Assembly: GCA_902581405.1 (NCBI GenBank)
Contig: CACHOJ010000001.1
Span: forward strand, 186,001 to 250,000
From: an uncultured Pelagibacteraceae bacterium
GTDB lineage: Bacteria; Pseudomonadota; Alphaproteobacteria; Pelagibacterales; Pelagibacteraceae
DNA length: 64,000 nt
Reading direction: 5' to 3'
The position numbers were made by a program, and so were the translations under genes. A model generated the notes under the pieces. It was given only the letters and a program-made list of their open reading frames with translations, ran no database searches and was not told the origin of the DNA. Shown here one piece after another: positions 1 to 64,000 of the stretch; position 1 is the first letter of the stretch; every line of letters begins with the position of its first letter.

Positions 1-1197
1 TTTAAACATTACATTCCATTGCAACCAAGGAAAAAGCTTTGATTTCATTTGCCAATATAGAGAACTAGGTTTTGTTGGATCAAAGGGTAAACTTGGAGTC
101 ACTTTTCCACCATAACAAAATTCTGCTAACATAACTTTACCGTATGCAACTGTAAGAGGGCAGGCTCCATATCCATCATAAAGTCTATATGCTTCAGATG
201 ACTTATTGATATCTTTAATAATATTGTGAGCCACTATTGGAGTTTGTTTTCTAACTGCTGCACCTGTTTTTGCATTAGGTGCATTCATTACATCACCTAA
301 ACTGTAAATATTTTCATATTTAGTATGTCTTAATGTTCCTTCTTTATGATCTACATCGACCCATCCACCAGCATCAGCTAATGGACTATTCTTAATAAAG
401 TCTGGAGAAGTTTGAGGAGGCGTTACATGAATAAAATCAAATTTCTTTGTAACTTCTTTAGAATTTCCGTCTTTATCTGATTGTTTGAATACAGCCTCTT
501 TGGCATCGCCATTTACTGAAATTAAATTATGTTGGAAGCTTCTTTTAATACCATATGAGTCGCATATTTCATTTAGTGGACCTTGAAAATGAGGTACACC
601 AAAAATAACTGGCTTTGCACATAAAAATTCTAAATTACTATCTTTAAGAGCTCCTTTTTTCTTTAAGTGATCAGCAGCTAAGTAAGCAATTTTTTGAGGT
701 GCTCCTGCACACTTAATTGGCATTGGAGGTTCAGTAAATAATAAATTTCCTCCCTGTAAATTCTTTAAACATTCCCAAGTATAAACAGCCATATCTGAAC
801 TATAGTTTGTACAAACATTATTTTTTCCTAAAGTTTCTTTTAAACCAGCCACTCCATCAAAGTTAATTTTTAAACCAGGACAAACTACTAAGTAGTCATA
901 TGAATATTCACCACCTGAAGTTTTGACTGAATTAGATTCAGGAGAAAAGCTTTCTGCATATTCTTTTATCCAATTAACATAATTAGGCATTACAGATGAC
1001 ATTGGTTTTATGGTGCTATTTACATCATAAGCACCTGCACCAACTAACGTCCATGCTGCTTGATATAAAGATTTTTCTGAAGGTTCTATAATTGATATTG
1101 ATAAGTCAGACTTTAAACTTTTAAGTCTTGTAGCAACTGATATACCAGCGCATCCGCCACCGATAATCAAAATATTTGAGTGATTAGAGTTGTTCAT
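1..1197 (-). CDS. Sulfide:quinone oxidoreductase / flavocytochrome c sulfide dehydrogenase-like FAD oxidoreductase (3' end outside window)
   Basis: Not in ORF track because it runs off the edge. Minus-strand reading from ATG at 1197 gives MNNSNHSNILIIGGGCAGISVATRLKSLK... (GxGxxG Rossmann motif) and ...NIYSLGDVMNAPNAKTGAAVRKQTPIVAHNI..., typical of SQR-like proteins. Confidence 0.8.
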   Translation of the reverse strand, partial: MNNSNHSNILIIGGGCAGISVATRLKSLKSDLSISIIEPSEKSLYQAAWTLVGAGAYDVNSTIKPMSSVMPNYVNWIKEYAESFSPESNSVKTSGGEYSYDYLVVCPGLKINFDGVAGLKETLGKNNVCTNYSSDMAVYTWECLKNLQGGNLLFTEPPMPIKCAGAPQKIAYLAADHLKKKGALKDSNLEFLCAKPVIFGVPHFQGPLNEICDSYGIKRSFQHNLISVNGDAKEAVFKQSDKDGNSKEVTKKFDFIHVTPPQTSPDFIKNSPLADAGGWVDVDHKEGTLRHTKYENIYSLGDVMNAPNAKTGAAVRKQTPIVAHNIIKDINKSSEAYRLYDGYGACPLTVAYGKVMLAEFCYGGKVTPSLPFDPTKPSSLYWQMKSKLFPWLQWNVMFK

Positions 1198-1327
1198 ATT
1201 AAAAAATCTAACACTTATAATTTGCTTAAGATACACGTCTTATAAGTTGTTTTTTCAAAGTTAAATATCGTTGATAAACCTCATCAATAATTTATAATAG
1301 TTCTAATTAATTAAAGGAGAGTAAAGA

Positions 1328-1987
1328 ATGTTAAAAATAAACAGTATGTGTCCTGACTTTCAATGCAAAACTACTGAAGGAGATATCTCTTTTCATGAGT
1401 GGCTTGGAGATAGTTGGGGTGTTTTATTTTCTCACCCAAAAGATTTTACACCAGTTTGTACAACAGAATTAGGTTCATTAGGACAAATGAAAGCTGAGTT
1501 TGATGCAAGAAATGTAAAAGTTATTGGACTAAGTGTTGATGGGGTAGAGGATCATAAAAAATGGTTAAATGATATTAAAGATGTATCTGGAACAATGCCT
1601 GATTATCCTATAATCGCTGACGAAGATTTAAAAGTTGCAAAACTTTTTAATATGTTAGAAGCTGATGCAGGAACAACATCAATGGGTCGTACTGCAGTTG
1701 ATAATGAGACGGTAAGAACTATTTTTGTTGTAAGACCAGATAAAAGAATTGGTCTATATTTAACTTATCCTATGGCAACAGGAAGAAATTTCCATGAAAT
1801 TTTAAGAGCCATAGACTCTATGCAGCTGACTGCAAAACATAAAGTTGCAACACCAGCTAATTGGAAAAAAGGTGAAGATGTAGTTATTCTTCCAGCAGTT
1901 AAAGATGAAGAGGCTAAGAAAATTTATCCAGATGGTTGGGAAACTGTTAAACCATATTTAAGAAAAGTACCTGACCCTTCAAAATAA
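1328..1987 (+). CDS. 1-Cys peroxiredoxin (Prx6/AhpC-TSA family)
   Basis: HPKDFTPVCTTELG active-site motif; GGAG ribosome-binding site upstream of ATG. Confidence 0.92.
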   Translation: MLKINSMCPDFQCKTTEGDISFHEWLGDSWGVLFSHPKDFTPVCTTELGSLGQMKAEFDARNVKVIGLSVDGVEDHKKWLNDIKDVSGTMPDYPIIADEDLKVAKLFNMLEADAGTTSMGRTAVDNETVRTIFVVRPDKRIGLYLTYPMATGRNFHEILRAIDSMQLTAKHKVATPANWKKGEDVVILPAVKDEEAKKIYPDGWETVKPYLRKVPDPSK

Positions 1988-2002
1988 AGGGTTAAAAAAG
2001 AT

Positions 2003-2055
2003 ACAATAATCTCAGTTTTAGTTAATGAATACTGAAACTGGGTTATTGTTTTTTT
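2003..2055. terminator. Terminator hairpin between convergent genes
   Basis: acaataatctcagttt ... aaactgggttattgt stem followed by a T-tract; lies between convergent 1987(+) and 2043(-). Confidence 0.7.
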
Positions 2056-2750
2056 AATTTTTTATATTTTTTCATTGAGACGTTGGCGATGAGAAGATTT
2101 GGATCAACAAAAATTTTAGATTGTTTGATTTTTTTAAAAGATTTATAAGCAAAAATTGCAATAGGTAACTCTGTACATCCTAAAATAATTTTCTTACATT
2201 TAATTTTCATAAGATAATTTACAGCGGGTCTAATTGCTTTTTCGGCTTCTCGAATTTTACCCATTTTTACAAATTTTATAGACTTATTAACTGAACTTTT
2301 TTGCAAAATTTTGCTAGGGCTCAGCAAATCAAAACTTTTTTCGAAATATTTATGATAAATCTTAGTACTTAAAGTAGCTTCAGTCGAAAGAATTCCTATT
2401 CTAGTATTTTTTTTGGATGTTTTTTGTATATTCACATAAACTTCTTTGGGCATACTTAAGATTGGTATATTAATTTTTTTTTGAAGATCGTCGTGCCAAT
2501 AATGTGCAGTGTTACAAGGCATCACAATAAATTTGCAGCCACTCTTTTCCAGCATTTTACAACCTTCAACAAGAGACTTTAAAACGTTAGAATATTTTCT
2601 TATATTTTCAGGACGTCTTGGTATGTTTGATTTATTATACAAAACAAATAAAGGATATTTTTGATCAAGTTTACCTCTATTAAGTTTTGCAAGCTTATTA
2701 CAGAAATCCAGACCTGCTTGCGTTCCCATTCCTCCAAGAATACCAATCAT
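2043..2750 (-). CDS. Aspartate/glutamate racemase family protein
   Basis: MIGILGGMGTQAG start, VMPCNTAHYW and ILGCTELP catalytic Cys motifs. Confidence 0.88.
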   Translation of the reverse strand: MIGILGGMGTQAGLDFCNKLAKLNRGKLDQKYPLFVLYNKSNIPRRPENIRKYSNVLKSLVEGCKMLEKSGCKFIVMPCNTAHYWHDDLQKKINIPILSMPKEVYVNIQKTSKKNTRIGILSTEATLSTKIYHKYFEKSFDLLSPSKILQKSSVNKSIKFVKMGKIREAEKAIRPAVNYLMKIKCKKIILGCTELPIAIFAYKSFKKIKQSKIFVDPNLLIANVSMKKYKKLKKQ

Positions 2751-2809
2751 AAATTTTTTTGAATTTTGTATTAAAAACTAATTTATACAACTATATTTTA
2801 TCTAAATTT

Positions 2810-3565
2810 ATGCAAGAAATTTATGTAGACGATTTTGGTGACGGCTTTCCATTAGTTTTAGTTCATGGGTATCTAGGATCTTCAGAGATGTGGAAATTTC
2901 AAAAAGAATATTTAAGTAAATACTTCAGAGTTATTGCTCCAGCATTACCAGGATTTGGAGAAAGTCATGATGTTAAATCTTTAAATTCCATAAACTTAAT
3001 GGCAAAAAATATTTTAAAATTACTTGATAACAAAAAAATAGATAAATTTAATTTATTGGGACACTCAATGGGTGGCATGATAGTGCAAGAAATCGCAAGA
3101 ATAAGTGGAGATAGAATTAATAAATTAATCTGTTTTGCTACAGGTCCTATTGGCGATATTCCTGGAAGGTTTGAACCAATAGATAAATCTATTGAAAGAC
3201 TTCAAGTTGAAGGAATTAAAAATCATGTAGAAAGAATACCACCTAACTGGTTTGTAGAAGGCAAAAATTCAAAAAATTATTTTTTGTGCGAAAATGCTGT
3301 TAAGAATACATCAAAAGAGACTGCTAAAAATGCATTAATAGCAATGAGAGATTGGAATGGACTTGAAAATTTGAAAAATATTAAAAGTAAAACCCTTATT
3401 ATATGGGGAGATAGAGACAAATCATATAATTATGAGCAGATCTCTTTATTAAAAAAATTCATACAAGAAAGTCATTTAAAAATATTTGAAGGGTGTTGCC
3501 ATAATTTACATTTGGAGGAACCAGAGAAATTTAATCAAGCAGTGAAAGAATTTTTAATTAAATGA
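2810..3565 (+). CDS. Alpha/beta hydrolase
   Basis: VLVHGYLGSSEMW, GHSMGG nucleophile elbow, HNLHLEEP C-terminal His. Track start at 2759 is upstream; ATG at 2810 (MQEIYVDDFG) is preferred. Confidence 0.85.
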   Translation: MQEIYVDDFGDGFPLVLVHGYLGSSEMWKFQKEYLSKYFRVIAPALPGFGESHDVKSLNSINLMAKNILKLLDNKKIDKFNLLGHSMGGMIVQEIARISGDRINKLICFATGPIGDIPGRFEPIDKSIERLQVEGIKNHVERIPPNWFVEGKNSKNYFLCENAVKNTSKETAKNALIAMRDWNGLENLKNIKSKTLIIWGDRDKSYNYEQISLLKKFIQESHLKIFEGCCHNLHLEEPEKFNQAVKEFLIK

Positions 3566-4731
3566 ATAAAAATGTATGGTTACTATTTGCAAGTAATGCA
3601 TTTGCTTTCTCTGTTGCACCTGTAACAGTTTTTTTAAGTGGAATTATTGGAACTAGTATTAGTCCAATTAAATCTCTTTCAACATTACCTATGTCATTAT
3701 CAATTGTGGGAACAGCTATTTTTATTATAGCCGCCTCTAAAATTATGAGTATTACAGGAAGAAAAAAAGGTTTTATATTTTCATCTATAACAACTTCATT
3801 ATTTGCACTATTAGCAGCATATTCTGTATTAAAACAAAATTTCATTCTGTATTCATTTTCTTGTTTTTGTCTTGGATTTGGAATGGCTTTTGCTCATCAG
3901 TATCGTTTTGCTGCAGCAGAAAGTGTAGATAAAAAACAGGCACCAAAAGCTATTTCCTTATTGCTTTTTGCTGGTATCTTATCAGCTTTGTTAGGTCCAA
4001 ATTTAGCAAATTTTGGAAAAAATATTATTTCTGATGGATTGTATGTTGGCTCTTATCTTTGTTTATCTTTATTAACTTTATCATCTATTATTTTTTTAAT
4101 TTTTTATAAAGAAAACAAAATAATCAATAATAAGAAAAATTTAAAAGGGAGAACTATTTTAGAATTGATATCTCAACCAAGATTTTTACAGGCATTAGTC
4201 TCATCATCTTTTGCTTATGCTGTAATGTCTTTCTTAATGACAGCAACCCCTATCAGTATGCATATTCATGATGATATGACTTTGAATAGTACTAGTTTTG
4301 TAATTCAATTTCATATCATAAGCATGTTTTTGCCCGCGTTGATTACTGGAAATTTAATTAAAAAATTTGGGCATAGCAAAATTATGTATTTTGGTGTTTT
4401 ATTTTTTATATTTACAATTATGCTCAGTCATTTTGATCAAACAGTGATCAACTATCTTTTTTCATTGGTTTTTTTAGGCCTTGGGTGGAATTTTTTATTT
4501 ATATCTGGAACAAGCTTACTAGTTTTAAATTATAAAGAAGAAGAAAGATTTAGAGCACAAGGATTTAATGATTTTATTGTCTTTTCAATTCAAGCTACCG
4601 CAAGTTTAACAGCAGGAATTGTTCTTAGTTTTACAAGTTGGAAAATAATGAACATATTATGTATCCCATTTTTAATAATAATAATTTTCACTACTCTGAG
4701 AGCTGATAGATTGTTAAATAAAACTAATTAA
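3562..4731 (+). CDS. MFS transporter
   Basis: Multiple TM segments, MFS-type SITGRKKGFIFS loop; ATGA overlap with the upstream hydrolase. Confidence 0.8.
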   Translation: MNKNVWLLFASNAFAFSVAPVTVFLSGIIGTSISPIKSLSTLPMSLSIVGTAIFIIAASKIMSITGRKKGFIFSSITTSLFALLAAYSVLKQNFILYSFSCFCLGFGMAFAHQYRFAAAESVDKKQAPKAISLLLFAGILSALLGPNLANFGKNIISDGLYVGSYLCLSLLTLSSIIFLIFYKENKIINNKKNLKGRTILELISQPRFLQALVSSSFAYAVMSFLMTATPISMHIHDDMTLNSTSFVIQFHIISMFLPALITGNLIKKFGHSKIMYFGVLFFIFTIMLSHFDQTVINYLFSLVFLGLGWNFLFISGTSLLVLNYKEEERFRAQGFNDFIVFSIQATASLTAGIVLSFTSWKIMNILCIPFLIIIIFTTLRADRLLNKTN

Positions 4732-4796
4732 AGACGTGTCAACTTGTTGCACCATATAGTTATTGTTTATCGACTTTAAAAGAATATATCACCGTC

Positions 4797-5240
4797 ATGA
4801 CTAAATATAATAAATTAACAAGTTCATTTATAATATTAATCAGTATATTTTTTACGAATATAGCTTTAGGTGCGGATGTAACAGTGGAAATGCTTAATAG
4901 GCTTGATAAAGAATCAAATGTTTTTGAGCCTAAAATAGTAAGAGTTAACCCTGGTGATACAGTTCTTTGGAAGGCAACAGATAAAGGACATAACGTTGAA
5001 TTCATAAAAAAGGGTGTACCAGAAGGAGTTGGTAAGTTTAAATCAAAGTTTAATAAGGATGTTGAATATAAGTTCGAGGTCCCAGGAATTTATGCTTACT
5101 GGTGTACACCACACAAAAATATGGGAATGATTGGTTTTGTGGTTGTTGGCGACGACAAATCTAACCTAGATGCTATTAAGAAGTTGAGATTTTCATCAAA
5201 GTCTAAGAAATTAGCACCAGGTTTGATAGACCAACTATAA
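4797..5240 (+). CDS. Pseudoazurin / plastocyanin-type blue copper protein
   Basis: Signal peptide, V.PGDTVLW.A.DKGHNVE and YWCTPHKNMGMIG copper-ligand motif (Cys-x2-His-x4-Met). Confidence 0.9.
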   Translation: MTKYNKLTSSFIILISIFFTNIALGADVTVEMLNRLDKESNVFEPKIVRVNPGDTVLWKATDKGHNVEFIKKGVPEGVGKFKSKFNKDVEYKFEVPGIYAYWCTPHKNMGMIGFVVVGDDKSNLDAIKKLRFSSKSKKLAPGLIDQL

Positions 5241-5897
5241 ATCAGCAAATATTTTTGAGTTAAGACGTTTAACTTTTATAAATGAATCCTTGTACTTCCC
5301 AGAGCGGTGATAATCGCCTGGGAAGGCAATACATCTTAATTTAGCTTTTTTTGCATATTTTAAACTAATCTCAGTATCTTCAATTGCTAAACAATCTTTA
5401 TTTGAAAGTTTTAATTTTTTTAAACAATGTAAGTAAATATCAGTTTTATTATTAAAGTTTTTTATAATTTTGTTGTGTCCTATGTAATCAAAATCACTTT
5501 TTTTTAAATATTTATTTAAAGATATAAATACTGCATCAATATTATTTTTTGTAGTAGAGGTTGCAAAGCCAATTTTAATTTTATTTTTTTTACAATATTT
5601 GATTACATTAATTACTCCAGCGCGTGGCTTCAATTTATTCTTTTTTAAGTAATTATTAAAAATTAAAGTTTTTAAATTTCTAATTTTTTTTGCATTAACT
5701 AAAGTTTTTTTTTCTAGACTAAATTTTTTTACCCTTTTTTCCCCACCAGATTTTTTTAACATTGATTGATATAATTTTTTACTCCAATGCCATTTTAATC
5801 CTGAAATTTTAAAAGCTAAATTAAAGCAATTTCTTTGAATATTTGATGTTTCAACTATTGTGCCAATAGAACCAAATAATATGGCTTTAATTGCCAT
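5235..5897 (-). CDS. HAD-superfamily hydrolase (CbbY/phosphoglycolate phosphatase-like)
   Basis: GFATSTTK motif II, CLAIEDTEISLKYAKKA motif IV. First Asp motif is degenerate (ILFGSIGT). Confidence 0.75.
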   Translation of the reverse strand: MAIKAILFGSIGTIVETSNIQRNCFNLAFKISGLKWHWSKKLYQSMLKKSGGEKRVKKFSLEKKTLVNAKKIRNLKTLIFNNYLKKNKLKPRAGVINVIKYCKKNKIKIGFATSTTKNNIDAVFISLNKYLKKSDFDYIGHNKIIKNFNNKTDIYLHCLKKLKLSNKDCLAIEDTEISLKYAKKAKLRCIAFPGDYHRSGKYKDSFIKVKRLNSKIFADL

Positions 5898-6778
5898 TAC
5901 CCTTTAATTGCACCAGTAGTTAAGCCACTTATTACTTGTCTTTGAAAAAACATGACTAACATAAACAATGGTGCGGTTGCTGATACAACGGCTGAAACAG
6001 CCCACATTAAATTACCTTCATGCTGATTTGTACCAAGATAACTTTGAATTTTTGGAACCATTGTGTGGTTTTCTTGATTTAGTAATAATGCGGTGACTGT
6101 GAAGTCATTATATGCCAACATAAGACTAAACAAACCTGCTGTAATCACTCCAGGCCACATCACGGGCATAATTATATACCTAAATGCTTGAAAATATGAG
6201 CACCCATCAATTAATGCACTTTCATCTAATTCTTTAGGAACGGTTTTAAAAAAAGAATAAAGTAACCATAAAGTAAATGGTTGATTTATTGCAACTAAAA
6301 CCACAATTGTGGTTGGTAAAATCCCCCAAATTTGTAATTCAAAAAACGGAAAAAGATATCCAGAGACAAGTGTTATGTGTGGCATTGCTCTAAAAATTAA
6401 TGCTGCGATTAATATCCAAAAGGCATATCTTTCAGTAGATCTAGATAAAGCATAAGCACCTAAGGTTCCTAAGAAAAGTGATATAGAGACAACAAATACT
6501 GTTACTATTATCGTATTTCTTGATGCTTTCCAAAATTCACCCTCAGTCCAAGCTTCAGAATATGCTTTTGAAGTAAATTGGCCACCTGTTTCTAATAACG
6601 TATTAAATGCTGAGATCGCATACCACCAATCAGCTCTAGAAAAAAAATCTGCTCTTACTTTAAATGATCCCCAGAAAGTCCAAATAAATGGAAAGCATGC
6701 AATTAATAACCAAATAATTATAAAAGTTGTGTTAAATGTTTTAAGTGCATTCGATCTTTTGTCTAAACCATATTCCAT
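5897..6778 (-). CDS. Carbohydrate-type ABC transporter permease (MalG/UgpE family)
   Basis: ELDESALIDGCSYFQAFRYIIMPVMWPG EAA loop; 1-nt overlap with neighbour. Confidence 0.9.
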   Translation of the reverse strand: MEYGLDKRSNALKTFNTTFIIIWLLIACFPFIWTFWGSFKVRADFFSRADWWYAISAFNTLLETGGQFTSKAYSEAWTEGEFWKASRNTIIVTVFVVSISLFLGTLGAYALSRSTERYAFWILIAALIFRAMPHITLVSGYLFPFFELQIWGILPTTIVVLVAINQPFTLWLLYSFFKTVPKELDESALIDGCSYFQAFRYIIMPVMWPGVITAGLFSLMLAYNDFTVTALLLNQENHTMVPKIQSYLGTNQHEGNLMWAVSAVVSATAPLFMLVMFFQRQVISGLTTGAIKG

Positions 6779-7806
6779 TATCTTGCCGTCCTAAATTCTT
6801 TCCAAGTTCTAATTAATACTGGTGCCAACAATATGGCTATACCAATAATAGTCATCATAGAAGTTGCTGCTGCAGAACCAAACAAGATTACTTCTTCGTT
6901 GACTAAATTATCATAGATTAACCAAGATAAAGATTGAGCACTTCCTTCAGCGCTAAAACCAATTATTGGTTCAAAGACTCTAAAATTATCCATTAATGAT
7001 ATTAAAGCTACAAAAGTAACAACTGGATATATATGTGGTAGCACAATATGTCTAATTCTTTGGTATCTTGACGCTCCATCAATAATTGCTGCCTCAACAG
7101 GTTCTTGAGGTACAGTTTGTAATGCAGCATAGAAAACTACAAAAGCAAAAGGAGAATGATGCCAAATTCCATAGATAATTATCGTTATCCATGTAAGCGT
7201 TCTAGATGATTTTAATGATAGATAAGGATCTTCCATCATTAATTGCAAGTTTGCACCAATAATACCTTCTGCATCAATCATCCAAAATAAAACAAGAGAT
7301 CCAACTAATGGAGTAACAATCATTGGTAATATTGTACCAAATATTAATGGGCCTCTTATTTTTCTAGATATTGCATTTAAACTTAATGCTATAATAAATC
7401 CTAGTAATAAAACATTGGGAGTTACAAATAAACAATATGTTAAAGTAAATAAAAGGGCTTTATAAAAAGGTAAATTTGTAACTTGATTGATAAATTCTCC
7501 AAAGGAGTCAGTTTCTTTCCAAAAATCTGAAATTTGCTCAATAGCTAAGTGATTTCTATCAATATAAGTACCAAACCCGTTAAATTTGCCCAAAGGTTTT
7601 TCATCTCTCAATATAGAAGTTGCTTCCTGATCAACAACTATTGAAACTGTACATCCAAAAGGATCACATTTTTTAACTTCTTTTACTACTTGATCATGCT
7701 GGGCATAAAAAGATTGGATACCAGTAGATATAATTGGCAGACCAATAAACAAAATCATTGCCAAACCAGTTGGCAAGAAAAACCAGAAAAAAGTTTTATT
7801 TGGCAT
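6778..7806 (-). CDS. ABC transporter permease (MalF/UgpA family)
   Basis: EPVEAAIIDGASRYQRIRHIVLPHIYPV EAA loop; polytopic. Confidence 0.88.
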   Translation of the reverse strand: MPNKTFFWFFLPTGLAMILFIGLPIISTGIQSFYAQHDQVVKEVKKCDPFGCTVSIVVDQEATSILRDEKPLGKFNGFGTYIDRNHLAIEQISDFWKETDSFGEFINQVTNLPFYKALLFTLTYCLFVTPNVLLLGFIIALSLNAISRKIRGPLIFGTILPMIVTPLVGSLVLFWMIDAEGIIGANLQLMMEDPYLSLKSSRTLTWITIIIYGIWHHSPFAFVVFYAALQTVPQEPVEAAIIDGASRYQRIRHIVLPHIYPVVTFVALISLMDNFRVFEPIIGFSAEGSAQSLSWLIYDNLVNEEVILFGSAAATSMMTIIGIAILLAPVLIRTWKEFRTAR

Positions 7807-7812
7807 TTAAAA

Positions 7813-7838
7813 TTAAGTGGGGATTAAATCCCCACTTA
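7813..7838. terminator. Intra-operon hairpin between SBP and permease genes
   Basis: ttaagtggggat-ta-aatccccacttaa near-perfect inverted repeat in the 7806-7850 gap. Confidence 0.65.
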
Positions 7839-7849
7839 AATATTTATTT

Positions 7850-9076
7850 TTATAGAAAGCCTTGTTCTTTAGCTTTACTGATGTAAGCAGCTTCAACATC
7901 TTTCAATGCTTGTTCTGCAGACTCTTTACCTTGTAAGAACTCAACAATTTCGCTTCCTAATGCACCGTGCATTAAACCCATTTGTGGTAACATCGGGTAA
8001 GGTTTTGCTCCCATTTTTACCGCTTCAATCACACCAATAGATTTTGGTCCTGGTACAAAACCTTCAACTAACCAAACAGCTTGATCAGCAGCATCTGCTA
8101 CCATTTTTTTATTTGAAGCAGCATGAGCTAGAGCTATAAAAGTTGCTTCTGCATCACTGTCAGATCTATTTTTTGCTAAAGTAAATCCATCCCACCATAA
8201 TGTAGCTGCTGGAATATTTCCTCCACCAACAGTTGCTGGTCCAGTTAATTTAGTTGCTGCAGTAATTTTTGCATCACCTTCGTCATCTAATAAAGTTCCA
8301 GATCTTGATGCCCATAATGTCATAAGAGCAACTTTACCAGATTCCCACTCAACTTTAATTGCTTCACTATCATGAGTAAGATAATCAGGATTACTTAAGC
8401 TTGCTAACTTTTTAAGCATATTTAATGTAGCCACACCTTTTGCATTATTGATGTTTGGCTCAGCAGTTCCAGCTTTAAAGAATTCACCACCATGTCCAAT
8501 GAACATATTTACAAATTCTTCAGCTAAATTCCAACCAGCTTTATACGCAGCTGCATACGGATGTTGCATTTTACCTGATGCTCTTATTTTTTCAGATGCA
8601 GCAACAACTTCTTCGTAAGTTTTAGGTACAGGTATACCTAGTTCTTTTAAAACATCTTCTCTGTAATACAAATGTTGAGTGTTTGCCATAAAAGCAACAG
8701 CCATTACTTTTCCATCAATTGTAATTAATTGGGAGTCTTGTATTCCTTTTCCATACTTTTTAACTAGATCATCCATAGGTCTAATTAAATCTTGATTCAT
8801 TAGAGGAACAATTGAACTATTAGCTGCAATTCTTGCTGAAAATTCAGAAGGGTTTGCAGTTAAAGCTGGAACAGCAATTTTGTTGTGTTCTGATGAGTGA
8901 GTAACTTTAAAATCTGCACTTCCTTTACATCCTTTAGCTGTTTCTACAAATGTTCTTAATGCTGGAAAATCATTTGCTAAAATATTTATTGAACCACTTG
9001 GTTTACTGCAATGCCCATCAGCATATGCCGTTGTTCCAAAAAGCACGAACAATAAGGTTAATAGTATTTTTCTCAT
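7850..9076 (-). CDS. ABC transporter extracellular solute-binding protein (family 1)
   Basis: Signal peptide MRKILLTLLFVLFGTTAYA; SBP-like domain, adjacent to permeases. Confidence 0.88.
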   Translation of the reverse strand: MRKILLTLLFVLFGTTAYADGHCSKPSGSINILANDFPALRTFVETAKGCKGSADFKVTHSSEHNKIAVPALTANPSEFSARIAANSSIVPLMNQDLIRPMDDLVKKYGKGIQDSQLITIDGKVMAVAFMANTQHLYYREDVLKELGIPVPKTYEEVVAASEKIRASGKMQHPYAAAYKAGWNLAEEFVNMFIGHGGEFFKAGTAEPNINNAKGVATLNMLKKLASLSNPDYLTHDSEAIKVEWESGKVALMTLWASRSGTLLDDEGDAKITAATKLTGPATVGGGNIPAATLWWDGFTLAKNRSDSDAEATFIALAHAASNKKMVADAADQAVWLVEGFVPGPKSIGVIEAVKMGAKPYPMLPQMGLMHGALGSEIVEFLQGKESAEQALKDVEAAYISKAKEQGFL

Positions 9077-9153
9077 ATTTTCTCTCTTTTTTGGTTGTTT
9101 ATAATTATTCTAATAAAACTATATCTTTAAGAATTATCTAATAAAAGACATTT

Positions 9154-10281
9154 TTAAATCACTTTTGACGCAAGTCCTGATCCGATCACAAGTGACTCAA
9201 GTTTTTTATAAACTATATTCTCATCAACATTCCCAAATCCCGCAAATGTACTAAATCCACAATCAGTGCCGGCCATTAATTGGCTAGGATCTATTACTTT
9301 AGAAAAGGCTAAAATTCTATGTTTTACAACATCTGGATGTTCAATAAAATTGCTCGTGGACTCTATTACTCCTGGAATAATAATTTTATCTTTTGGTAGT
9401 TTTATATTTTCAAATACTTCCCACTCATGAGCATGCCTAGGGTTAGCAGACTCTATCAAATACATATTTATGTTGGCTTTAAAAGCTATCTCAATAATTT
9501 TATTTAACTCAATATCGTGAATGTGAGGTCCCTCATAATTTCCCCAACAAATATGCATTCTGACTTTAGATGGATCAATATTTTCTAATGACTTATTTAA
9601 AACCTCAACATGCTTATTTGCTCTTTTTAAAAAATTTTCCTCTGAAATGTCCTTATAAATCATATGCCTTGATAGAGCGAGGTCAGGGCAATCGATCTGA
9701 AGATAAAGACCACTATCAATAATTTTTTCATATTCGAATTTCATAATATCTGAAAGCTTTTCTAAATATTCATCATCATTTTTGTAAAATTTATTAGGTA
9801 GAAAATTACAAATAACTCCTGGTGATGGAGAATTCATAAAACCGTCTCTATGAGAATTTTTATTTAATGCATCTTTAAAATTAATAATATCTTTATTAAT
9901 TGAAACATTATCTTTTAATTTTAATTCACTTGTGCAACATGGTCTTTTATATGTCGGGGTTCCACCAGATTGTACAAGTTTTTTTTTAAAAGATGGAAAA
10001 TCATCCAAGTCTTTTGGAGCTTTTCTTTCACTTTCTCCTGAAAAACCTTCAACTCTATCTTTAATATATGTTGCATAACTAATTTTTGACATTTCTCCAT
10101 CACTTATTATATCAATTCCTGTATCAATCTGTTTTTTTACAACTTCTAAAACATTATTTCTTACAACTTCGTCAAATTTTTTTATGCTTATTTCTTCTTT
10201 ATTATCTTTCGAGGCTAAAAGAGTTGATAGTTCATTTGATCTGGGTAGGCTTCCGACATGTGTGGTTTTTATTTTAACCAT
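9154..10281 (-). CDS. Cobalamin-independent methionine synthase II (MetE C-terminal-like) Zn methyltransferase
   Basis: HVGSLPR start, RMHICWGN (HxC), ESANPRHAHEW, GTDCGFS Zn-site motifs; lacks the MetE N-terminal half. Confidence 0.85.
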   Translation of the reverse strand: MVKIKTTHVGSLPRSNELSTLLASKDNKEEISIKKFDEVVRNNVLEVVKKQIDTGIDIISDGEMSKISYATYIKDRVEGFSGESERKAPKDLDDFPSFKKKLVQSGGTPTYKRPCCTSELKLKDNVSINKDIINFKDALNKNSHRDGFMNSPSPGVICNFLPNKFYKNDDEYLEKLSDIMKFEYEKIIDSGLYLQIDCPDLALSRHMIYKDISEENFLKRANKHVEVLNKSLENIDPSKVRMHICWGNYEGPHIHDIELNKIIEIAFKANINMYLIESANPRHAHEWEVFENIKLPKDKIIIPGVIESTSNFIEHPDVVKHRILAFSKVIDPSQLMAGTDCGFSTFAGFGNVDENIVYKKLESLVIGSGLASKVI

Positions 10282-11242
10282 GATTTAATAAAATTTGTTT
10301 CCATATAGCAACTTCATCAAACAATACCCACTCCCTTATAATAGAGTTGGAGTAAAATTCTGCATGATTAATTCCCATTATAAATATTTTTTTATTTGAA
10401 GCTTTATCATAATCTATACTGTCGTTACTGTGAGCACCTTCTAAAAACCATCTAACTGATATTCTTGGATTTTGACCTGCTTCCTCTAAAAAACCTACAT
10501 GTTCTATAGTAAATTTTATGTTTGAAAATATTGCTTTTAGAGAATTCCATTTTTCTTTAATACTCTCTCTTCCATGACCAATTTTATTTCCAGGCCAAAA
10601 AATATTAGCAGCTCTATCATATCCTTCAAATTTATAATTATAATTAAAAATATTTTTAAGTATCTCTGAATATTTTTCAGCTTTTGATCCTTTTTTATAT
10701 CTCTCAGCTTCATAATTTGAACTTTTATCAGTTTCAAAATCGAATAACCTGGATGCAGTTGAAATTCCCCCTTCACTTTCAATTATTTTCTTTGCAAATT
10801 CTTTTGGAGAGTAACCAATCTGTCTTACCATCGCTCCTTGATCTCTAACAATCCACTCGTCATAAACTTGATTTTCTTTACATGCACAATCAGCAATTAC
10901 TCTATAGTAAATATCTTTTCCACTGGGCTTTCCATAAAAACCATCACCTAGGTGTGTTCCTTTACTTAATATTCTATGGGAAGAGTGATATCCAATTTCG
11001 TCATTACCATTCCAAATAACATCCTCACCTAACAATTGTCTGTTAGGAAATTCTTTTAAAGTTGCATATGTTGCGTCTATAACTGGTTTATTGCCATAAG
11101 TAACTCCAAATGGTGATCTTACTGGTATATCTTTTGTATAAAATTTACTGATAGACTCAACATCTTTACCTTCCCAAATTTGCTCAGTTATTTTTAATAT
11201 ATAGTCAGGAAAGTCTTTGTATTTCTTATCAAAACCTTTCAT
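10274..11242 (-). CDS. SnoaL-like / NTF2-fold protein with two tandem domains
   Basis: Repeated 'Y..I...I....' + 'G...I...W..L...F.' SnoaL pattern; MKGFDKKYKD at 11242 is the likely start (TAATG overlap with cupin gene). Confidence 0.65.
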   Translation of the reverse strand: MKGFDKKYKDFPDYILKITEQIWEGKDVESISKFYTKDIPVRSPFGVTYGNKPVIDATYATLKEFPNRQLLGEDVIWNGNDEIGYHSSHRILSKGTHLGDGFYGKPSGKDIYYRVIADCACKENQVYDEWIVRDQGAMVRQIGYSPKEFAKKIIESEGGISTASRLFDFETDKSSNYEAERYKKGSKAEKYSEILKNIFNYNYKFEGYDRAANIFWPGNKIGHGRESIKEKWNSLKAIFSNIKFTIEHVGFLEEAGQNPRISVRWFLEGAHSNDSIDYDKASNKKIFIMGINHAEFYSNSIIREWVLFDEVAIWKQILLNHG

Positions 11243-12186
11243 TATATTTGTGATACACAATTAAGAAGTGACTCATTTTTTTCGTTTATTTTAATATTAA
11301 TGTTAGATCCAACTGGAACTGAAAATGTATCTTTATAATCTAATTCAATGGAAGAATTGTCTGTTTCAATGTTCCATTTCCCTTTTTGTGAAAAAAAAAT
11401 TGTAGGTTTATCAAATTTTAGATTTTCAACTCTTCCTATTGTAGATTTAAAAGTGCATAAGCTAAATCCAGTATCTTGTTTTATAATTGGAGTTATTGTT
11501 TTGTTTTGAAAATTGTTACCTAAAATATGTGAAATTTTAACATTTTTTCCAATATTGCTTTCATTTTCAAGTCTCTTGTTAGTCTCGCATATATTTTTTT
11601 GTAATTGTTCTAGTTTATAATTATCAAATTTTGTAATCTCATCCTTTGATATAGGTTCAAGTAATTTTCTACCATTTGGAATATCTTGACTGTTTAAATC
11701 AATCAAAGAATTATCATCTAATAGCGCCATACCAGTTTGTTTAGCTTTTTTTAGAACCTCAGGTATCCATGTTACAATTCCAGGATCATCTCCACCAAGA
11801 ATAACAAACATAAAACCCTCCTCATCTCCTACATTTTCAAATGCTCTAAACATATTTGTTGGCATAGATATAATATCGCCCGGATTTAATATTGTCTCAT
11901 CTTCACCTTTAGAACCCCAATAAAACCTCCATTTACCTGAATAAATTATGAATACTTCAGCAGTCAAATGGCTATGAAGTCCAGAACCATTTAAGGGTTT
12001 TGCAGAAACAGCACCCAAGTTAAATCCATGTGGTTCTGATATTTTTATTGATTGATTTGCATCTTCAGCAACACCCGGTCCTAAAATAGAATAATTTTTT
12101 CTCTCTTTATGACCTTTCAATTTACCTTCAACAAAGGGTAAAGTACTAGGAGTTAAGTCCTCAAATTTAGCAAGTCTAATATTCAT
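11242..12186 (-). CDS. Cupin-domain protein (probable bicupin)
   Basis: GLHSHLTAEVFIIYSGKWRFYWG...LNPGDIISMPTNMFRAFENVGDEEG cupin motifs 1 and 2; second degenerate cupin at C-terminus. Confidence 0.8.
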   Translation of the reverse strand: MNIRLAKFEDLTPSTLPFVEGKLKGHKERKNYSILGPGVAEDANQSIKISEPHGFNLGAVSAKPLNGSGLHSHLTAEVFIIYSGKWRFYWGSKGEDETILNPGDIISMPTNMFRAFENVGDEEGFMFVILGGDDPGIVTWIPEVLKKAKQTGMALLDDNSLIDLNSQDIPNGRKLLEPISKDEITKFDNYKLEQLQKNICETNKRLENESNIGKNVKISHILGNNFQNKTITPIIKQDTGFSLCTFKSTIGRVENLKFDKPTIFFSQKGKWNIETDNSSIELDYKDTFSVPVGSNINIKINEKNESLLNCVSQI

Positions 12187-12238
12187 ATTTTTTTAATTAT
12201 AATATTGTGATACACGAATATTTCCAATAAATAAATAT

Positions 12239-13324
12239 ATGCAAATAGAGCAATTTGATACAGGACTTAAAACCAAAACAAACGTTAAAGATATTGTTCT
12301 TTCACCAGAGCAAAATTTTCGAAATAAAAATTTAATTAGAAGCTATTTAAATCAAATTGTAAATTTTGGATTAAAAGAAATAGATAAAAGTTTAGATAAG
12401 GCATTTATAAATGATGTAAAGGTCAATTGTTTTCATCCTTTAAATGAGTTTGTTGGAATAAAAAATTTAAAAGAGAAGCTTTGGACACCATTATTAGAAG
12501 CCTTCCCAGATTTAGAAAGAAGAGAAAACATTGTAGTAGGGGGAGCTTTTAGGGATAAAATTTTAGTAGGGTCATACTCAACGTTATCTGGATACTTTAA
12601 AAAGTCATGGTTAGGGATTAAACCAAATTTTAAAATGATTAATCTCAGATGTTGTGAAATACATGAACTTAATGAAGACAAAATAGTAGAAAGCCATATA
12701 TTAATTGACGTTATAGATTTCTTAAGACAATGTGGTATTTTTCCAATCAATCCATCGAGAGGATCTGAAGGAGCCTGGTTACCCCCAATAAATACTGATA
12801 GTGTAAATTTTTTTGAAAAAGATATTGAAATTTCAAATTCAAGTTTGAGACAAGCTCTTTCAATGAATAGAAGTCTTAATTTTAAACCTGAAACAGAGAA
12901 CCTATCTGATGAAGAATTAAAAAAAAGATTAATAAATCATCCTCAAAGAGAATATTGGCATGACAAAATGATATGGTATGGACCATGTGGAATAGGCACC
13001 TCAAGATCTTTAGAGGGTTTTATTGATATGCATCAGTTGCCATTTAGAAAATCATTTACTGAAAGAGATTATTTCAAACTTGGTCATTATTGTGAAATAG
13101 GGGATGGTAAATTTTCTTTATGTGCTGGTTGGCACAGTTTAGAGGCTTATTATGGTTCAAATGATTGGTTAGGTTTTACTGCAAATAATCAAAAACTAAC
13201 AATGAGAGTTATGGATTTTTATCACCATGATGAAGGAAAAATCCGTGAAAATTGGGTACCAATTGATATACTTCATATTTTAAAACAAATAGGCATAGAT
13301 ATTTTAGAAAAAGTTAAAAGTTGA
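12239..13324 (+). CDS. SnoaL-like polyketide cyclase-family protein (two tandem domains)
   Basis: NTF2/SnoaL-like pattern; divergently transcribed from the cupin operon. Confidence 0.65.
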   Translation: MQIEQFDTGLKTKTNVKDIVLSPEQNFRNKNLIRSYLNQIVNFGLKEIDKSLDKAFINDVKVNCFHPLNEFVGIKNLKEKLWTPLLEAFPDLERRENIVVGGAFRDKILVGSYSTLSGYFKKSWLGIKPNFKMINLRCCEIHELNEDKIVESHILIDVIDFLRQCGIFPINPSRGSEGAWLPPINTDSVNFFEKDIEISNSSLRQALSMNRSLNFKPETENLSDEELKKRLINHPQREYWHDKMIWYGPCGIGTSRSLEGFIDMHQLPFRKSFTERDYFKLGHYCEIGDGKFSLCAGWHSLEAYYGSNDWLGFTANNQKLTMRVMDFYHHDEGKIRENWVPIDILHILKQIGIDILEKVKS

Positions 13325-13325
13325 A

Positions 13326-14375
13326 ATGGCAAATATAAAATTCACAGGTGTTCATAAATCTTTTGGATCAAACAAGATTATAACTGATTTTAACCTGATG
13401 GGAAAAGATGACGAATTTCTTGTATTAGTTGGTCCATCTGGTTGTGGAAAGTCAACTTTATTAAGAATGATAGCAGGTTTAGAAAAAATTGATGAGGGCG
13501 AAATATTTATAAATGATCAAAAAATTAATGATCTTCATCCCTCAAAAAGACAAACTGCAATGGTATTTCAATCTTATGCTCTTTATCCACACATGAATGT
13601 TTATGAGAACATGTCATTTGGACTGAAGATTGAAAAGAAATCTAAGGAAGAAATTGAAACAAAAGTTATGCAAGCAGCAAAAATTTTAAAAATAGAGGAA
13701 TTACTTGAAAGAAAACCCAAGCAATTATCTGGAGGTCAGAGGCAAAGAGTTGCCATTGGACGTGCAATTACCCGAAATCCTAAAATATTTTTATTTGATG
13801 AGCCATTATCTAATTTGGATGCAGCTTTAAGAGCTGAGATGAGAGTAGAAATTTCAAAGCTTCATAACCAAATCAAAACCAATATGATTTATGTTACCCA
13901 TGATCAAGTAGAAGCAATGACTTTAGCAGATAGAATTGTAATATTAAATCTTGGAAATATAGAGCAAGTCGGAACACCTGATGAAATTTACAATAATCCA
14001 TCAAATATTTTTGTTGCTCAATTTATTGGGACACCAAAAATGAATATTTTACCATTAAATAATGAAAATATTATTTCAGATAATAAAATTAACTTTTTAG
14101 GGAACGAAATTACCTTTGAAAAAATTAAGTTTGATAAAAGTAAATATTTTATTGGAATAAGACCAGAACATTTTAATGTATCAAATGAGTCTAAATTTAA
14201 GTTCAAACCTAAAATTGAATTAGTAGAAAATTTAGGAAATGAAAAGATAGTTTATATGAGTAATGATAATTTAGAGCTTAGTGCAAAAATTTCTAGTCAA
14301 ATTGATTTTCAAAATGAGCTTAGATTTGATACTAAAGATATTTTTATATTTGATGAAAACGGAAGTAGAATTTAA
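13326..14375 (+). CDS. ABC transporter ATP-binding protein (MalK/UgpC family)
   Basis: GPSGCGKST Walker A, LSGGQRQRVAIGRA signature, FLFDEPLSNLDA Walker B; TOBE-like C-terminus. Confidence 0.95.
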   Translation: MANIKFTGVHKSFGSNKIITDFNLMGKDDEFLVLVGPSGCGKSTLLRMIAGLEKIDEGEIFINDQKINDLHPSKRQTAMVFQSYALYPHMNVYENMSFGLKIEKKSKEEIETKVMQAAKILKIEELLERKPKQLSGGQRQRVAIGRAITRNPKIFLFDEPLSNLDAALRAEMRVEISKLHNQIKTNMIYVTHDQVEAMTLADRIVILNLGNIEQVGTPDEIYNNPSNIFVAQFIGTPKMNILPLNNENIISDNKINFLGNEITFEKIKFDKSKYFIGIRPEHFNVSNESKFKFKPKIELVENLGNEKIVYMSNDNLELSAKISSQIDFQNELRFDTKDIFIFDENGSRI

Positions 14376-14410
14376 ACTTCCTTGATAAGTATTTACATAA
14401 TTAACTCAAA

Positions 14411-15310
14411 ATGAATTGGATTATAGTCACAATCATCGCTGCTTTTTTTCAAAATTTAAGATCATCATTTCAGAAAAAAATTAACAAAGATGTTTCTACA
14501 ATTGCTTCAACATATGTAAGATTTTCATTTGCTCTACCTTTAGCCTTACTGTTATTTTTTGTTTATTTTAGAGAATTCGCAACTATTAAAGATATACTTG
14601 TTCAACCAGGTTTTTTAATCAATGTTACATTAGCATCAATTTTTCAAGTTATTTTTACATTTGTTTTACTCTACCTTTTTAAATTTTCAAATTTTGTAGT
14701 AGGTACGTCACTTAGTAAGACAGAAGTTGTACAAGTTGCTTTTTTTGAATATTTAATACTCAATGAAAAATTAAATTTAATAGGAATTAGTGGAATTATA
14801 ATTTCAACTTTGGGAGTAATTATTTTATCAATAAAAAATGTAAAATTTTTTTTCCAAAATATTTTTTCTAAAACTACATTAATTGGATTAATTTCAGGTT
14901 TATTCTTAGCTTTGAGTATTGTTTATTTTAGATCTGCAGCGCTATCTTTGAAAAATTTTGAGTCAAATTTTGAAAAAGTAATATCAACACTACTATTTGG
15001 CCTTTTAATACCTACAATAATCTTAACTATTTATCTCTTAATATTTGAAAAAAGAGAATTTAGAAAACTTTATAATGATAAATATGATTGCATGCTAATT
15101 GGCTTAGGTGGTTTTTTTGCATCTTTATCATGGTTTTATGCATTCACATTAATTCAAGCATCATTTGTCAGAGCGGTTGGACAAATTGAATTATTATTTA
15201 GTTATTTTTCTTCAAGATATTTCTTCAAGGAAAAAGTAAAAGCGTCTGAAATAATAGGTATTATAATTTTTGTATTAGGAGTAACACTTTTATTATTTTC
15301 AAGAGTTTAA
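14411..15310 (+). CDS. EamA/DMT-family transporter
   Basis: ~10 TM segments, two EamA-type repeats. Confidence 0.8.
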   Translation: MNWIIVTIIAAFFQNLRSSFQKKINKDVSTIASTYVRFSFALPLALLLFFVYFREFATIKDILVQPGFLINVTLASIFQVIFTFVLLYLFKFSNFVVGTSLSKTEVVQVAFFEYLILNEKLNLIGISGIIISTLGVIILSIKNVKFFFQNIFSKTTLIGLISGLFLALSIVYFRSAALSLKNFESNFEKVISTLLFGLLIPTIILTIYLLIFEKREFRKLYNDKYDCMLIGLGGFFASLSWFYAFTLIQASFVRAVGQIELLFSYFSSRYFFKEKVKASEIIGIIIFVLGVTLLLFSRV

Positions 15311-15315
15311 TAAAA

Positions 15316-16602
15316 CTAATTTTGAAATCCGTACTTTCTTAGTCTCACATCCCCGGTTCTCGCATGAGCTTCCATGCCTTCATATCTTGAAATTCTCGCG
15401 CATGCTGCACCCACTTCTTTTGTAGACTCTTTAGTCATTCTTTGAAAACTTAATGTTTTAATAAATTTTCCAACAAACAAACCACCAGTATATTTTCCTG
15501 CTCCTTTAGTCGGCAAAATGTGGTTTGTACCAGAACATTTATCACCATAAGCAACTGTGGTCTCTTCTCCAATAAATAATGATCCATAATTTTTTAATCT
15601 GTCATGAAACCATTGAAGATTTTTAGTTTGAATTTCTAAATGTTCAGGGGCATATTCATCACTTATTTTAGCCATTTCTTCATCCGTATCGCACAGAATA
15701 ACTTCACCATAGTCTCTCCAAGCAGCGCCCGAGTTTTCTCTTGGTAAATCTGGCAGATCTGCAATAAGCTCTGGCACTCTTTGCATGACATATTCAGCAA
15801 GTTTTTTACTAGTCGTAAATAACCAAGCTGGAGAATTGTATCCATGCTCTGCTTGTCCAACTAAATCAAAAGCAACTAATTCTGGATCAGCTGTGTCGTC
15901 AGCTATCACAGCGATTTCTGTAGGACCTGCAAATAAATCAATCCCAACTTTTCCAAACAGAATTCTTTTTGACTCTGCAACAAATTGATTACCTGGGCCT
16001 ACAAGCATATCCGCAGGTGCGTTTCCAAAAAGACCATAAGTCATTGCGGCAATAGCTTGCACACCACCTAAATTCATTATTACATCTGCGCCACATAAAT
16101 CTGCAGTATAGACTATCGCAGGATGAACACCCACACCTGGTTTTGGAGAACTACAAACAATAATATTTTTTACACCAGCTACCTTTGCTGTTGTTACACT
16201 CATCACAGCTGATGCTATGTGTGCATATCTTCCAGCAGGAACATAACAACCTGCAGTATTAACTGGAATTAATTTTTGCCCAGCATATAAGCCATCTGAT
16301 AACTCTACTTCAAAATCCTGACCATAGTTTTTCAATTGTGCTTCAGCAAATTTTCTTACTCTTTCATGAGAAAATTGAATATCATCTTTAGTCTTAGGAT
16401 CTAAATTTTTTTTAATTTCTTCAATTTTTTCTCTCGTAACAATTACTTCACCTTCATATTTATCAAATTTTTTTGATAGTTCGATACATCCTTCTTCCTT
16501 AGTTTTTTCAATATCTTTAAGAATATTTTCAACAATCTCTCTGGTCTTTGTATCGTCAGTTGATGAAGTTTTTGGTGATTTTTTTAAGTAAGTTATTGCC
16601 AT
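15316..16602 (-). CDS. hpsN: Histidinol dehydrogenase-family protein, probably sulfopropanediol 3-dehydrogenase (HpsN-like)
   Basis: HisD-family motifs (PVNTAGCYVPAGRYAH, LVGPGNQFVAESKR, DLFAGPTEIAVIAD); EGMEAHARTGDVRLRKYG C-terminus typical of the HpsN branch; no histidine-biosynthesis neighbours, many sulfonate genes in window. Confidence 0.7.
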   Translation of the reverse strand: MAITYLKKSPKTSSTDDTKTREIVENILKDIEKTKEEGCIELSKKFDKYEGEVIVTREKIEEIKKNLDPKTKDDIQFSHERVRKFAEAQLKNYGQDFEVELSDGLYAGQKLIPVNTAGCYVPAGRYAHIASAVMSVTTAKVAGVKNIIVCSSPKPGVGVHPAIVYTADLCGADVIMNLGGVQAIAAMTYGLFGNAPADMLVGPGNQFVAESKRILFGKVGIDLFAGPTEIAVIADDTADPELVAFDLVGQAEHGYNSPAWLFTTSKKLAEYVMQRVPELIADLPDLPRENSGAAWRDYGEVILCDTDEEMAKISDEYAPEHLEIQTKNLQWFHDRLKNYGSLFIGEETTVAYGDKCSGTNHILPTKGAGKYTGGLFVGKFIKTLSFQRMTKESTKEVGAACARISRYEGMEAHARTGDVRLRKYGFQN

Positions 16603-16644
16603 ATTTAAATCCTAATTTAATTATTATTTTTTTTCAATATTCAT

Positions 16645-17556
16645 TTAATCTAAAGCTACCACAGCTGCAGCAATTGAGGCTAGTCTTGCTGTCGCATCAT
16701 CTGATCTACTTGTTATTACAACAGGGACTTTACCACCAACAACTACGCCAGCTGCACAAGCTCCCATAAAATATATCATCATCTTTACTAAAGCATTTCC
16801 AGCCTCTACATTTGGAACTAATAAAACATCTGCATCTCCTGCAACTTCATTTTTAATTCCTTTTATAGTTGCTGATTTTTTAGAAACACTATTATCAAAA
16901 GCTAAGGGGCCAAATATATCTGCGTTAAAATTTTCTTTGCTAGCCAATCTACAAATTTCCTTAGCATCAACAGAACTTTGCATACTATCTAAAACTTCCT
17001 CTGTGGCTGACAAAATAGAAACTTTAGGTCTTGCAATTTTTATTCTGTGACAAAAATCTATAACATTTTTTAAAATATGCATTTTTGTTTTGACATTAGG
17101 ATTAACATTTAATGCGCCATCAGTTATTATTAGTGGGCCATCTTCTTTATCTAGTGTCATATGCCAAATATGACTTAATCTAGTTTTTCCTATTAAGTTA
17201 TATTTTCTTAATAAAACTTCTTTCATTAACACATCAGTATGTATATGACCTTTGACTATAATCTTTACATCACCATCGCCTGCTAGTTTAGCAGCAACTT
17301 TAGCAGTATTATTCTCAATTGGTTCATGAACAATTTCATAATCAGAAATATCAAATTTTAATTCTTCAGCTATTTTTTTAATTTCTCCCTGATCACCTAT
17401 CAAAACAGGAACTATTAATTTTTCTTTAACGGCATCCATAACGGAGAGCATAGGTAGTTCCTTTCCAGCATTCACAATTGCAGCTTTAATTCCTCTCTTT
17501 TGATGAGCAATATCTAATAAATTAAGTGGACAAACTGTTGATTTATCTGAAAGCAT
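16645..17556 (-). CDS. pta: Phosphate acetyl/butyryltransferase
   Basis: KIIVKGHIHTDVLMK, LIITDGALNVNPN, DVLLVPNVEAGNALVKMMIYFMGACAAGVVVGGKVPVVITSRSD: Pta/Ptb family. Confidence 0.88.
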   Translation of the reverse strand: MLSDKSTVCPLNLLDIAHQKRGIKAAIVNAGKELPMLSVMDAVKEKLIVPVLIGDQGEIKKIAEELKFDISDYEIVHEPIENNTAKVAAKLAGDGDVKIIVKGHIHTDVLMKEVLLRKYNLIGKTRLSHIWHMTLDKEDGPLIITDGALNVNPNVKTKMHILKNVIDFCHRIKIARPKVSILSATEEVLDSMQSSVDAKEICRLASKENFNADIFGPLAFDNSVSKKSATIKGIKNEVAGDADVLLVPNVEAGNALVKMMIYFMGACAAGVVVGGKVPVVITSRSDDATARLASIAAAVVALD

Positions 17557-17618
17557 TAAATTTATATATACTAAAATGATTAAAAAACTAATATAGAAAT
17601 ATAGTATAAGGATAAAAA

Positions 17619-18467
17619 GTGGAAATAGTTACTAAAATTGCTCCAATCGCTTTAGCACTTATAATGTTAGGTCTAGGGTTAGGTCTAACTGGACGAGACT
17701 TTTTAAGAGTAATAAATAATCCCAAAGACTTTGTAATTGGATTTTTCTGCCAACTGTTACTTTTGCCGATAGTTGCGTATATTTTAATATTAATATTAAA
17801 CTTGCCTGTTGAGATCGCATTAGGCATTATGATTATTGCTGCTGCACCAGGGGGCGTTACTACAAATGTTATGACCAAATTTGCAAATGGAGATGTGGCC
17901 TTGTCCATTTCATTAACTGCAATAATTAGTTTAATTAGCATAATTTCAGTTCCATTTATTGTTTTAAAATCAGCTGATTTACTTGGTGTTACTAATATCT
18001 CAGCAGATATTACTATGACAGCAATTACACTAAAGATGGCATTGGTTGTTACTGTGCCAGTAATTTTAGGCATGATTATTAGAAAATTTGCAGATAATTT
18101 AATTTCCTCAAATCTTTCGATTGTTAATAAAATAACAACAGCTTTGTTCGTTATTGTATTTGCTGCAATTTGGATTGAAGAAAGAGAAAATATCTTTAAT
18201 TACTTAAAACAAGCAGGCTTTGCAGTATTAGTATTGAATGTTGTGATGATGATACTTGCTTATTATATAGCCAAATTCTTTGCAACCGGAATGAAGCAAA
18301 GAAAATGTATTGCTATAGAATGTGGTTTACAAAATGGAACTTTGGCAGTGTTTGTAGCAACACAAATGTTTAATGATATTGCTTATATGATACCAACAGC
18401 AGCATATGCTCTTATAATGTACTTAACTGGTTTCGCTTTAATTTTTATACTTCGAAGAGCTAATTAA
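17619..18467 (+). CDS. Bile acid:sodium symporter (BASS) family transporter
   Basis: LGLGLTGRDF..., MIIAAAPGGVTTNVMTKFANGDVALS and ECGLQNGTLAVFVA motifs; GTG start. Confidence 0.88.
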   Translation: MEIVTKIAPIALALIMLGLGLGLTGRDFLRVINNPKDFVIGFFCQLLLLPIVAYILILILNLPVEIALGIMIIAAAPGGVTTNVMTKFANGDVALSISLTAIISLISIISVPFIVLKSADLLGVTNISADITMTAITLKMALVVTVPVILGMIIRKFADNLISSNLSIVNKITTALFVIVFAAIWIEERENIFNYLKQAGFAVLVLNVVMMILAYYIAKFFATGMKQRKCIAIECGLQNGTLAVFVATQMFNDIAYMIPTAAYALIMYLTGFALIFILRRAN

Positions 18468-18478
18468 TTTTTACTTTT

Positions 18479-19411
18479 TCAAAATATTTTACAAACTAAA
18501 TCCGACAAAGAAGAGATATTTTGTTCTTGAATTTTAATAGTATCGCTTAATGCTTGATCCTTCATATTTATAGTGAATTGTTTTTTTTTATTAACGCTAA
18601 TATATTTATTTTTTAACAAATAATTCAATTTTCTTACAACTGTAGGTCTTGGAATATGAGTTATCTCAGAAATTGACATAGTATTTACCCCACCTTCTTC
18701 AACATTGACCATATCTTTCTCCCATTCTGAAAAATTTAAACCAACACCCTCATAAGATTTATTTACTATTGAGTGACATGTTATAACCATACCTACTGAA
18801 TAAATTTCAAGATCTCCTAATTGCTTTTTCCATCTTAAGGTTAAAGTAAAAATAAATATATAAAAATAGTACCAACAATATGAAAAGTTATCCTTTAAAT
18901 GCTCTGATACTTCGTCGACATTTAAAGATTTGTCTATTAAATTTTCTATTTTCAATATTTCAGAAATTTTTGATAATAATGCGCTCAAATTTTTAAGAGT
19001 ATTTTTAGGTTGTACCAATCTATAAGCCGACCTATCTATATAGATTTTTTTTCCAATTTTTTGAAGAACGTTTAGTTTTTCAAGGTCGAGAATTTTTCTT
19101 CTAGTACTTTCTTTTGGAATATTTAAACTTTTTGATATCTCAATTATATTAATTCGATCTAATTCCAAAGATTTATCAAACATAAAAAAATTATCATAGC
19201 TCTCTATTTTTTTAATTTTTATGTAGTGCTCAAAATCTTTGTTTATTAGATAAAGAATTATCCTGTACTTATCTATATCGTTAAAAACTTCATATGAAGA
19301 ATTCATCCATTCAGATATTAATCTGTAGTATGTTGGGGCAAGTTTTTCAAAATTTCCTGTGATTAATTTTTGAATATTTTTTTTTATTAGATTATTTAGG
19401 ATTTTAGTCAT
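18479..19411 (-). CDS. Transcriptional regulator with two winged helix-turn-helix domains
   Basis: Two HTH-like segments in one chain: NIIEISKSLNIPKESTRRKILDLEKLNVLQKIGKKIYI and SISEITHIPRPTVVRKLNYLLKNKYISVNKKKQFTI. Confidence 0.7.
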   Translation of the reverse strand: MTKILNNLIKKNIQKLITGNFEKLAPTYYRLISEWMNSSYEVFNDIDKYRIILYLINKDFEHYIKIKKIESYDNFFMFDKSLELDRINIIEISKSLNIPKESTRRKILDLEKLNVLQKIGKKIYIDRSAYRLVQPKNTLKNLSALLSKISEILKIENLIDKSLNVDEVSEHLKDNFSYCWYYFYIFIFTLTLRWKKQLGDLEIYSVGMVITCHSIVNKSYEGVGLNFSEWEKDMVNVEEGGVNTMSISEITHIPRPTVVRKLNYLLKNKYISVNKKKQFTINMKDQALSDTIKIQEQNISSLSDLVCKIF

Positions 19412-19439
19412 TTTTACAGATATCCATTCTATTATTTCA

Positions 19440-19465
19440 AACCCAAAATGGACATAAAATTAATT
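19440..19465 (+). promoter_or_regulatory. Motif copy 1: aacccaaaatggacataaaattaatt
   Basis: 26-nt imperfect direct repeat with copy 2, 21/26 identical, 32 bp centre-to-centre. Confidence 0.6.
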
Positions 19466-19471
19466 GTGCAC

Positions 19472-19497
19472 AACCCATTTTGGACACAGAATTAATT
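19472..19497 (+). promoter_or_regulatory. Motif copy 2: aacccattttggacacagaattaatt
   Basis: See copy 1; also matches sites at 23939 and 30831. Confidence 0.6.
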
Positions 19498-19531
19498 TTT
19501 ACAAATTAAACATGTGTTTAAATAAAACCAT

Positions 19532-19744
19532 ATGAGTTATAATAAAGATAGTAGAGCATCTGATATTGAAATTTCTTCTCAATTAACAGGTGACGTAAAT
19601 ATTGATACCCCTCAAAAAGTAAATATCAGTGCTCTCAAACTCAGAATTATTCAAAAAGAAAAAAAAGAAACTTTAAAGAATAGAATTTTCATTTTAACGT
19701 TATTCATAGTCCTAGGCACTATTGGATACTTTGTATCTAATTAA
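19532..19744 (+). CDS. Small hypothetical protein with C-terminal TM helix
   Basis: 70 aa; KNRIFILTLFIVLGTIGYFVSN. Divergent from the wHTH regulator. Confidence 0.6.
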   Translation: MSYNKDSRASDIEISSQLTGDVNIDTPQKVNISALKLRIIQKEKKETLKNRIFILTLFIVLGTIGYFVSN

Positions 19745-19834
19745 GTCTTTTTATGTTCATAACTTAAATTAAATTCAAGTACTTAAAGGCATATCAACTG
19801 TTGTAATAAATAATAATTAGTAAATAATAAAGTA

Positions 19835-20170
19835 ATGAAACCATTTACTGGATATCTAATATTAGCTTTAGGAATAACCACAGGAATAGCAGCAAATAGT
19901 TTTGCAAAAATTTCTGAAGGATTTACAAAACTAACCCCTACAATTGCTTGCTTACTGTTAATGACTGTAACGATGTTTTCTTTGGCAAAAGCAATGTCTG
20001 TAATACCTGTTGCTTTTAGTTACTCTACTTATAGTGGTTTAACAGTAGCAGGAGTAGTAATCTTTGGCATGTTAAAATACAATCAAGTTCCTAATATTTA
20101 TGGTTTTATTGGAATTTGTCTGATTGTGACAGGAGTTATAATGGTAAATTATTTAGGGCGAGCTGGCTAA
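19835..20170 (+). CDS. Small multidrug resistance (SMR/EmrE-like) protein
   Basis: 111 aa, four TM segments, GITTGIAANSFAKISEGFTKLTPT start and YSTYSGLTVAG motif. Confidence 0.85.
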   Translation: MKPFTGYLILALGITTGIAANSFAKISEGFTKLTPTIACLLLMTVTMFSLAKAMSVIPVAFSYSTYSGLTVAGVVIFGMLKYNQVPNIYGFIGICLIVTGVIMVNYLGRAG

Positions 20171-20179
20171 AAATTTTTA

Positions 20180-21184
20180 CTATTTTAAAAGAGTTCGAAT
20201 ATCTTCTTTTATATTTGCTGGAATTTGAATTTCAGATTTAGAATTTTTTTTAAATCTTCTTAATTTATTTTCTCCAGGGTATAATATTTCTTTTAGTCCT
20301 TTTAGTTTAGGAAGCTTCTTTATTCTTTTAATATTTTCTTTAATTCTTTTTTTAAAATTTGATTGAAATAAGTTTGCTTTCATTACTATAAATAAATGAC
20401 CAATATTTTGTGGCCCAGAAAAATCGTCGAATGGATCTTTTACTTTTCCACCGTGATTACCTCCAGTATAAACTCCACTTAAAATATCAACCATCCATGC
20501 AAGGCCAGAACCTCTAAATCCTGCAATAGGAAGTTGAACGCCCTCAAGAGCTTTCATGGCATTAGTGGTAGGGTTACCAAATCTATCTAAAGCAACACCT
20601 TCAGGTATTTTTGAATTTGTTCTTGATGCAACTCTTATTTTTCCTCTATTGATCATTGAAACAGATGTATCTAATATGAATGGTGCTTTTGATCCTGTTG
20701 GCGATCCAAAGCAAATAGGATTTGTACCAAATAAAGATTTTATAGCTCCATGCGGAGCTATTGCGGGTGGTGCATTAGTAAAAACTAAAGCCATCATATT
20801 TTTCTTTACTGCTTGTTCTGCGTAATATCCAGACATTCCATAATGACCGCTATTTTTAACAGCCACTAATCCTATTCCAGTTTTCTTGGCATTTTTTATC
20901 GCTTTTTTTATTGCTATATCAGCAGCAACAAAACCAATGCTATCATCACCATTTATGTGAGCTACGGATTGAGAAATATTTTTAATTTTTATTTTAGGTT
21001 TAGGGTTAATTAAATTATGATTTATACGGTCACAGTACATTTTTAGTCTTGATAAACCATGTGTAGGAGCCCCGACTAATTCAGCATTAATTATTGCGTC
21101 TGCACATATTTTTGAATGACTTCTCGAGAGTTTATATTTCGTGAATATTTCAACAATGATTTTTTTTAATTTATTTTTTTCCAT
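20180..21184 (-). CDS. Ldh_2 family malate/lactate/sulfolactate-type dehydrogenase
   Basis: THGLSRLKMYCDRI, NSGHYGMSGYYAEQAV, FGTNPICFGSP, GFRGSGLAWMVDILSGV motifs. (R)-sulfolactate dehydrogenase (ComC) role is inference from context. Confidence 0.8.
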   Translation of the reverse strand: MEKNKLKKIIVEIFTKYKLSRSHSKICADAIINAELVGAPTHGLSRLKMYCDRINHNLINPKPKIKIKNISQSVAHINGDDSIGFVAADIAIKKAIKNAKKTGIGLVAVKNSGHYGMSGYYAEQAVKKNMMALVFTNAPPAIAPHGAIKSLFGTNPICFGSPTGSKAPFILDTSVSMINRGKIRVASRTNSKIPEGVALDRFGNPTTNAMKALEGVQLPIAGFRGSGLAWMVDILSGVYTGGNHGGKVKDPFDDFSGPQNIGHLFIVMKANLFQSNFKKRIKENIKRIKKLPKLKGLKEILYPGENKLRRFKKNSKSEIQIPANIKEDIRTLLK

Positions 21185-22338
21185 TTTACGTTTTTTAAAT
21201 CTTTATTAAAAAATGAAAGTATATCACTCACTAAATAATCTGGTTCCTCCAAAGCTGCAAAATGACCACCGTTGGGAAACTTCTTCCATCTTTTTATATT
21301 AAAAATTCTATTCACGTATGATTTAGGAGGCCACTCAAGCATTTCTTTTGGAAAAATTGCTATTGCTGTTGGTACATTTATTTTTTTAAAATTTTTTGGA
21401 AAAGATCTTCCACCTTCTTTTCTTCTACCAAAATATATCCAGCTAGCAGTGTTAAAACTCTTTGTTATTATATAAATCATTATATTTGATAAAAGTTCGT
21501 CTTTTGAGAATGTCTTTTCTATTTTACCCATTTTAAGATCAGACCAACCATGAAATTTTTCCAAAATCCATGCTGCTGTACCTACAGGACTATCTATCAT
21601 TGCATAAGACAAGGTTTGAGGCTTTGTAGCTTGTTGAGTTCTATATCCCTCTTGCATAATTTGATCAAAGTTAAATTTTTTCTCCCATTTTTTTTCTTTA
21701 CTATTTTTTGGTCCTTTTGGATGTCTAAGCGGTAAGCAATTAATATGTATTCCTTTACAATTATTTGAGCTATCAAGACCAATCCATCCGGCAATAGTTG
21801 CTCCCCAATCACCACCTTGTACAAAATAATTTTTATAGCCTAAGTTTTTAACCATAAATTTATTTAATATTTTTCCAATTTTTCTTGGACCTAAGGCTTT
21901 TTTGATTTGAGATGAAAATCCAAATCCTGGTAAAGACGGAACAATTACATCAAATCCATCTTCAATTTTTCCTCCGTATTTTTCTGGGTGAGCTAGTCTT
22001 GGAATGATATCTAAAAATTCAGTTATGCTTCCTGGCCATCCATGTAAAAGTAACAATGGTTTAGAATTAGGATTTTTACTTTTTTCAAAAATAAAATGTA
22101 AGTTTATATCTTCAACTTTTGTTCTGTAATTTTTAAGTGAATTGATCTTGTTTTCAAATTTTTTCCAATTATACTTTGTAATCCAGTATTTAGATATACT
22201 CTTTAGATAACTTAAGTTGGTTCCATACTCCCAACCATTCATATTTTGAGCAACACTCCAAGGAAAGTTTCTTACTTTTTTATAGATTTCATTAAGTGTG
22301 CTTTTAGGCACACTTATTTTGTATTGTTTGATCATCAA
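21166..22338 (-). CDS. Epoxide hydrolase (EHN N-terminal family)
   Basis: LLHGWPGSITEFLDIIPRL, GGDWGATIAGWIG nucleophile region, C-terminal GGHFAALEEPDYLV. Confidence 0.9.
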   Translation of the reverse strand: MMIKQYKISVPKSTLNEIYKKVRNFPWSVAQNMNGWEYGTNLSYLKSISKYWITKYNWKKFENKINSLKNYRTKVEDINLHFIFEKSKNPNSKPLLLLHGWPGSITEFLDIIPRLAHPEKYGGKIEDGFDVIVPSLPGFGFSSQIKKALGPRKIGKILNKFMVKNLGYKNYFVQGGDWGATIAGWIGLDSSNNCKGIHINCLPLRHPKGPKNSKEKKWEKKFNFDQIMQEGYRTQQATKPQTLSYAMIDSPVGTAAWILEKFHGWSDLKMGKIEKTFSKDELLSNIMIYIITKSFNTASWIYFGRRKEGGRSFPKNFKKINVPTAIAIFPKEMLEWPPKSYVNRIFNIKRWKKFPNGGHFAALEEPDYLVSDILSFFNKDLKNVKWKKIN

Positions 22339-23826
22339 TTAATTATGACTTATCCAAATTGTCTTTGTTTGAAGAAACGAATTTAGAGCCTCAGTACCTT
22401 GATCTCTACTTAATGAACCTGATTGCTTATAGCCTCCAAATGGAGTTTTAATATCTCCCTCTGAAAAAGTATTTACTGATACAGTTCCACAGGGCAGACT
22501 TTTAGCTAAATGAAACGCTCTATTAATATCCTGCGTAAATACACTAGCATGCAATCCATATTTCGAATTACTGGCAATTTTCAAAGCTTCCTCGTCATTT
22601 TTAACTGTCAAAACACCAAGCACTGGTCCAAATATTTCCTCTTGAGCAATGGTCATATTTTCTTTTAATCCATCAAATAAGGTCGGCTTTGCATAAAAAC
22701 CTTTTTGTATTTTACTTGAAACTCCTCCAGATAAAAGTTTTGCTCCTTCATCTATACCTTTTTGGATATATCCATCAACAGTTTGTAAATGTCCTTTTGA
22801 AATCATAGACCCCATATTTGATTTTAAATCTAACGGATCTCCTACTTTAAGTTTTTTAACTTTTTTTATAACTTTATCTAAAAATTCGTCTTTAACTTTT
22901 TTATGTATTATCTGTCTCATATTTGCTGAACAGTTTTGTCCACCGTTCCAAAATGCAGAATTCATTGCATTATCAATTAAATCATCTGTAATTTTAGCAT
23001 CTTCTAAAACTATAAATGGACTTTTTCCTCCCATCTCTAATGCAACAGGTTTTAAATTACTTTCACTTGAGTATTTTAAGAAATAGCCACCTACTTCAGT
23101 AGATCCTGTAAAAGAAACTGCATCAACATCTTTGTGTCTACCTAATGCCTCTCCAACATCACCATAACCTGGAAGTACATTTAAAACACCATCTGGTATT
23201 CCAGCTTCTTTTCCAATTTGAGCAACTCTAATTGCTGTAAGTGGTGTATCTTCTGCTGGCTTAATTATAACCGAGCAACCTGCTGCAAGAGCTGGCGCCA
23301 TCTTCCATACAGCCATCATTAAAGGAAAGTTCCAAGGAACAATTCCAGCAACAACTCCTATTGGCTCTTTAACAATTAAACTTGTAATGGATGGTTCAGT
23401 TGGACCAACTTTCCCAAATACTTTATCAATTAATTCTCCATACCATTGAAAATGCATTGGTGCGTCATTTGCAACTTCATTAATGCAGTCTGCGATAAGT
23501 TTACCAGTATCTATACATTCTAAAACTGAATTTTCATCACCATGTTTTCTAAGTAATTCAGCAAATTTTAACAAAACTTCTTTTCTATGTTCAGGTGAAC
23601 TCTTAGACCAAACTCCACTATTGAAAGCTTTTCTTGAAACTTTAACTGCTAAATCAACATCTTTATGGTTACATTTTGCAACAGCGCAAAGTTTTTTACC
23701 CGTTGCAGGATTGATAGTTTCGAACTTCTTTCCATCGATTGCGTTTACATATTTTCCATTAATGAATGCTCTTCCTTCAAATTTGAGTTTATTGGCTATT
23801 GATTTATATTTATTACCTGAGCTCAT
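22339..23826 (-). CDS. NAD(P)-dependent aldehyde dehydrogenase
   Basis: IVPWNFPLMMAVWKMAPALAAG, FTGSTEVG, LEMGGKSP, GGQNCSANMR catalytic Cys. Confidence 0.95.
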   Translation of the reverse strand: MSSGNKYKSIANKLKFEGRAFINGKYVNAIDGKKFETINPATGKKLCAVAKCNHKDVDLAVKVSRKAFNSGVWSKSSPEHRKEVLLKFAELLRKHGDENSVLECIDTGKLIADCINEVANDAPMHFQWYGELIDKVFGKVGPTEPSITSLIVKEPIGVVAGIVPWNFPLMMAVWKMAPALAAGCSVIIKPAEDTPLTAIRVAQIGKEAGIPDGVLNVLPGYGDVGEALGRHKDVDAVSFTGSTEVGGYFLKYSSESNLKPVALEMGGKSPFIVLEDAKITDDLIDNAMNSAFWNGGQNCSANMRQIIHKKVKDEFLDKVIKKVKKLKVGDPLDLKSNMGSMISKGHLQTVDGYIQKGIDEGAKLLSGGVSSKIQKGFYAKPTLFDGLKENMTIAQEEIFGPVLGVLTVKNDEEALKIASNSKYGLHASVFTQDINRAFHLAKSLPCGTVSVNTFSEGDIKTPFGGYKQSGSLSRDQGTEALNSFLQTKTIWISHN

Positions 23827-23938
23827 AAATTTCTTTCTATAAATTTAATTTTATTTTTTTTCTTAATTTTAAATCTAAGGCACCTTTAGACTAAAATAAA
23901 TAGATTAACCAATAATAATTAATACAACTTTTGATTGC

Positions 23939-23962
23939 AACCCATTTTGATAATAAAATTTT
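23939..23962 (+). promoter_or_regulatory. Motif copy 3: aacccattttgataataaaatttt
   Basis: Intergenic between divergent ALDH (-) and TRAP dctP (+); first 11 nt identical to copy 2, 'ataaaatt' tail identical to copy 1. Confidence 0.5.
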
Positions 23963-24037
23963 CTTTTTTTGTTTTACTTCGCTCTCGATTTGAATTTAAA
24001 TATCAATAATTCAATTAAATTATAGGAGATAAATTAT

Positions 24038-25078
24038 ATGTTTATTAAAAAAATTTGTAAGACATTGCTCACAGGTTTTGCAATTGCATTTTTTGCCCAA
24101 GCTGCTTATGCAGAGATAACTCTAAAGCTTGGTACTACTGGTAGATTGGGTATGCCAATTGGTGACGCAATAGACCAGGCGTTAATACCAGCAATGGAGA
24201 AAGCATCTGGAGGTAAAATGAAAATTGAACCTCATTATCAAAGAAGCTTGTGTGCAGAGCAAAAATGTGGTGAACAAGCCAACCAAGGACTTATTGCTTT
24301 ATGGACTAGTTCTACTGCAAACTATGGTAATTTTGGACCAGAGTTAGCAATTTTCGATTTACCATTTATATTCAAATCACTTGAAGATGCGAAAAGAATC
24401 TCAGATGAATGGTTAGCTGAAAGACAGTGTAAACTTGCTCTTGAAAATGCTGGTCATATTTGCCTTTCTGTATATTCAAGTGGTGGATTTAGACAGCTTG
24501 GAAATGCAACTAAACCTGTTCATGAACCAGATGATATGAAAGGACTTAAATGGAGAACTACTAAAAGTCCAGTTGAGTTCATGCTAGTTAAAAATTGGGG
24601 CGCAACACCAACACCTTATGACTGGAGTCAATTATATCAAGGTCTTCAATCAGGTGTAGTTGAAGGTCAGTATGTTGCAAGTCCATGGCAGCACGTTGCA
24701 AAACTTCATGAAGTTGCAAAATATTTCACTGAGATCGGAGGAATGTGGTCTGGAAATATTTTAGCAATGGATGCTAAACAGTACAATGCATTGTCTGACC
24801 AACAAAGAAAATGGTTACACGAAGCAGCAGATGCGTATGGAGAAAAAGTAAACGAGTTGGATAACGCTTGGATTAAAAATGGTGAAGATGCAATTAAAGC
24901 ATCTGCTAAAGAGTGGTATGTGCCAACAGAAGCGGAAATGACTAAGTGGAGAGCAGGTGCAATCGGTGCTTGGTTAGACGCTAAGGGTACTTTTGAACCA
25001 GAAGTAGCTAAAAGAGTACTTTTAGAACAAGGTATGGATGGATTTGTAGCTCAGTTAGAAGCAGCTGGAGCTCTATAA
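24038..25078 (+). CDS. dctP: TRAP transporter solute-binding subunit (DctP family)
   Basis: Signal peptide; FDLPFIFKSLEDAKR, GFRQLGNATKPVHEPDDMKGLKWRT motifs. Confidence 0.9.
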   Translation: MFIKKICKTLLTGFAIAFFAQAAYAEITLKLGTTGRLGMPIGDAIDQALIPAMEKASGGKMKIEPHYQRSLCAEQKCGEQANQGLIALWTSSTANYGNFGPELAIFDLPFIFKSLEDAKRISDEWLAERQCKLALENAGHICLSVYSSGGFRQLGNATKPVHEPDDMKGLKWRTTKSPVEFMLVKNWGATPTPYDWSQLYQGLQSGVVEGQYVASPWQHVAKLHEVAKYFTEIGGMWSGNILAMDAKQYNALSDQQRKWLHEAADAYGEKVNELDNAWIKNGEDAIKASAKEWYVPTEAEMTKWRAGAIGAWLDAKGTFEPEVAKRVLLEQGMDGFVAQLEAAGAL

Positions 25079-25099
25079 ATCTTCAAAGAAAACAATGTG

Positions 25100-25136
25100 A
25101 AGACCATTTAGTTCTGTTTTAGAATTAGATGGTCTT
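25100..25136 (+). terminator. Hairpin between dctP and dctM
   Basis: aagaccatttagttct-gtttt-agaattagatggtctt long imperfect stem. Confidence 0.65.
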
Positions 25137-25168
25137 TACCTAAAAAAAATCATAACTTATAAATATCT

Positions 25169-26452
25169 ATGGAAAGTATTATTTTACTCGTAGTACTCCT
25201 TTTTCTAATTTTATTAGGAGCTCCTATTGGTTTTATTTTAATACTGATACCATTTGTTTATATTCTTCTCACAGATGCAGTTCCTCTTGTTTTAATTCCT
25301 AGTCAAATGTTTACCGCTATAGATTCAGTTCCATTGACCGCAATTGCATTCTTTATGTTGACGGGTGAATTAATGACAAGTGCAACTATTACTGACCGTT
25401 TAGTTGCTTTAAGTAGAGCGTTAATTGGGCGTATACGAGGGGGGTTGGCTCAAGTAAATGTACTTGTGAGTATGTTTTTTGCTGGCATGAATGGTTCTGT
25501 CGTAGCAGATACAGCTACAGTAGGAGCATTAGTTTTGCCAGCAATGAAAAAAGCTGGTTACCCTGCTGCATTTTCAGCTGCGGTTACAGGAGTAAGTTCT
25601 ACAATAGGAGGGATCATTCCGCCTAGTATCATGATGATTGTACTTGCTAACGCAACTGAAATCTCGATTGCATCTTTATTTGCAGCCGGAATTGTTCCAG
25701 GGATCTTGATTGGTGTTGTGATAATGGTAATAAATCATTACTTCGCAGTTAAACATAACTTTGAGCGAAGCGATGAACCTTTCTCGGTGCGTCGAGCTGG
25801 TAAAGAATTATACCGATCTTCATTCGCCCTTTTAATACCTTTAGTATTGGTAGGTTCAGTAATGGGAGGTGTAGCATCGGTTGTTGAGGCAGGAGCCATC
25901 ACTGCTTTGGTTGCGTTATTTACAGGTGTATTTGTTTATCGAACTATCAAGTGGAAAGATTGTACTGGTGCTTTTCGTCGGGCATTCCGTAATTCAGCAA
26001 TGGTTTTTATTATCATAGCTGCCTCAGGACCCTTTAGTTGGTTACTTACTTCTCTTGGAGCAATTGGTGACCTCGAAACTTGGCTTTTAGGATTAGCAGA
26101 CTCTCCTATATTGTTTATTTTGGCTTTGATATTATTCATCTTTCTTCTTGGAACCGTAATGGACTCAGCTGTTAACATTATAATTGTTGGTCCAGTATTA
26201 GTGAATGTTATGTCTCAAGCCGGCTTTCCAGAGGTGCAAGCAGCTATGGTTGTAATAGTTGGGTTCTTAATAGGATCAGTAACGCCACCAGTTGGTGTTG
26301 CCTACTTTACATCTGCAACAATAGCACAAGTCCGTCTTGAAAAGGTTGCTATAGCGTTAATTCCTTATCTGATTGGATTGTTTTTACTTTTATTTTTTAT
26401 TCTTATTGTACCAGAATTAACTATGTTTCTTCCAAACCTATTGAGTAATTAA
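25169..26452 (+). CDS. dctM: TRAP transporter large permease (DctM)
   Basis: FFAGMNGSVVADTATVGALVLPAMKKAGYPAAFSAAVTGVSSTIGGIIPPSI, SVTPPVGVAYF motifs. Confidence 0.93.
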   Translation: MESIILLVVLLFLILLGAPIGFILILIPFVYILLTDAVPLVLIPSQMFTAIDSVPLTAIAFFMLTGELMTSATITDRLVALSRALIGRIRGGLAQVNVLVSMFFAGMNGSVVADTATVGALVLPAMKKAGYPAAFSAAVTGVSSTIGGIIPPSIMMIVLANATEISIASLFAAGIVPGILIGVVIMVINHYFAVKHNFERSDEPFSVRRAGKELYRSSFALLIPLVLVGSVMGGVASVVEAGAITALVALFTGVFVYRTIKWKDCTGAFRRAFRNSAMVFIIIAASGPFSWLLTSLGAIGDLETWLLGLADSPILFILALILFIFLLGTVMDSAVNIIIVGPVLVNVMSQAGFPEVQAAMVVIVGFLIGSVTPPVGVAYFTSATIAQVRLEKVAIALIPYLIGLFLLLFFILIVPELTMFLPNLLSN

Positions 26453-26456
26453 TGAA

Positions 26457-26966
26457 ATGTTAAAATTTTTGAACAGCATAGATCGTTTTATCCATCGGAT
26501 GTTGGAAGCTATGTGCTCACTCTTGTTAGCTGCTATGGTTGCTTTCACTCTTTATAATGTAACAATGCGATATGTTTTTAACAACCCTCCAGTTTGGGGG
26601 GATTTGCTAACTGTGTTAAGTAATATTTGGTTAATGTTTATAGCACTTTCTTTAACAGCAAGAGACAATGAACATGTGGCTTTAAATTTAATTTATGAAA
26701 AATTACCAGAGAGAGTTTCTTTATACATCCGCCAGTTCTGGAAAATTATGATTATGATAATTGGTGTAGTCTTAATTATTTATGGTATTGAACTTGTAGA
26801 GGGTATGCGAGGTAAGTACTGGGAAATGTGGTATTTTGAAATTAGTATGCAAGGTATTGAGTTCAAACCAAATTATATGCCCAAAAAATATGCTGTTGCT
26901 ATCCTACCATTAGCTGGGTTTTTGACGACCATTGGTGCAGCTATTGGTTTTTTCAAAAAAGTTTAG
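26457..26966 (+). CDS. dctQ: TRAP transporter small permease (DctQ)
   Basis: 169 aa, four TM, downstream of dctM; LYNVTMRYVFNNPPVWGDLL motif. Confidence 0.88.
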   Translation: MLKFLNSIDRFIHRMLEAMCSLLLAAMVAFTLYNVTMRYVFNNPPVWGDLLTVLSNIWLMFIALSLTARDNEHVALNLIYEKLPERVSLYIRQFWKIMIMIIGVVLIIYGIELVEGMRGKYWEMWYFEISMQGIEFKPNYMPKKYAVAILPLAGFLTTIGAAIGFFKKV

Positions 26967-26983
26967 TTCAAAAAGATTTATTT

Positions 26984-28909
26984 TTAGCCTTTGCCTCTCC
27001 AAGGGATTGTTTTATCTATTATTTTTCTTAAAGTTACATCAAACAATAGACCAAGCATACCCATTATAAATATTGTTATCCATATTACTTCATATTGAAA
27101 ATATTTTTTCGCAACATTTTCAACAAAACCAATACCCGTTGTTCCAGCTAAAAATTCTGCTGCAACTAAAGTTCCCCAACACATTCCTACAGCGACTCTT
27201 ATTCCGGTAAGAATTTCAGGTAAAGAATTTGGAAATATAACATGTCTAAGTATTTGTCTTTTTGATGCCCCAAGTGAATGTGCAGCATGAATTTTAGAAA
27301 GTTGTGTTCCAGATGCTCCAGCTCTAGCTGATATAATCATAATTGATAATGAAACCATAAATAATAAAAATACTTTACCTGTATTATCAATTCCAAGAAC
27401 AGAAATGATTAAAGGTGCCCACGCTAATGGTGGTACAGGTCTATACAGTTCGATTAGAGGATCAAAGAAACCTTTGGCAAATCTATTTAATCCCATGAAT
27501 AAACCCAATGGCACTCCAATAATTATTCCAAACACTAATCCTAAAAATACTCTTAAGAAAGAGTCCCAGATATGACCATAAGGAACAGGTATCTTAAATA
27601 ATTTAAAATCACCTGTTACAATTTTTAATACTTTTCCTTTAAAGTTTTCTTTAACAATACCTTCGCTTGTGTGAACAGGATATTCTCCAGGTAAAATATC
27701 AGCAATCCAATCTGGTAAAATAAATCCAATAATTGAGCTTACATCTATCATTTCTATCCAAAGAAGAGGTATATTTTTGTAGCCTACGCTTGGTTTAGAC
27801 ATTAATATAAATTTATTAAATGTATCTGAAGGTTTAGGAAGCCATCTTCCTGATCCTTGTTCTGAGCAACTTGGTCCACTAGCTACAATTGTTCCAGCTG
27901 GAAATAAAAGAATATCAATTAATCTTAGACCAGCTTGCTCACTTTCCTGGAGGTTATCAAATTCAATAATTGCATTTTGCATTTCATTTAGAGCATTCGG
28001 TGGATAAATACTTGCAAACTCTATTCTTCTTGCAATTTTGACAATATTTTTTGCATAATCAGAGGCAATTTCTTCAGAGTCATTTAGATTTTTCCTATAA
28101 GCTTTGACCTCATCTTTTAATTGTTTTATAGAATTTTTGAATTGTGGATTGTGATTTCTCAATTTAAAAAATTTATCATTTATGATTTTAAGTTCTTCGG
28201 CTGCTGCTTGAAATTTCAATCCTTTCGCTGTTTCAGCAACAAATGGGACTTCTATAGTATTTTCTATTGATCCTGTTCCAGATCTTACTGTAATTATACC
28301 CCATTCACCCTGTTCTGAAATTGCTTTAAGTCTATCATTTTTTTGATCATTAGTTTCAAATGGATAATCTTTTTTTTTAAAATTAGAACTTAAAAGTCTT
28401 ATTTCTTTAGTCATCTCATCAATTTTTATTTTTGTATTCATTTCAATTAAATCTTCATTTGTTAAAAGAGGAATTAATTGTTTAGTCTTGTTTATAAATC
28501 CAACTAAAATTGTTTTCTGCTGACTATTTAAATCTTTAGAATTCTGTATTTCAGATGTAATTTTTTTTAGATTTTTGTTCTCGATTTTAATAATTGATGT
28601 ACTTTTAAATTCTCTTTCTTCGATAGGAAATTGATATTTTAATCCTAATAATGATTCATTAATTTTTGCAACTTGACATAATTCATTTGCAGATTTTGGA
28701 TAAAAACCTTTTGCAATATCCCATGAATAATAAAGCCAAACTAATAATATTGCAGCACTACCAACAATAACCCAATGTGTTCCTCCTTTTGCTCTTTCTG
28801 GATTACCAAATACCGCATCAACTTTTTCAGTTTGAATAAGTCTTCTGCCATAAAGTATGCATCCAATAATAGATACAAAAATTAGTATTGTTACTATTTG
28901 AGTTAACAT
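26984..28909 (-). CDS. tauC: Taurine/nitrate-type ABC permease (TauC/SsuC) with large N-terminal extension
   Basis: C-terminal ~210 aa permease (SFLRVFLGLVFGIIIGVPLGLFMG, IHAAHSLGASKRQILRHVIFPNSLPEILTGIRV); N-terminal ~400 aa not part of a usual TauC. Confidence 0.8.
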   Translation of the reverse strand: MLTQIVTILIFVSIIGCILYGRRLIQTEKVDAVFGNPERAKGGTHWVIVGSAAILLVWLYYSWDIAKGFYPKSANELCQVAKINESLLGLKYQFPIEEREFKSTSIIKIENKNLKKITSEIQNSKDLNSQQKTILVGFINKTKQLIPLLTNEDLIEMNTKIKIDEMTKEIRLLSSNFKKKDYPFETNDQKNDRLKAISEQGEWGIITVRSGTGSIENTIEVPFVAETAKGLKFQAAAEELKIINDKFFKLRNHNPQFKNSIKQLKDEVKAYRKNLNDSEEIASDYAKNIVKIARRIEFASIYPPNALNEMQNAIIEFDNLQESEQAGLRLIDILLFPAGTIVASGPSCSEQGSGRWLPKPSDTFNKFILMSKPSVGYKNIPLLWIEMIDVSSIIGFILPDWIADILPGEYPVHTSEGIVKENFKGKVLKIVTGDFKLFKIPVPYGHIWDSFLRVFLGLVFGIIIGVPLGLFMGLNRFAKGFFDPLIELYRPVPPLAWAPLIISVLGIDNTGKVFLLFMVSLSIMIISARAGASGTQLSKIHAAHSLGASKRQILRHVIFPNSLPEILTGIRVAVGMCWGTLVAAEFLAGTTGIGFVENVAKKYFQYEVIWITIFIMGMLGLLFDVTLRKIIDKTIPWRGKG

Positions 28910-29707
28910 TTAATTTTCTTTTCCCATTATTTCTTCTTCCATGTTCCAAATCATGGATAATATTTCTTCACGCTTAGATGAAAATTCTTTATTCTTTTTA
29001 ATTTCTCTTAAATTCTCTTTTAAACCCATTTCTGCAAAAGGAAGATTATACTCTTTATGTATCCTTCCTGGTCTTGGAGCCATTACATATAGTCTTTCAC
29101 CAAGCAGCAATGCCTCCTCTACTGAGTGAGTAATTAAAATAATTGTTTTTCCTGTTTCTTTCCAAATTTTAAGAACTAAAGATTGCATTTTTTCTCTTGT
29201 TAAAGCATCAAGAGCACCCAATGGTTCATCCATTAATATTAAATCTGGATCGTTTATAAGACATCTTGCAAGTGCAACTCTCTGCTGCATGCCCCCTGAT
29301 AATTGATATGTAGGAGTATTGCCAAAACCTTTTAATCCAACAATTTCTAACCATTCATCAACTTTTTTGGCTGTTTTAATTGGATCTTCTTTTTTCATCC
29401 TAAGACCGAAATCAACATTTTCAGCAACCGTTAACCATTCAAATAAAGCCCCTTGTTGAAATACCATTCCTCTTTCTACACCAGGACCGTTAATTTCATT
29501 TCCACCAAGAACAATAGAGCCAGACGTCGGTCTTAAAAATCCTGCTGCTATATTTAAAAGTGTAGTTTTCCCACATCCTGAAGGTCCTAGGACTGTAAGT
29601 AGTTCACCTTTTTTAAGAGTGAAACTTACATCTTTTAATGCATGAACAGTTTCTCCCTTAGGTGTTTTAAAGATCATATTTAGATCTTGAGAAACTAAAT
29701 CACTCAT
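28910..29707 (-). CDS. tauB: Taurine/nitrate-type ABC ATPase
   Basis: GPSGCGKTT, LSGGMQQRVALARC, LILMDEPLGALDALTR. Confidence 0.88.
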   Translation of the reverse strand: MSDLVSQDLNMIFKTPKGETVHALKDVSFTLKKGELLTVLGPSGCGKTTLLNIAAGFLRPTSGSIVLGGNEINGPGVERGMVFQQGALFEWLTVAENVDFGLRMKKEDPIKTAKKVDEWLEIVGLKGFGNTPTYQLSGGMQQRVALARCLINDPDLILMDEPLGALDALTREKMQSLVLKIWKETGKTIILITHSVEEALLLGERLYVMAPRPGRIHKEYNLPFAEMGLKENLREIKKNKEFSSKREEILSMIWNMEEEIMGKEN

Positions 29708-29740
29708 AAGATAACTTTATATAAAAATTTTATTAAAAAA

Positions 29741-29770
29741 AATAGGCGCTAATTTTGGTTAGCGCCTATT
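29741..29770 (-). terminator. Terminator-like hairpin between tauA and tauB
   Basis: aataggcgctaa-ttttgg-ttagcgcctatt, 12-bp stem; on minus strand followed by a run of 8 Ts. Confidence 0.75.
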
Positions 29771-29790
29771 AAATATTTTTACTCTTTAAA

Positions 29791-30732
29791 TTATAAAGGT
29801 AAGAAACTTGTATCTACATTTCCACCTGGAGTTCCCATTCCTTTTAAGAATGCATCAAGGTTTCCACTTTCCATAGATTGTTTAGTTTCTTCTGGAGTTA
29901 AGAATTTAAATCCACTTAAAGTTTCTTTCATATCTGCAACTTTCATTTCAGAAGCTTTAGACATAGCATTCATATCACTCTTACCTGCTCTGTATCTGTC
30001 ATTTGCTTCATGAGTTACTTCTATAAAAGTTCTTAACATTCCAGGATTTTCCTTCATAAATTTATCAGTTACTGAAGTAATATCTATTCCTAGAATTCCA
30101 GCTGCTCTTGCTTCATCTACTGTTAGTAGTCTTGAACCTACAGCGACTGCTGCTTTAATAGAGTTACCACCAAATAAACATGCCATTACAACATCACCAC
30201 TTACTAATGCAGCAGCTCCTTCTTCAGGATCCATTTGAATTATATCCATTTTACTTCTGTCAGCTCCAACTACTTTCATACTTTCATCAAATACATATTC
30301 AGCCATTGTTCCTAATGGAACTGCAACTTTTTTACCTTCTAATTCAGTTGCATTAGCCTTTGTAATTCCAGAAGCGTTAGATGTAACACAAGTAGTTCCG
30401 CCCATTCCGTATTCCATAGCAATATCAACTAACTTGATAGGTGCATTAGATTTTACAGCATTAATAAAAGGCACTAGACCTTGTGAATAAGATATATCAA
30501 TGTCTCCTGCTAGCATTGCATCTGTCATTGCTCCACCATTTGTGAAGTTTGTCCATTTTACTGGAACTCCAAGAGCTTTAGCAAAATTCTTTTTTTGCAT
30601 GTCCTCTAGATTTGGACTAGGCCATTCTAGAAAGTATGCAACCCTAACTTCATTTGCAGCAGCATTAGCAGCTGAAATTGATAGATTGAGAGCAAATAAA
30701 CTTCCTAAAATAAAACTAATTATTTTCTTCAT
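29791..30732 (-). CDS. tauA: Taurine-type ABC solute-binding protein
   Basis: Signal peptide; EVRVAYFLEWPSPN, GGAMTDAMLAGDIDISYSQGLVPFINAV; upstream of tauBC and next to aminotransferase. Confidence 0.85.
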   Translation of the reverse strand: MKKIISFILGSLFALNLSISAANAAANEVRVAYFLEWPSPNLEDMQKKNFAKALGVPVKWTNFTNGGAMTDAMLAGDIDISYSQGLVPFINAVKSNAPIKLVDIAMEYGMGGTTCVTSNASGITKANATELEGKKVAVPLGTMAEYVFDESMKVVGADRSKMDIIQMDPEEGAAALVSGDVVMACLFGGNSIKAAVAVGSRLLTVDEARAAGILGIDITSVTDKFMKENPGMLRTFIEVTHEANDRYRAGKSDMNAMSKASEMKVADMKETLSGFKFLTPEETKQSMESGNLDAFLKGMGTPGGNVDTSFLPL

Positions 30733-30830
30733 TTTATCTCCTTAATTAAATTTAATTAGCGTCATTTAAGTTCAATTTTGAATATAAGTAAATGAATTTT
30801 GTAGTCATCATAATTACAGGTAAATAAAGA

Positions 30831-30846
30831 TGTCTAAAATGGGTTC
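30831..30846 (-). promoter_or_regulatory. Motif copy 4 (minus strand): gaacccattttagaca
   Basis: Plus strand tgtctaaaatgggttc; one mismatch to copy 2 over aacccattttggaca; between divergent tauA and aminotransferase. Confidence 0.55.
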
Positions 30847-30960
30847 AATTGTAGGTTGTATCTCATATCACCTTATTACATATTAAATGTGCGCATTAAT
30901 TATTTTCTATTTTTTTAAATTAGTCTATGAGAGAGTATAATTAACAAATTTAAAATATTT

Positions 30961-32304
30961 ATGAGTTCTGAAAAACCACAAATACCAAATTCATTAAATG
31001 AACATTGGATGCCATTCTCTTCAAATAGAGACTTTAAAGCAAATCCAAGATTAATTGTAGAGGCAAAAGGAGTTTATTTAAAAAATCATCAAGGACAAAC
31101 TCAAATAGATGCAAGTTCGGGTTTATTTTGTAACCCATTAGGCCATGGTAGAGAGGAAATAATTGAGGCTATAACAAAACAATTAAGAACAGTTGATTAC
31201 GCTCAACCCTTTCAACAGGGCTTCGGAGGTTCATTTGAACTTGCTACAAGAATTTCAAAACATACACCGGGAAATTTAAATAGAATTTTTTATACTATTT
31301 GTGGTTCAACTGCTGTTGAAACGGCAATTAAAATTTCAGTTGCTTATCATAAGGCTAGAGGTGAAGGGCAAAGATTTAGATTTGTGGGAAGAGAAAGAGC
31401 TTACCATGGTATGAATATTGGAGCTACCTCAGTTGGCGGAATGATTAATAATGTAAAAACTTTTGCAAGCGTTTTAATGCCAGGAGTTGTTCACATGAGA
31501 CACACACATTTACCTGAACATAAATTTGTTTCTGGTCAACCAGAAACTGGAGCTGAAATAGCTGAAGATCTTGAGAGAATTTGTACTAACTTTGGATCTG
31601 AAAACATTGCCGCATGTATCGTTGAACCGATTGCAGGGTCAACTGGAACACTTGTTCCTCCAAAAGGATACTTACAAAGATTAAGAGAGATATGTGATAA
31701 ACATGGCATTCTTTTAATTTTTGATGAAGTAATTACAGGGTGGGGAAGAACAGGTTCTCCATTCGCATCTCAAGAATACGGAGTAACACCTGACATAATT
31801 ACTATGGCTAAGGCCACAACAAATGGAATTAGTCCTTTGGGAGCAGTTGCTTGCAAAGAAGAAATTTATGATACAGTAATGGATGGATCACCAAAAGGTT
31901 CAATTGAACTATTTCATGGTTATACTTATTCTGGGATACCTGTTTCTGTTGCAGCAGGATTAGCAGTTCAGGATATTTTTGAGAAAGAAGATATATTTAA
32001 TAGAGCTAAAAACTTAGCTCCTTATTTCCAAGAAGGTTTAATGTCTTTAAAAGATATTGATGTAGTAGATAATATAAGAGGATATGGAATGATGGGTGGA
32101 ATTGATATTAAAATGGATAAAAAACCTGGAGCAGCAGGATTTACTTGTTTTAAACATTGTTATGAAGCAGGTGTCAATTTTAAAGCAACTGGGGACTGTT
32201 TAATCATTGCTCCTATGTTCATTTGTGAAAAGAAACATATTGATGAAATAATCGATAAACTTAGAACAGGAATTACGAATTACTCTAAAAGTAAAAAAAA
32301 TTAA
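30961..32304 (+). CDS. tpa: Class-III aminotransferase, taurine:pyruvate / beta-alanine:pyruvate type
   Basis: GSTAVETAIKISVAYH, LIFDEVITGWGRTG, ITMAKATTNG PLP-Lys motif; adjacent to tauABC and alanine dehydrogenase. Confidence 0.85.
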   Translation: MSSEKPQIPNSLNEHWMPFSSNRDFKANPRLIVEAKGVYLKNHQGQTQIDASSGLFCNPLGHGREEIIEAITKQLRTVDYAQPFQQGFGGSFELATRISKHTPGNLNRIFYTICGSTAVETAIKISVAYHKARGEGQRFRFVGRERAYHGMNIGATSVGGMINNVKTFASVLMPGVVHMRHTHLPEHKFVSGQPETGAEIAEDLERICTNFGSENIAACIVEPIAGSTGTLVPPKGYLQRLREICDKHGILLIFDEVITGWGRTGSPFASQEYGVTPDIITMAKATTNGISPLGAVACKEEIYDTVMDGSPKGSIELFHGYTYSGIPVSVAAGLAVQDIFEKEDIFNRAKNLAPYFQEGLMSLKDIDVVDNIRGYGMMGGIDIKMDKKPGAAGFTCFKHCYEAGVNFKATGDCLIIAPMFICEKKHIDEIIDKLRTGITNYSKSKKN

Positions 32305-32313
32305 CTCACTTAT

Positions 32314-33429
32314 ATGAAAATAGGTGTTCCAAAGGAAATTAAACCTCAAGAAAATAGAATCGGCCTAACTCCTGAAAGCGTTAAAACATTAACTGCCAAT
32401 GGTCATGAAGTCTTAGTTGAAAATAATGGAGGATATGAAGCAGGTTTTGAAAATGATCAATACAAGTCTGCTGGAGCAAAAATAGTTAATCAAGCAGAGG
32501 ATATATTTAATGATGCGGATGTAATTGTGAAAGTTAAAGAACCCCTTTCAAATGAAGTAAAAATGATTAAGGAAAATCAAATAGTTTTTACCTACCTACA
32601 TTTAGCAGCAGCAAAAGAATTAACTAAAGGATTGGTAGATTCAAAAGCAGTTTGTATAGCTTATGAAACTGTTACAGATAATAATGGAAGACTTCCTTTA
32701 TTAGCACCAATGAGTGCCGTTGCTGGTAGAATGTCAGTACAAGCAGGTGCACATTGTTTAGAAAAAAATCAAAAGGGTAGAGGGATATTATTAGGTGGCG
32801 CTCCTGGAGGCGATCCAGCAGAGGTTGTTATACTTGGTGGAGGTGTAGTTGGTGAAAATGCTGCAATCATTGCAACTGGAATGAGAGCAAAAGTGCATGT
32901 TGTTGATAAATCAGAGGCAAGATTAAAACAATTGACTGAAATGTTTGGCGATAAAATTATTCCTCAATTAAGTGATAAGACAGACTTGGAAAAATTAATT
33001 TCCCAATGTGATCTTTTAGTTGGAGGAGTTTTAATTCCAGGTGCGGAAGCTCCTAAATTAGTTACTAAAAAAATGATAAAAAATATGAAACGTGGGTCCG
33101 TAATAGTTGATGTCGCAATTGATCAAGGAGGATGTGTTGAAACAAGTAAACCTACAACACACGCAGAACCAACTTACATTGTTGATGATATTGTACATTA
33201 TTGTGTAGCGAACATGCCAGGTGGAGTACCTAGAACTTCAACTTTAGCATTAAATAAAGCAACTTTACCCTTCTTAACAAAACTTGCGAATGATGGGTAT
33301 CATAAAGCACTAAAAGACGATCACAATTTTTTAGCTGGACTAAATGTTCATAAAGGACAAGTTACCTATAAAGCAGTTGCAGATGTTTTTGGCTATGATT
33401 ATTTAACTGCTAAAGAAGCATTAAATTAA
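32314..33429 (+). CDS. ald: Alanine dehydrogenase
   Basis: MKIGVPKEIKPQENRIGLTPESV, LHLAAAKELT, VILGGGVVGENAA. Confidence 0.96.
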   Translation: MKIGVPKEIKPQENRIGLTPESVKTLTANGHEVLVENNGGYEAGFENDQYKSAGAKIVNQAEDIFNDADVIVKVKEPLSNEVKMIKENQIVFTYLHLAAAKELTKGLVDSKAVCIAYETVTDNNGRLPLLAPMSAVAGRMSVQAGAHCLEKNQKGRGILLGGAPGGDPAEVVILGGGVVGENAAIIATGMRAKVHVVDKSEARLKQLTEMFGDKIIPQLSDKTDLEKLISQCDLLVGGVLIPGAEAPKLVTKKMIKNMKRGSVIVDVAIDQGGCVETSKPTTHAEPTYIVDDIVHYCVANMPGGVPRTSTLALNKATLPFLTKLANDGYHKALKDDHNFLAGLNVHKGQVTYKAVADVFGYDYLTAKEALN

Positions 33430-34037
33430 TTAAGTATATTTAGTAATTTTTTCTCTATATTTTTACTTATTACAATGACACCTTTTTCATTAGGATGCAT
33501 ACCATCATCTAAATTTAAATCGGGATTTAGAGCAACTCCATCTAGCAAAAAAGGTATAAAATCTAATTCATATTTGATGGATAGTCTTTTAAAAATTTTA
33601 TCAAATTCATTTTTATAATCATCTCCATGACTATCAGGTGCTATCATTCCAGCAATAACTATTTGAATTTTTTTATTTAATATTTTTATTATAATTTCTT
33701 CCAAGTTTTTTTCAGTTTCATTTGGAATAATTCCTCGCAACATATCATTTGCGCCAAGGCCTAATAAAATTATATCAATATTCTTTTCACTAATTGTCCA
33801 ATCTATTCTATTTAAACCTCCGGCAGATGTATCTCCTGAGACACTTGCATTGATGACATTTACTTTTAAGCCTTTTTTATTTAAATTTTTCTCGAGCACA
33901 TTTGATAAATGATATTTTTTATCCAACCCATAACCTGCCATAAGGCTATCACCAAATAAGACAACTTTGTAATCGGCTTTGGCTACAAATGCTGGTATTA
34001 ATAAAATAATTATTTTAATTATTAATTTTTTTATCAT
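33426..34037 (-). CDS. tesA: Arylesterase / lysophospholipase (GDSL, TesA-like)
   Basis: FGDSLMAGYGL, LGLGANDMLRG, DGMHPNEKG. Confidence 0.92.
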   Translation of the reverse strand: MIKKLIIKIIILLIPAFVAKADYKVVLFGDSLMAGYGLDKKYHLSNVLEKNLNKKGLKVNVINASVSGDTSAGGLNRIDWTISEKNIDIILLGLGANDMLRGIIPNETEKNLEEIIIKILNKKIQIVIAGMIAPDSHGDDYKNEFDKIFKRLSIKYELDFIPFLLDGVALNPDLNLDDGMHPNEKGVIVISKNIEKKLLNILN

Positions 34038-34710
34038 GAGTAAACTTTTAAAATTATCTAATGTTAATTTAAATTATACCATAGACAATAAGTCTATAAA
34101 TATTTTAAAAAATATTAGTTTCGATGTAGATTATAAAGAAACCATTTCAGTAGTTGGAGAAAGTGGTTCAGGCAAAACAAGTTTAATCATGTTAATTGGA
34201 GGACTTGAAAAAGTATCGTCAGGAAATATTTTTTTTAGAGATTCAGAGTTGTCTAAAATGAATGAGGATGAAATTTCTGAAATTAGAAGAAAAAATATTG
34301 GAATAGTATTTCAATCCTTTTATTTAATACCAAATTACACTGCTCTTGAGAATGTAAGCCTATCTTTAGAAATAAATAAATTTGATAATCCAAAAGCGAA
34401 GGCAAAAGAAATTTTAGATAGGTTTGGTTTAAGCAATAGATTTAATAATTTTCCAAGTCAACTTTCAGGAGGAGAACAACAGAGAGTTGCCATTGCAAGA
34501 TCTGTTGCAATGAAACCAGAGATTATTTTAGCAGATGAACCAACTGGCAACCTAGATAGTGAAAATACACACAAAATTTCTAATTTACTTTTTAATTATA
34601 TTGAAGATGAAAACGCCAGTTTAATAATGGTTACACACGACAATAATTTGGCCAATTTAACAAAAAGGAAAATCACTATTAAAGATGGAGTAATAAGTGA
34701 AAATAAATGA
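34036..34710 (+). CDS. ABC ATPase (YbbA/LolD-like)
   Basis: [34 protein letters not shown]. True start likely ATG 34036, not 33979. Confidence 0.9.
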
Positions 34711-37222
34711 TTTAAGTCTTTACTCTAGATATGCATTTCGTGATTTAACTAGAAGTTACTCAAAAATATTAAGCATCATAATTACTTTATTAATAAGCCT
34801 TTTTATACTTAGTGCTATCTTAACTATCGAGGACAGTTTAGAAAATGAACTTAACGAAAATTCAAAAGTTCTTTTAGGAGGAGATTTAGAAATTGATTAT
34901 AATAATAAAGAAGGTGATAGAAGTTTAATCAATCAGATCGAAAGTTTTTCTACAGTATCACAAATGGTTGAATTCAGCACAATGATTTCAACAACAAAAA
35001 ATAAAAATAATAAAACATCATTTACAAGAATAAAAGCAGTTGATCAAAATTACCCTTTGTATGGAGAAGTAATTTATGAACCAATTGGGTCATTAGAAAA
35101 TTTGAACAAAATTGATAACACTATAATTGTAAACGAAAATATATTTAAGAACTTAGAACTCAAAATTAATGATATCGTAAAAGTTCAAAATAAAGAATTC
35201 AAAGTTATTGGTACCGTGAAAGTTCTACCAGATATTGGTGGAGCATTTGTTTTTGGTGATTTTGCCCTAACAGGAAAAAAAACATTAGATAATTTGGAAT
35301 TAAATACTTTAGGAAGCTTCTTAAATTACGAATACAAAATCCGATTTGATAGTAACGAAAATAAAGATAATAAAATAAATAAAATTGTTAATATTTTTAA
35401 AAATGACAGTAAAGTAAAAATACGATATCCAGAAAACTCTGCTGGAGGCATTAAAAGAATTATCGATAATTTTTCACAATTTTTATCATTGGTATCAATA
35501 AGTGCTATGCTTATTGCTGGAATAGGAATTGCAAATACTCTTCTTTCATTTATTAATCAAAAGAATTCATCAATTGCAGTTCAAAAAGCAATAGGAATTA
35601 ATTCTGTGAATATTAAGACTATTTATTATTTACAATTATTTATAATTTTATTTTTTATTTCACTGATTGCCTATGGGTTAAGTTTTTTATTGGTGCCAAT
35701 TGTAGATAAATATATATCAGATGGATTTGGATTAAATATTGAGGCCTCTTTTTCATTAACAAATTTATCAATAGTTTTTTTAGTCGGATTATTGGTAATA
35801 ATTATATTTTCAATCCCAACTGTTAATTCTATTGACCAAATTAAAGCCTCTAGTTTGTTTAGAAATGTTTTTCAAAGTTTGCAGTTTAAGTATTCAAAAA
35901 AATCAATAATATTAAGTTTATTTCTACTAGCTATTTTAATTATTTTATTTGCATATAGGTCCTCTCTTCCATATTACAGCTTGATTTATTTTGCGTCTTT
36001 TTTTGTATGCCTAGCTATGTTTTTTTATGTTTCCCGTTTAATAATATTATTACTTAGGAACAATCTAACTAATCTTGGAATTTCATCAAAAATAGCGGTT
36101 AAAAATATTACACAATCAAAAAGTATTACTCCAATAACTGTTATGTCTCTTGGACTAGGAATGACATTGTTGCTTACTTTAGCATTTGTGGGCTCTAATT
36201 TTAAAAGAGAAATAGCAAAATCAATTCCAGATATTGCTCCTGATTATTTCTTTTTAGGTATTCAAAATAATCAGAAAGATTTATTTCAAAAAGTCATTAA
36301 TGAAACAGATGAAGATGCTGTAATAGAAATCGTTCCTATGGTGTCAGCTGGAATTGTTAAAATTAATGGAATAGACCCAAACACCTATATATCAAATTCT
36401 AATGACAGCTATTGGGTAATTATGAACGATAGACGAGTTTCTTGGGTCGACACAATTCCAAAAGATAATCCAATTTTAGAGGGTAGTTGGTGGGACACTT
36501 CACAACCTAACAAATTACAAATTTCATTAGATAGCAAAGTCGCAAAAGACTTTGGAGTTAACATTGGTGACAAGTTTACACTAAGAATTTATGGAAGAGA
36601 AATTGAAGGTGAAGTAGTTAATTTAAGATTGGTGAATTATCAAGATTTAAGTATTAACTTTGCAATGTTACTCAATCCACAATTCGCAAAAAATATTCCA
36701 CATGAGTACCTTTCTACAATAAAATTTAAAAAAGCTGAAAATTTCAATGAAGTAAATTTTTTAGATCAATTCCCAAGTGTATCAATAATAAAAATTTCAG
36801 ATTATTTGTCAAAAGTGACTGATGTTCTTAATAAAGTATTTATTGCAGTAAGTATAATTTCAGCTGTCACTGTTATTATTGGCTTAGTTGTAATTTCAAG
36901 TGCAATTATTGTTCAAGGAAAAATTAAAATATTTCAAAATCTTATTTTCAAAATTTTAGGCTTTTCAAAGAAAGAAATTATTATTTCTTCAATTATTGAA
37001 TTCATAATATCTTTTTTGTCTATAATATTATTTTCTACTATTTTTTCTGCAATAGCATCAAAGTTTATTATTGAAAATATATTTCAACTCAATTGGTTAT
37101 TCGAATTAGATATATTTTTATATGTTATAATTGGTGTAGGTTTAACAACACTTGCTCTTATAATATTGACAAACTTTAAATACTTAAGTCCAAAAGTTTA
37201 TCCACTTGTCAGAAACGAATAA
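34697..37222 (+). CDS. FtsX-like ABC permease (YbbP family)
   Basis: 841 aa, paired FtsX-type domains, downstream of the ATPase and opposite tesA. Confidence 0.88.
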   Translation: MKINDLSLYSRYAFRDLTRSYSKILSIIITLLISLFILSAILTIEDSLENELNENSKVLLGGDLEIDYNNKEGDRSLINQIESFSTVSQMVEFSTMISTTKNKNNKTSFTRIKAVDQNYPLYGEVIYEPIGSLENLNKIDNTIIVNENIFKNLELKINDIVKVQNKEFKVIGTVKVLPDIGGAFVFGDFALTGKKTLDNLELNTLGSFLNYEYKIRFDSNENKDNKINKIVNIFKNDSKVKIRYPENSAGGIKRIIDNFSQFLSLVSISAMLIAGIGIANTLLSFINQKNSSIAVQKAIGINSVNIKTIYYLQLFIILFFISLIAYGLSFLLVPIVDKYISDGFGLNIEASFSLTNLSIVFLVGLLVIIIFSIPTVNSIDQIKASSLFRNVFQSLQFKYSKKSIILSLFLLAILIILFAYRSSLPYYSLIYFASFFVCLAMFFYVSRLIILLLRNNLTNLGISSKIAVKNITQSKSITPITVMSLGLGMTLLLTLAFVGSNFKREIAKSIPDIAPDYFFLGIQNNQKDLFQKVINETDEDAVIEIVPMVSAGIVKINGIDPNTYISNSNDSYWVIMNDRRVSWVDTIPKDNPILEGSWWDTSQPNKLQISLDSKVAKDFGVNIGDKFTLRIYGREIEGEVVNLRLVNYQDLSINFAMLLNPQFAKNIPHEYLSTIKFKKAENFNEVNFLDQFPSVSIIKISDYLSKVTDVLNKVFIAVSIISAVTVIIGLVVISSAIIVQGKIKIFQNLIFKILGFSKKEIIISSIIEFIISFLSIILFSTIFSAIASKFIIENIFQLNWLFELDIFLYVIIGVGLTTLALIILTNFKYLSPKVYPLVRNE

Positions 37223-37246
37223 TATTTGATAATTTTGATTATTTTT

Positions 37247-37639
37247 TTAAATTGAAGCTTTTAATGCCTCATAAATTAAATCTTCTGTAGTTTCGCCGAT
37301 GCTTCTGTAGACTTCTTTGCCATCCTTGAAAATTAACAAAGTAGTCTGATAAAGCACATTAAAAGCGTCAGCAATATCTCTGTTCGTTACATCAAATGAA
37401 AAATACTCAATATTATCAAATTTAATATCTGATAATTCACCTTCTTTTTTAGCAGTTTGCAATATTTTCATTTGTTTTGCACATGATGAACAATATTCTA
37501 TCCAAGAACTAATCACTATAACTTTCCCCTCTGATTGAGCTTTATTAAACAATTCTTGGTCAAATGTTGTTTTCTTTTCCATTGCATTCGCATTAAATGC
37601 AAATATACAAATTGTAAGTATTAAAATTCTTTTAAACAT
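37247..37639 (-). CDS. Thioredoxin-fold secreted/periplasmic protein
   Basis: Signal peptide and SSWIEYCSSCAKQMKIL CxxC motif. Confidence 0.8.
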   Translation of the reverse strand: MFKRILILTICIFAFNANAMEKKTTFDQELFNKAQSEGKVIVISSWIEYCSSCAKQMKILQTAKKEGELSDIKFDNIEYFSFDVTNRDIADAFNVLYQTTLLIFKDGKEVYRSIGETTEDLIYEALKASI

Positions 37640-37687
37640 AACTATTCTAGAAAATATCTATTTTTAAAATAAAAAAAATACTTTATA

Positions 37688-37757
37688 TTGACACATGGGG
37701 TGCCAGTGTAGGCTGAGAAAAACCCAACGAACCTGTCCGGTAATTCAGAAAGGGAAT
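37688..37757 (+). ncRNA. TPP riboswitch (THI element)
   Basis: acatGGGGTGCCagtgtaGGCTGAGAaaaACCCaacGAACCTGtccgGgTAAT-like...aaaGGGAAt: hallmark THI-box segments, immediately before ATG 37759. Confidence 0.9.
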
Positions 37758-37758
37758 A

Positions 37759-39189
37759 ATGGAACAAATAAATATCATTAGTCAATCCTCGGCGATAATA
37801 TTAACTTTAGCAATTAGCATTATTTTTGTAATAATTGGAATCCTTTACTCTAAAAAGTATCAAGGAATTAATAATTATTTAGTTGCAAGTAGATCAGTTG
37901 GTACTTTTTCTTTAACTGCAAGTTTGGTCGCATCTGCTTTGGGTGCATGGATACTATTTGGTCCTGCATCTGCTGCTACATGGGGAGGTATAGGGGCAGT
38001 TATCGGATATTCTTTAGGAACAGCATTTCCTCTTTTCACCCTTATATACTTAGGAAAAAAATTTAGAGATAAATACCCAAGAAGCAAATCTTTAATTGAA
38101 GTTGTAAGACATAGATTTGGTTCACAATTATTTAAACTTATTTTATTTTTATCCATTTTTTATATGTCCATTTTTTTAATAGCAGAGGTGACAGCTGTTT
38201 CTATATTAATCAATTATATATCTGGAGCAGATCTGTGGATAACAGCATCTATAGTGATAATTAGTTCTCTTTTATATACTTTGTATGGTGGATTAAGAGC
38301 TTCAATATTTACAGATAATATTCAGTTTATAGTGTTTGGTTTACTTTTAATAATATCATTTTCGTATTTGATATCTTTAAACTCTAATGAGTTTAGCTTT
38401 GAATTTATCAAACAAAATAAACCTAATTTATTAAGCTTTAACTATTTGCCAAATTTTACTGCAGGTCTAACTTTTTTTATAGCTGTTGCAGCAACTAATC
38501 TTTTTCATCAAGGTAATTGGCAAAGAGTTTATGCAGCTAAAGACAATAAAGTTTTAAAAAGTAGTCTAATTTTTTCATTTTTAATCATTATACCAATTGT
38601 ATTTTTGATGGGGTTTACAGGGTTAATTGCAACTTCTCAAAATTCAAATCTTATTCCTGATCTAGCATTTTTTTCTTTGCTACTTAAAGAAAATGCTCTT
38701 TTTCTATCAATTATTATAATAATTTTAGCTATTTCATTAACAGTAAGCAGCATAGATACTTTGGTAAATGCTATTTCTAGTTTAATAATTGTTGATGTAA
38801 ATAAAGTTATCAAATTTAAAGGTGATTATTTAAAATTATCTAAGCAAATAATAATATTAATCTCTTTAATTTCTTTTTTCGTTGCATCAAAAGGAATAAG
38901 TATTTTATATTTATTTTTATTAGCTGATTTATTTTGTTGTGCGGCTGTACTAAGTGTATTTTATAGTTTTTACTCCAAAAAATTTACTGAAAAAAATGCA
39001 TATGTAGCTATTATTGTTGGATTAATTGGAGGAATTCTTTTATTCCCAAGTCCTGACTTTTCAAAATCAATTCTGGTAGGAATAATATTGCCTCTAGACT
39101 TTTTACCTATATTTGTCTCTCAATCCTTGCTTTTCTGCTCATTTATTGTTGCAACATTTTTACCTATTTTAACTTGGAGACAAAAATAA
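37759..39189 (+). CDS. Sodium:solute symporter (SSS) family transporter; probable thiamin-precursor (HMP) transporter
   Basis: SSS-type fold; directly downstream of TPP riboswitch. Confidence 0.85.
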   Translation: MEQINIISQSSAIILTLAISIIFVIIGILYSKKYQGINNYLVASRSVGTFSLTASLVASALGAWILFGPASAATWGGIGAVIGYSLGTAFPLFTLIYLGKKFRDKYPRSKSLIEVVRHRFGSQLFKLILFLSIFYMSIFLIAEVTAVSILINYISGADLWITASIVIISSLLYTLYGGLRASIFTDNIQFIVFGLLLIISFSYLISLNSNEFSFEFIKQNKPNLLSFNYLPNFTAGLTFFIAVAATNLFHQGNWQRVYAAKDNKVLKSSLIFSFLIIIPIVFLMGFTGLIATSQNSNLIPDLAFFSLLLKENALFLSIIIIILAISLTVSSIDTLVNAISSLIIVDVNKVIKFKGDYLKLSKQIIILISLISFFVASKGISILYLFLLADLFCCAAVLSVFYSFYSKKFTEKNAYVAIIVGLIGGILLFPSPDFSKSILVGIILPLDFLPIFVSQSLLFCSFIVATFLPILTWRQK

Positions 39190-39232
39190 ACCATCATTTA
39201 CATCCTGTTTATATAAATATATTATAAAAGTT

Positions 39233-40339
39233 ATGAGTTTTATTTTGCCATTTATTGTATTGATCATTGTAGTTGTTTTTATTCATGAATATGGACATTA
39301 CTATTTTGCAAAGAAATATGGTGTTGGAGTAACTGACTTTTCTATAGGTTTTGGAAAAGAATTATTTGGTTGGAATGACAAATCTGGAACAAGATGGAAA
39401 ATTTGCTGGATACCCCTTGGCGGTTATGTTAAATTTTTTGGAGATCGAAATGTTTTTTCCCAGGCTGATCAAGAAGAACTTTTAAAAAAATACAATAAAG
39501 AAGATCAAGAAAAGCTTTTTGTCACAAAACCGTTGTATCAAAGATCATTGATTGTTGCAGGTGGTCCAATTGCAAACTTTGTTTTAGCAATATTTATTTT
39601 TTTATTTATATATATGTTTGCTGGAAAAGACTTTACCCCAGCAATTATCGATGAGGTTCAAAAAGACAGCCCTGCAGAAATTGCTGGGATGAAAAAAAAT
39701 GACATAATACTTGAGATAGATAATAACAAAGTAGAGAGTATTCTTGACGTTTCTAAACTAATTTTAATGTCAACATCTGAAATAGTTGATTTTAAAGTTT
39801 CTAGATATGATCAAGAATTATTATTAAAAGTAAAACCAAAAATTGTTGCCGGAGTTGATAATCTAGGAAACAAAATTAACAAAAGAATTATTGGCATAAA
39901 ACTTAGTCCTTATAACAATGAAATAAATCATAAAAAATTAGGACCAGCGAGGGCATTAATTGAGTCTTTTAAAGAAGTTTACTTTGTTACCACTTCTTCT
40001 CTTAAATATATGGGCTCAATGATTACTGGCTCTGGAGACAGTTCTCAATTAGGAGGACCTATTAGAATAGCTAAAATTTCAGGTCAAGTTGCAGAGTTTG
40101 GAATACTCCCATTTATTAGCATGATGGCTTATATTTCAATTAGTCTAGGTTTAATAAATCTATTTCCCATCCCACTTTTAGATGGTGGTCACTTAATGTT
40201 TTACGCTTTCGAAAAAGTATTAGGAAAGCCGTTAAGCCAAAAAACTCAAGAAGGTTTTTTTCGAATCGGAATGTTTTTATTATTAACTTTGATGTTTTTT
40301 GCGACTTTCAACGACCTTAAAGATTTAGGCTTATTTTAA
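39233..40339 (+). CDS. rseP: RIP metalloprotease RseP
   Basis: FIHEYGHYYFAKKYG (HExxH), PDZ domain, NLFPIPLLDGGH. Confidence 0.95.
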   Translation: MSFILPFIVLIIVVVFIHEYGHYYFAKKYGVGVTDFSIGFGKELFGWNDKSGTRWKICWIPLGGYVKFFGDRNVFSQADQEELLKKYNKEDQEKLFVTKPLYQRSLIVAGGPIANFVLAIFIFLFIYMFAGKDFTPAIIDEVQKDSPAEIAGMKKNDIILEIDNNKVESILDVSKLILMSTSEIVDFKVSRYDQELLLKVKPKIVAGVDNLGNKINKRIIGIKLSPYNNEINHKKLGPARALIESFKEVYFVTTSSLKYMGSMITGSGDSSQLGGPIRIAKISGQVAEFGILPFISMMAYISISLGLINLFPIPLLDGGHLMFYAFEKVLGKPLSQKTQEGFFRIGMFLLLTLMFFATFNDLKDLGLF

Positions 40340-40490
40340 AGGCATTTTTGACAGTTAAAAAAACTATATAAATCAACGTTTTTTTACAACTATATGTTGT
40401 GCCAAAAAATATTTTAGACACAAAAAAAAAGCTTGAATTATCAATGATTTTGTTAAGTATATAATTATAACCTTTAAAACCGGAGCTAAA

Positions 40491-40766
40491 ATGAACAAAA
40501 AACAACTTATAGCGAAACTAGCTGGGTCGTTAAATCAAAGTAAAGCTGATGCTGAGCGTACTTTTGATACAATTACCAACACTATTTTGGATGCTTTAAA
40601 AGGCGACGATAATGTGAAAATTGCTGGTTTTGGTACATATAAAGTGGCTAAAAGAAAAGCCCGAATTGGCCGTAATCCAAGAACTGGAGAACAAATCCAA
40701 ATCGCAGCTTCTCAAAAGGTAAAATTTTTACCTGCAAAAGCACTTAAAGAAGTTTTCAACAAATAA
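40491..40766 (+). CDS. HU family DNA-binding protein
   Basis: MNKKQLIAKLAGSLNQSKADAE, GFGTYKVAKRKARIGRNPRTGEQI. Confidence 0.96.
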   Translation: MNKKQLIAKLAGSLNQSKADAERTFDTITNTILDALKGDDNVKIAGFGTYKVAKRKARIGRNPRTGEQIQIAASQKVKFLPAKALKEVFNK

Positions 40767-40775
40767 ACTTTTTTT

Positions 40776-40815
40776 AACAGCCTTTTTTAAGCTTAAAAAC
40801 TTGAAAAAGGCTGTT
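40776..40815 (+). terminator. Stem-loop downstream of HU gene
   Basis: aacagccttttt ... aaaaaggctgtt 12-bp perfect arms; no strong 3' T-tract. Confidence 0.55.
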
Positions 40816-40911
40816 ACTACATGCACTTACTGCATACCTATTTTTCCTAACTATCATTAGTTTTTAAATTTATTAAATTTATAAGAACACCTTTAATTAA
40901 ACGGAGGTGAA

Positions 40912-42213
40912 ATGGTTAAACTTTTAAAAAAACTGGTTGGTCCATTAGTGAGTTTATTTTTTTTACTAAATATGACTAGTGCCGGTTATGCTGAAACTAC
41001 AGTTTCAGCTGAAGTAGGTTTCATATTCAATACATTTCTTTTCTTGGTCTGTGGTTTTCTAGTAATGTTTATGGCAGCTGGATTCGCCATGCTTGAATCA
41101 GGAATGGTAACATCAAAAAGTGTATCAGTAATATGTGCCAAAAATATTGGATTATTTTCAATAGCTGGAATTATGTTCTGGATGGTTGGATATAATTTAG
41201 CATACGGAATTCCAGAGGGTGGATACATTGGAAGCTTTACTCCATGGTCTGATGCAAGTTCAGTAGATACTGGATATGCAGATGGATCTGATTGGTACTT
41301 CCAAATGGTATTCTGCGCAACAACAGTTTCAATTGTATCTGGAACATTAGCTGAAAGAATTAAATTATGGCCGTTCTTTTTATTTGCAGCTATTCTTTCA
41401 GGTATCATTTATCCAATCGTTATGGGTTGGCAGTGGGGAGGTGGCTGGTTAGCAGCTGCTGGTTTCTCAGACTTTGCTGGCTCTACTCTCGTTCACTCAA
41501 CTGGAGGTGCAGCAGCATTAGCTGGAGCAATTCTATTAGGAGCTAGAACAGGTAGATTTGATAAATCTGGAGCAGCTAAACCTATGAAGCCGTTTGCAGC
41601 GTCATCTGTACCATTGGTAACAGTTGGAGTATTTATTTTATGGCTAGGTTGGTTCGGATTTAATGGTGGATCACAATTAGCAATGGGAACATTTGATGAT
41701 GCAGTTGCTGTATCAAATATTTTCATTAATACAAATTTAGCAGCCTGTGGTGGTGTATTAGCAGCTGGAGCAGTAACTAGATTAATGGCAGGTAAAACTG
41801 ACGTTATACAAATGCTTAACGGAGCAATTGGTGGTCTAGTAGCAATTACAGCTGAACCATTAATGCCTTCACCGCTAGCAGCAATTCTTATAGGTGCAAT
41901 TGGTGGACTAATAGTTGTGTTCGGAACTAAATTATTATTCTCACTTAAAATTGATGATGTAGTTGGAGCAATTCCAGCTCACTTATTCGCTGGAGTATGG
42001 GGAACATTAGCTGTTCCACTTACAAATGGTGATGCATCATTCGGTGCGCAGCTTCTTGGAGTAATATCAATCAATGCGTTTGTATTTATAGTTTCACTAA
42101 TAGTTTGGGGAATTATGAAAGGTACAATGGGTATAAGATTGAGTAAAGAAGCAGAAAAACTTGGAACTGACGTTTCAGAGTCTGGTGTAATTGCATACGC
42201 AATAAGAGACTAA
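40912..42213 (+). CDS. amtB: Ammonium transporter
   Basis: Signal peptide; GFAMLESGMVTSKS, DFAGSTLVHSTGGAAALAGA, WLGWFGFNGGS. Confidence 0.96.
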   Translation: MVKLLKKLVGPLVSLFFLLNMTSAGYAETTVSAEVGFIFNTFLFLVCGFLVMFMAAGFAMLESGMVTSKSVSVICAKNIGLFSIAGIMFWMVGYNLAYGIPEGGYIGSFTPWSDASSVDTGYADGSDWYFQMVFCATTVSIVSGTLAERIKLWPFFLFAAILSGIIYPIVMGWQWGGGWLAAAGFSDFAGSTLVHSTGGAAALAGAILLGARTGRFDKSGAAKPMKPFAASSVPLVTVGVFILWLGWFGFNGGSQLAMGTFDDAVAVSNIFINTNLAACGGVLAAGAVTRLMAGKTDVIQMLNGAIGGLVAITAEPLMPSPLAAILIGAIGGLIVVFGTKLLFSLKIDDVVGAIPAHLFAGVWGTLAVPLTNGDASFGAQLLGVISINAFVFIVSLIVWGIMKGTMGIRLSKEAEKLGTDVSESGVIAYAIRD

Positions 42214-42244
42214 AGAATAACTATCTCTCTCTCTATAGTTAACT

Positions 42245-42272
42245 AAAGGCCCCTGAAAAGGGGCCTTTTTTT
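42245..42272 (+). terminator. Rho-independent terminator of amtB
   Basis: aaaggcccc-tgaaaa-ggggccttttttt. Confidence 0.93.
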
Positions 42273-42714
42273 ACACACTTTTGATAAAATCTAATACTTC
42301 TTGAGCATGGCCTGCCGCTTTAACGTTCTTCCACTCTTTTATAATCTTATTTTTTTCAATAACAAATGTACTTCTAATTGTTCCCATAAACTCTTTACCC
42401 ATAAATTTCTTTTTAGCCCAAGCTTTGTAAGCTTTTAAAGAAATTTTATCTTCATCAGCTAGCAATTCAAATTTTAACTTTAGTTTTTTGCTCCACTTAT
42501 TGTGGCTTTCAATACTGTCTTTTGAAATTCCATAAATTGTGCATCCAAGTTTTTCAAATTTACTTAGAAGTTTATTAAAATCATTTGTTTCTATAGTACA
42601 TCCACTTGTGTTGTCTTTTGGATAAAAATAGATGATAATATATTTTGATTTTACTTTATTTAATTCAACTGTTTTTCCAGATGTAGATGATAATTTAAAG
42701 TTTGGAGCTTTCAT
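42271..42714 (-). CDS. bcp: Thioredoxin-dependent peroxiredoxin (Bcp)
   Basis: YFYPKDNTSGCTIETNDF, GISKDSIESHNKW. Confidence 0.94.
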   Translation of the reverse strand: MKAPNFKLSSTSGKTVELNKVKSKYIIIYFYPKDNTSGCTIETNDFNKLLSKFEKLGCTIYGISKDSIESHNKWSKKLKLKFELLADEDKISLKAYKAWAKKKFMGKEFMGTIRSTFVIEKNKIIKEWKNVKAAGHAQEVLDFIKSV

Positions 42715-42768
42715 ATTGTGACCTTTATTTTTTATAGTAATATGTTTTATTTAGTGTAATAAACATTT

Positions 42769-43155
42769 ATGACAATAAAATCAGCATCAACATTAGTCGC
42801 AGAAGCGCTAAAAGAAATAAAAACCATATCACCCAGTGAAGCTCTAGAAAAAGTTAATAATAATACCTGTAATCTTATTGATATAAGAGATGTAAGAGAA
42901 TTAGAAAGATTAGGTAGAGTAGAAAACTCTTCTCACATACCAAGAGGAATGTTGGAATTTTGGATGGATCCAGATAGTCAATATTTTAAGGAAGGAAAAA
43001 TCGATATGAATAAAGAAATAGTTTTATTCTGTGCAGGAGGTCTCAGATCAGCTTTAGCTACCAAAACTTTACAAAGCATGGGTTTTACTAACATTTCTCA
43101 TATAGATGGTGGATTTGGCTCAATGCAAAATTCTGGATTTAAAATTGTAAAATAA
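42769..43155 (+). CDS. Rhodanese-like protein
   Basis: NLIDIRDVRELERLG, VLFCAGGLRSALAT (active-site Cys), GGFGSM. Confidence 0.92.
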   Translation: MTIKSASTLVAEALKEIKTISPSEALEKVNNNTCNLIDIRDVRELERLGRVENSSHIPRGMLEFWMDPDSQYFKEGKIDMNKEIVLFCAGGLRSALATKTLQSMGFTNISHIDGGFGSMQNSGFKIVK

Positions 43156-43163
43156 TCCTGAAG

Positions 43164-43637
43164 TTAATCTAATAAATTTATTCTCTTAGCGTAAAACATT
43201 CTGATAATCCAATAAATTACCAAACCAATTGGACCAATAAAGTAAGTTATAATTAATGGAATAAAAACCAAATATTTTGATATGAACAATTTTTGACTAT
43301 CTTTCATAATCCAGGCACCGCAAAATAAATTTACAGCCAGAAAGTGTGTCCAAAACATTATTAAAAAAGCCTCTGCCTCAAAGAGGTTCCTTAAATCGTA
43401 TAAGCCAAGATACAAGGTAAAGTTATAATCAAAATCGTATCCAGAAATAAAAAAGTAGTAACCCAAATAACAATACACAGCAGATAATATTACAAAAGGA
43501 ACAACCGAGGTTACTAGCAAACCACAAATTTTCGATTGTGGAAAAATAATTAAAATCAGCCAAAAAGGTATTACACCTATATTTAACCATAAATAGATCA
43601 TCTCAATGGTAAAAAAAGCTGCTATTTGTTCAATCAT
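43164..43637 (-). CDS. Membrane protein of unknown function (ABA4-like/DUF4281 possible)
   Basis: 157 aa, ~4 TM; WTHFLAVNLFCGAWIMKDSQ motif resembling the ABA4 family. Confidence 0.6.
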   Translation of the reverse strand: MIEQIAAFFTIEMIYLWLNIGVIPFWLILIIFPQSKICGLLVTSVVPFVILSAVYCYLGYYFFISGYDFDYNFTLYLGLYDLRNLFEAEAFLIMFWTHFLAVNLFCGAWIMKDSQKLFISKYLVFIPLIITYFIGPIGLVIYWIIRMFYAKRINLLD

Positions 43638-43666
43638 ATTATTTTTATATTATATTAAATAAGTAA

Positions 43667-44230
43667 ATGATTCCTATAAAAAATAAAAAAAAGTCATTAG
43701 AAGTTACTGTTGAGGAGATGACTAATTTTGCACTTAATTATGTTGAAAAATTTGCTCCATCAAAACAACAATTGAGAACTTATTTGTTAAAAAAATATCT
43801 TACTTCAAGAACTCCAAACATAAAAAAAAATGATGTATCAAATTTAATTGATATTGTTCTTGAAGATCTTGAAAAATCAAAATTTATTAATGACAAATTT
43901 TATTCAGAGTCTAAAGCAAAAAGTTTAATACAAAGAGGATCTTCAATAAATAAGATAAGAAATTATTTAATCAACAAAGGTGTAGGTGAAAAATACATAA
44001 AAAATACTATCGAGCAAATCAAAGACAAAAATGAAGACCAAGATTTTTTTTCAGCTATAAAAATTTGTAAAAAAAAAAGAATTGGACCATCAAGACAGGA
44101 GGACAATAGACCTTTATTTTATAAAAAAGACATCGGAGTACTTGCACGATCAGGTTTTGATTTTGAAGTTTCAAGAAGAGTAATGGATTTAGATAAAGAT
44201 GAATATTTAAAGATTATAAATCTTCTTTAG
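43667..44230 (+). CDS. recX: RecX-family regulatory protein
   Basis: Three-helix repeat pattern, KFINDKFYSESKAKSLIQRGSSINKIRNYLINKGV. Confidence 0.75.
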   Translation: MIPIKNKKKSLEVTVEEMTNFALNYVEKFAPSKQQLRTYLLKKYLTSRTPNIKKNDVSNLIDIVLEDLEKSKFINDKFYSESKAKSLIQRGSSINKIRNYLINKGVGEKYIKNTIEQIKDKNEDQDFFSAIKICKKKRIGPSRQEDNRPLFYKKDIGVLARSGFDFEVSRRVMDLDKDEYLKIINLL

Positions 44231-44363
44231 TTTTTTTATTTTTTTCTTCTAAATAATATTGAATTTTATTTTTTATATAATTTTTGACCATTACAAAAAC
44301 TATTAAGCCAAATATTGAAACTGATATAATAATTATTAAAATTATTCTTAATTGCTCGCTCAT
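44214..44363 (-). CDS. Small single-TM protein (49 aa), absent from ORF track
   Basis: MSEQLRIILIIIISVSIFGLIVFVMVKNYIKNKIQYYLEEKNKKTKEDL; start overlaps the stop region of the cysQ-like gene's neighbour in the same direction. Confidence 0.6.
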   Translation of the reverse strand: MSEQLRIILIIIISVSIFGLIVFVMVKNYIKNKIQYYLEEKNKKTKEDL

Positions 44364-45136
44364 TTTAATTTATCGCTTCTTTTGATAATTAAACTTGGAT
44401 TTTTAAAATCTTTTTTGCCATAACTAATTTCATTACCATCAAAATCTCTAATTATACCACCTGCGTTTTCTAATATAGCATGTCCCGCAGCAATATCCCA
44501 CTCACATGCCCTAGGTTCAGCAACGTAACCATCAAACTCTCCTGTTGCAATCACGCAAAATTTGAGAGAGCTCTTCATTTTAACATATTCTGTTACGCCA
44601 ATTTTTTTATGAATTATCTCAATTTCAGGTTTTAATATATTTGAGTATGAAACAACTTTTACTGAATTTAATGATGTTAATTTTTTACAATTTAATTTAG
44701 TTTTTTTATTATTTGATAATTCAAATGATTTATCTTTTCCATAAGAATAAAACATTCTTTTTTTTGCTGGCGCATTGATTAATCCTGCAACAGCTTTCCC
44801 ATTTAATATCAACCCAGCATTTAAAGTAAATTCCTCTTTGTTGTTAATATAGTCATATGTTCCATCAATAGGATCGATAAGCCAAAAGTCTTTTAGATCA
44901 TTTTTAGATTTGTTGTGTGAAGTTTCTTCAGAGACAATTGGAATTTTAGGGGTTAATTCTAATATTTTTTTTGTAAGAACCTTATTTACCTCAATATCAC
45001 CATTACTAACTGGCGTATTATCAGATTTAATTTCTTTTTTTAAACCTTGATTTCTTAGTTTAATAGAAAGATCTCCTGCCATTAAGAAGGTATCTATTAA
45101 ATTTTCAATAATACCTTTTAATTTAGTTTCATCCAT
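44360..45136 (-). CDS. cysQ: 3'(2'),5'-bisphosphate nucleotidase / inositol monophosphatase family (CysQ-like)
   Basis: SEETSHN, DFWLIDPIDGTYDYINNKEEF, CEWDIAAGHAILENAGG. ATG 45136 preferred to track start 45145. Confidence 0.88.
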   Translation of the reverse strand: MDETKLKGIIENLIDTFLMAGDLSIKLRNQGLKKEIKSDNTPVSNGDIEVNKVLTKKILELTPKIPIVSEETSHNKSKNDLKDFWLIDPIDGTYDYINNKEEFTLNAGLILNGKAVAGLINAPAKKRMFYSYGKDKSFELSNNKKTKLNCKKLTSLNSVKVVSYSNILKPEIEIIHKKIGVTEYVKMKSSLKFCVIATGEFDGYVAEPRACEWDIAAGHAILENAGGIIRDFDGNEISYGKKDFKNPSLIIKRSDKLK

Positions 45137-45305
45137 TATTATCAATTCTTTCTAGCTCAATATTATTTGCATTTATTACTTTTTTACCAACATTTTCAAA
45201 GTTTACAGTTACTTTGTCTTTAATTATTGACTGAACTTGACCAATACCCCAACTTTTATTGGCAGGGTTAATAACTTTGTCACCTGGTTCAAAATCTAAA
45301 ATCAT
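45129..45305 (-). CDS. DUF3553-like small protein (58 aa), absent from ORF track
   Basis: [58 protein letters not shown]; overlaps the CysQ start. Confidence 0.75.
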
Positions 45306-45346
45306 TTAATTTAACTTATAATAGAAATAAGTATAAATACCATCAA

Positions 45347-46465
45347 ATGAATTTAGAAACTAACTCTTTAGGATTTAATAAAAAACCATCAGAAACAACT
45401 GTTGTTGTTGCAATGTCTGGAGGTGTGGACTCCTCAACAGTTGCAGGATTGATGAAAAAAGAAGGTTATAAAGTAATTGGTATAACTTTGAAATTATATG
45501 ATGACGGTAAAGAAGTTGCTGCTTCAAAACAATGCTGCTCAGGTCAGGATATAATGGATGCTAAGAGAGTGGCACATAGATTAGATATAGAACATAAGAT
45601 ATTATATTATCAAAGCAAATTTAAACAAGGCGTTGTTGATAATTTTGTTGAAAGTTATTTAAAGGGGGAAACACCAATACCTTGTGTGCAATGTAATCAA
45701 ACAGTCAAATTTAAAGATTTGTTTGATTTTTCAAAAGAGTTAAATGCAGATGCTTTAATAACAGGTCACTATGTTAAGAGTTTGACACAAAATAATAAAA
45801 CAAACATGTATAGAGCAATAGATGAGAATAGAGATCAGAGCTATTTTTTATTCAATACTACAAGAGAACAGTTGAACTATATCAGATTTCCATTGGGAGG
45901 GTTATTTAAAGATAAAACAAGAGAAATTGCCAAAGAATTAAATTTAAATGTTGCAGACAAACCAGATAGTCAAGATATATGCTTTGTTCCTAATGGAGAC
46001 TATGCATCAGTAATAAAAAAATTTAAACCAGAGTCCTATAAAAAAGGAAATATTAAAAATTTAGATGGAAAAGTTGTTGGCGTACATGATGGAATAGTCA
46101 ATTTCACTATTGGTCAAAGAAAAGGAATCAAAGTTTCCAACGAAGAACCATTTTATGTAATTAAAATTGATGCGGAAAAAAATGAAATATTTATAGGACC
46201 TAAAGAAAAATTAGCAAAGAAAGAAATTAATTTAAAAAATTTAAATCTTTTGGCAGACAATCAAGAATTTAATCAAAAAATTTTAGTAAAAGTAAGATCC
46301 ACTGGTAAACTTTTAGAGGCAAATGTAGATTTTCAGAACAATAATGATGCAAAAGTTAATCTTTTTAGTCCTGAATATGGAATTTCACCAGGCCAAGCTT
46401 GTGTATTCTACAAGAAAGACCAATTTGGTCATAAAGTATTAGGTGGTGGTTGGATTAAAGATTAA
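45347..46465 (+). CDS. mnmA: tRNA 2-thiouridine(34) synthase MnmA
   Basis: [16 protein letters not shown]-loop, [22 protein letters not shown]. Confidence 0.96.
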
Positions 46466-46470
46466 AAATT

Positions 46471-46554
46471 TTATTTCTTTTTATTTTTTTTTCTAGCTCT
46501 TCTCTTTTTAGAGCCCATTTTTCTACGGCCTCTGTGTTTTTTTGGGTATCCCAT
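46471..46554 (-). CDS. Very small, highly basic protein (27 aa), absent from ORF track
   Basis: MGYPKKHRGRRKMGSKKRRARKKNKKK with AAGGAG just upstream (AAGGAG-ATT-ATG). Confidence 0.5.
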   Translation of the reverse strand: MGYPKKHRGRRKMGSKKRRARKKNKKK

Positions 46555-46629
46555 AATCTCCTTAGTTTTACTATTTTATTGACTTATTTGGTGGATATAG
46601 CATTGTCCAATGAACATAGCAATTTTTTT

Positions 46630-47805
46630 ATGAGCAAATCGTTTAAGACTTTTTTAAAACATACTGCCAAAGATTTCCATAATCATTCAGTTAATCCGCC
46701 AGTAGTACGCGCATCTACCATAATATTCAAATCAATGAATGACATAAGACGAACTCAGTCTAAATATAAGAAAGATCCAAGAGGTGGCCATTTTGATTAT
46801 GGGAGACAAGGAACATCAACAACGCATATTTTACAAAAAATTTTAACCAAGCTTGAGGACTCTTATCATGTTTTTTTAACACCAACTGGTTTTGGATCTG
46901 TTTTTTTAGCAATTTTTAGTGTTGTAAGACCCGGAGATGAAATAGTCGTTGCTGACCCTGTTTACAATCCAACAAGAGTTTTAACTCAAGACTTTTTAAA
47001 AGAATTTAATATTAAAACAACTTTTTATAATCCTCATGATTTAAAATCTCTCAATAAAATAATTAACAAAAAAACAAAATTAATTTTCGTAGAAAACCCT
47101 GGTAGTAATTCATTTGAATTTCAAGATCTATCAAAAATAATATCTATTGCTAAAAAAAGGAAAGTATTTACTGCAATTGATAATACTTGGGCAACACCAT
47201 ATTTTTTTAAACCGATGAAACTAGGATTTGATATGTCTATAGTTTCAGCAACCAAATATTACTCAGGACACTCGGATGTAATGGGCGGAAGCTTAGCAGT
47301 GAATAGAAAAGTTTTTAAACATGTTGAGAAAGCACAAAAAATTATTGGTTTAAGATTAGGTCCTGATGATGCTTACTTGATAACTCGAGGATTAAGAACA
47401 TTAGATGTTAGATTAGATAAACATCAAGAAAATGCTAGAAAGGTTGCAGAATTTTTATCAAAAAATAAACAAGTTAAACTCCTATATCCTTATAAAAAAG
47501 GATCTCTAAATTATAAGTTATGGAAAAAATATTATTCAGGAGCATCTGGTTTAATGGGTCTAAAAATAAAAACTAAGGATAGAAAATCTGTAATCAAATT
47601 TGTTAACTCTCTCAAATTATTTGGTTATGGATATAGTTGGGGAGGTTTTGAAAGTTTAGCACTTCATCAAAGTAAAGCTGAGAGAGGAAATAGAATTCAT
47701 TCAGACATAAAAGAAGACGAAAAAATTGTAAGATTACATATAGGTCTAGAGGATCCAAAAGATTTAATTGAAGATTTGCGAAAATCGCTTAAATTCATTA
47801 AATGA
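46630..47805 (+). CDS. metC: Cystathionine beta-lyase / Cys-Met metabolism PLP enzyme
   Basis: RQGTSTTHILQKILTKLE, VSATKYYSGHSDVMGG PLP-Lys region. ATG 46630 preferred to track start 46534. Confidence 0.88.
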   Translation: MSKSFKTFLKHTAKDFHNHSVNPPVVRASTIIFKSMNDIRRTQSKYKKDPRGGHFDYGRQGTSTTHILQKILTKLEDSYHVFLTPTGFGSVFLAIFSVVRPGDEIVVADPVYNPTRVLTQDFLKEFNIKTTFYNPHDLKSLNKIINKKTKLIFVENPGSNSFEFQDLSKIISIAKKRKVFTAIDNTWATPYFFKPMKLGFDMSIVSATKYYSGHSDVMGGSLAVNRKVFKHVEKAQKIIGLRLGPDDAYLITRGLRTLDVRLDKHQENARKVAEFLSKNKQVKLLYPYKKGSLNYKLWKKYYSGASGLMGLKIKTKDRKSVIKFVNSLKLFGYGYSWGGFESLALHQSKAERGNRIHSDIKEDEKIVRLHIGLEDPKDLIEDLRKSLKFIK

Positions 47806-49022
47806 GTTCTGAAAAATTTTTTACTACAAAAAAAGCATTAATCACACTAATAGCAGCTTCGTTAGTTGTTATTGTATCTCTTGGTATAAGACAGACATTC
47901 GGATTATTTTTTTTTGATTTTAATGCTGATCTAAATATTTCAATTTCTCATTTTGGTTTTGTTATTGGATTACAATTATTGATGTGGGGAGTTTTTAGTC
48001 CAATATTTGGTTTCATAACTGATAGGTACGGAGGAGCAACCGCAATATTCATAGGATTTTTATTTTACTTAGCAGGACTTTTCCTATTTTATTCAGGGCT
48101 AAATACAGGTTATCTTTTTACTTTGACCATAGGACTTCTAATTGGAATTGGATTAGGTGGAACTGCTATAAGCATTCCAGTTTCAGTAGTTGCAAAGCAT
48201 TTTCCATCATCTAATAGAACAATTGCTACTGGCATTGTAACTTGTGCAGGATCATTTGGTTTTTTTGTGTCACCTTTACTTGTAAGATATTCATTAATTG
48301 AAATTGGATGGGAAATAACGATTTTATATTTTTGTTTTCTTTTAGGAATAGGTCTAATAACAGCTTTATTTATTAGTACACCTAAAACTCCAGTTGGAAA
48401 TAACGACAATAATAACCAAACAGCTAAGGAAGCCTTAATAGAAGCATTTAATAATAAAAGCTTTATATTTTTAACCTTAGGATTTTTTGTTTGTGGTTGG
48501 CATATAGCTTTAGTTGCTACACATATACCAACATACATGATGGATAGAGGTATGCCTGACTGGACAGCAGCTATGATTTTAGCATTAGTAGGTGTGTTCA
48601 ATATGATAGGAACTATGGGAAGTGGTTATCTTGCAACTAAGTTTAGTAAAAAGAAAGTACTAAGTGCGATATATTTGTTAAGAGGTGTTTCGCTAATATA
48701 TTTTTTATATTTGCCACCAAGTATATTTAACTCAGTTGTATTTGGAGTTACTTTTGGACTTCTATGGCTTTCAACTGTGCCACCAACAAATGGTTTAGTA
48801 GGTCATATATTTGGAACAAAACATATTGGTCTTCTTTATGGAATAGTTTTTGTAAGTCACCAGATTGGGTCTTTTCTTGGGGCATATTTAGGAGGAGTTT
48901 TTTATGAAATGCATGGAAATTTTGACTACGCATGGTACGTTTCTATCGCATTATCAATCTTTGCAGGTTTGATACACTTACCAATTAAAGAGAAATCAAT
49001 TGAAAGAGTTCAAACAGCATAA
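47802..49022 (+). CDS. MFS transporter (OFA/MCT-like)
   Basis: 12 TM; FGFITDRYGGATAIFIGF MFS signature. Confidence 0.88.
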   Translation: MSSEKFFTTKKALITLIAASLVVIVSLGIRQTFGLFFFDFNADLNISISHFGFVIGLQLLMWGVFSPIFGFITDRYGGATAIFIGFLFYLAGLFLFYSGLNTGYLFTLTIGLLIGIGLGGTAISIPVSVVAKHFPSSNRTIATGIVTCAGSFGFFVSPLLVRYSLIEIGWEITILYFCFLLGIGLITALFISTPKTPVGNNDNNNQTAKEALIEAFNNKSFIFLTLGFFVCGWHIALVATHIPTYMMDRGMPDWTAAMILALVGVFNMIGTMGSGYLATKFSKKKVLSAIYLLRGVSLIYFLYLPPSIFNSVVFGVTFGLLWLSTVPPTNGLVGHIFGTKHIGLLYGIVFVSHQIGSFLGAYLGGVFYEMHGNFDYAWYVSIALSIFAGLIHLPIKEKSIERVQTA

Positions 49023-50214
49023 ACTAAAATTTAATCCATTTTTAGAAAATCTTTATCAGTCTAATAAGCCGTTGATAATATACAAAGTTGATGGTGGCTA
49101 CGATTTATTTACTGATTTTTCAAAAAAAATAATAATTAACAACAGGAATATAGAAAATTTCTTAAATTCATTTTCAACAAAAAAATATAAGAAAGAAACA
49201 GATATTTTTATTGGCTTTTTTGGTTATGAAATACTTTGTAATTTACTTAAAATAAAAATTAAAAATCAAAAAAATATAAAATTTTATAAAGGTGTGTTTT
49301 ATAAACCAGAAACGATTATAAAAATTAGAGATAAAATTAAAATATATTCAACAAAAAAAAAACATAATTTTAATTATCAGTTCCAGAAAACTAATATTTC
49401 GAGCCCCTTTAAGTTAAATATTAGCTACAAAAAGTATAAAAAAATATTTGATATTTTTTCAAAGAAAATACGTGAAGGACAAACTTATCAAATCAAAATA
49501 TGCACTAAATATAAAAATAAATCTGAGATAAATCCTGTTAATTTCTTTTGGAAACTTATGAAAATTAATTCATCTCCAGAGTCATTTATGATTAGAGATA
49601 AAGATTATTCAATAGTTAGTTGTTCTCCGGAAACATTGATTGATAGAAAAGGTAACTCAATCTTAACTAAACCAATAGCTGGAACGCTAAAAAAGAATAA
49701 ATTTTATAATAAATTAAAGGCTTTAAAATATTTTAGAAACAATAATAAAGAAACGAAAGAACACAATATGATTGTTGATCTTGAAAGAAATGATTTATCA
49801 AGAATTTGCAAACCTGGAACCGTGAAGATTAAAAAGGAGAAATATGTTGAAGAATATAAGCATCTTTATCATTATGTAACAAGTATTGCGGGCAGGATAA
49901 AAAAAAATATTTCTGTAAAAGAAATAATAACTTCTATGATGCCTGGTGGATCTGTCATTGGATGTCCAAAAATTAAGACATTACAATTATTAAATTCTCA
50001 GGAAAAAGAAGATAGAAATATTTTTACTGGAAGTTTTGGTTTTATTAAATTCAATGAGGATATGAGATTTAATATAATTATAAGATCTATTTTAAACTTC
50101 AAAAAACAATCAGAAATTTCTGCAGCATCAGGAGTAGTTTTAGATAGTGCAGCAAAAAAAGAGTTTAATGAGAATTTTATAAAAGCGAAATCATTATTGG
50201 AATTATTCAAATGA
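49000..50214 (+). CDS. pabB: Aminodeoxychorismate synthase component I
   Basis: IREGQTYQIKICTKY, KPIAGTLKKN, MIVDLERNDLSRIC, MMPGGSVIGCPKIKTL. Long start overlaps the MFS gene. Confidence 0.87.
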   Translation: MKEFKQHKLKFNPFLENLYQSNKPLIIYKVDGGYDLFTDFSKKIIINNRNIENFLNSFSTKKYKKETDIFIGFFGYEILCNLLKIKIKNQKNIKFYKGVFYKPETIIKIRDKIKIYSTKKKHNFNYQFQKTNISSPFKLNISYKKYKKIFDIFSKKIREGQTYQIKICTKYKNKSEINPVNFFWKLMKINSSPESFMIRDKDYSIVSCSPETLIDRKGNSILTKPIAGTLKKNKFYNKLKALKYFRNNNKETKEHNMIVDLERNDLSRICKPGTVKIKKEKYVEEYKHLYHYVTSIAGRIKKNISVKEIITSMMPGGSVIGCPKIKTLQLLNSQEKEDRNIFTGSFGFIKFNEDMRFNIIIRSILNFKKQSEISAASGVVLDSAAKKEFNENFIKAKSLLELFK

Positions 50215-50768
50215 TATATATAATTGATCATCAAGACTCTTTTACATGGAATGTTGTTCATCAATTTTCCCAATTTGATAAAGTTATTTGCACAAATTAT
50301 TTTGAATTAAACAACAACTTACTTGAAAAATCTGACACAATAGTTCTATCACCAGGTCCAGGATCCCCCAAAGATTATCCAAATACCTCAAAGCTTTATA
50401 AAAAATTTAAGGGAAGAAAAAAAATAATAGGAATATGTCTAGGATATCAACAAATTTTATTTTGTGAAAAAGCAAAAATTATTCAACAAAAAAATATTTT
50501 CCACGGATACCAATCGGAGGTAAAAGTAACAAATAACAAGTCAATTTTTCAAAAAAACTCAAAATTTAAAGTTGGCAGATATCACTCATTAAAATTAAAA
50601 GAGCCATTTTCTGCCAAAAATTTTGAAATAACAATCAGATGCTCAAACACTGGTATTGCAATGGGTTTTGAAAACATTAAAGATAATATATATGGATTTC
50701 AATTTCACCCAGAGTCTTTTTTAACAAAAAATGGTAAACTACTTATTAAAAAAATCCTATCAGCGTAG
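50211..50768 (+). CDS. pabA: Aminodeoxychorismate/anthranilate synthase glutamine amidotransferase
   Basis: IIDHQDSFTWNV, LSPGPGSPKDYP, GICLGYQQI nucleophile, FQFHPES. Confidence 0.92.
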   Translation: MIYIIDHQDSFTWNVVHQFSQFDKVICTNYFELNNNLLEKSDTIVLSPGPGSPKDYPNTSKLYKKFKGRKKIIGICLGYQQILFCEKAKIIQQKNIFHGYQSEVKVTNNKSIFQKNSKFKVGRYHSLKLKEPFSAKNFEITIRCSNTGIAMGFENIKDNIYGFQFHPESFLTKNGKLLIKKILSA

Positions 50769-51504
50769 CACACTTAAAGAGATTAAATTTAATGATCTTT
50801 GGAATAAAAATGGTGTCTTTACTACAATGTGGATATACAGCAGGCCACCTAAAATTCTTTTTTTTAAATCACATATTCAAAATTTAATCAAATCTTTAAA
50901 AGCTTATAAAATAAGTGAGGATAATATTAAAAATATTATTTTAAATTTAATTAAAAAAAATGTTAATAGAAAAATTTCTTACAATCATTTACTCAGAGTT
51001 GCTTTGAATAAAAAAATTATATCTGTTTCTATTAGGGAGAGAGTAATACCAAAAAGTAAATTTAGTTTAAAATTAGTAAATTATGAGAGAGTAAAACCTG
51101 AGTATAAAAATCTGAAATATAAAAAAATATTAAAATTTTTGTCAAAAATGAATACATCAAAACAGGATATCGCTCTATGCGTGAATAATAAAATTCTTGA
51201 AACTGGAACCTCAAATCTTTTGTTTGTTCATAAACAAAAGATTTATTCGCCAAAATCAAATTATTATAAAGGAACGAATATTAAGTTTTATGAAAAAAAA
51301 TTTCGCATTATCAAAAAGGATATTTACCTAAAGGATATTGAGCAGTTCGAAGAAATTATATTAGTTGGATCAGGAAAAGGTGTTGTATCTGTTAATTTTA
51401 TTGAAAGTTATAATTGGAAAAGAAAAAGTAAAGAAACATTTAATAAAATTTTTAAAATCTTCAAAAGTGAGTTCAGCAAAAATATATATAAATATAACCT
51501 ATGA
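50731..51504 (+). CDS. pabC: Class-IV aminotransferase, probable 4-amino-4-deoxychorismate lyase
   Basis: Class-IV PLP pattern (LLRVALNKK, NNKILETGTSNLLFV), downstream of pabBA. Confidence 0.75.
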   Translation: MVNYLLKKSYQRSTLKEIKFNDLWNKNGVFTTMWIYSRPPKILFFKSHIQNLIKSLKAYKISEDNIKNIILNLIKKNVNRKISYNHLLRVALNKKIISVSIRERVIPKSKFSLKLVNYERVKPEYKNLKYKKILKFLSKMNTSKQDIALCVNNKILETGTSNLLFVHKQKIYSPKSNYYKGTNIKFYEKKFRIIKKDIYLKDIEQFEEIILVGSGKGVVSVNFIESYNWKRKSKETFNKIFKIFKSEFSKNIYKYNL

Positions 51505-51899
51505 GAGATCCAAATAATCCATGTCTTTTTTGTAATGTTCCATCAAGTGAGTACATCTTTGAAAATAATTTAGCCTTTTCTACTTTTGATTCTTATCCAG
51601 TTTCAAAACATCATGCGCTAATTATTCCAAAGAGACATGTTGAAAACTATTTTGATATGTCTGAGGAAGAAATTTTATCCTGCAATAAGCTAATTAAAAA
51701 AATGAGAAATAAAATCCAAGAGCTTGATCCGACTGTAGATGGTTTTAATATTGGCACAAATTCAGGCAAAGAAGCAGGGCAATCAATAATGCATTGTCAT
51801 ATACATTTAATTCCTAGAAGAAAAAACGATGTGGATAACCCGCAAGGTGGCGTGAGGGGAGTTATACCTTCAAAACAGCATTATCAGCGTAAAAAATAA
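51501..51899 (+). CDS. HIT family protein
   Basis: SGKEAGQSIMHCHIHLIPRR (HxHxHxx). Confidence 0.95.
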   Translation: MRDPNNPCLFCNVPSSEYIFENNLAFSTFDSYPVSKHHALIIPKRHVENYFDMSEEEILSCNKLIKKMRNKIQELDPTVDGFNIGTNSGKEAGQSIMHCHIHLIPRRKNDVDNPQGGVRGVIPSKQHYQRKK

Positions 51900-51995
51900 A
51901 TTTTTAACAATATACCAGTGCTAAAATGTCACTTTATGGTAGTTGATCTATTATAATAAGTATACTAAGAATCCATTTGCGGAAGGAACATCATA

Positions 51996-52796
51996 ATGAT
52001 TTCAACAAACCCATTTTTTATTTTATCCCAGAGTGTACCGGCTATTTTAATGCAATCGTTCGTTATTCTTATGGGTATTTTAATACTAGTGGGGACTGTT
52101 ATGGATATTATCCATAAAAAAAATGTTAAATACTTTTTCCAAAATGCAAAAAAAGCAAAATTGTCAGCTAAAAAAGAATTAACAACTTCTGAAAGAATAT
52201 CAGTAATATCAAAAACTATTGCAAGCGATATAGCAACTACTTCTGAGCTAGGAGCAGGTAAAAGAAGATTGGCACATGTAATGGGAATGTATGGAACAAT
52301 TCTGTTTTGGGTTGGATCAGTTGTAATGATATTTTTTTATACTTCTCCTAATGCAGTAACACCTGCTTTTTGGCCAATCATTTGGCATGTTGGTGCGGCT
52401 TTAACAGTTCTAGGTGGAGGTTGGTTTTGGTTTTTTTTAAGAGTTGATGTCTACTCCGAAGCTCAACCATGGTACAGAATAATCCAAGCAGACTTATTTG
52501 TACTTGCATTGATTGCATCATCATTATTTGGATTAATTTGGTCATATCTTCAATCTTTAAACTTACAAGGCAGATGGGATGATTTTGTATTTTTAGGATT
52601 ATTTATAATTGCTAATTTAGTTTTATTTGGTGGTGTATATTGGTCTAAATTTGCTCATATGTTTTACAAACCTGGTGCCGCTTTACAAAAAAACTTAGCT
52701 GAAGCTGATGGATCTAGAGATAATCTTCCACCTGAAGCTGACGCCCCAGAGCAATTTGGCCTAGGTATAAAAAGAGAAGAGCCAAAACATTATTAA
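51996..52796 (+). CDS. aprM: Adenylylsulfate reductase-associated membrane anchor (AprM-like)
   Basis: Polytopic, ~6 TM, immediately upstream of aprBA. Confidence 0.8.
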   Translation: MISTNPFFILSQSVPAILMQSFVILMGILILVGTVMDIIHKKNVKYFFQNAKKAKLSAKKELTTSERISVISKTIASDIATTSELGAGKRRLAHVMGMYGTILFWVGSVVMIFFYTSPNAVTPAFWPIIWHVGAALTVLGGGWFWFFLRVDVYSEAQPWYRIIQADLFVLALIASSLFGLIWSYLQSLNLQGRWDDFVFLGLFIIANLVLFGGVYWSKFAHMFYKPGAALQKNLAEADGSRDNLPPEADAPEQFGLGIKREEPKHY

Positions 52797-52830
52797 TATG
52801 ATACAGAACTTAAAGGAGAAAATATAAATT

Positions 52831-53301
52831 ATGTCAACTTTTGTGTATATGACTAGATGCGATGGCTGTGGTCACTGTGTAGATATTTGTCCATCAGATA
52901 TTATGCATATCGATGAAACGATAAGAAGAGCGAAAAATATTGAACCAAACTTTTGTTGGGAATGTTACTCATGTGTTAAAGCATGTCCTAACCATGCAAT
53001 AGACGTAAGAGGTTATGCAGATTTTGCTCCAATGGGTCATAGCGTAAGAGTTAGAAGAGAAGAGGAAAAAGGAACTATTTCTTGGAGAATAAAATTTAGA
53101 AATGGAACTGAAAAGAATTTTGTATCACCAATAACGACTAAACCATGGGGAAAATATATTCCAAAATTAGCTGAAGGTGATAAGCCTAATCAAGGAGAAA
53201 TTAATTCTCAAATATTATACTCAGAACCAGAGGGATTAAATACAAATAAAGAATTACCAAGGGTAGATAAGAGTGCTTTTAAAAAAGGAGTTTATTATTA
53301 A
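52831..53301 (+). CDS. aprB: Adenylylsulfate reductase beta subunit (two 4Fe-4S)
   Basis: CDGCGHCVDICPSDIMHID, CWECYSCVKACPNHAIDVRGYADFAPMG. Confidence 0.95.
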   Translation: MSTFVYMTRCDGCGHCVDICPSDIMHIDETIRRAKNIEPNFCWECYSCVKACPNHAIDVRGYADFAPMGHSVRVRREEEKGTISWRIKFRNGTEKNFVSPITTKPWGKYIPKLAEGDKPNQGEINSQILYSEPEGLNTNKELPRVDKSAFKKGVYY

Positions 53302-55157
53302 TGGCTAGAAAAACTATAGTAGAAAATTGTGATATTTTAGTTGTTGGTGGAGGAATGGCTGGAACAGGTGCAACTTTCGAGGCTAGACATTGGGGAAGAG
53401 ATTTAAAAATAGTTTGTGTTGAAAAAGCAAATATTGATAGAAGCGGTGCAGTTGCTCAAGGTTTATATGCAATCAACTGCTACATGGGAATGCAATGGGG
53501 TGAAAACCAACCTGAGGACCATGTAAGATATGCCAGAAATGATTTAATGGGATTGGTAAGAGAAGATCTAGGTTATGACATGGCTCGTCATGTAGATTCA
53601 ACTGTTCATATGTTCGACGAATGGGGTCTTCCAATGATGAAAAATAAGGAGACAGGTCGATACCAAAGAGAAGGTAAATGGCAAATAATGATTCATGGTG
53701 AAAGTTACAAACCAATTGTTGCAGAAGCAGCAAAAAAATCAGCAGATAAAATTTATAATAGAATAATGATCACTCATCTTTTAATGGATGAAAACAATGA
53801 AAACAGAGTTGGTGGTGCTGTCGGATTTAATATGCGAACCGGTGACTATCACGTCTTTAAATCAAAAACAGTTATTGTCGCTGCTGGAGGAGCCTCACAT
53901 ATTTTCAAACCTAGAGCCGTTGGTGAAGGAATGGGAAGAACTTGGTATGCTCCTTGGAGTAATGGATCAGCATATGCATTACCTATTGCTGCTGGAGCTA
54001 AAATGACCCAAATGGAGAATAGAATTGTGCTCTGCAGGTTTAAAGATGGTTATGGTCCAGTTGGTGCGTACTTCTTGCATTTAAAAACGTACACACAAAA
54101 TGCTAACGGCGAAAATTATGAGAAAAAATGGTACGAAAAAACAAAAGAATTAGTTGGAGAGTATATTGATCATCATCCTACTCCTACATGTTTACGTAAT
54201 CATGCTTTCATTCAAGAAACTATGGCCGGTGGTGGACCGATTCATATGGTTACAAAAGAAGCATTCCAAGATCCACACCTAGAAACAGTTGGTTGGGAAA
54301 ACTTCTTAGGTATGACTGTCGGACAAGCAGTAGTATGGGCTTCTCAAAATATTGATCCAAAATATACTAATCCTGAATTAACAACATCAGAACCTTATGT
54401 TATGGGTTCTCACGCGACATGCTCTGGAGCGTGGGTAAGTGGCCCAGAGGATTTATCTCCACCTGAATATTTTTGGGGATATAACAGAATGACAACAATT
54501 CAAGGTTTATTTGGTGCTGGAGATACTGTAGGTGGAAGCGCCCATAAATTCTCATCTGGATCTTTTACTGAGGGAAGATTAGCTGCAAAAGCAGCTGTAA
54601 AATACATAGAAGATCAAAAGGCAAACGATATTAAAGTAAGTGATAAACAGTGTAATGATTTCAAGGAAGTTATTTATAAACCATTAGAAAATTATACTGT
54701 TGGAAGAAATGAAATAACTGGAGGAACTGTATCTCCGAGTTATATTTCACCAATACAGGGCTTACAAAGATTACAAAAAATTATGGATGAGTATGTGGGT
54801 GGAATTAGTTATAATTACATGACGAACGAAAATACTCTTAAAAAAGGACTTGAGCTACTAGCATGGCTTGAAGAAGATTTAGAAAATGTGGGAGCTGAAG
54901 ATTATCACCAACTTATGAGAGCTTGGGAGTTAAAACATAGAACAATTACATCTCAATGTGTAACAGAACATACTTTATTCAGACAAGAAACTCGTTGGCC
55001 AGGTTATTATTATAGAGGGGATTATATGAAACTAGATGATGAAAATTGGCATTGTCTCACTCTATCTAGAAGAGACCCTAAAACGGGCAAGTTTACCATG
55101 GAAAAGGCACCTGTTTATCACATAGTTGATGAAAAAGAGAAAAAAGAAGCTTCTTAA
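53301..55157 (+). CDS. aprA: Adenylylsulfate reductase alpha subunit
   Basis: CDILVVGGGMAGTGATFEARHW, EKANIDRSGAVAQGLYAINCYMG, TPTCLRNHAFIQETMAGGGPI. Confidence 0.97.
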   Translation: MARKTIVENCDILVVGGGMAGTGATFEARHWGRDLKIVCVEKANIDRSGAVAQGLYAINCYMGMQWGENQPEDHVRYARNDLMGLVREDLGYDMARHVDSTVHMFDEWGLPMMKNKETGRYQREGKWQIMIHGESYKPIVAEAAKKSADKIYNRIMITHLLMDENNENRVGGAVGFNMRTGDYHVFKSKTVIVAAGGASHIFKPRAVGEGMGRTWYAPWSNGSAYALPIAAGAKMTQMENRIVLCRFKDGYGPVGAYFLHLKTYTQNANGENYEKKWYEKTKELVGEYIDHHPTPTCLRNHAFIQETMAGGGPIHMVTKEAFQDPHLETVGWENFLGMTVGQAVVWASQNIDPKYTNPELTTSEPYVMGSHATCSGAWVSGPEDLSPPEYFWGYNRMTTIQGLFGAGDTVGGSAHKFSSGSFTEGRLAAKAAVKYIEDQKANDIKVSDKQCNDFKEVIYKPLENYTVGRNEITGGTVSPSYISPIQGLQRLQKIMDEYVGGISYNYMTNENTLKKGLELLAWLEEDLENVGAEDYHQLMRAWELKHRTITSQCVTEHTLFRQETRWPGYYYRGDYMKLDDENWHCLTLSRRDPKTGKFTMEKAPVYHIVDEKEKKEAS

Positions 55158-55173
55158 ACTCAATAGATCATAA

Positions 55174-55524
55174 ATGGCTTTATTAGATAAATCTGATGAG
55201 GAAATTATTAAAATTGCTGAACCTATTTGGGCAAACCTAGTTAAATCATCAAACATTAAAGATTATGGAGGATTTACAAGAGATCTGTCATCACAAATGA
55301 TGTATGGAGCCAATGAAGTTGAGTTAGGCAAGCAATGGGCAAGCAACAAACTTATTTCAAGTTTAGCAGAAGGATGTAAAGCTATAGGGTGCTTAAGAAG
55401 AGGTCTTTATATTACCATACTTTACAAACAAACTAGCACTGAAGTACCAGGAGACTTTTTAGGTAGGCTCGTCCTTGGAGATGAAGGAGATGAGGTTAAA
55501 GTCTTTGGAGCAACAATCTTTTAA
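55174..55524 (+). CDS. Conserved hypothetical protein, apr operon
   Basis: 116 aa, 17 nt downstream of aprA, same strand. Confidence 0.7.
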   Translation: MALLDKSDEEIIKIAEPIWANLVKSSNIKDYGGFTRDLSSQMMYGANEVELGKQWASNKLISSLAEGCKAIGCLRRGLYITILYKQTSTEVPGDFLGRLVLGDEGDEVKVFGATIF

Positions 55525-55574
55525 ATAACTAAAATATTCTTTGCATTTTATACAACTTGTGGTATTTCGCGAGT

Positions 55575-55721
55575 ATGTTTCAAATAATAAATCAAAATTT
55601 AAAAAAATTACCTTTATTCTTTGAAAATCAATTAAGTAAAATAATCAAATCATTTTTATATCTGTTTATATTCTTTGCTTGGGGCATTATAATTTTGAGC
55701 ACGGCTCAAAATTTTATATAA
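55575..55721 (+). CDS. Possible small single-TM protein (48 aa), absent from ORF track
   Basis: MFQIINQNLKKLPLFFENQLSKIIKSFLYLFIFFAWGIIILSTAQNFI; no clear SD and its 3' end coincides with a hairpin. Confidence 0.35.
   Translation: MFQIINQNLKKLPLFFENQLSKIIKSFLYLFIFFAWGIIILSTAQNFI
55692..55715 (+). terminator. Hairpin downstream of apr operon
   Basis: attttgagc-acg-gctcaaaat followed by TTTATAT. Confidence 0.55.
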
Positions 55722-55770
55722 AACATTCATATTTATTGACTTTGAACTATTAGAAGAATAGTTACTGCTT

Positions 55771-56856
55771 ATGGAGTATTTTCTTCCAATTGCACAAGTT
55801 GAAATTAACATTTTATATATTTTTGGTTTAAGTTTAGTTGTAGGAATCTTATCTGGATTATTTGGAGTAGGCGGAGGGTTTTTAATGACACCATTTTTAA
55901 TTTTTATGGGTGTACCACCAATTTATGCGGTTCCAAATGAAGCAAGCAACATTCTTGGAACCTCTGTTTCAGGTTCTACAACGCATTATCTAAAAGGTAC
56001 GCTTGATTATAAAATGGGATTTATGATTGTAATTGGTGGTATAGTTGGAACAGTATTAGGTATTATAACTTTCTCATATTTTAAAGATATTGGAAAAATA
56101 AACGTAGTTATTTCTCTTGCGTATATGTATATCCTCGCAATTTTAGGAACTTTTATGTTAATTCAAGGTGTTTCAGAAATTGACAAAGCAAGAAAAAAAA
56201 TTACTGAAAGAAAAAAATTACATAAACACTATTGGATACATGGATTGCCTATGAGAATGCGTTTTAAAAAATCTCAACTTTATGAAAGTGCGTTCACACC
56301 AATTATAATTGGTTTAATTGTTGGCTTCATAGCAGCAATTATGGGAATTGGAGGAGCATTTATACTTGTTCCAGCTATGATTTATATAATTGGCATGCCT
56401 ACAAGGTTAATACCAGGCACATCTTTATTTGTAACTATCTTTGTTAGTGCAATTGTAACAATCCTTCATGCATTAAACTATGGAACTATAGACTTGATTT
56501 TAGTTTTTGTTTTAATTTTGGGATCAATAATTGGAGTACAGTTTGGACAAAAAATAGGTGAAAAAATTGACAGCTCAGAATTCAAAACCATTTTAGCTAT
56601 TCTTTTACTTTTAGTAGGTATTGCAATTGCTTATGATACTTTTATTAAAGATGAAAATGCTATGAATACTTTACAAAATACAAGTGATAATTTAGGAACC
56701 TTAAGTCAATTTATATTAAACTTTTCTGAAGATATGCCAATATTCTATGGACTAACATCAGTATTGTTAGCAATAGTACTAGGAGTTGGTGCTGCAATGA
56801 TTAGAAGAGTTTACTCTAATTGGAATGATGCAAGATTAGCTAAACTAAAAAAGTAA
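55771..56856 (+). CDS. Sulfite exporter TauE/SafE family protein
   Basis: GLFGVGGGFLMTPFLIFMGVPPIYAV and GIGGAFILVPAMIYIIGMPTRLIPGTSL repeats. Confidence 0.9.
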   Translation: MEYFLPIAQVEINILYIFGLSLVVGILSGLFGVGGGFLMTPFLIFMGVPPIYAVPNEASNILGTSVSGSTTHYLKGTLDYKMGFMIVIGGIVGTVLGIITFSYFKDIGKINVVISLAYMYILAILGTFMLIQGVSEIDKARKKITERKKLHKHYWIHGLPMRMRFKKSQLYESAFTPIIIGLIVGFIAAIMGIGGAFILVPAMIYIIGMPTRLIPGTSLFVTIFVSAIVTILHALNYGTIDLILVFVLILGSIIGVQFGQKIGEKIDSSEFKTILAILLLLVGIAIAYDTFIKDENAMNTLQNTSDNLGTLSQFILNFSEDMPIFYGLTSVLLAIVLGVGAAMIRRVYSNWNDARLAKLKK

Positions 56857-58023
56857 CTAGGCGCTTCTATACAGTTTAGTCATAACAAATTCTTTATGAC
56901 CTAAAGCTTCAGCACAAGTTAATCTTCCATTTGCAACTCTTAAAGTTGATTTAATTAACTCGTCTCCTGCTTGACTTAAATTCATCTCTCTAGAGAGAAT
57001 TTTTGATACATCAACATCAATATGCTCACTCATAGTTTTGGCTGTGAGTGGATTTGCAGTCAATTTGATTACAGGTTCAATTGGATTTCCGATGATATTT
57101 CCCTGCCCAGTTGGAAATAGATGGATATTAAAACCACCTGCGGCTTGTAAAGTAACACATTCAGCTGCCGCTGATGAAGTATCCATAAAATATAAACCAG
57201 CTCCTTTTGTAGGCTCTTCTGCAGGTTCTAAAACATCTATAAATTTACATCCACCAATCTTTTGAAAGTTTCCAAAAGCTTTTTCCTCAATAGTGGTCAA
57301 TCCTCCAGCTATATTTCCCGCTGTAGGTTGACTTTCGGAAAGGTCATCAGTTGCCTCTTTAAGAATAAAATCATTGTAATCGTTCCAGGTTTTTTTGAAT
57401 TTTGCTTGTGCTTCAGGTGTTTTTCCTCTTTTCTCACAAACTGTTTCAGCACCTGTTAGTTCAGAAGTTTCTCCAAAACATAAATGAACACCTAGCGGCT
57501 CTAATTTATCCATAAGGTTTCCAACCGTTGGATTAGAAGCTAATCCAGATGTCGTATCAGATTCACCACATTTAACTGAAATCCATAAATCGCTCATTGG
57601 ACATTCCTCTCTTTGTTTCTCAGATGCCCACATTGAAAATTCTTGTGCTTTTTTTGATACTTTTGCAATTGTATCAATATCACCCACACCTTCTATACTA
57701 AAACCTTCAACTGGTTTTCCTGTAGTTGCAATCGCATCAACAATTCTTTTTGTCCACTTAGGCTCAATCCCTATGACTATCACTGCTGCTACATTCGGAT
57801 TTTTTCCTGTTCCGATCATTGTTCTAAAGTGTAGTTCTAGATCAGCACCAAATTGTAATCGCCCATAAGAGTGAGGTAAAGCTATAGTACCTTTAATATT
57901 ATTTGCTACAGCTTCAGCACAAGCATTTGAAATATCATCGACTGGAAGAATTATAACATGATTTCGTGTTCCAGCTCTTCCGTTTTCTCTTTTATATCCT
58001 AAAAAACTTTTTGGAATTTCCAT
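56857..58023 (-). CDS. suyB: UxaA-family dehydratase, probable (2R)-sulfolactate sulfo-lyase beta subunit
   Basis: UxaA/altronate dehydratase C-domain motifs ([41 protein letters not shown]); split two-gene arrangement and Xsc neighbour fit SuyAB. Confidence 0.8.
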
Positions 58024-58026
58024 AAA

Positions 58027-58314
58027 TTACCACTTTTTCGTTTTTACATTATGAACATGAACATGCTCACCTTTTTTAATATTTTTAACTACTTTACCAA
58101 TATCATGTCCATATTTTAAAATCGTATCCCCTTCATTTAAGTCAACCATCGCAATTTTATGCCCTAAAGGTATTTCATCTTTCGATTGAATTGAGACAGA
58201 TTTGTCGTTTTCCATTATCCAGCAGTTACAGTCTTGATTTGGAGTTATTTTTTCAATAACTACAACACCTACATTGTCTTTTTCATCGTGAATTATTATA
58301 TCTGTATTAGACAT
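58027..58314 (-). CDS. suyA: SAF-domain protein, probable sulfolactate sulfo-lyase alpha subunit
   Basis: 95 aa SAF-type (IPLGHKIAMVDLNEGDTILKYGHDIGKVVKNIKKGEHVHVHNV). Confidence 0.82.
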   Translation of the reverse strand: MSNTDIIIHDEKDNVGVVVIEKITPNQDCNCWIMENDKSVSIQSKDEIPLGHKIAMVDLNEGDTILKYGHDIGKVVKNIKKGEHVHVHNVKTKKW

Positions 58315-58404
58315 TGTGACGATTTCTTTATTTGAAATTTGAACAATCTTATATATTAATCGATCACTTTAACAAATAAAAAAAGAATTAAGAAAGGCTG
58401 CACT

Positions 58405-60189
58405 ATGACCAAAATGACTACAGAAGAAGCATTTATAAAAGTTCTTCAAATGCACGGAATTGAACACTCGTTTGGAATTATAGGTTCAGCTTTTATGGCT
58501 ATATCTGATTTGTTTCCTAAAGCAGGAATTACTTTTTGGGATGTAGCGCATGAGACTAATGGTGGTTTAATCGCAGACGGGTACACAAGAGCCACTGGCA
58601 AAATGTCAATGGTAATTGCTCAAAATGGGCCAGGTATAACAGGATTGGTTACTCCAATTAAAACTGCTTATTGGAATCATACACCATTACTTCTAGTCAC
58701 CCCACAAGCTGCAAATAAAACAATGGGTCAAGGTGGTTTTCAGGAAGTTGAGCAAATGAATCTGTTTAAAGATATGGTTTGTTATCAAGAAGAAGTCAGA
58801 GATCCATCAAGAATGGCAGAGGTATTAAACAGGGTAATTGAAAAAGCTTTTAGAGGATCAGCTCCAGCACAAATAAATGTGCCAAGAGATTATTGGACAC
58901 AAGTTATTGATATAGAATTACCTCCTATTGTAAGATTTGAAAGACAGGGTGGAGGAAAAGAGGCAATAGATAAAGCAGCAAAATTATTGTCTGATGCAAA
59001 ATTTCCAGTAATTTTATCAGGAGCAGGAGTTGTTATAGGTGACGCTATAGAGGATTGTAAAAAATTAGCAGAAAAACTAGATGCACCAGTTTGTAATGGA
59101 TATCAACATAATGATAGTTTTCCTGGTAGTCATCCACTAGCAGTTGGACCGTTAGGATATAATGGTTCGAAGGCTGGTATGGAATTGATCTCAAAAGCAG
59201 ATGTTGTTCTTGCATTAGGAACAAGATTAAATCCTTTCTCTACGTTGCCAGGGTATGGAATTGATTACTGGCCAAAAAATGCAAAAATAATTCAAGTAGA
59301 TATGAACCCAGATAGAATTGGTTTAACAAAGAAAGTAACAGTTGGAATTTGTGGAGATGCAAAAATGGTATCACAACAAATTTTAGAAAAATTATCACCT
59401 ACCGCTGGAGACAATGGTAGAGAGGATAGAAAAAATTTAATTCACCAAACAAAATCTGCATGGTTACAAACCTTAACAAGTTTAGATCATGAAGATGATG
59501 ATCCAGGAACGGTTTGGAATAAAGAAGCAAGAGAAAGAGACGCAGACAGAATGTCACCAAGGCAAGCTTGGAGAGCTATTCAAGCAGGAATGCCTGAAGA
59601 TGTGATTATTTCAAGCGATATAGGAAATAATTGTGCAATCGGTAATGCTTATCCAACATTTGAAAAACCAAGAAAGTATTTAGCACCAGGTTTATTTGGA
59701 CCATGTGGTTACGGATTTCCATCAATTTTAGGAGCTAAAATTGGATGTCCAGATACCCCAGTAATAGGTTTTGCTGGAGATGGAGCTTTTGGAATTAGTA
59801 TGAATGAGATGAGCTCCTGTGCGAGAGAAGAATGGCCAGCGATTACGATGGTAATATTTAGAAATTATCAATGGGGAGCAGAAAAAAGAAATTCAATATT
59901 GTGGTTTGATGATAATTTTGTAGGTACTGAATTAGATCCAGAATTAAGCTACGCAAAAGTTGCAAATGCTTGCGGCTTAAAAGGAATAACGGTAAAAACG
60001 ATGGAAGAAACTACAAAAGCTATTAAACAATCTTGTGAAGATCAAAAGCAAGGGATTACAACATTTATTGAAGTAATTTTAAATCAAGAATTAGGAGAGC
60101 CTTTTAGAAGAGATGCAATGAAAAAACCTGTTAAAGTAGCTGGCATCGAAAAATCTGATATGAAACCTCAAAAATCACTAGCTGGTTAA
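58405..60189 (+). CDS. xsc: Sulfoacetaldehyde acetyltransferase
   Basis: TPP enzyme with Xsc-type sequence (MTTEEAFIKVLQMHGIEHSFGIIGSAFMAISDLFPKAGI, NGPGITGLVTPIKTAYWNHTPLLLVTPQ, RNYQWGAEKRNSILWFDDNFVGTEL). Confidence 0.93.
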   Translation: MTKMTTEEAFIKVLQMHGIEHSFGIIGSAFMAISDLFPKAGITFWDVAHETNGGLIADGYTRATGKMSMVIAQNGPGITGLVTPIKTAYWNHTPLLLVTPQAANKTMGQGGFQEVEQMNLFKDMVCYQEEVRDPSRMAEVLNRVIEKAFRGSAPAQINVPRDYWTQVIDIELPPIVRFERQGGGKEAIDKAAKLLSDAKFPVILSGAGVVIGDAIEDCKKLAEKLDAPVCNGYQHNDSFPGSHPLAVGPLGYNGSKAGMELISKADVVLALGTRLNPFSTLPGYGIDYWPKNAKIIQVDMNPDRIGLTKKVTVGICGDAKMVSQQILEKLSPTAGDNGREDRKNLIHQTKSAWLQTLTSLDHEDDDPGTVWNKEARERDADRMSPRQAWRAIQAGMPEDVIISSDIGNNCAIGNAYPTFEKPRKYLAPGLFGPCGYGFPSILGAKIGCPDTPVIGFAGDGAFGISMNEMSSCAREEWPAITMVIFRNYQWGAEKRNSILWFDDNFVGTELDPELSYAKVANACGLKGITVKTMEETTKAIKQSCEDQKQGITTFIEVILNQELGEPFRRDAMKKPVKVAGIEKSDMKPQKSLAG

Positions 60190-60241
60190 TAATAAATATA
60201 TTCCATAGGTAAATAAACTTATATATTATTGACTAATACTT

Positions 60242-61243
60242 ATGGATGTAAAATTAGATAAATGGTTTAGACCAAAAATTGACAAAGAAGTTTTAAAAGA
60301 ACTCACAAAAAAATCTGATCTTAAAGGTTTAGTTCACGTTAGTGTTTATTTTAGCTTTTTATTAATGACTGGATTACTAGCATACTATACTTGGGGAACA
60401 TGGTGGTCAGTATTTTGGTTTTATATTTATGGAAACATTTTTTGCTTTTGTAATCCAATTTGGCATGAAACAGGACATAAGACGGCTTTTCAAACTAAAT
60501 TTTTAAATGAATTTTTTTACTATATTGCATGCTTTATGGCTTATTTTGAGCCAACAAGATGGAGATACACACACTTTGTTCATCATGGGAATACATATTC
60601 GACAAAAAATCCATATGATCATGAAATTGAGTATGACAATAATTTAAAAGACACACCAAAAAAATTATTAATGAACATAATTCCATTTGGCGAACTATTA
60701 TTTTTTAAAAAAAGTATAGCCTATGAAGTTATCAAACATGCTTTAGGAATTAAAACCAAAGTTATGATTGATAGTATACCAGAGAACGCAAGACCAAGAG
60801 CAATTTTGATTTCAAGAATTTACGTTATAATTTGGATATCTATAATTACATGGTCTGGATATATTTCATCTTGGTTACCGGCATTATATCTTTTATTACC
60901 ACACTATTATGGAAAAGGTTTACATAAATTTGTTGCATTTACTCAACATGCTGGCTTGGCAAGGGATGTAAAGGATCATAGATTATCAGCCAGGGATATG
61001 AAATTAAATCCAATTTTAAGTTTTCTATATTGGAAAATGGAGTATCATTGTGTACATCACATGTTTCCAACTGTTCCAGCATATAACTTAGAAAAATTGC
61101 ATTTCCATTTACAAGATCAATTACCAGAAATTAAAAATGGATTATTTGAAACTTATAAAGAAATAATACCTGCTCTTATGAAACAAAAAGAAGAGCCAAA
61201 CTATCATTTAAACATATCACTACCAGATCAACAAACTCTTTAA
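60242..61243 (+). CDS. Membrane fatty acid desaturase / hydroxylase family
   Basis: Three His boxes: HETGHK, HFVHHGN, HCVHHMFP. Confidence 0.9.
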   Translation: MDVKLDKWFRPKIDKEVLKELTKKSDLKGLVHVSVYFSFLLMTGLLAYYTWGTWWSVFWFYIYGNIFCFCNPIWHETGHKTAFQTKFLNEFFYYIACFMAYFEPTRWRYTHFVHHGNTYSTKNPYDHEIEYDNNLKDTPKKLLMNIIPFGELLFFKKSIAYEVIKHALGIKTKVMIDSIPENARPRAILISRIYVIIWISIITWSGYISSWLPALYLLLPHYYGKGLHKFVAFTQHAGLARDVKDHRLSARDMKLNPILSFLYWKMEYHCVHHMFPTVPAYNLEKLHFHLQDQLPEIKNGLFETYKEIIPALMKQKEEPNYHLNISLPDQQTL

Positions 61244-61440
61244 TGTACAAAAATTATAAAATTTGGTTATTTTTTGGTGCTGCTTTAATTTTTTTATACT
61301 TAAGCGTAGGAAAATATGAAGAGTTTAGCATTAAAAAATCTATTTCTGCCTGTGTTCTTGCAAAAAGTAAAATTAAAAAAGACTTAAGTCCTCAAGAAGC
61401 AAGAAAGGTATGCGAGCTTGAAATTAAGCAAAATAAATGA
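61243..61440 (+). CDS. Small hypothetical protein, N-terminal TM
   Basis: 65 aa, ATG overlaps upstream TAA region; ATGA overlap with next gene. Confidence 0.6.
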   Translation: MYKNYKIWLFFGAALIFLYLSVGKYEEFSIKKSISACVLAKSKIKKDLSPQEARKVCELEIKQNK

Positions 61441-62225
61441 AATTTTTTTTTTATTTGATTTTATTTATTTTTTTTATTTTTAATAATTCATTTTCAAAAA
61501 ATACAAAACTAAGAATACAAGATATTTATTCAGATCAAATAACATGGAAACATATTGATTTTAGTCTTCCAGTAGGTGACTGGATATATTATGATAAATC
61601 TCCATGGGTTATTCACCATTTTCATGGTTCATGTGCATCATTTTTAAATATAGTTAATAAAGTTGCCGTCGGCCATTACGAAATTTGTTATGTAGAAAGT
61701 GGAGGAAAATTACGACAAATTCTGGGAGCACTTTTTCAAGCAGAATTAAAAAATGGTAAATACGATAGTTGTCTATTGAGACCAGAATATTTTTATGCAA
61801 AATTTTTAATTATTGGTGCTAGCTCAAATTGTTTCCTAACTAGGCACAGAGACCCTTTTAAAGAATTGAATTTTCCAGATGATCCAGAGGACAAATATCA
61901 AGCAAGATTAAAAAGGTATTTAAAAGATAAATCTATTTATCTTCCAAAGATAAGTTTGAATTATAATAGTATTTACTATTCAAACAAAAATGATAAAGCA
62001 ATTTTTGTAAATTATACTGTAGATCCAGAATTTATTGGTGCTCCAAAAACATTGTTTCAAGGTGAAAATACTAGCGAGTATCACAGGGATAATATTGATA
62101 ATTATCCAATTAAAAAAAAATTTTTTAAGTTATGGACAAAAAAAATGGCACAAAAACATAGCTATCTTGAAAATCAACTAAAGGCATCAAATAAATTTAA
62201 ATTAAATTTTTCAGATTTAGATTAA
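61437..62225 (+). CDS. Hypothetical exported protein
   Basis: 262 aa with signal peptide MKFFFYLILFIFFIFNNSFSK; no family recognised. Confidence 0.65.
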   Translation: MKFFFYLILFIFFIFNNSFSKNTKLRIQDIYSDQITWKHIDFSLPVGDWIYYDKSPWVIHHFHGSCASFLNIVNKVAVGHYEICYVESGGKLRQILGALFQAELKNGKYDSCLLRPEYFYAKFLIIGASSNCFLTRHRDPFKELNFPDDPEDKYQARLKRYLKDKSIYLPKISLNYNSIYYSNKNDKAIFVNYTVDPEFIGAPKTLFQGENTSEYHRDNIDNYPIKKKFFKLWTKKMAQKHSYLENQLKASNKFKLNFSDLD

Positions 62226-62234
62226 ATATAAAAT

Positions 62235-63164
62235 ATGAGAATTTTTATTTATTCAATCGTATTTAGCATGCTTTTGAACAGTTATTCTCTCTCAGATACA
62301 AGATTAGAGAAAGATTTAAAAAAACTCTCAAAATATAATTTTTTTGTTGGTAATGAAGGCAATCGTTACGACTTAGATCATAACATTGATAAAGATAAAA
62401 CAATAATATTAATTTATAGTCATGGCAGCGGAGGTTCAGAAAAAAAATTACAAAAATGTAATAAATCTTGGTGGCAGATACCACCAATAGTTTATCAGTT
62501 AGATGGTGTAAAAATTAAAGATTTCACAATCAAAACTTATCAACTATGCAAGGGTGCAAGAGGATTCTCACAAAAAGACGGAGACTTATTTTGGGACACT
62601 TATGATAAAAACAATCAAGATGTCAATAGTGTTCTAGATCTTAAGGACGAAAATGGCATATTATTAATTCAGAAATGGGAGGGACCAATACAAGAAAAAG
62701 TTATAAAATTAAAAATTGATGAGTTTAAACAGAGAGGTTTTAATAATATTGTTCTTTCAGGTCATTCAGCTGGTGGGTGGGACTCACTAGTTTTAAAATC
62801 AAATTTTCCATCAGAAATTGATGGTGTAATAGCATTCCATCCTGCAAGATCTGGAAAATTTGCTGGTACAAAAAAACCACACAAAGGTTGGATAAATTGG
62901 AGAAATTATAAAATATCAATGATTAAAGTAGATAAATTGGAAAATGTTTTAGTTTTTAGTCATGAAAAAGATAAATATGAAAATCCTAAAACATCTAAAT
63001 TTTTATCTGATTCAAAAAATGTTAGATTTGTTGATGTAAGCGACACTAATTGTAAAAAAAAATTAAAAACTGGTGGATGGCATGGAATAACTCTTACCAA
63101 GTGTTTTGCAGATAAAGATCCAAAAAGAAAAGAAATAATTAAATATTTAGAAAAACTGTTTTAA
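62235..63164 (+). CDS. Exported alpha/beta-hydrolase-like protein
   Basis: Signal peptide; IILIYSHGSGGSEKK, NIVLSGHSAGGWDSL nucleophile elbow. Confidence 0.75.
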   Translation: MRIFIYSIVFSMLLNSYSLSDTRLEKDLKKLSKYNFFVGNEGNRYDLDHNIDKDKTIILIYSHGSGGSEKKLQKCNKSWWQIPPIVYQLDGVKIKDFTIKTYQLCKGARGFSQKDGDLFWDTYDKNNQDVNSVLDLKDENGILLIQKWEGPIQEKVIKLKIDEFKQRGFNNIVLSGHSAGGWDSLVLKSNFPSEIDGVIAFHPARSGKFAGTKKPHKGWINWRNYKISMIKVDKLENVLVFSHEKDKYENPKTSKFLSDSKNVRFVDVSDTNCKKKLKTGGWHGITLTKCFADKDPKRKEIIKYLEKLF

Positions 63165-64000
63165 AGAAGGCTTGGTAGCCAAGTAGAAAATACAGGAAAT
63201 AATATCATCAATATTCCATAAATTATTCCAACTATTGTAAATAATGGAACTTCTTTAAATGCATTAGCTGGATTTTCTTTTATTACCCCAGCAGCTGTAT
63301 ATATGCCTACGCAAACAGGTGGAGTTATCATTCCAATTCCAGCAAAAGCTACAAAAACAACATATAAGTGGAGCAAACTTTGATCAAAAGATAATGTTAA
63401 TGCTGCAAATATTGGGACAGTTAAATAAAATACTGGAACTATTTCTATAAATGTTCCTAAAATTAAACATATTGTTCCTAACATTATCCAAAATAAATTT
63501 ACACTCACACCCATATCTGTGAAGTAAGTTATAATTTTCTGAGGTGCTTGTGTGTAGGTAAGCACAACACTTAAAAAAGTAGCTGTTGCAATTATTGAAA
63601 ATATAACAGCAGTAATTATTGCAGTATCTTTTAAACAACTTAATAAAGATGAAAAAGTTAATTCTCTATAAATTAAAAATCCTATTGCAACTGCATAAAC
63701 TCCTGCAATAGCTGCAGACTCTGATGGAGTTAAAAAACCTGCATATATTCCACCCAATATTATAACTGGGGTTATCAATGCTGGAAGAGCTGCAATGAAA
63801 GAACTTAATCTTTCTTTGAATGTAGCTTTTTTGTCTGCTCTTATATGTCTGCACTTAAATAAAACTAAAAGAACCATTAAAATTAGAAGAATAATTCCCG
63901 GTATAACTCCTGCAGCAAATGTTTTTGAGACAGGAACGTATGTAAGTGCACTAAACAAAATAGCTGCATTTGACGGAGGTATTAGAGCTTCAAGAAGTGC
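63161..64000 (-). CDS. TRAP transporter large permease (DctM), 5' part outside window
   Basis: Frame stays open upstream of 63958 to the window edge (…ALLEALIPPSNAAILFSALTYVPVSKT); GMITPPVCVGIYTAAGV motif. Confidence 0.88.
   Translation of the reverse strand, partial: ALLEALIPPSNAAILFSALTYVPVSKTFAAGVIPGIILLILMVLLVLFKCRHIRADKKATFKERLSSFIAALPALITPVIILGGIYAGFLTPSESAAIAGVYAVAIGFLIYRELTFSSLLSCLKDTAIITAVIFSIIATATFLSVVLTYTQAPQKIITYFTDMGVSVNLFWIMLGTICLILGTFIEIVPVFYLTVPIFAALTLSFDQSLLHLYVVFVAFAGIGMITPPVCVGIYTAAGVIKENPANAFKEVPLFTIVGIIYGILMILFPVFSTWLPSLL

Follow-up and report, generated by a model that had tools for sequence, protein, structure and literature searches.

What do the genes at positions 5235 to 14375 of this stretch do, and do they belong together? 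The window (the whole 64-kb stretch of DNA analysed) lies in a 1.12-Mb genome, 78% complete, of an uncultured Pelagibacteraceae bacterium (SAR11), whose closest relatives are Pelagibacteraceae single-cell genomes with protein identities up to 98-100%. SAR11 bacteria, which outnumber all other cells in the ocean, are known to use a small set of nutrients, and each addition shifts the view of what sustains them.

Gene content and organization

Nine ORFs were confirmed across the locus, and each domain name was backed by both Pfam and NCBIfam (Table 1). The gene set is the one named in the first-pass annotation: an importer, a HAD phosphatase, a MetE-C-like methyltransferase, a bicupin, and two double-SnoaL proteins.

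Table 1. Features of the locus and its HpsN neighbor, in window positions.
Feature	Position	Strand	Evidence or remark
HAD-superfamily phosphatase/phosphoglucomutase-like, 220 aa	5235..5897	-	Pfam HAD 6e-14; found in SAR11 cassette form
MalG-type permease	5897..6778	-	Pfam BPD_transp_1
MalF/UgpA-type permease	6778..7806	-	Pfam BPD_transp_1
Intercistronic hairpin, gap between binding-protein gene and malF	7813..7839	-	12 bp stem, about -17 kcal/mol
MalE/UgpB-class substrate-binding protein, 408 aa	7850..9076	-	SBP_bac_1 3e-15
MetE C-terminal-domain-like zinc methyltransferase, 375 aa	9154..10281	-	Meth_synt_2 2e-14
SnoaL-1, two-domain SnoaL/NTF2 protein	10274..11242	-	Pfam SnoaL; conserved start MKGFD at 11242
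Bicupin, 314 aa	11242..12186	-	Cupin_2 2e-7
Divergent intergenic region, 52 bp	12187..12238		between bicupin and SnoaL-2 genes
SnoaL-2, different double-SnoaL protein, 361 aa	12239..13324	+	Pfam SnoaL
MalK/UgpC-type ATPase	13326..14375	+	ABC_tran 9e-34
HpsN (sulfopropanediol dehydrogenase), neighbor	15316..16602	-	core SAR11 gene

The minus-strand genes are tightly packed in the order bicupin, SnoaL-1, metE-like, binding protein, hairpin, malF, malG, and HAD; SnoaL-2 and malK are on the opposite strand, starting from the intergenic region. TAATG junctions occur at malF/malG, malG/HAD, and cupin/SnoaL-1, the second of which bears out the coupling of HAD to the permease claimed earlier. The SnoaL-1 and metE-like genes overlap within ATGGTTAA, and the likely start of SnoaL-1 is the ATG at 11242, downstream of an earlier ORF start (TTG at 11260). 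Pfam SnoaL matched the two double-SnoaL genes at 2e-17 and 1e-18, each with a second SnoaL stretch; these are two different double-SnoaL proteins as described, but their genes are divergent and not in tandem.

Hairpins after binding-protein genes are usual, and the one here is conserved among SAR11 relatives, with variation in the loop and at the stem end. A promoter scan of the divergent region gave matches that were not above chance level in A+T-rich DNA.

Gain and loss of the block in SAR11

Gene order is conserved in about 60 SAR11 loci, which is far above chance. In two related genomes (L163 and L164), the genes from HAD to SnoaL-2 are missing, and malK, an EamA gene, HpsN, and Pta are kept. 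The match to the window ends at 5228 in L163 and at 5243 in L164; in both, it resumes at 13312 after ~100 bp. The eight genes from HAD to SnoaL-2 (5235-13324) are one unit gained or lost together, and because malK persists in genomes without this unit, it is shared and not specific to the cassette. The claim of an uncharacterized catabolic island holds, but malK falls outside the unit. In one SAR11 group (L147-L153), malK was not found at the site, and the rest of the block is present.

SnoaL-1 and the MetE-like gene were each found in 30 of 297 Pelagibacteraceae genomes, 29 of them in common; the two mismatched genomes (one each way) contain gene fragments only. Among good-quality Pelagibacteraceae genomes, the block is present in 29 of 127, with all carriers belonging to one genus, and the MetE-like gene is always part of the SAR11 version.

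A larger cassette outside SAR11

Co-occurrence in other genomes had been set beforehand as a test of the island, and the genes do co-occur, both in SAR11 relatives and in other bacteria. SnoaL-1 homologues were detected in 25 of the 234 good alphaproteobacterial genomes sampled, as well as on plasmids. The Roseobacter cassette is larger and strongly conserved, with an importer, LacI, several SnoaL proteins, an HpsN-like dehydrogenase, an SDR, a bicupin, a MetE-like protein, a PcaD-like alpha/beta hydrolase, and RraA. Larger versions also occur in SAR116, rhizobia, and Acidimicrobiia; more distant, partial sets occur in Vibrio, Deinococcus, Priestia, Pantoea, and Halobellus. Related sets were also identified in Paracoccus, Ensifer, Vibrio pelagius, and Roseibium, and among all related sets some are partial and only ~30% identical. 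Relatives of the cassette are widespread among marine, soil, and leaf bacteria, with up to five SnoaL genes in a cassette. The first-pass inventory was right for SAR11, but the wider cassette adds the HpsN-like dehydrogenase, SDR, lactonases, aldolase, and LacI. Because Roseobacters with the same cassette are culturable, its function can be tested now.

We compiled 37 non-SAR11 loci of at least about 13 kb, picked by a SnoaL match, such that the SnoaL count is set by construction. Within this sample, which is biased by retrieval through one gene, we counted cupin at 33 loci, LacI at 32, MalF/MalG at 31, HisD-family and binding proteins at 30 each, SDR at 27, MetE-like at 23, alpha/beta hydrolase at 21, and aldolase at 19. 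The pyruvate-type aldolase is of the RraA family in Roseobacters and of the unrelated HpcH family in Priestia, Deinococcus, and Pantoea, and lactonase-type enzymes of three kinds recur (SMP-30, fuconolactonase-like amidohydrolase, and PcaD-like hydrolase). Together, the alternative aldolase families and the recurring lactonases argue for oxidation, lactone or ring opening, and pyruvate release.

The SAR11 layout is also found in two small-genome alphaproteobacteria (L038 and L039), where a cassette HisD directly follows SnoaL-2; based on this arrangement, SAR11 may have lost that gene. Cassette-type HisD was not found in 197 SAR11 genomes, a set with no positive control, and an RraA-type aldolase is absent from the host genome at its 78% completeness; the full route is therefore not visible in SAR11, which counts against the reading of the locus proposed below.

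The wider cassette shares SDR, lactonases, and a pyruvate-type aldolase with non-phosphorylative sugar-acid pathways (dehydrogenase, lactonase, HpcH/RraA aldolase), but we know of none of these pathways that includes SnoaL, bicupin, HisD-type, or MetE-like enzymes. In the open-access literature, we found no named pathway with this gene set, as had been supposed from the sequence. The homarine pathway was considered and had no support in the literature search.

Importer and substrate class

Based on sequence matches, the transporter is assigned to the CUT1 (MalFGK/Ugp) ABC importers, with a binding protein, two permeases, and a MalK/UgpC ATPase. NCBIfam identified the ATPase as UgpC-type above the model cut-off, with a weak match to the C-terminal OB_MalK domain, and the N-terminus of the binding protein reads as a signal peptide. 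Subunit set and folds are the same as in MalFGK/UgpABCE-type importers such as that of SmoF, whereas the binding protein resembles none of them closely (best E 3e-24, profile) and the ATPase gene lies outside the gained or lost block.

Among solved structures, the closest relatives of this protein bind sugars, sorbitol, maltose/trehalose, or sulfoquinovosyl glycerol (SmoF). Because of these relatives, and because the cassette elsewhere includes sugar-acid-type enzymes, a sugar or polyol substrate is favored over a betaine; the methylated osmolyte or polyol derivative guessed at first is one candidate. From the importer class, the LacI regulators, and the sugar-acid-type enzymes, we infer a sugar- or polyol-like compound, and the MetE-like gene suggests that it bears a methyl group. 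A DMSP or betaine route was rejected, as the relatives of the binding protein are sugar-type. DMSP and sarcosine oxidase genes occur near the Marinovum and Vibrio cassettes; this was not repeated at other loci.

The HpsN neighbor

The HpsN protein matched sulfopropanediol dehydrogenase at 7.5e-161, versus 1e-71 for histidinol dehydrogenase. Its gene is present in 162 of 297 Pelagibacteraceae genomes, mostly without the cassette; it is thus independent of the block, and we rejected it as a SAR11 cassette member. The HisD of the Roseobacter cassette is closer to HpsN than to HisD, albeit only 48% identical to SAR11 HpsN. The likeness to the HpsN sulfopropanediol pathway is twofold, with HpsN itself adjoining the SAR11 cassette and a paralogue within the non-SAR11 cassette; however, the cassette has no recognized sulfonate genes.

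This arrangement raises the alternative that the cassette supplies the HpsN-Pta segment beside it, importing a C3-sulfonate or sulfoquinovose derivative and not a methylated sugar. The adjacency of HpsN, its strong match to sulfopropanediol dehydrogenase, the paralogy of the cassette HisD, and the distant similarity of the binding protein to SmoF are all consistent with such a role. We nevertheless consider it improbable, as HpsN evidently works on its own in most of the genomes that encode it, the cassette paralogue appears to form a separate group, and the MetE-like enzyme is left unexplained.

The MetE-like methyltransferase

The MetE-like protein contains PF01717 only and falls far under the MetE equivalog cut-offs of NCBIfam. 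We rejected its identification as a canonical MetE methionine synthase (N- and C-terminal domains, about 750 aa), since the N-terminal domain is absent. The zinc ligands H243, C245, E277, and C341 are invariant in 13 sequences from SAR11, Roseobacters, sphingomonads, Rhodococcus, and Halobellus, confirming the intact zinc site reported at first. Residues S11, E63, and D197 are also invariant, as are the homocysteine-site residues from SAR11 through Halobellus. Based on its His/Cys/Glu/Cys zinc site, the protein is predicted to belong to the core-MetE zinc methyltransferases, with which it shares these conserved residues and the lack of the N-terminal domain. It differs from them in its linkage to importer and SnoaL genes, and its subgroup includes Roseobacter and sphingomonad proteins. 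The nearest solved structure, 1ypx, is itself without an assigned function.

An ordinary alkyl ether would be a difficult methyl donor for zinc-thiolate chemistry, and so the donor must be an activated one. At 14 of the 37 non-SAR11 loci there is no MetE-like gene, which indicates that not every substrate bears a methyl group and counts against a methyl-bearing compound as the substrate of the cassette.

SAR11 have been reported to lack MetE, MetH, and MtgBCDE, and their methionine is said to come from outside the cell or to depend on DMSP or glycine betaine (PMC12478193, 2025). Core-MetE homologues of doubtful function have been noted in marine bacteria, and Phaeobacter inhibens is a methionine auxotroph without mtgCDE, although it has a core-MetE homologue (PMC12478193). 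The SAR11 block would supply a context for one such homologue, and if the methyl group of the imported compound reaches homocysteine, SAR11 would have one more methyl source.

Alternatively, the protein could be a general methyl-tetrahydrofolate methionine synthase, a chance companion of a sugar uptake cassette that supplies methionine where MetE and MetH are missing. The reported lack of other synthases in SAR11 would leave room for this function (PMC12478193), and the gene of a sphingomonad protein with 44% identity is grouped in Croceicoccus with metF, folD, and purU, next to genes for aromatic degradation. However, the missing N-terminal domain, the gain and loss of the gene with SnoaL-1 and its absence from the remaining SAR11 genomes, and the auxotrophy of P. 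inhibens despite its homologue make a general synthase rather unlikely. A methyltransferase acting on the imported compound is the reading that we prefer.

SnoaL proteins and bicupin

The AlphaFold2 model of SnoaL-1 (pLDDT 90) contains two SnoaL/NTF2-type domains and matches the single-domain proteins IdmH, AclR, and SnoaL2 (target TM about 0.7-0.8); among the matches listed in the structure search, none spans both domains. Each half of the double-SnoaL protein has the fold of the SnoaL/AknH/SnoaL2/IdmH cyclases and of limonene-epoxide hydrolase, whereas the cassette protein consists of two fused domains, is encoded by one of up to five SnoaL genes, and adjoins no polyketide genes. The fold is that of a polyketide cyclase, but the polyketide synthase genes expected alongside such an enzyme were not recognized in the SAR11 and non-SAR11 loci inspected for them.

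In the bicupin, the N-terminal motif residues H71, H73, and E77 are invariant, and the histidine of motif 2 is replaced by an invariant R114; the lack of this usual histidine is a further point against our preferred reading. The predicted structure (pLDDT 89) most resembles those of quercetin dioxygenase, oxalate decarboxylase, and seed storage bicupins, matches that are too general to fix a function. A DMSP lyase role was rejected because the DddK match reached just E=0.009 and the motif-2 histidine is absent.

The quercetin dioxygenase match, one among many bicupins, bears on a more specific proposal, in which the substrate is a mycosporine, a mycosporine-like amino acid, or (4-deoxy)gadusol. 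In this scheme, which is deduction only, SnoaL proteins or amidases would free the amino acid, the HpsN-like dehydrogenase would oxidize the ring CH2OH to COOH, and the MetE-like enzyme would take the enol-ether methyl. The bicupin would then cleave the reductone in the manner of acireductone dioxygenase, and a LigK-kind RraA aldolase would split the resulting 4-carboxy-4-hydroxy-2-oxoadipate into pyruvate and oxaloacetate. Every enzyme class of the full cassette fits a step, the cassette RraA is distantly LigK-like (4.5e-07), and several carriers come from coral, a solar saltern, leaves, a high-altitude site, and offshore Arctic seawater, although soil and root carriers exist as well. All mycosporines are O-methylated, yet the MetE-like gene is at 23 of 37 loci (another demethylase is possible); moreover, the usual set of metal ligands is incomplete in the bicupin, the recurrent lactonases would be superfluous, and we found no support in the open-access literature. 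We regard such a substrate as highly improbable. There is an equally slim chance that the cassette is the first known bacterial route for complete breakdown of mycosporine/gadusol sunscreens in the surface ocean, with the O-methyl group passing to SAR11 methionine.

Proposed route

The locus is a real catabolic module, most likely one that imports a sugar- or polyol-like compound and degrades it oxidatively, given the gain and loss of the block as a unit, the co-occurrence of SnoaL-1 and the MetE-like gene, and the recurrence of the set with LacI, HpsN-like dehydrogenase, SDR, lactonases, and aldolase. We lean somewhat toward the view that 5235-13324 is a co-inherited SAR11 cassette for the import and degradation of a putative class of methyl-bearing sugar- or polyol-like compounds; in SAR11, the methyl group is probably passed to homocysteine by the MetE-like enzyme.

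In an order of steps that we infer, the binding protein and MalF/MalG, energized by the shared MalK-type ATPase, would take up the compound. The MetE-like zinc enzyme would act in the cytoplasm, transferring the methyl group of the compound to homocysteine to yield methionine, and the bicupin and the two double-SnoaL proteins may carry out isomerase, lyase, or ring-opening steps. With the fuller cassette of other bacteria, the SDR and HpsN-like dehydrogenase would oxidize the skeleton, which the lactonases would then open, and an aldolase of the RraA or HpcH type would release pyruvate. SAR11, with its reduced set, probably borrows general enzymes, perhaps including the neighboring HpsN, which could take the place of the HpsN-like dehydrogenase of the fuller cassette.

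Comparison of transporter genes and enzymes

In the trees of SnoaL-1 (the first double-SnoaL protein), the bicupin and the sulfopropanediol dehydrogenase HpsN, the L078 group of loci falls near the window group (loci concerned: L078, L081, L092 and L094); however, the binding protein, MalF and MalG of the L078 group are farther from those of the window than are the corresponding proteins of otherwise more distant groups. Judged by these sequence comparisons, the transporter genes have a history different from that of the enzymes, and the disagreement in the L078 group suggests that the transporter module has been exchanged.

Coordinates of features
Feature	Sequence	Position (nt)
PcaD-like alpha/beta hydrolase	window	2759-3565
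MalG, MalF and binding protein	window	5897-9076
HpsN segment	window	15316-18467
NAD(P)-binding (SDR/NmrA-like) gene, 222 aa	L097	10980-11670

Neighboring genes and cassette variants

The segment adjoining the cassette holds HpsN, a gene resembling phosphate acetyl/butyryltransferases and one that reads as a member of the bile-acid/sodium symporter family. Of these, HpsN belongs to the SAR11 core, being present in 162 of the 297 Pelagibacteraceae genomes. A SAR11 subclade (L100, L107 and L156) carries a second MalF/MalG-type importer beside the cassette, inserted between HpsN and malK. In the window, only a few genes separate the PcaD-like hydrolase from the cassette; the hydrolase directly adjoins it in some SAR11 lineages (L106 and L107), and is also kept in genomes without the cassette (L163 and L164). 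In one SAR11 lineage (L097), the NAD(P)-binding gene is an additional insertion between SnoaL-1 and the MetE-like gene.

Outside SAR11, a Vibrio pelagius plasmid (L035) carries a minimal cassette of the importer and four double-SnoaL genes, with sarcosine oxidase and purU genes adjoining it. In Phaeobacter inhibens DOK1-1 (L167), the cassette seems to have decayed to a remnant between transposase genes, in which malK and SnoaL-1 annotations persist.

Croceicoccus and Sphingobium plasmids (L126 and L128) encode a MetE-like protein (44% identical) that is accompanied by one NTF2-like gene and a regulator of the IclR type, and aminomethyltransferase-type genes occur nearby. The Croceicoccus neighborhood also includes metF, purU and folD, together with protocatechuate 4,5-cleavage genes, among them ligK.
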